Of a stretch of DNA of 29,172 nucleotides, positions 1 to 29,172 are shown one piece after another. Under the pieces are notes generated by a model. The model saw only the letters and a program-made list of their open reading frames with translations. It had not been told where the DNA came from and made no database searches. Numbering within the stretch: position 1 is the first letter of the stretch; each line of letters opens with the position of its first letter. A program made the translations under genes and the position numbers. Source of the DNA: a virus; the IMG/VR virus record IMGVR_UViG_3300048044_000047, positions 1-29,172 of that record; one strand, given 5' to 3'.

Positions 1-2533
1 CGTTAAATGCATTAGTTCCTGTCCATGTATTACTGGAAGCCAAAAGTCCAGCAGCTGCTCCAGACGCATCATAACTTGCATCGCCATAAGCCTTAGTGAT
101 GAGCTGAGTTGAGGTCGTAGGCGTTACCGTACTGGTTGGCAAATTAACGTTATAACTGTTTGTCCCTGTCCAAGCGTTGGTACCAGATAGGCTGACACCT
201 GAACCCGCAACAGCATAAGTTGCATCACCATAAGCCTTAGTGATGAGCTGAGTGCTTGTTGTCGGAGTCTGGGTTGATGTCGGTAAGCTTGAGTTAAAGC
301 TGTTCGTTCCTGTAAACGCGTTTGTCCCTGCAACTGTTGCAAAAGTAGCTTGTGAAACAGATGAAACAGTTGAAATACCACCCGAAACAGTGCTTAACAA
401 AAGACCTGTAGACAAAGCACCTAGGTTAACTTCATTGGTTAGTGCGCCATTTGCTGTCGCAACTAAATACTGAGCGTTATTAGGTGCACCAGCAGAACCA
501 CTATTTGGACTCCAGAAAGCATTACCTGATGCATCCGATGTCCAAATATATCCAGCAACTGCCCCTGTTGGAGCTTTGAAGCCTGAATCAATAATCATAT
601 TCCCAACAAAGGTATTGACTCCACCCCAACTTTGAGTTGCTGCTAAAGAGCCATAAGTTGCATCGCCATAAGCCTTAGTGATTAACTGTGTTGATGTAGT
701 CGGAGTCACTGTTGATGTTGGTAAGCTTGAGTTAAAGCTGTTCGTTCCACTCCAAGCATTTGTTCCCGCAATCTGCCCGAAAGTAGATTCTGAAACAGAT
801 GAAACAGTTGAAATACCGCCCGAAACAGTGCTTAACAAAAGACCTGTAGACAAAGCACCTAGGTTAACTTCATTAGGAAGAGAGCCGTTCGCTGTTGCAA
901 CAAGATAAGAAGCGATTGTCGGTGCGCCACCACCACCACCACCTGCTGCCCAAGTTGCATTACCCGAACTATCGGATGTCCACACATACCCAGCGACTGC
1001 GCCTGTTGGAGCTTGGAAACCTGAGTTAAAGACAACATTGCCTGTAAACGTATTGGTTAAAGAGCCAAAAGTATTAGAGCCATTTATTGTCGCAGCCATA
1101 TTATTTACAGCATACGCAGGGATTGAGCCAGCTGTAATGTTCTCTCCAGACATATACACACCACCGCTAAATGTGTTTATGCCAGCCCAAGTGTTATTTG
1201 CTGAAGTTGTTGCAAAAGTAGATTCGGGGATCGTTGTGAGTGTTGAAGCTCCCCCTGAGACTGTGCTCAAAACAAGACCTGTAGACAGACCGCCTAAGTT
1301 TGTAGAGTTAGGAAGATCGGAAGCATTTTGTGTAACAACGAAATGATCATTTACAGATGGTCCACCGCCTCCGCTTCCATTTGAAGCAGCTGTTATACGT
1401 CCGAACGCATCCACTGTTAAGTTAGTATTGGTGTAACTTCCAGATGTGACAGCAGTATTAGGAAGAGCCACAGTTAAAGTACCTGATGATGTAATCGGAC
1501 TTCCTGTAACCGTTAAGTTTGAAGAAGTTAAGCCTACAGAGGTTACTGTGCCCGTTCCTGGAGCTGTTCCACTTGAGGCTGCCGTGATACGGCCAAATTG
1601 GTCTACGGTTATATCGGCTAAGGTATAGCTACCTGGGGTTACAGCTGTACTTGGTAATTCAACATCGATAGACCCTGACGAGGTAATCGGACTTCCTGTA
1701 ACATTGAGTGTTGAAGAATTTAAGCCTACAGATGTTACGCCACCACCTCCACCTGATGCAGGTTGCCATGTCCACGCACCACTTGTTGCGTTTGTACAAG
1801 TCGGTATATATCCTACAGTTGCTCCTGCGGGGAACTGAGGATTTGCTTGGAAGATATTAACACCGCTAAAGGTTTGATTCCCTGCTAGGTAAGCAAAAGT
1901 TGATGGATTCACCGTAGAAACTGTAGAAATTCCACCACTAACCGTACTTAAAAGGAGACCTGTTGAGAATGCTCCCAAGTTAACAGAATTAGGAAGATCT
2001 GAAGCGAACTGACTTACAAGGAAATAATCATTAGGATTAGCGCCACCGCCTCCACCACCACCTGTTGAACTGATGGTTAAATTAGTCTGTGACCCCGTAT
2101 CTACAGCAGTAAGAACAACATCAGACCCTGTAATAAAGTTGATTGTATCTCTTGCTGAACCTACAAGAGAACCATCGAGGGAAACACGTACTTTTTGTAC
2201 AGAAGTGTTATCTCCAACTTGTAATCCAATATCACCAGCACCATCACCATTTGTAACAAGAATAGATGAATTAGAACCGCGAATCATTCTTGTTGCAATT
2301 GTATTACCCGCACCAGCCGCTAAAATACCATTTCCGCTAGCAGCAGCAGCAACAAGGGATAGTAATGCGCCAGTTGGTCTAACTTCAATGCTTCCGCCTG
2401 GTCCTGATGGCACTAATAGCAAACCTAAGCTAGAATTTGTAATTAAGTTAGAACTCGCTGCCAGACCATACGATGGATCTGTGGCCACTGGTATTGTTGT
2501 GATAAGTGGCGAAGTATTGGAATCAAAAGACAT
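1..2533 (-). CDS. Tail-fibre-like repeat protein (partial, runs off left edge)
   Basis: An open frame of 844 codons starts at the ATG at 2531-2533, preceded by a GGAG ribosome-binding site, and stays open to the window edge, so the C-terminus is missing. The product is rich in Ser, Thr, Gly and Asn, with poly-Gly linkers and no signal peptide. Three module types recur: SNTWTGTNAFN-like segments, a block containing LITKAYGDATY (three copies, encoded near 83-110, 221-254 and 660-690), and a block containing GLLLSTVSGG (encoded near 360-405, 800-850, 1240-1290 and 1920-1960). Such modular beta-structured proteins are typical of phage tail fibres or appendages that contact the host, but no enzymatic or chaperone domain is visible here. 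It is the last gene seen in the leftward structural operon, next to an FN3-domain protein. A capsid fibre is an alternative. Confidence 0.75.
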   Translation of the reverse strand, partial: MSFDSNTSPLITTIPVATDPSYGLAASSNLITNSSLGLLLVPSGPGGSIEVRPTGALLSLVAAAASGNGILAAGAGNTIATRMIRGSNSSILVTNGDGAGDIGLQVGDNTSVQKVRVSLDGSLVGSARDTINFITGSDVVLTAVDTGSQTNLTISSTGGGGGGGANPNDYFLVSQFASDLPNSVNLGAFSTGLLLSTVSGGISTVSTVNPSTFAYLAGNQTFSGVNIFQANPQFPAGATVGYIPTCTNATSGAWTWQPASGGGGGVTSVGLNSSTLNVTGSPITSSGSIDVELPSTAVTPGSYTLADITVDQFGRITAASSGTAPGTGTVTSVGLTSSNLTVTGSPITSSGTLTVALPNTAVTSGSYTNTNLTVDAFGRITAASNGSGGGGPSVNDHFVVTQNASDLPNSTNLGGLSTGLVLSTVSGGASTLTTIPESTFATTSANNTWAGINTFSGGVYMSGENITAGSIPAYAVNNMAATINGSNTFGSLTNTFTGNVVFNSGFQAPTGAVAGYVWTSDSSGNATWAAGGGGGGAPTIASYLVATANGSLPNEVNLGALSTGLLLSTVSGGISTVSSVSESTFGQIAGTNAWSGTNSFNSSLPTSTVTPTTSTQLITKAYGDATYGSLAATQSWGGVNTFVGNMIIDSGFKAPTGAVAGYIWTSDASGNAFWSPNSGSAGAPNNAQYLVATANGALTNEVNLGALSTGLLLSTVSGGISTVSSVSQATFATVAGTNAFTGTNSFNSSLPTSTQTPTTSTQLITKAYGDATYAVAGSGVSLSGTNAWTGTNSYNVNLPTSTVTPTTSTQLITKAYGDASYDASGAAAGLLASSNTWTGTNAFN

Positions 2534-2542
2534 AATTATCTC

Positions 2543-3091
2543 CTACGATAAGGTTGTGACAGCAATTGGTGTTGATAACGCGCTTGTTCCCGTAACGTTG
2601 TTAGTGGATGCAACTTGAACAAGATAAGGAATGCCTCCAGCAAGACCCATAATTGTATACGGAGGTCCATCAAGGGGGACTGATGTGAATGCCGCGAATT
2701 GACTCGTGCATTGGACAATGTAGCTATTGACTGGGACAGGTGTATCAATAACCAAATCCCATGAAACAGTGATTGAATTTTCAGTAGTTGGAGCAGAAAC
2801 GACTAGCCCCGTTGGAATTGTTGGCAATTCTTGGCGTGAGAAAATCCTTGGATTACGAACAGGTACGGGGTCAGGCCTTAAGCGAGGGGGTACCAATTGA
2901 GGGTTTGGCTCGTCATAATCATCTTTATGAACCATCCAACCCGTCCAATATAAGCCCTGAGGTCCATACTGCATTTGCTTAACAAGTTGATCATGCATAA
3001 CAGGCAAGCCCGTTACATCATCACGCGCCCAGGCTCTGATATTATCCCAATCTGCTTCAGGTATTTGACTTCTGTATCTTCCAAGTGACAT
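2543..3091 (-). CDS. Virion protein with C-terminal fibronectin type III domain
   Basis: The 182-residue product begins MSLGRYRSQI. Residues about 1-85 form a Trp/Tyr/Pro-containing region that I do not recognise. Residues about 90-180 read as one fibronectin type III domain: a Pro-rich entry strand, the ITVSW strand, a central Y-x-V strand (SYIVQC), the IMGLAGGIPYLVQV segment and a final AVTTLS strand. FN3 domains are common on phage tail and capsid proteins, where they are thought to help binding to cell-surface carbohydrate. The gene lies 9 bp upstream of the fibre-like gene and 2 bp downstream of the adaptor-like gene, so it is co-transcribed with both. A tail accessory or fibre-attachment role is an inference. 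Confidence 0.75.
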   Translation of the reverse strand: MSLGRYRSQIPEADWDNIRAWARDDVTGLPVMHDQLVKQMQYGPQGLYWTGWMVHKDDYDEPNPQLVPPRLRPDPVPVRNPRIFSRQELPTIPTGLVVSAPTTENSITVSWDLVIDTPVPVNSYIVQCTSQFAAFTSVPLDGPPYTIMGLAGGIPYLVQVASTNNVTGTSALSTPIAVTTLS

Positions 3092-3093
3092 GA

Positions 3094-4164
3094 TTAATAC
3101 CTATTCCTAGAAATAGTCATTTGAGATGTCACGCGCTCCGTATCTTCACCTAAGGCTTGAGTAGATGCCGTTATAGATGCTTGTAAGAGTTGAGCGTAAA
3201 GATTAGGATCAGTAACGAATTTTTCGGCTAATCTAACGGCTAATGCTGCACAAACCGCATTTAAAAAACGACTTGTTACAGGAAGCGAGTTAAAGAAAGA
3301 ATCCATATCCTGAATAATTTGCGTATAGTTATAAATCAAAAACTGATATGAATTATTCGCAAAAGTATAAACATTTAAAGAAGGCGTTGCCGTTCTATCA
3401 AACCAATATTGCGTAGGGATTCCCGTTTGATTATTCGTATTAAATTGAAAGAATAAATCTCGACCACAAGGCTCCATAGGCTGGATTTGATAAGGAATTT
3501 GTAGCGATATCTGAGCAAGATCAAGAATCGCTCCGTTTGTTTCCCGAATCTGCCAATTTAAAGCCGTTATTGTATAAGGTAAAACATACCAAATAGGTAT
3601 CTCGGGGTAGTAAGTTGTGGGCGGTGTTAGTAAGATTGTTTGCCATTGAGGATCGTTTTCACCCTCTGTAATTGTTCCCGCAGCTGCCTGAATTTCTATT
3701 GTGTAGGTTTGAACGCTATTCGATAAAATTCCCACATATAAAATAGGTTGCCCTTGAGGGTAGATGTACCAAAAACTACCGTTTGCCGTTGCTAAAGTGC
3801 ATTGTCCCGGTGTGCTTTGGAACAAAGATGCCGGTGTACCCGCTGCAACAACTGTTGAATAAGCTGTACCGCCAAATATTGTATTAGATTTAGCAGCGTT
3901 AACCTCCAAAATATCGGATAATAAAGGGGCTGGAAGCGAATACTTTGATTGCCCTGAAATAAGGGGGACTAATCCAGTTTGCACGGTAAAAAGATTTAGA
4001 CCGTAATTTATCCATTCGGATAAGACGAAATTAAGGGATCTTAAGCCTGACTGGAAATCAATAGGGTTAATTTTTGAGTTGGCAATCCCGCAACGCTCGA
4101 AAGCATCCCTAACCACATAATCGGCATCGATATTAGCAAAATTGTACTGGTTAGATGTAGCCAT
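3094..4164 (-). CDS. Head-to-tail adaptor-like protein (P22 gp4 / T7 gp11-type)
   Basis: The 356-residue product has an N-terminal helical segment (residues about 12-60: ADYVVRDAFERCGI, then SGLRSLNFVLSEWINYGLNLF). This layout, with an 'EAFERCG' helix and a 'RSLN..L.EW...G.NLW' helix, is familiar from podovirus adaptor or tail-tubular A-like proteins that dock under the portal. A beta-rich middle follows (residues about 65-300), with several aromatic strands, then a helical C-terminus (FLNAVCAALAVRLAEKF) matching the final helices of that family. At 356 residues it is longer than the short P22 gp4, so the middle looks like an insertion. Position among structural genes supports the call. The assignment rests on remembered motif patterns rather than an alignment. 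Confidence 0.55.
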   Translation of the reverse strand: MATSNQYNFANIDADYVVRDAFERCGIANSKINPIDFQSGLRSLNFVLSEWINYGLNLFTVQTGLVPLISGQSKYSLPAPLLSDILEVNAAKSNTIFGGTAYSTVVAAGTPASLFQSTPGQCTLATANGSFWYIYPQGQPILYVGILSNSVQTYTIEIQAAAGTITEGENDPQWQTILLTPPTTYYPEIPIWYVLPYTITALNWQIRETNGAILDLAQISLQIPYQIQPMEPCGRDLFFQFNTNNQTGIPTQYWFDRTATPSLNVYTFANNSYQFLIYNYTQIIQDMDSFFNSLPVTSRFLNAVCAALAVRLAEKFVTDPNLYAQLLQASITASTQALGEDTERVTSQMTISRNRY

Positions 4165-4174
4165 TTAAACCTCA

Positions 4175-4441
4175 CTAACGTCTAACGTTTTCCGCAAAAT
4201 TAGCCATTTTTCTCATATGCGAATTTTTTGAATGCTCCGCTTTTTCTAAACGTGATTCAGGAATCTTTTTCCCTTGTGGAACTCCTAAGGCACGATGAAG
4301 TTCGCCACGGTGAATGTGTGCATCTTCAATCCAGTGATCATTTGAAACATTTTCCCCACCTTTATGTTGGTGACGATACTTGTTCTTATCAACGCAACCA
4401 TCGTCATCCATTTGGTCTTTAGATGCTCTTGAGTGCCCCAT
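4175..4441 (-). CDS. Small charged phage protein, unknown function
   Basis: The 88-residue product is rich in His, Lys and Asp. Its C-terminal half reads HRGELHRALGVPQGKKIP followed by a Lys/Ala/His/Ser segment. This 'G.LH..LGVP.G..IP...L..A.HSKN' pattern resembles small uncharacterised proteins found in many phage genomes, in my recollection, with no established role. The start codon shares one base with the stop of the upstream 250-residue gene (TAATG), indicating translational coupling. It lies between structural genes, so it may be a minor virion or assembly component. I cannot assign a function. Confidence 0.7.
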   Translation of the reverse strand: MGHSRASKDQMDDDGCVDKNKYRHQHKGGENVSNDHWIEDAHIHRGELHRALGVPQGKKIPESRLEKAEHSKNSHMRKMANFAENVRR

Positions 4442-5193
4442 TAGACCCTAGCCCCTTGTTGTGTGAATGTTACAGTCATGCCACCAGTCCCGCCAAGAAT
4501 CTGCGCACTTAAGACAGATAAAGGCATCTGGATAACGCTAAAAGAAGCCCAAGAATCAGGTCCTATAGGCAATGTTACGGGATAATTTGGGATATCTACC
4601 GAACTACTAACGAGTATGTTTTGATTATCAAGCGGAAAAGGAAACAAATTTTGTTCAAAGACAAAAGTAGTTCTAACTAACTGATAATTAACAAAATTAT
4701 TTACATTAAAGTTTGAATAAGTCGGAGTAAATTCAATTTCATTATCAATTACATTCGTAAAACTAACAGTATATGCGGATGTTTTATTCCACATATCCAT
4801 CATGACGGGATTTATATACCCCAGATTGCCAAGACCTATAGAAACTTCAACGTTATTTGCAGTGGTCATTATTGCAGAGTTTATAACGGCGTAATAATTT
4901 ACAGATGCAGTCATTTCCCCTGCTGGGATATCTATAGTTTCATCAAGTATGTTACCGAAGGAATCTGCGCCTACGATATCAAAAGTTGCAGCATCTACTA
5001 GACCATTATTAGTGATCGTAATCTGACGTGTGGTACCTACGGGCATATTCATTGAATATGTAACACCACCCGTAAAGATATTTTGAAAAGGAATAGGGTT
5101 AGAAAAAGTTAAGGGAATACCTTCTACTGCAATCTGTTCAGCTGCAATATATGTTGTATTAACAGGTTGCCAAATTACAGTAAAAGATTTCAT
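4441..5193 (-). CDS. Unknown structural-module protein
   Basis: The 250-residue product is beta-rich, with many Thr, Asn, Val and Ile residues and few charges. It has no signal peptide or membrane span. I see no recognisable motif. It may form two similar beta-sandwich halves: both begin with a 'V.F.....P....' pattern and end with a Val/Thr-rich strand. It lies between two structural genes, 8 bp downstream of the 338-residue gene and overlapping the next start by one base, so it is part of the leftward virion operon. A minor capsid, decoration or tail protein is plausible from position and composition only. Confidence 0.65.
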   Translation of the reverse strand: MKSFTVIWQPVNTTYIAAEQIAVEGIPLTFSNPIPFQNIFTGGVTYSMNMPVGTTRQITITNNGLVDAATFDIVGADSFGNILDETIDIPAGEMTASVNYYAVINSAIMTTANNVEVSIGLGNLGYINPVMMDMWNKTSAYTVSFTNVIDNEIEFTPTYSNFNVNNFVNYQLVRTTFVFEQNLFPFPLDNQNILVSSSVDIPNYPVTLPIGPDSWASFSVIQMPLSVLSAQILGGTGGMTVTFTQQGARV

Positions 5194-5201
5194 GCTAACC
5201 C

Positions 5202-6218
5202 CTATTGAGCTAAGAGTTTGACGTAATTATTCCAAAAAATAACATCTGGAGAATTAACGTTTGTTGAATATTGCACGCCAAATGAATCTTGTGGGACTTG
5301 ATAAGGATACACATAGTTAGGTGTATTGTTCGCAATTCCCGTAGCGTTTTTCGAAACACCATAAAAAGCTAATTCACTAGGATTTAGATTTTTTAAAAGT
5401 TGATTCGAATTGGCATCACTGGTTGGCACTCTATATGTAATCTCTAAAGAAGAAGGAAAAACACCGTTAGGCACCTCAAATGTTCCTCTGGCATCCTGTC
5501 CAGAACCTTGAGGACTGTGAGTAGGTACAGGAGGATTTGCACCATTTGTTTCACGCCATGCATTTCCTGTACTTATCCACTGTTCAATCTGAGCAGGCGT
5601 TAAAAGAAGTCCACTACTGTATGCAGATAGTATACAACCTGGATCTTGTAAGAAAAAAGGCAGCCCGATAAAAAGACTACTTTGTAATGTAACGGTTAAA
5701 ATGTTGGATGCAGCGGGAACGCTCCATTGTGCATTTGTAATGATTGAAAAACAAATAGAGTTTCCAACTGGCGTATTCTGAGCAGTTCCTGCTACCGCTA
5801 CATAAACCATTGTTAATGGCATAAAGTATTGGTCGTATCCGTTTACAGTTAGTGTAACGGGTTGGTTAGTGACTGCACCTCCGTTAGTTGTAAAAGTAAG
5901 CGCGAGAGATCGAGGGCAATCTAGTGCAAATACTGTCGCACCACCTGCTGGATATTGAACAATTGGATTTTGTGCAGCGAGTGTAAAGTTCCCTAATAAC
6001 TGTGCACCTACGTTCATAACTCCAGAAACATTATAATTTGCGAGTGGATTTACTCTGTAAGCACACATAACAGGCTGAGGAACACCAAAACCTCTATCTG
6101 TAACCAGCTTTGTTGTATCCCAAGAAAATCCGTTTGTTAGATAACTTGTATCTGTTCTAACAAATGGAATATTTGGATTTTGTGGGTTAAGAGGATTGAA
6201 TTGTGGATTTAAAGTCAT
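5202..6218 (-). CDS. Unknown structural-module protein
   Basis: The 338-residue product starts with an Asn/Pro/Gln-rich segment (MTLNPQFNPLNPQNPNIPF) and then becomes beta-rich with alternating hydrophobic and Thr/Val/Asn residues. I see no catalytic motif, coiled coil or membrane segment. It lies 13 bp downstream of the major capsid gene and just upstream of the 250-residue gene. That position and the composition suggest a virion protein, such as a minor capsid or tail component, but I do not recognise the family. Confidence 0.65.
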   Translation of the reverse strand: MTLNPQFNPLNPQNPNIPFVRTDTSYLTNGFSWDTTKLVTDRGFGVPQPVMCAYRVNPLANYNVSGVMNVGAQLLGNFTLAAQNPIVQYPAGGATVFALDCPRSLALTFTTNGGAVTNQPVTLTVNGYDQYFMPLTMVYVAVAGTAQNTPVGNSICFSIITNAQWSVPAASNILTVTLQSSLFIGLPFFLQDPGCILSAYSSGLLLTPAQIEQWISTGNAWRETNGANPPVPTHSPQGSGQDARGTFEVPNGVFPSSLEITYRVPTSDANSNQLLKNLNPSELAFYGVSKNATGIANNTPNYVYPYQVPQDSFGVQYSTNVNSPDVIFWNNYVKLLAQ

Positions 6219-6231
6219 ATTGACCCCCTAC

Positions 6232-7149
6232 TTAACCTTGTGAACCTAGAACAGAACGGAAGTTAATGCATCGGAATGCATAACGCTCAGAACCATATAC
6301 ACCGATGTTCTGGTTAGCTTGATCAACGCTGAGAGTAATTTGGAGTGTTTTGCGTTGATAGTTAACAAGACCGTCTTCAAAGTCAGTAAGAATAAACCAG
6401 TTACCTTGGTTAGCCATATAATGGCTTAGAACCCAACCATCAGATAAATATTGACCATACGTAATTGGGTTAACGGCGTTAGTTGTATTTTCTGGACGAT
6501 ATGTAGAACCAAATAGAGCTGTAGCAATAAACTGATTCTGTATACCAACCAAACAACGTTTTGCTTCAATCTTACGAGGTAAACCAGAATAATCATAAAA
6601 CTGCTGTGAAAGAGCAACTAAATCTTCTAATGAAGTTTCGTTCAACTCAGCAGGATTAATCATATTAGAAACAGTACCATTTGAAATCGGATGACTAAAC
6701 GAACACATTGGTTGTCCGTCACCGAGTACGTACTGTGGATTTGTGCTACTAAACGCATTGTCAAATAAAGCAATACCGTTATACTCGGAAAGAATATTCA
6801 AATTCTCACGAATACCTACGACACCTTTAGGGAATTCATCTTGGTACAAGTTATCGTCAATCGCTATACTTGTTACAGTAAATCCAACGCCCCAATTTTG
6901 GATACGAGTATTTGTAACATAGGCCTGATCTCCAACTGAAGCCATTGGCATCTGTGAGCCTTCATTGAAATAACCAGCACCATTTACTGTACCCATTTCA
7001 ATGTCAACTTCGGCTGCCTTTATAGATGGCATAATCTTAAATATACTTTTCCACTCATTTTGATAATAAGGATAGTATGAAGTGATACTACTAGCACCTG
7101 GGAGTAAAAGTTGTGCCCACTGTGCGGATGTTGTTACTGAGGAAGCCAT
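6232..7149 (-). CDS. Major capsid protein
   Basis: The 305-residue product has features of an HK97-fold major capsid protein of the type related to Mu gpT. Residues about 195-305 carry the diagnostic C-terminal half: an EAKRCLVGIQNQFIATALFG strand-helix, the ENTTNAVNP loop, a WVLSHYM strand, the NWFILTDFEDG segment and a terminal AFRCINFRSVLGSQG. The N-terminus contains an acidic strand (EVDIEMGTVNG) and an EGSQMPMASVG loop consistent with the E-loop region. It forms the icosahedral shell, probably around the scaffold encoded at 8855-10291. It is flanked by a capsid-associated gene upstream and a structural gene downstream, with short gaps. Its length is usual for this group. Confidence 0.82.
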   Translation of the reverse strand: MASSVTTSAQWAQLLLPGASSITSYYPYYQNEWKSIFKIMPSIKAAEVDIEMGTVNGAGYFNEGSQMPMASVGDQAYVTNTRIQNWGVGFTVTSIAIDDNLYQDEFPKGVVGIRENLNILSEYNGIALFDNAFSSTNPQYVLGDGQPMCSFSHPISNGTVSNMINPAELNETSLEDLVALSQQFYDYSGLPRKIEAKRCLVGIQNQFIATALFGSTYRPENTTNAVNPITYGQYLSDGWVLSHYMANQGNWFILTDFEDGLVNYQRKTLQITLSVDQANQNIGVYGSERYAFRCINFRSVLGSQG

Positions 7150-7163
7150 TTATTTAATCCTTT

Positions 7164-7850
7164 CTAATAGACGCTTGGAGTTGGTGCACCAAAGAAGTGC
7201 GTATTTATTCGAACCACAACGACAGGATAAGGATCGGCCCAGCTTTGATTTGGAAAAGCACTACTTTGTGATGCTAGACTTAAAACTTTACAATGACCTG
7301 CAAGAGTACCAGCCCCTAAAAAGGCACCTGATATTAGATACTGTTGAGATTGACCACTCGAACTATTGGCACCAAAAAGGCTAGCTGGTGTTTGAACACC
7401 TGAAGCTCCGCCATTCTGAACAAGGTTCAGGTTAGCTCCGACAGCAGAAAGACCATTGGGAAACGGTGAGTTTGCTTGAACCAAAAATGTAGAGTTTGGA
7501 AGAGCGTTAAGAATAACGTTAACAGGTCCGTTATTAAAAACAGGCGTACCACCAGCCCAATATTTTGTTGTTGTGTAAGTGCCCTGTTGATTGAGGTACC
7601 AAAACCCTTCAATCTTACCGACAATGTAATTGGCAACGTTCGGGTTAACATATGCAGCTGCTGCAACAGCAGCTGGAAGCGCGCTTAATCCAGCATCGCC
7701 TGCTACTTCTGAAAACGTGACAACGTCCTGAAGACCTAAGCTTTGTGCTTTTCCATTATTACTTAATTGATATGTTCTAAGAGTGAGTGCTTCTTTTCCA
7801 CCTTCATAGGTGTTATAAGAAAGCCCGAAGGGCGTGAATGTTTGAGACAT
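7164..7850 (-). CDS. Capsid-associated structural protein
   Basis: The product is 228 residues if it starts at the ATG at 7848-7850. An upstream in-frame ATG at 7860-7862 would give 232, but the ribosome-binding site GGTAGG lies between the two, so the inner start is favoured. The sequence has an N-terminal FGLSYNTYEGG segment, a YIVGKIEGFWYLNQQGTYTT block followed by KYWAGGT, a central STFLVQANS strand and a C-terminal VVVVRINTHFF strand. This order resembles an uncharacterised virion-protein family usually encoded next to the capsid gene in phages of this kind. It is the first gene of the capsid operon and follows a candidate promoter. A decoration or cement role is inferred from context. 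Confidence 0.72.
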   Translation of the reverse strand: MSQTFTPFGLSYNTYEGGKEALTLRTYQLSNNGKAQSLGLQDVVTFSEVAGDAGLSALPAAVAAAAYVNPNVANYIVGKIEGFWYLNQQGTYTTTKYWAGGTPVFNNGPVNVILNALPNSTFLVQANSPFPNGLSAVGANLNLVQNGGASGVQTPASLFGANSSSGQSQQYLISGAFLGAGTLAGHCKVLSLASQSSAFPNQSWADPYPVVVVRINTHFFGAPTPSVY

Positions 7851-7871
7851 ATTACCTACCATGATACAAAA

Positions 7872-7894
7872 ATTATAAATTTAATTTTTGGACA
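7872..7894 (-). promoter_or_regulatory. Candidate promoter of the capsid operon
   Basis: On the minus strand there is an exact TATAAT (7872-7877). TGTCCAAAAA begins exactly 17 nt upstream of it (7894), in place of a standard -35 box. The same TGTCC..AAAA-to-TATA spacing occurs at 11315-11337 and, more degenerately, at 15659-15681. It sits 22 bp before the capsid-associated gene. A promoter role is inferred. Confidence 0.45.
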
Positions 7895-7972
7895 TACGCT
7901 CAAAGCGCACTCGCCATGGAAGGCGGTCATTATCTACCGTCCTAGGTAGGTAAGCCTCTTTTTTATTTAAAT

Positions 7973-8000
7973 AAAAAAGGTATATATCGATATATATACC
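7973..8000 (-). terminator. Rho-independent terminator after the head-assembly block
   Basis: On the minus strand a 9-bp stem (GGTATATAT / ATATATACC, 4-nt loop; 7979-8000) is followed directly by six T (7973-7978). It lies 27 bp after the stop codon at 8028. A perfect 22-nt palindrome (7958-7979) overlaps its T-tract and could give activity on the other strand too. Confidence 0.7.
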
Positions 8001-8027
8001 CTTTCTAAAAAAAAATAAATACTTAAT

Positions 8028-8846
8028 TTACACCATGTGTTTATAACCTGGATTACCGATATAATTTCTATCTTGACCAGTCGTACTATTAAATCCAAAA
8101 TTTTCTTTACCAGGCATTCTTGTAAGAACTTCTTTAAAACGATTCTGAATATTACGTGTTTTAGATTTGATTGCTTCTTCTTCGGCATGAAGTTCATTAT
8201 CTAATTTACCTAGACCTAAACCACCACCTTCAACAATTCCAACTGAATCTCTAATTTCACCATTATAATCTAAGAATGCTAATTCAGGTGCTTCCTCAGC
8301 ACGAACCCATTCCCAACCATGGCACTCATGTCTTTTCATATTTTGTGTATCTGGCTTATCTCGAAGAGCCATACGAATCCATTTATAATAATAACCATCT
8401 TGCTTTACGCTTTCAGGAATATAAGTTTTACCAATAGAAACCGTATGCATTGCTCTTTTATAATACTCAATACGTTCGGCATGTGACCTAAATTGTAATT
8501 CACGTGAGTTATTAATTCGTGTTCTTGGTTGGAAATCCTTAGTCTTATTTACTAATTCTTCATTACCATATGGCATTGATGATTCGTGAATAGGATTAAA
8601 AGAATCACTTGTTGGAATATCCATATGATTAATTAATGGCACATTCATATCTTTACGAATTGTTCTTTGTAATTTAAAGGTTTCAGGTGCTTCCTCTGCT
8701 TCTTCTGAAAAATTATCTCCAAATTTATCTTTTAGTATTCTATTAACACTAGATTTACTAATTCCAATAATTTCGGAAATTCTTCTACAACTTAAACCAT
8801 CTTTACGTAATTCAAGTGCCATACGTTCTTTATCTAAATCGGCCAT
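8028..8846 (-). CDS. Head-module protein with N-terminal helix-turn-helix
   Basis: The 272-residue product starts with a compact helix-turn-helix (residues about 8-40), with ELRKDGLSCRRISEIIGISK then SSVNRILK, like the HTH of resolvases and transposase-associated regulators. A polar linker follows. The C-terminal half contains YYYKWIRMALRDKPDTQNMK and GWEWVRAEEAPELAF, then a Gly-rich GIVEGGGLGLGKL segment. This 'Y.W.R...R...D..N......GWE.V.AEE.PE' pattern recalls, from memory, uncharacterised phage proteins encoded between scaffold and capsid genes. It lies 8 bp downstream of the scaffold-like gene and ends at the terminator. It could be an assembly or minor head protein that also binds DNA, or a regulator embedded in the block. 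The function is unresolved. Confidence 0.65.
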   Translation of the reverse strand: MADLDKERMALELRKDGLSCRRISEIIGISKSSVNRILKDKFGDNFSEEAEEAPETFKLQRTIRKDMNVPLINHMDIPTSDSFNPIHESSMPYGNEELVNKTKDFQPRTRINNSRELQFRSHAERIEYYKRAMHTVSIGKTYIPESVKQDGYYYKWIRMALRDKPDTQNMKRHECHGWEWVRAEEAPELAFLDYNGEIRDSVGIVEGGGLGLGKLDNELHAEEEAIKSKTRNIQNRFKEVLTRMPGKENFGFNSTTGQDRNYIGNPGYKHMV

Positions 8847-8854
8847 AATGACAC

Positions 8855-10291
8855 CTACTTTCTGTAATAATCTCTGAAAAAGTTATATCTTTCTTCAGCT
8901 GTTTTAAGTTCTTTGCCTGTTTTTGGGTCAACCATTCCATGCATTGTCGCATATAACTTGCGAGCTGCTTCATCAACAACAGGATCAATTGAATGTGTTT
9001 GTTGATATCCTTGACGACTTACATATGTTGCCCCGTTACTTGGATATGGTTGAGGTGGATATTGAGGGTGTGGTGGGTTTTGTGGTCCACGATTATATTG
9101 TGGCGGAGCATATTGCGGTGGTGGTGGTGCTTGATATTGTCCATGTTCATTAACAAGACGACCATCATTATTTCTATAGTCAGTTGTTTTTATATAATTA
9201 GGATTATAATTTGGCGCATATTCTGGGCCATAATGATCAGGTGCCTCTGTTCTAAAAATAGCATTTCCATTGGCATTAGGATTGTATGACATTTCAGTCT
9301 CCTGTAACGCATATTGCGTATTTTCTGGATAATAATTTTGTTGAGGTGTTGATTTTCGTTTTCTTTTGGAAAAACGTTCACGCATTGTTGCTTCAACTTC
9401 TTCGTAATAATCAGGTGTCCCGATATACGAACTTTCTCCATTTATTTTGAGATCATTATTAATTTCTGAACGAATTTCCCAAATTTTTTGTGCTAAATTT
9501 TCATCATAATCAGGATGATGTGGGTTACATACAGGTTGACGCTCAAGAAATGTTGAATAATGTTCACTATTTAAATCGCGACTATCGGAATATTGTTGAA
9601 GTTTTTGAGATAATATTTCTTGATATTCATCTCTAGGATCGGGCATAGGATTCGCATACATCTGCTCTTTCAAAGCAATGTTTTGGATATCTCGCTCTAT
9701 TTCTTTTTTCTCACTAATAAACTCTTGAGAAAGATTTAATGCTTTAATTTCGTTGTCATAATCATTGTTATGCTTGGCATTAATAAAAACATCAGTTGCT
9801 TTTTGGATATTATCTTCAATAGATCGTTTCTCAAGTTCTAATCTATATTTTTCCGCAATAAGATTGTTTTCGATTTCTTTTTGTTCGAGAGCCTCTCGCA
9901 TCATCGCTTCTTTAGCAGCAAAGACTTTTTCTTGCCTTTCTTTTTCGGCTGATTGTCTTATTGCATAAGCATTAGAATGTTGCTTTGCTTTTCGTTTGCG
10001 GCGTTGATGATCATTTGATGAACGTTGATCATCATTATGAATTTCACTTTCTATTTCATAATTTTGTTGATTGTTATCATTAATATTATATTGTGGATTT
10101 TCAAAATTATCCTGAATCTGCGCACGTTCGTCTTGACTTTGCGCATTTACTTCATTGATTACATCAACCAAACCTGTTTTTTGTGATAATTCCATTAAAG
10201 GATCAACATACGCGGATGTATGATTATCAGTTTTGGTATCGATAACAAAAGTAGATATATTATCGGTCATCGGATTTACAAAATTATCCAT
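8855..10291 (-). CDS. Scaffold-like coiled-coil protein
   Basis: The 478-residue product is highly polar. Residues about 1-100 are acidic and Asn/Gln-rich. Residues about 108-205 form a long charged helical region with heptad-like Glu/Lys/Leu/Ile spacing. A segment near the middle reads CNPHHPDYDENLAQKIWEI, resembling a 'NP.HPDYD...A..' motif often seen in phage scaffolding proteins. A Pro/Gln/Tyr-rich linker (residues about 385-425) precedes a compact helical C-terminus (VVDEAARKLYATMHGMVDPK) that could bind the capsid protein. Between portal and capsid genes, an abundant, disordered, helical protein is the expected scaffold. Direct family evidence is weak. Confidence 0.6.
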   Translation of the reverse strand: MDNFVNPMTDNISTFVIDTKTDNHTSAYVDPLMELSQKTGLVDVINEVNAQSQDERAQIQDNFENPQYNINDNNQQNYEIESEIHNDDQRSSNDHQRRKRKAKQHSNAYAIRQSAEKERQEKVFAAKEAMMREALEQKEIENNLIAEKYRLELEKRSIEDNIQKATDVFINAKHNNDYDNEIKALNLSQEFISEKKEIERDIQNIALKEQMYANPMPDPRDEYQEILSQKLQQYSDSRDLNSEHYSTFLERQPVCNPHHPDYDENLAQKIWEIRSEINNDLKINGESSYIGTPDYYEEVEATMRERFSKRKRKSTPQQNYYPENTQYALQETEMSYNPNANGNAIFRTEAPDHYGPEYAPNYNPNYIKTTDYRNNDGRLVNEHGQYQAPPPPQYAPPQYNRGPQNPPHPQYPPQPYPSNGATYVSRQGYQQTHSIDPVVDEAARKLYATMHGMVDPKTGKELKTAEERYNFFRDYYRK

Positions 10292-10302
10292 ATGGCCCTC
10301 CT

Positions 10303-10914
10303 TTATGCATCACGTAAGTCTCTTTCGAGTTCCAGTGTAGTTACAAGTGTATCGGGATTATCATCTGCCATGATGAAACGGTCATCATGAACAGAAGCGA
10401 GCATAATACCTGTTTTTTCAGCTTTCTGACGTTCAACACCTCTAAATACTGCCCATTCACCATAAGTAAAACGTGGACCAGCAGGGAATCTCGCTTTATC
10501 AGTAAAACATTCTTTACCCATTCGCAAAATCTTGCCAATCATGCAACGTTGCATAATATCACGTACTTTCTGAGGTGTATTATAGAAACCGTTCGACATC
10601 TTTTCACCTGGATGCCATAACTTAATCAAAATCTGATAACCTCTTACAAAGGTTTCATCGATTCCAACATTTTCCATAACAAGATCATGTACTTCGTTTG
10701 GTGTCCATAACCATGGATTTACCCATTCACGTCCCGAATCATCTGGCGCATATCTAACTTTTTCCATTAGATAATCAAATACCTCGTCATCGGTCATAAC
10801 CCCCTTTTTCTGAGCTTCAAATAATTGAAGATACTCAGAAATCGGGAGAATTTTCCGACAATAAGAATGCAAATTATCTCTAATAAGACGTTCTTTTTGT
10901 GGTGTTATTTTCAT
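10303..10914 (-). CDS. GroES (cpn10)-like fold protein
   Basis: The 203-residue product has a helical N-terminal extension (residues 1-90). Residues about 92-190 match the order of a cpn10 domain: GYQILIKLWHPGEKMSNGF (strand, then a mobile-loop-like segment), MIGKILRMG (the 'G.V..VG' strand), RFTYGEWAVFRGVER (the 'GD.V.F' strand) and IMLASVHDDRFIMADD (the 'y.....DI.AV' end). GroES-type proteins work with GroEL in folding, and some phages carry their own (T4 gp31). Here the gene sits in the head block upstream of the scaffold, so a capsid-folding or structural role is possible. The long N-terminal extension is not part of normal GroES, and the call rests on motif order alone. Confidence 0.45.
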   Translation of the reverse strand: MKITPQKERLIRDNLHSYCRKILPISEYLQLFEAQKKGVMTDDEVFDYLMEKVRYAPDDSGREWVNPWLWTPNEVHDLVMENVGIDETFVRGYQILIKLWHPGEKMSNGFYNTPQKVRDIMQRCMIGKILRMGKECFTDKARFPAGPRFTYGEWAVFRGVERQKAEKTGIMLASVHDDRFIMADDNPDTLVTTLELERDLRDA

Positions 10915-10926
10915 ACAGATACACCT

Positions 10927-11265
10927 TTATACAGGGTCTGTAGTGAATACTGATTGTGCAGGTTCTTCTACGGGTGCAGCATTATCAATTGTAGAATATT
11001 GAGAATTTTCTTCCATCATTGTGCGGATAAAAGAAGCTGGGAATGCATCAGCATCTTCATTCTTTTCAATCCACTTAATAGCAAATTCAATAATATCTAA
11101 TGAAATATTTATACCATTATTATAAGCTACGTAATTAGAAGTAAGAACTGGATTAGGAGAAGAATTGTTTATTGCGCAAGATTGAGAAATTACTCTTTTT
11201 ACAGCATTACATTCAGCAGTTAGATCATTTTTAAGAACTGAAAGAAGATTGACAAGAGATGACAT
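10927..11265 (-). CDS. Hypothetical protein, first gene of the scaffold block
   Basis: The 112-residue product is mostly helical, with a Leu-rich N-terminus (MSSLVNLLSVLKNDL), two cysteines and an acidic Pro-containing tail. The central segment ISLDIIEFAIKWIEKNEDAD looks like a regular amphipathic helix. I do not recognise the family. Its start follows a GGAG ribosome-binding site and a promoter-like element at 11315-11343. It leads the transcription unit that continues into the GroES-like, scaffold-like and HTH genes, so a head-assembly role is possible by position only. Confidence 0.6.
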   Translation of the reverse strand: MSSLVNLLSVLKNDLTAECNAVKRVISQSCAINNSSPNPVLTSNYVAYNNGINISLDIIEFAIKWIEKNEDADAFPASFIRTMMEENSQYSTIDNAAPVEEPAQSVFTTDPV

Positions 11266-11314
11266 ATTAACTCCATTTATTTAAATGGTGTTTTATTCTA
11301 GTCATCTGTTTTTA

Positions 11315-11343
11315 ACTATATATAGACTTTTGGGACAAAGCAA
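11315..11343 (-). promoter_or_regulatory. Candidate promoter of the scaffold block, with repeated TGTCCCAA
   Basis: On the minus strand TTGCTT (11338-11343), a 17-nt spacer and TATAGT (11315-11320) form a weak sigma70-like promoter. The spacer begins TGTCCCAAAA, aligned exactly as in the 7872-7894 element. A second TGTCCCAA copy lies 20 bp further upstream (11350-11357), about two helical turns away, which could mark an activator or repressor site. Confidence 0.45.
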
Positions 11344-11381
11344 TAGTCGTTGGGACACATAAAAAATAACATATTTTATAT

Positions 11382-11421
11382 AAAAAAAAGACCAATTAGA
11401 TTGGTTAAAGTCTAATTGGTC
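11382..11421 (-). terminator. Strong rho-independent terminator after the portal block
   Basis: On the minus strand a perfect 11-bp stem (GACCAATTAGA / TCTAATTGGTC) with a 10-nt loop (11390-11421) is followed by eight T (11382-11389). It lies about 46 bp after the stop codon at 11468 and separates the portal transcription unit from the scaffold unit. Confidence 0.88.
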
Positions 11422-11467
11422 AATAATGAAAAGTTACTTTTAGATAACACTCTATATATAACAAACT

Positions 11468-11773
11468 TTATGGTGCTGAGCCAGGATATTCTTTACGCCA
11501 CTTAGCTGCACCACCACATGCTTTATGTAGTCTTTTTTCGGCGTTATCATCTGTTTTGTTTTTAGACATACGACCTGTGTAACCGACTTCATACGGGCTT
11601 AATTCTTTACCCTCATCAACTTCCTTCATTTTACGTTTTGCAAATTCAGGATTATTTGAATACCAATTATGGTCTACTGCTACATGATAAGGTGCACGTG
11701 TCATTGTTTCGCGCAACATTCTTGCCTCAGCTTCATCATGGCCATAAATAGTATTTGATTTATATTCACGCAT
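11468..11773 (-). CDS. Small hypothetical protein
   Basis: The product is 101 residues from the ATG at 11771-11773, which has GGAG seven bases upstream. Longer starts at 11785 or 11788 (TTG) would include that ribosome-binding site in the coding sequence, so they are less likely. The protein is polar, with EAEARMLRETMTRAP and ELSPYEVGYTGRMSKNK segments and a basic Cys/Gly-containing C-terminus (HKACGGAAKWRKEYP). I do not recognise it. It is the last gene before the terminator at 11382-11421 and follows the Gly/Arg-rich gene, so it may be a minor virion or assembly protein. Confidence 0.65.
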   Translation of the reverse strand: MREYKSNTIYGHDEAEARMLRETMTRAPYHVAVDHNWYSNNPEFAKRKMKEVDEGKELSPYEVGYTGRMSKNKTDDNAEKRLHKACGGAAKWRKEYPGSAP

Positions 11774-11793
11774 AATATGCTCCATCAAAAACT

Positions 11794-11820
11794 GAGTTGT
11801 ACATAAAATACATACAACTC
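11794..11820 (-). terminator. Intergenic hairpin, possible weak terminator or processing site
   Basis: On the minus strand an 8-bp perfect stem (GAGTTGTA / TACAACTC) with an 11-nt loop is followed by AGTTTTT. It lies 12 bp after the stop codon at 11832 and just before the ribosome-binding site of the next gene. The T-tract is short, so partial termination or mRNA processing fits better than full termination. Confidence 0.5.
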
Positions 11821-11831
11821 AATTATATTAG

Positions 11832-12950
11832 TTAATCTTCATCATGATAACGGTCATGCTTACGACTACGTTTTTCCATATGTTCACGTCTCATAGCACG
11901 GCCACCTTCTTTAAGACCCATTGCAGCCATTCCGATTGGTACACCATACTTTACAGCACCAGCACCAACTTTAGCAGCAATACCAGGAGCTTGACGCCCT
12001 ACTTCACGAGCAGCACCCTGAATACCTGAGCCTACAGTACGCGCCGCACCTTCAACGCCACGTCCTACGGTACGAGCAGCACCTTTAAGCCAGTTTCCCA
12101 CAGAATTACCACCACGATGACATTCACGTTCATTGTCCATCATACGACCACCTCTTTTCATTGGCTGTAGACGAGACTGTGCCATATTTTCACCAGTATT
12201 AATTGCACGACCTGCATTATTATGAGCATAATCAGCAGCTGCATTACCTGCTTTACTGAGTTGTCCTCTTATATAATTATGTGCCTGTCCCTGAATACCA
12301 GTATTCTTAGTTTCTGCACCAAGAGCACTTTGGAAGCCCTGATTTGCACGATTAATCATGCCAGGAGCTTGAGTTCGTGCATAATTAGCTGCATTTCTAA
12401 CGCCTCTGGATGCTTCACCTTTAGCATAATTTACAGCTGAAGGAGTTGCCTGTCTAATGGCACCGCGCGCCATATTATAACCCTGTCCAGCTAAATTACG
12501 TGCACCACGATAAGCTGAACCGACCATATCACCAAAGCCATGCTCTTCTCTATCCATACCAACAGAGTCACCATTCTTATGTGATTCACGATTACGCTTA
12601 ACTTTAGGGGCGCTATCATCTCCTGACATTGGCATCATATGATGACCGCCTTGGGATGGCATATTTGAACTACCACGTGATTTAGCGGGCATAATATGGC
12701 CGCCCTGAGATGGCATACAACCGCTGTTTACTCTTCCACCGCGTGCATATGCTTGAGGCTGGCTATCCTCCATATCTTCGGCGTCACCGCCGACCATATC
12801 ACCGTATGCATGATGTTCACGATGTCCCACATAACCACGGCTATTTGTTCCTGATGGGTAAGATGCTTTTGCTTCTGTAGGTGAACTGTCTCTTGTCCAA
12901 CTTCTTACACGACTTAGTGCTTCGTTACTGCCTTCTAATGAATTATCCAT
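11832..12950 (-). CDS. Gly/Ala/Arg-rich low-complexity protein, probably virion-associated
   Basis: The 372-residue product is strongly enriched in Gly, Ala, Arg, Asn, His and Met. Short motifs recur: GDMVG (HAYGDMVGG and HGFGDMVGS), the related GDSVG and GNSVG, MPSQGGH (twice), and ARGGR/KRGGR. The C-terminal third (residues about 285-345) is made of GAARTVGRGVEGAARTVGSG-like repeats, predicted as an amphipathic Ala-rich helix, before a short hydrophobic GVPIGMAAMGL stretch and a very basic tail. It lies 35 bp downstream of the portal gene. Ala/Gly-rich proteins with amphipathic helices at this position can be ejected internal or pilot proteins, but no family was recognised. Expression is supported by a purine-rich ribosome-binding site. 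Confidence 0.6.
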   Translation of the reverse strand: MDNSLEGSNEALSRVRSWTRDSSPTEAKASYPSGTNSRGYVGHREHHAYGDMVGGDAEDMEDSQPQAYARGGRVNSGCMPSQGGHIMPAKSRGSSNMPSQGGHHMMPMSGDDSAPKVKRNRESHKNGDSVGMDREEHGFGDMVGSAYRGARNLAGQGYNMARGAIRQATPSAVNYAKGEASRGVRNAANYARTQAPGMINRANQGFQSALGAETKNTGIQGQAHNYIRGQLSKAGNAAADYAHNNAGRAINTGENMAQSRLQPMKRGGRMMDNERECHRGGNSVGNWLKGAARTVGRGVEGAARTVGSGIQGAAREVGRQAPGIAAKVGAGAVKYGVPIGMAAMGLKEGGRAMRREHMEKRSRKHDRYHDED

Positions 12951-12985
12951 TTTTTTCTCTTTTTTAAATTAATAGGTTAAAATAT

Positions 12986-15622
12986 TTATTGCTCGTCAAA
13001 ATTTGTATCTTGTACATCTTCCTCCTTGCTTTTTTGTTCATAATCAAGCGTGCTATCATACGCTTTGGTTTGAGCATCTAGATCGGCTACATATTTATCG
13101 TGCTCTAATCTAGTGTCCTCATCCTGTTTGTTAGACTCATACTTAAGGGTAGAATCGTATGTTTTTGTTTGCGTATCTAATTGGTTTTTTTGTTCTTGTA
13201 ATCTCAATTGTTCCATTCGCTCTGCTGATTTTAAGCGTATTTCTTCTTGTTGGAGTTGTAGCTTTAATTTCTCAAGTTCTAATTGTTCTTGTTTATATGA
13301 TACTTCCTGAATCCTAATTTGATTCTCTATCTGCAATTGTTCTTTCTCATTTTGCATCTTTATTTGCTCAATCTGCATGTCTTGTTGCATCTTTTGCATT
13401 TTTAATTCGAGTTCTTGTTTTTTAACTCGCAACTCTTCCATCATAACTTCATTTGGATCAATAGGCTTCGGATTCTCCTCTGCTTCTTGCTGTTGTTGTT
13501 GTTGAACGGCCTCAGCGGCCAATACAGAAATTTGATTTTGAATATCAGGTGGCAAATCAGATGTATCTTCAGGTAGAGTTTTGCCCATAGATGCTTGGAT
13601 ATCTGCCATGTATTGATTGGCTTTATGATCATTTACATGCGATTGAAGAACATTTATAGCTTCAGAGTTATCAGCTGTTTCATCATCCGTTAACTTTTGA
13701 ATAAAATCATTATGACCAACAATATGAGATGCATTATCTTGCGTTGCATATACTTGTATCGCTTCACCACGTAATACACGGGCATTTTCACTTACAAAAT
13801 CTAATTGTGGTGGTGGAGGTGGATCTTTAGGCTCATCTACGAGCATCTTCTCAAAATCTTTAATATTTAATGTCTTGAGAATGAATTTATTAACTTCACG
13901 CATATTATATTGATCAGGAGCTTGGGTTGCTAATGATAATAATGCCTCACCAATTGCCATTTGCTTCATAGAAGATGAACAATTTGGGTCAATTGTAGGT
14001 TTTATCTGCAAATTAGGCGCGAAATCTTCACGTGTAATATGCTGTTTTGAGCCTGCTACATTGAAAGGATAAGGTGAAAATGGTAGCCATTCTGCAAATA
14101 CATTAAACAATAATTTTAATTCGTTAGAGAATGAATCATATAATCCACGCATAATTGAATCTTCAAGAATATGCGCACTACTCACAATTGCAGATACAAG
14201 TGTTGCCGTTGCATTAACTGGCATAGAATCTGGGGAAAAGTTTACCGCACCAGAAGCATCACTCATAGCAGGGCTGATTATATCAGTTAATACTTGGAGT
14301 AAAACTTGAGAAGGAGGATTAAAGGGGACAGGCATAAATGAATCGGTAATCTTCTTATCAAATGTAGCCACTTGACTAACGGAACCTGGATCAAGCCTAA
14401 TCTGAGACTTTTCATTCTTTGCTGTCGTACTTTGAAGTAATGCAGGAGCATTAGAAAATTCACCTGCACGAATCAATTGTTGCAACAAACCTGTTTCAGT
14501 ACGCGCTAATCCTAAAATTAAATGTGCAAGTCCAAACCCTGTAGGTCCTGGGCCTGTAAAATACTTATATTGGACTAATTTTTGAATTGGGAGATATAAA
14601 GGGTCATTTTCATTATAATTTCGCCATATTCCGACAATATTACTCGATTCTTTATCTTTAATAACCATATAGGGTAAAAGTGTCCCTGTAGGTGTCCCAT
14701 TGGCTCGCATATGTTCGAAACCTTGGACATTTAAATAACAATAACATTCATCAAAACAATGCGTTTTGTTTTTTTCATCAGCTTGCGCCGATACTCCAAC
14801 GGTATTATCTATCTTCTTTTGTACAGAATTTTGATTAATATCATATTCTTGCAAAAAGACATCTTTCCATTCACGTGTTTTAAACTTATTTCGTACATTA
14901 CGTTCGGATAATGTATAACGATGTGTTACACGTTCTGCATCTAATACACTTGATGCGCCAGGATTAATAATAATTTCATCTGATCTGATATAAGCTGCTG
15001 TAGGACGATTTTTTGATACATCTAAACAAACCTTACTAAAAACTTGTCCGCATAAAACCATCCAAAAAAGTGCTTGTTTCTTATCCTCAATATAACCAGA
15101 CATAACGGAGGAAAGCATATAATTAGCAAAATCTTTCATACGAAAGGCTTGATCTTGTACTTTTTGCGTAACCTGACCAAATGTTTCACAATCGACAACA
15201 CCACCAGCAGGAAATAAATTCCCATGAAGTTTTGATGTGTTAGAAATTACTAATTTTAAAAAGGTAGGACCAAAAACATCAGCTGCTGTAGTATTCGTAC
15301 CACCTGAGCCTTTATTTAATCCTATTCCCATATATTCTATGGCTGTTTTTTCGATTGAAAGTGATTTTTGCCTTGCGTCATCATCAGATGCGATAGCATC
15401 AGTAAGATAACTTCCAATACGCTTTAATTCGCCTTCACTTAAACTATGTGCCAAGTTTTCATAAAAACGTGGGTCTCTATTAGGGTTCATATAAGGATTA
15501 TTTGTAATCACTGGATCACCATACATACTAGCATAGCCAGCCTGTTCATTCCCTGGAAAGGGTGTATTCTGTGAGGCATTCATTGCTTCATTATTATATG
15601 GAGATGTTTTGACCCGAAACAT
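12986..15622 (-). CDS. Portal protein with extended coiled-coil C-terminus
   Basis: The 878-residue product matches the P22-like portal class. Residues about 55-100 are the helical entry (LSEGELKRIGSYLTDAIASD). Residues about 354-392 hold the conserved YFTGPGPTGFGLAHLI and LARTETGLLQQLIRAGEF helices. FMPVPFNPPSQVLLQVLTDI follows at about 429-448. A dodecamer of this protein would form the DNA channel at the capsid vertex, between terminase and adaptor. Residues 705-870 form a Gln/Glu/Lys-rich coiled coil, starting with a run of six Gln and ending with two copies of a 14-residue block (816-829 and 849-862, each containing YDSTL). The P22 portal is about 725 residues and ends in a helical barrel, so this tail may be an even longer barrel. 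It starts next to a candidate promoter at 15659. Confidence 0.88.
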   Translation of the reverse strand: MFRVKTSPYNNEAMNASQNTPFPGNEQAGYASMYGDPVITNNPYMNPNRDPRFYENLAHSLSEGELKRIGSYLTDAIASDDDARQKSLSIEKTAIEYMGIGLNKGSGGTNTTAADVFGPTFLKLVISNTSKLHGNLFPAGGVVDCETFGQVTQKVQDQAFRMKDFANYMLSSVMSGYIEDKKQALFWMVLCGQVFSKVCLDVSKNRPTAAYIRSDEIIINPGASSVLDAERVTHRYTLSERNVRNKFKTREWKDVFLQEYDINQNSVQKKIDNTVGVSAQADEKNKTHCFDECYCYLNVQGFEHMRANGTPTGTLLPYMVIKDKESSNIVGIWRNYNENDPLYLPIQKLVQYKYFTGPGPTGFGLAHLILGLARTETGLLQQLIRAGEFSNAPALLQSTTAKNEKSQIRLDPGSVSQVATFDKKITDSFMPVPFNPPSQVLLQVLTDIISPAMSDASGAVNFSPDSMPVNATATLVSAIVSSAHILEDSIMRGLYDSFSNELKLLFNVFAEWLPFSPYPFNVAGSKQHITREDFAPNLQIKPTIDPNCSSSMKQMAIGEALLSLATQAPDQYNMREVNKFILKTLNIKDFEKMLVDEPKDPPPPPQLDFVSENARVLRGEAIQVYATQDNASHIVGHNDFIQKLTDDETADNSEAINVLQSHVNDHKANQYMADIQASMGKTLPEDTSDLPPDIQNQISVLAAEAVQQQQQQEAEENPKPIDPNEVMMEELRVKKQELELKMQKMQQDMQIEQIKMQNEKEQLQIENQIRIQEVSYKQEQLELEKLKLQLQQEEIRLKSAERMEQLRLQEQKNQLDTQTKTYDSTLKYESNKQDEDTRLEHDKYVADLDAQTKAYDSTLDYEQKSKEEDVQDTNFDEQ

Positions 15623-15658
15623 AGTCTACCTAAGGTAGTGTTCCATTCTTAGTCATTT

Positions 15659-15681
15659 ACTATATATAAAGTATTTAGAAA
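15659..15681 (-). promoter_or_regulatory. Candidate promoter of the portal block (degenerate)
   Basis: On the minus strand TATAGT (15659-15664) lies exactly 17 nt after TTTCTAAATA, which partly matches the TGTCCCAAAA element at the same spacing in the 7872 and 11315 promoters. The leader then holds a small hairpin CTACC-TAA-GGTAG (15626-15638) that overlaps the portal ribosome-binding site. Weak alone; supported mainly by recurrence. Confidence 0.35.
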
Positions 15682-15708
15682 GAATTTGCTATTTTATTTT
15701 ATCTAATC

Positions 15709-17400
15709 TTATATACTACGTGGCTCTTCATAAAGAATTTCTCTATTAGAAAAATCAATAGGGATAGCATCGGGGTTTTCACCTGGATAATGAATAATAC
15801 CACGCATACTTAACCAAATAAACGCTTGTGCCATAGAATCGACTAAATCTTGTCCTTTACCTCGTGGGCATCTTAAACATGCTTCTACAAATTCATCACC
15901 ATAACTATATCTACGCGTAAATTCACTTTCAGGAGCCAGAGGAATCCATACAATACCTGATTCAATAATCATACTCGCAAACTTTGTGCGTGCTAATTTC
16001 CGTGTAGGACTGTCACCAGCACCATCTTTAAAACCATGGGTTCTTGGATTAAAGCCAATAACATTAGTTATTCCACCTAACTTTAAATCTTGAATTAAAG
16101 GCACACCATTCATTGCTTCCTCAATTAAGATAAGCGTAGGTTTAGGACCTTGCCTTAACGGCCTATCTGGATCATCCGTATAATAATTATGAGCACAATT
16201 AACCATCATACGTCGTAAACCTGGGTTTTCTAATTTACCTGACCAAGAATTTAATAAAATAAGATTAGGATTATTATTTTCATCTGTGAATACGCCCCAA
16301 TTTGTAACGGCTGAATCGCACGCTTCTTCCTTTATACTTAATGCAGTATCCCAACTTTGGATAACATATTCACACTTTGGCATACCCCTTTGTTTCCACC
16401 ATCTAAACCAATCTTCTTTAATTAAGTTACCACCAGAAGGTGTTGGGTCTTGTTGCATTTGAGCCGAGATATTAATGGCAGTTCCATAGATAGATTTTCT
16501 ACGTCTAGTTTCATTTTCTCCATACATATTAGGCCAGATTAACTCGCCTTTTTCTTTTCTTGGATCACTCCAAACTTTCTTTGTTCCAGGCAATACAATT
16601 GTACGACAATGTCGTTTAGGGTCGTACTCCCAAGGAAGCATTAAATGAATAATAGAAGGGTCGTTTTTAGCCAAGAAATGGCCTGTAGCATCGAATTGAT
16701 GCAGTCTTTGTTGAATAATAATTAAAGCACCACGACGAGATTCTGAGATTCTATCAATACGAATACCAACCGTAGCATCTAATACTAGATTTACATATTC
16801 ACGTTGGGTAGCGTACATCACGTCATTTTGTGCATTAACATCATCCGCCATGATAAAGTTTGCGCCTTCACCCATAGAAGAACTATGGATAGATTTAATA
16901 AACTTTTCACCGCCAGCCGTATTACCGTATCGTTCCTTACGACTTAACTCACGTAGTAATTGTACCTTATGACCCCATAGTCTTTGATACCATTCCGATT
17001 GAATTAATTGTTTACACTTTAAAGCGTCACGTTCAGAAAGATCACCGCTACTCGAAATGTTTAAAAACTTAAGATGTGGCTCACGTGCCCATACCCAAGC
17101 AGGAAAGAATATATTGCATATGGTTGATTTCATGCAACGAGATGGAATGTTAATAAGAAGAGTCTCTATATATCCATGATAAGCAGCTTCAAGATGTTCT
17201 GAAATAACCTTAATGTGCCAGCCATCGACATATTGAAAACCTGGATGCACATATCTCCATGCAGCTTTGCAAAAATCATATAGACTGTTTTCAAGACTTT
17301 CTCGTAATTCTATTTCTTGAGGAGTTAAAGCATTAATATTGGCTGCAAACATCAATTGCAACCCTTGCGTTTGTTTTAATCTTAACTTAGATACTGCCAT
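15709..17400 (-). CDS. terL: Terminase large subunit
   Basis: The 563-residue product is the ATP-driven DNA-packaging motor with a headful-type nuclease. Residues 84-93 read NIPSRCMKST, a Walker A variant in which the usual Gly before Lys is Met, related to the PPRSMKS form seen in some terminases. Walker B is at 182-187 (FIMADD). The ATPase-coupling region is near 226-233 (ALIIIQQR). The RNase H-like nuclease domain supplies acidic residues at Asp351 (SWDTA), Glu427/428 (LIEEA) and Asp518/521 (QDLVDSMAQA). The start has AGGA nine bases upstream. It is preceded by tRNA-Gln and followed by the portal. No canonical small terminase gene lies beside it. Confidence 0.95.
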   Translation of the reverse strand: MAVSKLRLKQTQGLQLMFAANINALTPQEIELRESLENSLYDFCKAAWRYVHPGFQYVDGWHIKVISEHLEAAYHGYIETLLINIPSRCMKSTICNIFFPAWVWAREPHLKFLNISSSGDLSERDALKCKQLIQSEWYQRLWGHKVQLLRELSRKERYGNTAGGEKFIKSIHSSSMGEGANFIMADDVNAQNDVMYATQREYVNLVLDATVGIRIDRISESRRGALIIIQQRLHQFDATGHFLAKNDPSIIHLMLPWEYDPKRHCRTIVLPGTKKVWSDPRKEKGELIWPNMYGENETRRRKSIYGTAINISAQMQQDPTPSGGNLIKEDWFRWWKQRGMPKCEYVIQSWDTALSIKEEACDSAVTNWGVFTDENNNPNLILLNSWSGKLENPGLRRMMVNCAHNYYTDDPDRPLRQGPKPTLILIEEAMNGVPLIQDLKLGGITNVIGFNPRTHGFKDGAGDSPTRKLARTKFASMIIESGIVWIPLAPESEFTRRYSYGDEFVEACLRCPRGKGQDLVDSMAQAFIWLSMRGIIHYPGENPDAIPIDFSNREILYEEPRSI

Positions 17401-17419
17401 GATATGTCCTGTTGAATAA

Positions 17420-17493
17420 TGGATCGGAAAACTGGAGTCGAACCAATATTCACGCCTTCAAAGGGCGATGTCCTGCCTTTAGACGATTTCCGA
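17420..17493 (-). tRNA. tRNA-Gln (anticodon TTG), CCA encoded
   Basis: The minus strand folds as a complete cloverleaf: acceptor TCGGAAA/TTTCCGA, a three-pair D stem (GTC/GAC), an anticodon loop CTTTGAA giving TTG, a TTCGA-type T loop and an encoded 3' CCA. One T-T mismatch tops the anticodon stem. It decodes CAA, a codon used heavily in the Gln-rich portal tail downstream. It lies between the terminase and the paralogue pair. Confidence 0.9.
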
Positions 17494-17500
17494 AAATTAT

Positions 17501-17971
17501 TTATTTTCCATATGGATTCCATAGTTTATGTTTTTCACATAAAATTTGGATCGCAGATTTTGCGTCACAATGATTTTCATCCATGATTAATTGAATAAAA
17601 TTCTTTAATGCTTTTTCGCTTTTATCATCAAAAATGAAACTATTTTTAATATAAGCATTTCTAGAAGTAGGACAATGAAATAATTTTACTACTTTTTTAT
17701 TTTCAACATATGCCACATATTCATGCCATCTACCTTGATCATCGTGGGCATAAAACTTGAATTTTATAGGAAATTTATAATTTTCTTCTAAATCACAATA
17801 TTCACCATCATTAAATTTTACTTCTAGACTACCATCTTTATGAATAAAGAAATCACTTGCAGTCCCATCATCATATGTACATGTATGCATATCTTTTGTT
17901 TGGAATTTATCTGTATAAATAAAACCATCAGGTAAATCCATCTCACAATACACAAAATCAAAACTTGCCAT
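17501..17971 (-). CDS. Tandem paralogue A, uncharacterised phage protein
   Basis: The 156-residue product begins MASFDFVYCEMDLPDGFIY, followed by FQTKDM and a DFFIHKDGSLEVKF strand. The neighbouring gene at 17971-18450 encodes a clear paralogue with nearly the same first 80 residues. The pattern 'FD...CE.PLPDGF....FQTKD' recurs in many phage genomes in my recollection, without a known function. Its start overlaps the paralogue's stop by one base (TAATG), with GAGGAAATCTA as ribosome-binding site. The C-terminal half is divergent and helical. The role is unknown; expression with early or middle genes is likely. Confidence 0.75.
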   Translation of the reverse strand: MASFDFVYCEMDLPDGFIYTDKFQTKDMHTCTYDDGTASDFFIHKDGSLEVKFNDGEYCDLEENYKFPIKFKFYAHDDQGRWHEYVAYVENKKVVKLFHCPTSRNAYIKNSFIFDDKSEKALKNFIQLIMDENHCDAKSAIQILCEKHKLWNPYGK

Positions 17972-18450
17972 TAGATTTCCTCATCCCAAAACGTAAAAAC
18001 TCTAGCATTCTCTGCCATAATTTGGATAGCTTCTTTGCAACTTAGACGATGATCATCCATTTTAGCCTGGATAATACGTCTTATAAAAAACATTTCATCT
18101 TTTGAAAATTTATAGGAAGTTTCATAAGAACAATCAGATGTTATACATGATACAAGTTTTACAACTTTTTCTCCATCCGTATACGCTGAGTATTCATGAA
18201 ATTCACCCGCACGATCATCTGCGTGAGCATAAAAATTAAATTTAGATGGTAATTTATAATTTTCTTCTAAATCACAATTTTCATTATGATTAAATTTTAT
18301 TTCTACACTACAATCTTTATGGATAAAGAAATCACTAAGGGTACCACCATTATATGTACATGTTTCCATATCCTTTGATTGGAATGCATGTGCGTAAACA
18401 AACCCATCAGGTAAATCCATCTCACAATATATATTGTCATACATTCCCAT
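17971..18450 (-). CDS. Tandem paralogue B, uncharacterised phage protein
   Basis: The 159-residue product begins MGMYDNIYCEMDLPDGFVY. It shares the CEMDLPDGF, KDM.TCTY, SDFFIHKD and CDLEENYK segments with the downstream paralogue at 17501-17971, so the pair arose by tandem duplication. The N-terminal strands are conserved and the C-terminal helix (RRIIQAKMDDHRL) is divergent. It overlaps the upstream gene by 14 bp and the downstream paralogue by one base, so all three are translationally coupled. No catalytic motif is visible. Confidence 0.75.
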   Translation of the reverse strand: MGMYDNIYCEMDLPDGFVYAHAFQSKDMETCTYNGGTLSDFFIHKDCSVEIKFNHNENCDLEENYKLPSKFNFYAHADDRAGEFHEYSAYTDGEKVVKLVSCITSDCSYETSYKFSKDEMFFIRRIIQAKMDDHRLSCKEAIQIMAENARVFTFWDEEI

Positions 18451-18961
18451 TAGATTCTATTTCCTTAATTCTACGTTCACATAAATCACGATTTCCAACA
18501 ATCCATATCCCTTTTGGAGATATCCAGCAATGTTGTAAATAAGTTCCATAACTTACTAAACCTTTTTCATCAAATAGACATAAAATAGTATTAATGTATT
18601 TTTCATAAAGTAAATATGCTCTGTGTTTTATAGTATCCGATACATAATTCTCTCGAAAAAAAAGCAAGTCAACCATCGCATTTGTTAGTTTATCTAAAGT
18701 ATTCTTACCTATATAAGATGAGGACATTTCGAATAACTCTCGAAGAATCATATAGCAATCTTCGTCATTAAAGTTATTGGTGCCTGTAAACCCTAAAACA
18801 TGAGACAAAAGCGTATCTGTATTATCGAGGTAAATAGCTCCTTTATCAGGCCTATTTGCCCTGATTTCATCATCTATATAAGCTAAGTTAAAAGGACAGT
18901 TTCTTTCATTATATATATTAGCCCATTTGTTTGTTTCACTTTTTATAATTGTTTTATTCAT
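18437..18961 (-). CDS. Hypothetical protein
   Basis: The product is 174 residues from the ATG at 18959-18961. A TTG-type start at 19006 would add 15 residues but would overlap the upstream gene by more than 50 bp. At 18961 the start overlaps the upstream stop by eight bases (ATGAATAA), a typical coupled junction. The sequence contains WANIYNERNCPFNLAYIDDE, YMILRELFEMSSSYIG and a hydrophobic/aromatic INTILCLFDEKGLVSYGTYL region, without known motifs. It sits in a run of small genes between the two tRNAs. The function is unknown. Confidence 0.65.
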   Translation of the reverse strand: MNKTIIKSETNKWANIYNERNCPFNLAYIDDEIRANRPDKGAIYLDNTDTLLSHVLGFTGTNNFNDEDCYMILRELFEMSSSYIGKNTLDKLTNAMVDLLFFRENYVSDTIKHRAYLLYEKYINTILCLFDEKGLVSYGTYLQHCWISPKGIWIVGNRDLCERRIKEIESNGNV

Positions 18962-19226
18962 CACCACAATAGTCTTTCCATTTTTTATAAACTTCCTCTG
19001 TAACATCTATCGAATCTTCGGAATAATCATCTGGTAACATAATATCAGACTCCAATGTCCAATTTTGGTCAAGATAATTTTCCCTATCTGTCATTTGCAT
19101 AAAAACAAGCATATGAGGGAAAGGATTATCTTTTTTACATAGATGATAACTCCTATCTCCAAAATCATTTGGAGGTTCAAAAAACTTATCTTCTATTCTA
19201 TTGTATGCAAAATAATGTATTCCCAT
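18954..19226 (-). CDS. Small hypothetical protein
   Basis: The 90-residue acidic product begins MGIHYFAYNRIEDKFFEPP and contains FPHMLVFMQMTDRENY and a Glu/Lys/Trp-rich end. No family is recognised. It starts two bases after the stop of a 38-residue membrane ORF and overlaps the next gene by eight bases, so it belongs to a tightly packed leftward operon. The HYFAYNRI-type opening is a beta strand, and the rest looks mixed alpha/beta. Confidence 0.6.
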   Translation of the reverse strand: MGIHYFAYNRIEDKFFEPPNDFGDRSYHLCKKDNPFPHMLVFMQMTDRENYLDQNWTLESDIMLPDDYSEDSIDVTEEVYKKWKDYCGDE

Positions 19227-19228
19227 TA

Positions 19229-19345
19229 TTAATCAAACCTTCTTATATGTTTATTAATTTTTTCTAATTCTATCGATATAAATACTAATGATAATGTTGA
19301 CATTACGGCACATGTAGCTAGTACAAATTGTGTAAACATATGCAT
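19229..19345 (-). CDS. Tiny single-span membrane protein (38 aa)
   Basis: A 38-residue frame, MHMFTQFVLATCAVMSTLSL followed by VFISIE and a charged tail, lies in an otherwise empty gap. It has an AGGAAAT ribosome-binding site nine bases before the ATG, and its stop is two bases from the next start. Residues about 5-25 form one hydrophobic span, with a basic C-terminal end (KHIRR). It is one of several tiny membrane ORFs in this window. The function is unknown. Confidence 0.6.
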   Translation of the reverse strand: MHMFTQFVLATCAVMSTLSLVFISIELEKINKHIRRFD

Positions 19346-19366
19346 TATTCAATTTCCTTAATCGGT

Positions 19367-19912
19367 CTAAAATTTATTTTCATCCACACTTAACTCTTTT
19401 TTATTTTTTGCGTCATCATTTAATAGTTTAATTGTATGTATAGCTTCATCTATATCTATAAAATCGTAATCTTCACCTATCGTGAATCTATATTTAATTT
19501 CATTACCTTCTAAATTAAAACCAGGGTTAAAGCCTATTGATGTAGCGTATCTATATAGAGGGTCTAATAACATTGGATCAGTGATTTGCGGTTGTGATGG
19601 TCCACGATCTTCAATTGCCTTGGCTAAAGCTTTTTGTCTCTCAGGTGAATTTTTGAAATCTTCTAATGCTCGCTTAATATTAGGTTTTGTGGCATTTTTA
19701 ATTTCTTCAGCAATACGTATATATCTTAAAAGAAAAGACATGCGATTTAAATAATATCCAGTTTCTTTAGGGGTCTCAAATGTTTTGCCAACAAACATCT
19801 CTAAATTTTTAGTTTCAGGATAAGACTCTATCTTTTTAAAAAAAGAATGGTCTTCACCTGATACATCATATTTTAAAAAATATTGCTCTAGATCAAATGT
19901 ATCTGTTGTCAT
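19367..19912 (-). CDS. Hypothetical protein
   Basis: The 181-residue product is mixed charged, starting MTTDTFDLEQYFLKYDVSGE. A helical centre (YYLNRMSFLLRYIRIAEEIK) and an IKRALEDFKNSPERQKALAK helix precede a shorter beta-containing end (YRFTIGEDYDFIDIDE). I recognise no family. It has an AAAGGAAATACTAC ribosome-binding region and lies just after tRNA-Asn in the direction of transcription. The following tiny membrane ORF starts 22 bp after its stop. Confidence 0.65.
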   Translation of the reverse strand: MTTDTFDLEQYFLKYDVSGEDHSFFKKIESYPETKNLEMFVGKTFETPKETGYYLNRMSFLLRYIRIAEEIKNATKPNIKRALEDFKNSPERQKALAKAIEDRGPSQPQITDPMLLDPLYRYATSIGFNPGFNLEGNEIKYRFTIGEDYDFIDIDEAIHTIKLLNDDAKNKKELSVDENKF

Positions 19913-19931
19913 GTAGTATTTCCTTTATAAG

Positions 19932-20007
19932 TGGCTCCCCAAGACGGACTCGAACCGCCGACCTAGTGATTAACAGTCACGCGCTCTACCAACTGAGCTA
20001 TTGGGGA
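19932..20007 (-). tRNA. tRNA-Asn (anticodon GTT), CCA encoded
   Basis: The minus strand gives a canonical 76-nt cloverleaf: acceptor TCCCCAA/TTGGGGA, D arm AGCTCAGTTGGTAGAGC, anticodon loop CTGTTAA (GTT), T arm with GGTTCGAGTCC, discriminator G and an encoded CCA. It decodes AAC/AAT, frequent in the Asn-rich virion proteins. All arms pair well, so it should be functional. Confidence 0.95.
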
Positions 20008-20067
20008 ATATTTATTAATCTTTACTCAGCTTTAAAAATATTTTAACAAAGCATATATATTATTTTC

Positions 20068-20523
20068 TCAAAGCTCCACTATCTTAATAGGATAAAGTGC
20101 CTCTACCATTTTCTTTTTCATAATATATGTCTGGGTTTTCTTGCCTTTAACATCTTCTATCCCAATACTCCCATTTTTCCAAACCACATAAAAGTCACAT
20201 AAATATTTAACATTACCAGGAAGGTGAAAGGGGACTTGTCGTAAGAAATACTGAACTTCTCCACATTGTTTTAATACCTTAAGTTCACAATATCGCTTAG
20301 ATTCTTTCTTAGAGGCAAATGATATGCCATCAGTCATGGTACGTATATTACGATATTTAAGCATTGTTTTATATTGATCCTTAGCTACTCGACTACCTAT
20401 ATATTTACCAACAATTGCATGTTCTTTATTATATGCTTCTTGCGAGTGTGAATGTTGATAACCTGAGTTAAATGCACAAAGATGTTCATCATGTTGCGAC
20501 ATTATTATACTATCGTAGTTCAT
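20068..20523 (-). CDS. DUF1064-like PD-(D/E)XK nuclease
   Basis: The 151-residue product matches the DUF1064 pattern: DGISFASKKESKRYCEL (residues about 65-81, with Glu74), a hydrophobic strand with EVQYFLRQVPFHL, LCDFYVVW (Asp110) and GIEDVKGKKT (Asp124 and Lys126, the D-x-K signature). A YIMKKKMVEALYP helix ends the domain. These small phage proteins belong to the restriction-endonuclease-like superfamily and are thought to act as Holliday-junction or branched-DNA endonucleases. Residues 1-55 are a variable extension. The start at 20523 has GAGG nine bases upstream. It would complement the exonuclease/ERF/SSB set on the other strand. Confidence 0.75.
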   Translation of the reverse strand: MNYDSIIMSQHDEHLCAFNSGYQHSHSQEAYNKEHAIVGKYIGSRVAKDQYKTMLKYRNIRTMTDGISFASKKESKRYCELKVLKQCGEVQYFLRQVPFHLPGNVKYLCDFYVVWKNGSIGIEDVKGKKTQTYIMKKKMVEALYPIKIVEL

Positions 20524-20527
20524 TTAA

Positions 20528-20611
20528 TTAATCCTCTAAAATCCAGTTCATACAATACAAAAATATACCACAACCCATTATAATCAATATTGTATCTATA
20601 AATTTATCCAT
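20528..20611 (-). CDS. Tiny membrane protein (27 aa)
   Basis: A 27-residue frame begins MDKFIDTILIIMGCGIFLYC. It is almost entirely one hydrophobic span, with two Cys and an acidic end (LED). Its start overlaps the stop of the preceding 27-residue ORF by eight bases (ATGGATAA), and AGG lies about nine bases upstream. Its final codons form the ribosome-binding site of the DUF1064 gene. Coupling supports it, but size limits certainty. Confidence 0.45.
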   Translation of the reverse strand: MDKFIDTILIIMGCGIFLYCMNWILED

Positions 20612-20687
20612 GGATGTTGCCTGTTAAATCTAGACAATCTTTTAATATGTATTGTAAGTCTGGTGATAGTTTATCAATGGTTGTCAT
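20604..20687 (-). CDS. Tiny soluble ORF (27 aa)
   Basis: A 27-residue frame begins MTTIDKLSPDLQYILKDCLD, is helical and acidic, and has AAGGACC upstream of the ATG. Its stop overlaps the next tiny ORF by eight bases. The arrangement looks like a coupled pair in the leftward early operon. The function is unknown, and a chance ORF cannot be excluded. Confidence 0.4.
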   Translation of the reverse strand: MTTIDKLSPDLQYILKDCLDLTGNIHG

Positions 20688-20727
20688 ACTGTTAGGTCCT
20701 TCTCATATTTATCGAGTAAGAAATGTA

Positions 20728-20955
20728 TCAAAATAATTCTTCAATCAATTTATTAATTCTCTCAAACCTTAATTGCTTAACTTCTCGATTCGTATGAAAT
20801 CTTCTAATATCATTTAAAAGGTTTAAGGAATTTTTAAGCATATCTTCATAATTAGTAACGGTTAAAGTATTATTATTTCTAACAATTTCATTATAATTAT
20901 TTTCTAATTCTTCCAATGTAGAGACTACATACTGGATGATTTCTTCATCAGTCAT
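20728..20955 (-). CDS. Small helical hypothetical protein
   Basis: The 75-residue product begins MTDEEIIQYVVSTLEELENN and is almost wholly helical, rich in Asn, Glu and Leu, with a probable helical hairpin or coiled coil (DMLKNSLNLLNDIRRF). It is the first gene of the leftward run that reaches the terminase. Its promoter must lie in the short gap 20956-21011 shared with a divergent plus-strand ORF. No family is recognised. Confidence 0.6.
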   Translation of the reverse strand: MTDEEIIQYVVSTLEELENNYNEIVRNNNTLTVTNYEDMLKNSLNLLNDIRRFHTNREVKQLRFERINKLIEELF

Positions 20956-21011
20956 TCTATTTCTTTCTATATTATGTTAATATTAGATACTTTTATAAAA
21001 GGATTAATCAA

Positions 21012-21155
21012 ATGGCATTTGATAAGCTTGCATTAATTTTGTCACTCATATTTATCTGTACTTTAATTGTTAACTGTTCATTGGTTAAAGTTAAAGTTCA
21101 TGTTAATAGAAAGTCACAGGGTATCGAAATGTCTACCGATCTTTGTTTTCCTTAA
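21012..21155 (+). CDS. Orphan plus-strand ORF with N-terminal membrane or lipoprotein-like segment (47 aa)
   Basis: A 47-residue frame, MAFDKLALILSLIFICTLIV then NCSLVKVKV, has AAGGA nine bases before the ATG. Residues 6-21 are hydrophobic and Cys22 follows directly, resembling a lipobox although the -1 residue is Asn. It is divergent from the gene at 20955 and convergent with the gene at 21152, overlapping that stop by three bases. It is the only plus-strand gene seen left of 22.7 kb. A small lipoprotein or Rz1-like spanin is possible, without direct support. Confidence 0.5.
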   Translation: MAFDKLALILSLIFICTLIVNCSLVKVKVHVNRKSQGIEMSTDLCFP

Positions 21156-21565
21156 TAAAATTTTCTATGTGCAGATTTTTTTGTTCTTCTGTGGATTTCA
21201 TTAAGCTCTTTCTCTATATGAAAAGTATTGTTGTTAACAATCTCCCCCATTGTATTAAGGCTAGAAATCACATCATCAATGTCAACACTCAAGTCATTTA
21301 ATTGATCTTGTTTTGAGGTGTCCAGCTCATTCAGAGCATTAATTGCCTCTAAAATATCGTTTACCTCAAGAGTTAACGCCTCAGTTTCAGAAAAAATACA
21401 ATTTTTAGGTTCACAACGTTTAATCAAAGTATCGATCGTTCTTTGTTGCACGTTCACCTGCTTTTGAAGCTCAGTAACAGCATCAGAGTTTTTCTTTAGA
21501 GAGCTTTTAATCAAAGTCACTAAATCGATTATTCCGTCCAGATCATTACTACCTTCGTTATACAT
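21152..21565 (-). CDS. Coiled-coil hypothetical protein
   Basis: The product is 137 residues from the ATG at 21563-21565, which has AAAGGAA seven bases upstream. A longer start at 21595 has no ribosome-binding site. It contains two heptad-rich stretches, IIDLVTLIKSSLKKNSDAV and a Leu/Asp/Ile-rich segment (LSVDIDDVISSLNTMGEIV), separated by a Cys pair near KRCEPKNC. The whole protein is predicted as helices and coiled coil. It sits 23 bp after another small coiled-coil gene in the leftward operon. No family is recognised. Confidence 0.65.
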   Translation of the reverse strand: MYNEGSNDLDGIIDLVTLIKSSLKKNSDAVTELQKQVNVQQRTIDTLIKRCEPKNCIFSETEALTLEVNDILEAINALNELDTSKQDQLNDLSVDIDDVISSLNTMGEIVNNNTFHIEKELNEIHRRTKKSAHRKFY

Positions 21566-21588
21566 TTTATTTTCCTTTAACTTATTAA

Positions 21589-21789
21589 TTAACATGTAAC
21601 ATTCATTGTTGAGGGAGATACTTGTGGCTTATCACGCTCAATTTTAGTCTCAATTGTCTTAACCAATTCATCTATACGTTTATTCACATTCCGTATGGTT
21701 TCCTCAAAAGAACGACTATCAGAGACTGGCGTTACCGCTGCCGTTACTTCCTCTAGGTTTGTTGTTTCTTTTTCTTTAGTTTTCTTCAT
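21589..21789 (-). CDS. Small charged hypothetical protein
   Basis: The 66-residue product begins MKKTKEKETTNLEEVTAAVT and contains a helical SFEETIRNVNKRIDELVKTI segment with heptad-like spacing. It is very polar and ends with Thr-Cys. It lies in the run of four leftward small genes starting at 22500. It may pair with the neighbouring coiled-coil protein at 21152-21565, which has a similar helical register, but this is only suggestive. Confidence 0.55.
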   Translation of the reverse strand: MKKTKEKETTNLEEVTAAVTPVSDSRSFEETIRNVNKRIDELVKTIETKIERDKPQVSPSTMNVTC

Positions 21790-21815
21790 TTTATTATTAC
21801 TCCAAATGAATATAA

Positions 21816-21998
21816 TTAATGTCGTATCTTTGCATAAACTGCATCCTCAAACTTCTTTGCAAACGATGGATTAATCCCAAAATACTCAACGACTTGCGGA
21901 TTGCCTTTAAGTGCCTCTAAAAGGTCTATACGCTTTACAACATCTAGCAAAGGGAGCGTTTCTAAATACGTTTGTAATGTTTTGCCTATATCATCCAT
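21816..21998 (-). CDS. Small hypothetical protein (60 aa)
   Basis: The 60-residue product begins MDDIGKTLQTYLETLPLLDV and has a second segment EALKGNPQVVEYFGINPSFA. It is helical and soluble, with no known motif. Its start overlaps the end of the upstream 169-residue gene by eight bases, so it is probably translated from the same mRNA through coupling. The function is unknown. Confidence 0.55.
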   Translation of the reverse strand: MDDIGKTLQTYLETLPLLDVVKRIDLLEALKGNPQVVEYFGINPSFAKKFEDAVYAKIRH

Positions 21999-22500
21999 TG
22001 TTTGGCTCCCGCCTTAAAACTACTTCCATATGCTCTTTATATTTCATCATCAAATCTTCATCTGAAACAATTATACCATTAGCAATGTTGTCAATCATTG
22101 TCATCAAATCTTTTGCGTGCTCTGTTCCTATGTCGCCATCACATACTGCCTTGAATGTATCTCTACGCGCTATTTCACAATCAGCTAATGTTACAATTTG
22201 ACGTGTTAAAAGTATCGCATTCGCGGTGAGTTTTTCCTTAGGATAAAATCTATCCATAAAAAACATGATAGCTTGCATATTACCCTCTTTAGCCTTCTGA
22301 ACTAACACAGAGAATATAATGCTATTATTTTCAGCCCCTAATCTATTAGCCAATGCCGCTACAGGAGTGATTTTGCTCCCCTTTCTAAGCATAGGCATAA
22401 TCTCGCCTTCGATTACACTGTCTGTGTTAATCTTCTCCTCTATATAGTCGAATTTTTCTTTACAAACCTTTTTCTTTGCCACGCTAGATTCTACATTCAT
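21991..22500 (-). CDS. Hypothetical protein, weak resemblance to small-terminase-associated family
   Basis: The 169-residue product has a basic N-terminus, an ITPVAALANRLGAEN segment and a central VLVQKAKEGNMQAIMFFMDR-FYPKEK block. This is followed by an ADCEIARRDTFKAVCDGDIG stretch and a helical end. The order 'AL.GD..A..L.LDR..P..K ... A.....V..G.L....A' resembles, from memory, a proteobacterial/phage family often encoded beside terminases and sometimes proposed as a small terminase. Here it lies about 4.6 kb away, as first gene of a leftward operon. The start at 22500 has no good ribosome-binding site; Met35 after GAAGGCGAG is an alternative. The function is unproven. Confidence 0.55.
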   Translation of the reverse strand: MNVESSVAKKKVCKEKFDYIEEKINTDSVIEGEIMPMLRKGSKITPVAALANRLGAENNSIIFSVLVQKAKEGNMQAIMFFMDRFYPKEKLTANAILLTRQIVTLADCEIARRDTFKAVCDGDIGTEHAKDLMTMIDNIANGIIVSDEDLMMKYKEHMEVVLRREPNNG

Positions 22501-22524
22501 CCCGAATATATTGCATATGTTCGC

Positions 22525-22554
22525 ATTTTAAGCGCAAAAACTATAAATTTTCAA
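22525..22554 (-). promoter_or_regulatory. Leftward promoter of the small-gene operon
   Basis: On the minus strand TTGAAA (22549-22554), an 18-nt spacer and TAAAAT (22525-22530) form a sigma70-like promoter. Transcription would start close to 22518, giving a very short leader before the ATG at 22500. It is divergent from the rightward promoter about 100 bp away. Confidence 0.5.
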
Positions 22555-22638
22555 CTTTATTTTTTATAAAAGTTTTTATATATCTCATCACATAGAGATT
22601 GATAAAAACATTTAACTTACCAAATAAAAAGTTATAAA

Positions 22639-22662
22639 TTTATTGCCAATTTTTATTGACAA
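22639..22662. repeat. Direct repeat overlapping the rightward promoter
   Basis: TTTATTGCCAA (22639-22649) and TTTATTGACAA (22652-22662) are 11-bp direct repeats with one mismatch and 13-bp spacing. The second copy contains the -35 box of the rightward promoter. This placement is typical of an operator, although no repressor gene is recognised beside it. Confidence 0.4.
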
Positions 22663-22684
22663 AAATAATTTACAATTTTATATT
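22656..22684 (+). promoter_or_regulatory. Rightward early promoter (consensus sigma70 type)
   Basis: A perfect TTGACA (22656-22661), a 17-nt spacer and TATATT (22679-22684) match the host housekeeping promoter pattern. Transcription would begin near 22691, about 28 bp before the first plus-strand gene, which has its own AAGGAA ribosome-binding site. It would drive the whole rightward early and recombination operon. Confidence 0.8.
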
Positions 22685-22718
22685 AAAGACGACAAAACAA
22701 TTTTAAGGAAATAATAAA

Positions 22719-23003
22719 ATGAAACTTACATCCCAAACACCAGATGAAAAAATAATGGAACCTATTTTGGATCTCTTAGCAGAAGCCGCTTTGTTATTCT
22801 CTGATGTCCTGCTTAATAATACTGAAATTTACACAGGTATTAAACAAAACGAAAGTATTATTAAATTCATAGATAAAAAAGCTAAAGAATTAGCGTACTG
22901 TTTCAAATATCTTTTAAATAAAGAAGTAGACATAACAAAAGATTGCATAAAAAAAGCTTTTTCATCGCCTGAATTTACATACAAAACCCGCATAAACTTA
23001 TAA
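22719..23003 (+). CDS. Small hypothetical early protein
   Basis: The 94-residue product is helical, beginning MKLTSQTPDEKIMEPILDLL and continuing with an Ala/Leu-rich segment (AEAALLFSDVLLNNTEIYTG) and a Lys-rich half with two Cys. It is the first gene after the consensus promoter and has AAGGAAATAATAAA before the ATG. First genes after an early phage promoter often act on the host, but no motif supports a specific role. Confidence 0.65.
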   Translation: MKLTSQTPDEKIMEPILDLLAEAALLFSDVLLNNTEIYTGIKQNESIIKFIDKKAKELAYCFKYLLNKEVDITKDCIKKAFSSPEFTYKTRINL

Positions 23004-23033
23004 TTACAAATAACAAACTAAGGAAACAATAAA

Positions 23034-23240
23034 ATGACAAACGAAATACAACCGCACCCCTTAAACCTTAACGTAAATATTACGACAGATTTAGAGCGTA
23101 TTCTTATTAGCGCTCTCATAGAGATACATAATCGTTTGAAAGAAGAATGTTCTCAAACATCTTCTACTTGGAACTCAAACCAAATATTTAAAATGTGTGC
23201 CAACACTCTTAAAATCCTTAACATTCAGCCAGGGGAATAA
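23034..23240 (+). CDS. Small hypothetical early protein
   Basis: The 68-residue product begins MTNEIQPHPLNLNVNITTDL and continues as one helix-rich segment (LERILISALIEIHNRLKEEC) with two Cys. It has an AAGGAAACAATAAA ribosome-binding site, the same form as its neighbours. No family is recognised. It belongs to a run of evenly spaced tiny genes that all share this AAGGA-AATAAA spacing. Confidence 0.55.
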   Translation: MTNEIQPHPLNLNVNITTDLERILISALIEIHNRLKEECSQTSSTWNSNQIFKMCANTLKILNIQPGE

Positions 23241-23245
23241 TTATT

Positions 23246-23557
23246 ATGATGGAAATGATAATGAAAACAGAACGTTATTCACGCCCTCTTACACCCAGAC
23301 ATTTTTTAGCCTGTAAAGATATGAGTGAATTAGCGGAATTAATACATTTTATCGCTTATACGCCCCATTTTCTCGCTCAGGAGAGGCAAAAGGAGATTGA
23401 CTGGCTTATATTAAGATCAAATCAAATAACACCACCTGAGCCTTGCCCAATAAGCCATGAGCTACAATTTGAGTTGTTTGAGCACATGACTGAATTAGCT
23501 ACAATTATGCATACTAGAATGGCTGAGATGAATCCAATTAACGGGAAGGAAAAATAA
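23246..23557 (+). CDS. Small hypothetical early protein
   Basis: The 103-residue product begins MMEMIMKTERYSRPLTPRHF and has ELAELIHFIAYTPHFLAQER and a second helical half (LQFELFEHMTELATIMHTRM) in which the spacing of Glu, Leu and His is similar. That suggests a two-helix repeat. AGGGGA lies about nine bases before the first of two ATG codons. No motif is recognised. Confidence 0.55.
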   Translation: MMEMIMKTERYSRPLTPRHFLACKDMSELAELIHFIAYTPHFLAQERQKEIDWLILRSNQITPPEPCPISHELQFELFEHMTELATIMHTRMAEMNPINGKEK

Positions 23558-23559
23558 AA

Positions 23560-23796
23560 ATGACTAATAAAAAAATTATGAGCATGTTAGATATGTTGTC
23601 CCCCTCAGAAACAACAAAATACTTAAAATGTTTATGCTCAGTTAAAAATATTATTGATTCCTATCTTAGTGATAATCAAAACATAATTTCGCTTGCGAAT
23701 TCTTATGAAGTCAAGAGAAGAATCCTAAGGCTTGTGAGTAATGATTTATCTTTAGTGGTATTTTCCAAAAACGATACAACCACAGAGGGACAATAA
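23560..23796 (+). CDS. Small hypothetical early protein
   Basis: The 78-residue product begins MTNKKIMSMLDMLSPSETTK and is helical, with a two-Cys segment (KYLKCLCSVKNIIDSYL) and a C-terminal VKRRILRLVSNDLSLVVF stretch. It has GGAAGGAAAAATAAA upstream and starts three bases after the previous stop. No family is recognised. Confidence 0.55.
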   Translation: MTNKKIMSMLDMLSPSETTKYLKCLCSVKNIIDSYLSDNQNIISLANSYEVKRRILRLVSNDLSLVVFSKNDTTTEGQ

Positions 23797-23797
23797 A

Positions 23798-24043
23798 ATG
23801 GCCACTCAAAATACAGCTAGATTAAATCTAGCTTTAGGCTCTCTTTCCAGAGAATTTGAAGATGAAATAGATAGATCTTATTTCTCAGAAAAAGGGGAAG
23901 ATTGTGAGGGTAGATTATATGATTTTAAATCATTCTTTCAAACCTACCTAATAGAACAATTAGACTATTTGTTTATTCCTATTATTGAAGATCATTTAAG
24001 ACGTTTAGAAAACAGTCATCGTGAATATGAAAAGGAAGATTAA
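23798..24043 (+). CDS. Small acidic hypothetical protein
   Basis: The 81-residue product begins MATQNTARLNLALGSLSREF and is acidic overall, with a DFKSFFQTYLIEQLDYLFIP helix and a charged end (RLENSHREYEKED). GAGGGACAATAAA precedes the ATG, and the previous stop is one base away. No motif is recognised; it may be a helical-bundle protein. Confidence 0.55.
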   Translation: MATQNTARLNLALGSLSREFEDEIDRSYFSEKGEDCEGRLYDFKSFFQTYLIEQLDYLFIPIIEDHLRRLENSHREYEKED

Positions 24044-24045
24044 TC

Positions 24046-24297
24046 ATGTCGAATATTGAGAATACTTTAGACAAAGAAAATGAAAAAATCAAAGAAGCAG
24101 CTTTAAATATTTTAATTAATGAGCAGTTCAAAGAAATTGCCATTATGAATAATGAGCGTATTGTTCGCCTTGAATTATACAAGGCCCTTGCTTTTAGCCC
24201 ATTAGCACAGCAAATTAATGCAAAAAAATTTGATTTTGAGAGTTTTTTATGTGACTTGGCTAGTAAAATTATTAAAAGATTGGATGAAAAATGTTAA
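24046..24297 (+). CDS. Small helical hypothetical protein
   Basis: The 83-residue product begins MSNIENTLDKENEKIKEAAL and is helix-rich, with a KFDFESFLCDLASKIIKRLD segment at the end. AAGGAAGATTAATC is the ribosome-binding site. Its stop codon overlaps the start of the following membrane ORF by seven bases, indicating coupling. The function is unknown. Confidence 0.55.
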   Translation: MSNIENTLDKENEKIKEAALNILINEQFKEIAIMNNERIVRLELYKALAFSPLAQQINAKKFDFESFLCDLASKIIKRLDEKC

Positions 24298-24491
24298 TAC
24301 TCATTGCTTCTTTTTTTATATATGGTGTCTTGTTTGGCGTTCTCATTTCCTCTTGTTACTTTGCTAGGAAAATTGGCAATGCTCGAAAAGAAAAGATAAT
24401 CTCTGGCCTTAAACGAATTGATGATTGCTTGGAACGATTGGAAGAAGACCCTGAAAACTTAGTGCCCTTAAACTTTATAAAAGTTAGGTGA
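24291..24491 (+). CDS. Small single-span membrane protein (66 aa)
   Basis: The 66-residue product begins MLILIASFFIYGVLFGVLIS, one clear transmembrane segment, then SCYFARKIGNARKEKI and a charged helical domain with an acidic RLEEDPENL. The positive residues after the span suggest an N-out, C-in orientation. It overlaps the previous gene, and its end contains the AGGTGA ribosome-binding site for the next ORF. The function is unknown. Confidence 0.6.
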   Translation: MLILIASFFIYGVLFGVLISSCYFARKIGNARKEKIISGLKRIDDCLERLEEDPENLVPLNFIKVR

Positions 24492-24495
24492 TAAA

Positions 24496-24802
24496 ATGAT
24501 AACAGTTAAATCAATTAAAATGATTCGTGATGTTGAAAAAAATCGGTGAAAGAGTTTTTCATACGGCTCTAACCGTGAAACTAGAGAGATGTGATAAAAC
24601 ATTAATTTATTTAGGAATTGCTATAAATTATCATAGTGAAATTATACTAGATTCCGTAAGAACAACGAGCGACACTTTATTGAATGATGAAGAAAAAGCA
24701 GGCGTCGAAAACTTATTAAAAAATAAGCTTCCGATGCTTATCAATGCATGGAGAGCTTTACAACAAATAACCCCAGATGAATTAAAATTCATTTTAGCTT
24801 AA
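24496..24802 (+). CDS. Small hypothetical protein, split by a frame change at an A7 run
   Basis: The ribosome-binding site AGGTGATAAA serves an ATG at 24496 whose frame (MITVKSIKMIRDVEKNR) stops at 24549. The downstream frame, open from a GTG at 24527 to 24802 (91 residues), has no good ribosome-binding site and contains LTVKLERCDKTLIYLGIAIN and a helical end. The two frames meet at a run of seven A (24536-24542). Deleting one A would join them as ...RDVEKIGERVFHTAL.... Either the body starts at GTG/ATG 24527-24530, or the gene uses or carries a frameshift. No family is recognised. Confidence 0.5.
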
Positions 24803-24813
24803 GGAAACAATCA

Positions 24814-25755
24814 ATGATAACACCTCAACAAAAAGAAGAAAGACGTAAAGGCATAGGCGGTAGCGATGTAGCAGCAATCTTTGGCTTTACCAAAAAATAC
24901 AAAACACCTCTCCAAGTTTATCTTGATAAATTAGGATTGTCTGAGGATGAAAACGAGACGAACATCGCCGCCGAAGAGGGAACGTATTTAGAGCCTTTAG
25001 TGTTAGACCTCTTTGAAAAAGCTATGAATACAAAACTTGTTCTTAGAGATAATGTACCGACATTAATCGATTCAGAGTTTCCCTATATGCGAGCAAACAT
25101 AGACGGTTTAATGTCTGACGGCTCTATTGTAGAGGCTAAAACTGTAACTTGTTATAATCGTAAGAAATGGGGCGAACCTATGACGGGTGAAATTCCTATT
25201 AAGGTAGCTTACCAATGCGCTTACTACACCTCTATTTATAAGGCTACGCAGGTTTATATACCCGTTCTCTTTAGAGGTAGCTCAGAGTTTCAAATATACG
25301 TGTATACGCCTAATTATGCGTTTGAGAAAGCCATTAGAGAAAGAGTTACGGATTTTTGGGAAAATCATATTTTAAAACAGATCCCCCCGCAACCGCTTAA
25401 CTACGATGATTTGCTTGTTTTAAACCCTTGCATCTCAGAAGATAGTAGCGTTGGATTAGGGGAAACTGTGCGCGATCATTTTGATAGATTCGTCTCATTA
25501 AAAGCTCAAATAAAAGAATTAGAAAATGAGATGGAAGACCATAAATTTGAAATTGAAAAATTCATGAGTGATCGCGAGTTTTTACTTGATGAAAAGGGCG
25601 AAAGAATAGCTAGTTTTAAATATAATACAGATTCATTTAGACTTGATACCGCAGCGCTTAAAAAGAACGACCCAATTATTTATAACCTCTACAAAAAACC
25701 ATCAAAACCCACTCGTGTTTTTAAACTATTAAACCAAGGAAAGAAAAATGACTGA
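24814..25755 (+). CDS. YqaJ-family 5'-3' exonuclease (lambda Exo type)
   Basis: The 313-residue product is a PD-(D/E)XK recombination exonuclease. Conserved parts are RRKGIGGSDVAAIFG (residues 11-24), GTYLEPLVLDLFE (56-68), ANIDGLM with catalytic Asp97, VEAKT with Glu107 and Lys109 (106-110) and VAYQCAYY with Gln134. A Leu/Lys/Glu helical region (SLKAQIKELENEMEDHKFEI) follows. It would degrade one strand of double-stranded ends to give a 3' overhang for the annealing protein encoded next, with which it overlaps by eight bases. Length and motif order are usual for the family. Confidence 0.92.
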   Translation: MITPQQKEERRKGIGGSDVAAIFGFTKKYKTPLQVYLDKLGLSEDENETNIAAEEGTYLEPLVLDLFEKAMNTKLVLRDNVPTLIDSEFPYMRANIDGLMSDGSIVEAKTVTCYNRKKWGEPMTGEIPIKVAYQCAYYTSIYKATQVYIPVLFRGSSEFQIYVYTPNYAFEKAIRERVTDFWENHILKQIPPQPLNYDDLLVLNPCISEDSSVGLGETVRDHFDRFVSLKAQIKELENEMEDHKFEIEKFMSDREFLLDEKGERIASFKYNTDSFRLDTAALKKNDPIIYNLYKKPSKPTRVFKLLNQGKKND

Positions 25756-26410
25756 GGAAATTAAAGAAAAGATGCCTGTCAAAAACATAAGTACGCAACT
25801 CCTTTCGTGTAACTTTGACAAAATTGAAAAGGATAGTCTAAACACTCATTTTAAGCAAACTTATGCAAGTATAGAAAGTATATTTGGTGTGGTTATGCCA
25901 GAGTTAAAGAGAAATGGAATCCTTTTTAGCTGCGCGATGGATCCTAGCGCTCTAGATGTGTTGATAATGACTCTTGAACACATAGAAAGCGGGACGTCCA
26001 AATCTACCCCTATAAAACTGTTAAATACGTCCGATATGCAAAAATGGGGTGCTTCCCTCACTTACGCGACAAGGCGGGGTATCATGCTCATGCTAGGATT
26101 GACCGCAGGTATAGAGCCAGAAATGGACGGCAATGATACATTAGATGAAAAGAAAATTCAGAGTTCACAGAGTAAACTTCAGCCTCAATATCAGAGTCGC
26201 CCTGTCATTGATGTAAAGCAATTTAAAAAAGATCTTTTAGAATTATGGAATCTTAAGAAAGATGTAGCACTAGCAATCGACAAAGATAGAGCCGTAAGAG
26301 TTAATGATTTTGCTATGCATAACTTTATGAAGCTTAATGAAGATGAAACTCTCATGGAATTGCCCGTAGATATGTTAGTTTCAATTCAAAAATGGTTAAA
26401 AGAACTATAA
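25748..26410 (+). CDS. erf: ERF-family single-strand annealing protein
   Basis: The 220-residue product fits the ERF superfamily: KDSLNTHFKQTYASIESIF (residues about 28-46, like 'KDs.n.hFk..YAsle.v'), an LEHIESGTSK strand-turn (76-85) and the signature KWGASLTYATRRGIMLMLGL (99-118), followed by an acidic EPEMDGND. The C-terminus (residues about 160-220) is a helical region. ERF proteins anneal complementary single strands in phage recombination and pair with a nuclease, here the overlapping YqaJ gene. An SSB lies about 1 kb downstream. Confidence 0.88.
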   Translation: MTEEIKEKMPVKNISTQLLSCNFDKIEKDSLNTHFKQTYASIESIFGVVMPELKRNGILFSCAMDPSALDVLIMTLEHIESGTSKSTPIKLLNTSDMQKWGASLTYATRRGIMLMLGLTAGIEPEMDGNDTLDEKKIQSSQSKLQPQYQSRPVIDVKQFKKDLLELWNLKKDVALAIDKDRAVRVNDFAMHNFMKLNEDETLMELPVDMLVSIQKWLKEL

Positions 26411-26424
26411 GAAGAAATTAAAAA

Positions 26425-26574
26425 ATGAAAAATCAAGAAAACTCGACTTTAAGCATTCTTCATTTTACCCTAGGTGTTTGTTTAGCGTGTTTAATAATGC
26501 TGAATTGTAATTTAAAAAACATAAGTGACCGTTTAGAAATTTTAGAAGCATGCTTAAAAAAAACACGATATTAA
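26425..26574 (+). CDS. Tiny membrane or lipoprotein-like ORF (49 aa)
   Basis: A 49-residue frame has a polar start (MKNQENSTLSILHF), a span TLGVCLACLIMLN ending in Cys, and a helical tail (SDRLEILEACLKK). The end of the span (LNCNLK) resembles IVNCSLVK in the plus-strand ORF at 21012, suggesting related small membrane proteins. The ribosome-binding site GAAGAAAT is weak. It follows the ERF gene by 14 bp. The function is unknown. Confidence 0.5.
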   Translation: MKNQENSTLSILHFTLGVCLACLIMLNCNLKNISDRLEILEACLKKTRY

Positions 26575-26594
26575 TATAAAGGAGATTTTTTAAA

Positions 26595-26879
26595 TTGGAT
26601 AAGACGTTGGAAATTTTTATTAAAGAAATGGTTGAAGCTTGCGAGAAAGATTACCTCGATAACATAGACAAAGTTATGGATGTGGTGGATTTTTTAGGGA
26701 CAACCCTTGCTAAACAAAACATAGAAAACCGTACGGTCATTATGGCATTGATGAACCTCTGTGTCGGCACAATACTACGGCATGACGTAAGTATAGAAAA
26801 ATTAGAAATTTTGAGGGATATTCACCTTGATGTTATGAAAAATAGATTTAATTTAGCGATTGAACTCAAAACACAATGA
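26595..26879 (+). CDS. Small hypothetical protein with TTG start
   Basis: The 94-residue product starts with TTG at 26595, ten bases after a strong AAAGGAG, which fixes the start. The sequence MDKTLEIFIKEMVEACEKDY, then VMDVVDFLGTTLAKQN and TVIMALMNLCVGTILRHD, is helical with regular hydrophobic spacing. No motif is recognised. Its stop overlaps the next tiny membrane ORF by an ATGA junction. Confidence 0.6.
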   Translation: MDKTLEIFIKEMVEACEKDYLDNIDKVMDVVDFLGTTLAKQNIENRTVIMALMNLCVGTILRHDVSIEKLEILRDIHLDVMKNRFNLAIELKTQ

Positions 26880-26965
26880 TGAATGATGAATTATTTTCAA
26901 CTTTATTGATATTTATTGGTTCAATATTTATAATACTGTTTATTAATGTTTTTATTAATCATTAA
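26876..26965 (+). CDS. Tiny membrane protein (29 aa)
   Basis: A 29-residue frame begins MMNDELFSTLLIFIGSIFII and is one hydrophobic span with an acidic N-terminal edge and few charged residues. Its ATG overlaps the previous stop (ATGA), so it may be translated by coupling, as no separate ribosome-binding site is seen. The same features occur in other tiny ORFs here. A chance ORF is possible in such A+T-rich sequence. Confidence 0.4.
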   Translation: MMNDELFSTLLIFIGSIFIILFINVFINH

Positions 26966-26979
26966 ATAAGGGATGAATT

Positions 26980-27246
26980 TTGAATAAACTTGTATTTACA
27001 GACATGATAAAACAATCTCTCAAAGAGAAAAAAAAACATCCGCCTTATAAGATGAAAAATGAAGAAATTCGTAACTTAAATGTAAAAATAGGTGAATCCC
27101 TTTATGAGAAGATTAAAGCCTTTACCATAAGAAATGATATTAATATTGCACCATTTATACGCGCTATGGTGGTGGCGATTATAGAACAAGATGAAAAAGA
27201 AAGAAGAGAGAAAAAAGCTAAAGATGAAATCAACCCATTACAGTAG
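26980..27246 (+). CDS. Ribbon-helix-helix-like protein, TTG start
   Basis: The 88-residue product starts with TTG at 26980, after AAGGG at a good distance. Residues about 31-72 fit a ribbon-helix-helix (Arc/CopG-like) layout: a short strand RNLNVKIGESLYEKIKAF, a turn NDINIA and a helix PFIRAMVVAIIEQDE. The ends are Lys/Glu-rich. Such proteins dimerise and bind operator DNA with the strand, so this could regulate the early promoters; the direct repeat at 22639-22662 is a conceivable target. It is a layout match only. Confidence 0.5.
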   Translation: MNKLVFTDMIKQSLKEKKKHPPYKMKNEEIRNLNVKIGESLYEKIKAFTIRNDINIAPFIRAMVVAIIEQDEKERREKKAKDEINPLQ

Positions 27247-27538
27247 ATTAAATCATATTGCAGATAATATTTTAAAACATTACCAAACTTTATGGTTAGA
27301 AAAGTTTAATTCATGTCAATGCAATGACAAGCCTGAAGCATGCCTTAAAATAATTATACGTGATACTAGAATTGGAAATGAAACTTATCAAAGTTATACA
27401 AAGAGCATTTTAAAACCGTTTATTTTAAACCATATTATTGATTATAGCATGGCTTCGAAAGAACTTTTAGATATCCTTATTAAAAAGCTAATGTATACCC
27501 TTAACATACAAGGAAAAATAAATGTCGATATCAATTAA
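27224..27538 (+). CDS. Hypothetical protein upstream of ssb
   Basis: The product is 104 residues from the ATG at 27224 (MKSTHYSRLNHIADNILKHY). An earlier ATG at 27191 would add 11 Lys/Glu-rich residues overlapping the previous gene further. It is helical, with a CQCNDKPEACLKIIIRD segment holding three Cys and a Leu/Ile-rich end. The three Cys could bind metal but lack a fourth ligand pattern. It overlaps the SSB start by 17 bases, so the two are coupled. No family is recognised. Confidence 0.55.
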   Translation: MKSTHYSRLNHIADNILKHYQTLWLEKFNSCQCNDKPEACLKIIIRDTRIGNETYQSYTKSILKPFILNHIIDYSMASKELLDILIKKLMYTLNIQGKINVDIN

Positions 27539-27977
27539 CGAAGTTGTTTTAATGGGGAATTTGGGCAGCGACCCAGAAATTAAAGTATTTAAAGACGGAA
27601 GTAAGGTTGCAAATTTCAACCTCGCAACCTCTGAAAGTTGGAAAGATAAACAAACAGGTGAAAAAAAGTCTAAAACCTTTTGGCATCGCATCGTTGTAAA
27701 GAATCAAAACCTTATAGATATTATCGAACGATTTGTAGCTAAAGGCTCTAAGATTTACATTAGAGGCTCATTAGAAACAAGAGAATACGAGGACAATAAC
27801 AAAGCCAAGCAATATATCACAGAGGTAGTCATGGGCTATTCGGCTGTTTTAAAAATGTTAGGCTCTAAGAATGAAAATAAAAACGATTTAAATGACTCTG
27901 ATTTTAATCAAGACAAATCTAACTATAAAAAACAATCCCAAGATTTATCATTTATTGATGATGAAGTCCCATTTTAG
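27522..27977 (+). CDS. ssb: Single-stranded DNA-binding protein
   Basis: The 151-residue product is a bacterial-type SSB: N-terminal OB fold (residues about 4-105) with EVVLMGNLGSDPEIKVFKDG, FNLATSESWKD and FWHRIVV, a polar linker, and the acidic tip DDEVPF that recruits partner proteins. It protects single strands made by the YqaJ exonuclease and during replication. ATSESWKD..TGE..-K..WHR resembles alphaproteobacterial SSBs, a hint about host. AAGGAA precedes the start. A hairpin spans its stop codon. Confidence 0.93.
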   Translation: MSISINEVVLMGNLGSDPEIKVFKDGSKVANFNLATSESWKDKQTGEKKSKTFWHRIVVKNQNLIDIIERFVAKGSKIYIRGSLETREYEDNNKAKQYITEVVMGYSAVLKMLGSKNENKNDLNDSDFNQDKSNYKKQSQDLSFIDDEVPF

Positions 27978-28002
27978 AAGGGGGCGTTAACCCTCTCTAA
28001 AA
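27972..28002 (+). other. Hairpin across the ssb stop codon
   Basis: TTTTAGA-AGGG pairs with CCCT-C-TCTAAAA around an 8-nt loop (stem 11 pairs, one bulged C). It contains the ssb stop codon and is not followed by a T-tract, so it is not a standard terminator. It may stabilise the mRNA 3' end or adjust downstream translation. Confidence 0.45.
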
Positions 28003-28027
28003 TACAAAACAATGAAAAGGAAAAAAA

Positions 28028-28354
28028 ATGTCTACACAAAATACACCTACACACCAAGATATTTACTTAGGACAATATGTTATCGTTCGTTCTTACGATA
28101 GCGGTGTTCATTTTGGAATTGTAAAAACCTATGACCCTACAACACGTAATGTAACATTAACAGACAGTCGTAGATTATGGTCATGGAGAGAATTCACGCT
28201 TTCAGAACTTTCACAAAATGGAATGTCTGACGATCGCGCAAAAGTATCTCAAAAGATTCCAGAGATGACAGTCATGAATGTAATAGAGCTTATCCCTACA
28301 AGTGAAAAAGCAGAGATAAATCTAAGAGAATATAAAACATTCATACCAAGCTAA
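28028..28354 (+). CDS. Small conserved-looking phage protein, unknown function
   Basis: The 108-residue product has GQYVIVRSYDSGVHFGIVKT (residues about 15-34), then DSRRLWSWREFTLSEL, and a C-terminal IPEMTVMNVIELIPTSEKAE. The order 'YVIVRTYSAGVH.G......V.L...RRLW.W...FTLS' and 'E.IEIIP.SE.A' recalls, from memory, a widespread uncharacterised phage family (I believe DUF6948, unverified). It forms a small beta-rich domain. The gene follows ssb and precedes the Gly-X cassette array by 6 bp. AAAAGGAAAAAAA lies upstream of the ATG. Confidence 0.7.
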   Translation: MSTQNTPTHQDIYLGQYVIVRSYDSGVHFGIVKTYDPTTRNVTLTDSRRLWSWREFTLSELSQNGMSDDRAKVSQKIPEMTVMNVIELIPTSEKAEINLREYKTFIPS

Positions 28355-28359
28355 CCATC

Positions 28360-28422
28360 GTTAATACGTTAATTATTAATAGACCTGGCTGGGGCTCTGG
28401 CGATGGCGATGGAAAGGATTAA
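28360..28422 (+). pseudogene. Degenerate first Gly-X cassette (start codon lost)
   Basis: Aligned with the later cassettes, the codons for V-N-T-L-I-I-N-R-P-G-W-G-S-G match M-D-E-L-I-I-D-S-R-G-F-G-S-G. The ATG of the others is replaced by GTT at 28360-28362 and the repeat body is only a few units long. It keeps the terminal GGA AAG GAT TAA, which provides the ribosome-binding site for the next cassette. This looks like a decayed copy kept at the array start, perhaps only as a leader. Confidence 0.6.
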
Positions 28423-28427
28423 ACATC

Positions 28428-28556
28428 ATGGATGAACTGATTATCGATAGCCGTGGCTTTGGCTCTGGTTATGGCGATGGCGATGGCGATGGCTGGGGTT
28501 CTGGCAATGGTTCTGGTTATGGCGATGGCGATGGCGATGGCGATGGAAAGGATTAA
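28428..28556 (+). CDS. Gly-X repeat microprotein, cassette 2 (42 aa)
   Basis: The product is MDELIIDSRGFGSGYG followed by a strict Gly-X repeat (X mostly Asp, Ser, Tyr, Trp, Asn), ending GDGKD. The leader resembles the other cassettes (MDELI plus a charged residue, Ser and Gly). The AAAGGAT ribosome-binding site sits in the last codons of the degenerate first copy. No fold is obvious; Gly-Asp/Ser/Tyr repeats would be flexible and acidic. The function is unknown. Confidence 0.65.
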   Translation: MDELIIDSRGFGSGYGDGDGDGWGSGNGSGYGDGDGDGDGKD

Positions 28557-28561
28557 ACATT

Positions 28562-28774
28562 ATGGATGAATTGATTAAAAATAGTTCTGGCGATGGCAAT
28601 GGCTCTGGTTATGGTTCTGGCTGGGGCTCTGGTTATGGCGATGGCGATGGCCATGGCGATGGCGATGGCAATGGCTCTGGTTATGGTTCTGGCAATGGCT
28701 CTGGTTATGGCGATGGCGATGGCGATGGCGATGGCGATGGGTGGGGCTCTGGTTATGGCGATGGAGAGGATTAA
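28562..28774 (+). CDS. Gly-X repeat microprotein, cassette 3 (70 aa)
   Basis: The product has the MDELIKNSSG leader and about 29 Gly-X units containing Asp, Ser, Tyr, Asn, Trp and His, ending GYGDGED. It is the longest complete cassette. The stop TAA is five bases before the next ATG, and the ribosome-binding site GAGAGGAT lies in the final codons. Reading frames 2 and 3 of the same DNA are also open, giving Met-Ala-rich sequence, but only this frame has the conserved leader and ribosome-binding site. Confidence 0.7.
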   Translation: MDELIKNSSGDGNGSGYGSGWGSGYGDGDGHGDGDGNGSGYGSGNGSGYGDGDGDGDGDGWGSGYGDGED

Positions 28775-28779
28775 ACATT

Positions 28780-28920
28780 ATGGATGAATTAATTAGAGAT
28801 AGCCGTGGCTATGGCGATGGTTATGGCGATGGCGATGGCGATGGCTCTGGCGATGGCGATGGCGATGGCTCTGGCACTGGCTATGGTGATGGCGATGGCT
28901 CTGGCTATGGAGAGGATTAA
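28780..28920 (+). CDS. Gly-X repeat microprotein, cassette 4 (46 aa)
   Basis: The product has the MDELIRDSRG leader followed by Gly-X units dominated by Asp, then Ser, Tyr and one Thr, ending GYGED. The same GAGAGGATTAA-ACAT junction leads to the next cassette. Asp at nearly every second position makes this copy the most acidic and could favour divalent-cation binding, but no RTX-type GGxGxDxxx nonapeptide is present. Confidence 0.68.
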   Translation: MDELIRDSRGYGDGYGDGDGDGSGDGDGDGSGTGYGDGDGSGYGED

Positions 28921-28925
28921 ACATC

Positions 28926-29172
28926 ATGGATGAATTGATTAGAGATAGTTCTGGCTTTGGCTCTGGTTATGGCTCTGGCACTGGCAATGGCTATGGTGAT
29001 GGCTTTGGTGATGGCTGGGGCGAAGGCGATGGCGATGGTTGTGGTGATGGCTCTGGCTCTGGTTATGGCTGGGGCGATGGCGATGGCTCTGGCTCTGGCT
29101 ATGGCGAAGGCTCTGGCCATGGCGATGGATATGGCTTTGGAAATGGCTCTGTGATGGCTATGGCTGTGGAAA
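28926..29172 (+). CDS. Gly-X repeat microprotein, cassette 5 (partial, apparent frame slip)
   Basis: The product begins MDELIRDSSGFGSGYG and has over 30 Gly-X units with Tyr, Phe, Trp, Glu, His and one Cys, more aromatic than the other copies. At about 29149-29152 the pattern GGC TCT GG(T) GAT appears as GGCTCTGTGATGG, one base short, so the frame leaves the Gly-X register (into VMAMAVE) just before the window ends. This is a real frameshift or a sequence error. The 3' end is not in the window. Confidence 0.6.
   Translation, partial: MDELIRDSSGFGSGYGSGTGNGYGDGFGDGWGEGDGDGCGDGSGSGYGWGDGDGSGSGYGEGSGHGDGYGFGNGSVMAMAVE

Follow-up and report, generated by a model that had tools for sequence, protein, structure and literature searches.

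The tandem array of Gly-X genes at the end of the window, by which we mean the whole stretch of DNA analysed here (a complete IMG/VR record of 29,172 bases), has a regular partner, and this partner is a gene of the DUF6948 family (PF22253) or a diverged homologue of it, not ssb. In the proposed module of two phage genes the array would represent the second gene in multiplied form; the product of this gene consists of a short leader and a body of strictly alternating glycine and a variable residue X, and the chain is usually acidic. Membership of DUF6948 is clear for the gene preceding the array, with 77 bits against a curated cut-off of 27 bits, and the Pfam name gives no function. The Gly-X partner, the predicted Sm-like fold and a diverged second family are additions to DUF6948 from the present analysis.

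By reading of the window sequence, the ATG starts of the array are placed at 28428, 28562, 28780 and 28926 (Table 1). They are preceded by a remnant that begins five bases past the DUF6948 stop codon and reads V-N-T-L-I-I-N-R-P-G-W-G-S-G-D-G-D-G-K-D-stop. Cassettes end with TAA, followed by exactly five bases (ACATC or ACATT) and the next ATG, and this spacing as well as the lengths of the complete products, 42, 70 and 46 residues, had been stated correctly in the initial annotation. A 50.7 kb contig, IMGVR_UViG_3300048041_000073, which may derive from the same or a related sample, is identical to the window along 6,145 aligned bases (0 mismatches) and extends the array to six ATG starts with products of 42, 70, 46, 94 (frameshifted), 32 and 138 aa. 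TAA plus five bases precedes all six starts; before start 5 this TAA lies in the lost Gly-X register. In both contigs cassette 4 switches near position 29150 from the Gly-X register to a Met-Ala one, so that the copy at 28926 looks damaged. Of the "at least five head-to-tail copies" that had been counted, three stand as complete and a fourth is cut by the contig end and frameshifted, while the fifth is the start-less remnant. Clear Shine-Dalgarno-like stretches, GGAAAGGA or GGAGAGGA, lie ahead of starts 1–4, following the same design at cassettes 2–4 as at cassette 1, and weaker ones (GGGGA and GAGAA) lie ahead of starts 5 and 6 in the longer contig. The clear ones double as the last codons (G-K/E-D-stop) of the preceding copy, which fits translation of the Gly-X frame. 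An assembly artefact is disfavoured, as the second contig agrees over its aligned length and the gene is present in complete phage genomes.

Table 1. Array features and neighbouring genes in the window.
Feature	Positions	Strand	Basis
YqaJ/RecE-like exonuclease, neighbour	24814..25755	+	PF09588, E 2.7e-21
ERF annealing protein, neighbour	25748..26410	+	PF04404, E 8.1e-8
ssb, early-operon neighbour	27522..27977	+	PF00436, E 2.1e-28
DUF6948 gene (PF22253), predicted Sm/LSm-like fold	28028..28354	+	PF22253, E 1.3e-21; AF2 pLDDT 93.2
Remnant cassette 0, recognisable leader and body, without start codon	28360..28422	+	Sequence reading
Shine-Dalgarno-like GGAAAGGA and stop, common to copy 0 and cassette 1	28411..28422	+	Sequence reading
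Gly-X cassette 1, 42 aa, leader MDELIIDSRG	28428..28556	+	Sequence reading
Gly-X cassette 2, 70 aa, leader MDELIKNSSG	28562..28774	+	Sequence reading
Gly-X cassette 3, 46 aa, leader MDELIRDSRG	28780..28920	+	Sequence reading
Gly-X cassette 4, leader MDELIRDSSG, cut by contig end	28926..29172	+	Sequence reading

Elsewhere in the window, the minus strand carries a long tail-fibre-like open frame with internal repeats of the STVTPTTSTQLITKAYGDATY type (2-2533) and a terminase-like gene (15712-17400), for which the closest named relatives listed are the Roseobacter phages CRP-901/902 with 32-33% identity.

The pairing was assessed from both sides. When viral contigs were seeded by the DUF6948 protein alone, a Gly-X ORF, scored at seven or more alternating glycines, lay directly downstream on the same strand in 60 of 67 loci, a set that includes the window's own phage and some near-duplicates; the remaining 7 contigs end at most 48 nt past DUF6948 or inside it. 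At a threshold of six glycines these loci give 61 pairs, corresponding to 54 distinct DUF6948 proteins. With the loci seeded by Gly-X DNA (GX-seeded) included, 157 DUF6948 ORFs were available. A Gly-X body follows within 400 nt downstream in 147 of them and lies within 1.5 kb in 4 (one upstream), the other 6 stand at a contig end, and none of the 157 was scored as lacking a Gly-X body. Conversely, seeding by Gly-X DNA alone returned at least 119 viral loci. Among the matches listed, 85 combine a scored Gly-X ORF with 700 nt or more of upstream sequence, and in 77 of these 85 a DUF6948 gene (61) or a second-family gene (16) stands beside the array, within 650 nt. Of the other 8 listed, 3 have a partner within 3 kb and 5 have neither (L020, L036, L042, L097, L123). 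The 32 listed loci with less than 700 nt upstream comprise 8 with DUF6948, 3 with the second family, 1 with a partner within 3 kb and 20 with none, and 2 further listed loci are without a scored Gly-X ORF.

Gly-X stretches were carried by 182 of 191 loci, most of which were retrieved for that very feature, and the fair test is therefore the 60 of 67 DUF6948-seeded loci against a background seeded by ssb. Among 80 ssb-seeded loci (999 kb), 2 scored for Gly-X: the window's phage itself and L230, which on inspection by eye is a false positive. The DUF6948/Gly-X pair is absent from the 79 other loci. The initial annotation had placed the array after ssb and a small gene and named recurrence beside ssb as support; as a regular partner ssb is rejected by this background. 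A background search seeded by YqaJ returned only the window's phage, and in the limited flanks of 203 loci recombination genes are found near some loci only (YqaJ 31, ERF 24, SSB 16). In narrow scans of cellular genomes, one conserved motif turned up a single MAG contig, which also has a Gly-X ORF downstream; 1 of 296 genomes of the MAG's phylum (the seed itself) and 0 of 14 control genomes gave a hit. By these scans the family looks rare in cellular genomes.

A kept leader with a varying body, as proposed for the window, holds among copies or close relatives in what is a recurrent phage gene family. The MDELI leader itself was not recovered from independent phages, as a DNA pattern search of viral contigs matched only the window-identical contig; leaders in the DUF6948-seeded loci are unlike MDELI and have the shape M-x(2-4)-K-x-[FW] in 38 of 58. 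The expectation that cassettes recur in other genomes was borne out, since tandem Gly-X genes are found in other lineages too: two or more Gly-X ORFs on one strand are present in 18 of 117 GX-seeded loci with a scored ORF among the matches listed, of which at least L097 and L099 look like one phage. Own leaders, and sometimes trailers as well, are kept across the tandem cassettes of L075, L095, L099, L031, L040, L046, L104 and L107; examples of such kept segments are MIWGFLRPLVWSK-like (five times), MPELARELEVLAV-like (four times) and a VFARRADDPLQALTTLS-like trailer (four times). In other loci (L007, L026, L028, L070, L089, L112, L195, L196; two of them from human faeces) the Gly-X stretch opens a longer protein. 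These longer proteins share a conserved '..VY.IDG...WHHxLTGSCxxGR..' domain, which matches no Pfam family over the cut-off. In L008 a similar WHHxLTGSCxxGR domain is encoded by a separate gene immediately upstream of the Sm-like gene, and in L020 the Gly-X part comes after an additional N-terminal domain.

The DUF6948 protein or its diverged homologue is in all likelihood a small protein with an Sm/LSm-like fold, as judged from structure prediction. The AlphaFold2 model of DUF6948, computed with 61 relatives in the alignment, all 61 of which match PF22253, has a pLDDT of 93.2 and shows the Sm arrangement of an N-terminal helix and a curved five-stranded sheet. In Foldseek searches against the PDB the best 50 rows are all Sm/LSm, spliceosomal/snRNP or Gemin entries, and so are all 50 rows of the VIA alignment, with Z 8.5 for 6ppq_A (1.8 A, 67 residues) and Z 8.4 for 1i8f_C; the tool itself describes values of Z around 8 as borderline. 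At the sequence level, Pfam matches of the relatives are weak, SM-ATX with E 0.0063 in 3 of 61 members and LSM with E 0.13 in one, and a merged profile of DUF6948 and the second family has no match among PDB sequences at E<=10. Since sequence profiles fall short of Sm significance, we claim an Sm-like fold and not membership of the superfamily. R48, R49, W51 and W53 are invariant in 19 DUF6948 relatives; among 61 relatives only R48 and W53 of these are kept at 90% or more, and across the 58 merged sequences the Trp is the one residue of the Arg/Trp patch that still reaches this level.

A comparison by hhalign (probability 93.7, E 1.9e-7) shows the second upstream family to be a homologue of DUF6948, and the PF22253 model misses 10 of the 11 members of this second family. 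On iteration the second-family profile merged with DUF6948; the rows among the matches listed looked like one family, with drift being possible in principle. Seeding by the second family gave 9 loci, its own contig included, with a scored Gly-X ORF in 7 (upstream in L292); of the other 2, one contig ends inside the Gly-X start and one has a short Gly-X stretch below the threshold. The AlphaFold model of this family has a pLDDT of 83.3, and its best VIA row is 6ppq_A with Z 8.7, followed by 3by7_C with Z 8.3, a solved Sm-like protein from an uncultured source. 3BY7 is of cyanophage origin. The rows of the second family that do not belong to the Sm set come from designed TIP60 particles and a single NatC entry.

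The two genes are closely joined. Among 138 non-redundant pairs, taking the last Met before the body as the Gly-X start, a start with a leader of less than 40 aa was placed in 118, and 103 of these starts overlap the DUF6948 stop. In 117 of 147 pairs the distance from this stop to the first body glycine is at most 50 nt (median 16 nt), and no fusion of DUF6948 with a Gly-X body occurs in the 157 DUF6948 ORFs. From the observed overlap we infer that the two genes are very probably translated as a coupled pair. In the window the first intact cassette begins 73 nt past DUF6948, and the start-less remnant occupies the usual place of the first cassette.

The X positions of the bodies are occupied by Tyr (28%), Asp (27%) and Ser (23%), then Asn, Ala and others, the composition spanning everything past the first body glycine and thus including some C-terminal extensions. 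The mean net charge is -10.9 for Gly-X bodies versus +0.8 for DUF6948; individual bodies span -42 to 0, some being hardly acidic, and the charge of DUF6948 does not correlate with the share of Asp (rho -0.05) or of aromatics (rho -0.01) in the partner body. By its composition the Gly-X chain would almost certainly be disordered. Bodies shuffle fast while the leaders and the partner stay: Ymer-genus phages keep the leader MSKLIKPE[KR]YG, with whole products of 53-89 aa, and in six phages compared, with Abuela (here identical to Ymer) and Setonix excluded, DUF6948 is 92-100% identical, against 30-68% identity for the X strings, which often resemble each other no more than shuffles do (median z 1.15). 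An identical DUF6948 is shared by Ymer and Amona, which differ in their Gly-X bodies. Database searches with the bodies found little. A tblastn search against phages gave no match, presumably because the low-complexity filter masks the body. PHROG and Pfam matches are weak or under the cut-off and look compositional, the best Pfam match, TrAA12-like (PF22807), reaching 29.1 bits at a cut-off of 30.9 and covering profile residues 378-434 of 463 only. An NCBIfam search returned nothing useful.

Named phages carry the pair as well. DUF6948 matches 16 phage records, of which 15 were inspected and all have an adjacent Gly-X stretch; the 16th is a duplicate of PhiPLPE. The inspected phages are seven Pectobacterium phages (Ymer genus), Dickeya phage Setonix, Iodobacter phage PhiPLPE, Chlorobiaceae phage CV-1-33, Vibrio phage IKEMa6-1, two Manatee Spring genomes, one of which (ctRVW222) has the Gly-X ORF upstream of DUF6948, and two gut contigs, in which a short Gly-X stretch begins a longer protein. 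Annotated Ymer-genus records list the Gly-X product as a hypothetical protein, and in other records the gene is unannotated or placed in the wrong (Met-Ala) frame (NC_011142 ~46000-46264, MT192033 10278-10523, MW202478 1505-2077): the PhiPLPE record has no CDS there, the CV-1-33 record annotates the Met-Ala frame, and the ctRVW222 record prefixes DUF6948 with it. In Ymer-genus phages an annotated tail fibre gene lies on the opposite strand directly upstream of DUF6948 (L192 4591-5724, L202 91-1224) and separates it from the recombination genes.

It is probable that the DUF6948-type protein and the Gly-X chain act together. The Sm-like protein would most likely form a nucleic-acid-binding ring, and the Gly-X chain, anchored through its leader, would serve as a detached acidic-aromatic tail, competing with nucleic acid or gating it at the conserved Arg/Trp surface, or would crowd rings together. 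On this view nothing but register and composition would matter, so that bodies may shuffle and cassettes multiply, as in the window. This account starts from the observed pairing, gene overlap, predicted fold, composition and shuffling, to which the ring, its binding, the contact between leader and patch, and the competition or gating would be added. Its model is Hfq, for which excerpts of published work describe an acidic tail that binds to the basic Sm core in competition with nucleic acid, in vitro also as a separate peptide (PMC5606850), and, in Acinetobacter Hfq, Gly-rich tail repeats that matter (PMC11617691). The phage pair would work alike, with an Sm-type core and an acidic, Gly-rich, fast-evolving disordered chain, and the bodies are on average of acidic, Gly-rich composition; however, the Hfq tail is covalently attached, whereas the phage chain is separate, strictly alternating and sometimes present in several copies. 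The lack of any fusion in the 157 DUF6948 ORFs counts against a mere tail, which would sometimes be expected to be fused, and the missing charge correlation, the nearly uncharged bodies and the thinning of the Arg/Trp patch with distance also speak against a tail model. As a whole, a Sm-type ring working jointly with a separate acidic-aromatic disordered chain is the best explanation we can offer, and it is a tentative one. Somewhat more doubtful is its fullest form, a widespread and so far unrecognised phage nucleic-acid chaperone in which a Sm-type ring would be served in trans by interchangeable, shuffling Gly-X tails, translated in a set relation to the ring, some of them multiplied (up to six starts here) and missed or mis-framed by annotation.

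Other readings place the function in the chain, in the nucleic acid or nowhere. A Tyr/Asp/Ser/Gly sticker-and-spacer chain could serve as a condensate scaffold that gathers the Sm-like protein, nucleic acid and perhaps SSB or recombinase in a phage compartment, several cassettes raising valency and dose; low complexity, evenly spaced aromatics, a free residue order with kept composition and multiplication in several lineages speak for it. Condensates are not known to need strict alternation, however, and whole products down to 22-43 aa (L150, L171, L176, L152) are short for a scaffold; we consider it unlikely. The chain might instead be an anti-host decoy whose acidic body blocks a host defence or a nuclease by mimicking nucleic acid, DUF6948 serving as its chaperone or co-inhibitor. 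The acidic mean charge, the rapid diversification, the copy number and the recombination-gene neighbourhood in the window agree with this, but some bodies are near net charge 0, PADLOC gave weak matches only (Cas5fv 0.017, Csm2 0.0055), and a partner beside 77 of 85 arrays among the GX-seeded matches listed is unlike accessory anti-defence genes that come and go; we regard a decoy as quite improbable.

The codons of the bodies lead to a further possibility, that the Sm-like protein binds the GGC-NNY hexamer repeat as RNA or DNA (for example in autoregulation or as a decoy RNA), with the peptide as a by-product; RNA is the typical ligand of Sm-like folds. Glycine is encoded by GGC in 82% of cases in bodies versus 42% in long frames of the same 115 loci, serine by TCC/TCT in 91%, and AGY makes up 2.9% of body serine codons versus 37% in the background of 89 loci, being zero in 83 of the 89, whereas DUF6948 codon usage resembles the background. 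Synonymous positions of the Gly-X genes are thus not neutral, and RNA or DNA may bear some of the constraint. The bias could, however, equally come from high expression or hexamer duplication as from an RNA role, and two loci (L140, L164) keep the same Gly-X design with Ser entirely AGY. His (1%) and Cys (0.6%) are rare at X although both are one transition from Tyr codons, which points to selection on the peptide, and start, stop and Shine-Dalgarno-like sites all serve the Gly-X frame. A conserved RNA structure is rejected: folding z is -4.5 to -4.1 in three window segments and +1.2 to +3.2 in three segments from other phages, which are less stable than the shuffle mean, and Rfam has no match in window 26000-29172. 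We hold a nucleic-acid element of this kind to be improbable. Neutral hexamer slippage in a dispensable spacer past DUF6948, translated by accident, would account for bodies that vary freely in length and order and for an array holding a remnant and a frameshifted copy. It is very hard to reconcile with Gly-X in all 60 DUF6948-seeded loci that have enough downstream DNA and beside a homologue missed by the Pfam model in 10 of 11 members, with an X alphabet that stays restricted across phages of very different GC, or with leaders kept within lineages and overlapping starts, and we give it hardly any weight.

Both upstream families share their predicted fold with Sm/LSm proteins including 3BY7 and differ from them in that the merged profile matches no PDB sequence and the partner is a separate Gly-X chain. 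FUS-type Gly/Tyr-rich low-complexity proteins also have regular aromatics among Gly, Ser and Asp; the phage chains differ by their strict two-residue register and tiny size, and no homology is claimed. The initial annotation had suspected an undescribed system, and the Gly-X family was indeed not found in the literature searched. DUF6948 is not named in that literature (bioRxiv and most subscription journals lie outside its scope), six typical body strings are absent from it, a broader search gave no relevant title on the pair among the matches listed, and in the excerpted text of the Ymer genus paper the word 'glycine' is absent. The DUF6948/Gly-X pair was likewise not found in the literature searched.

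With these findings a local oddity turns into a phage module of two genes that keeps recurring and whose pairing is strong and can be tested, and DUF6948 gains a predicted fold and a partner. The module may also explain why contigs break at the Gly-X array and why its genes are missed or mis-framed in published phages. Moreover, the module is a natural case of a presumably disordered chain that is held constant in register and composition and left free in order and length, so that what matters in low-complexity proteins would become directly testable with Gly-X genes.
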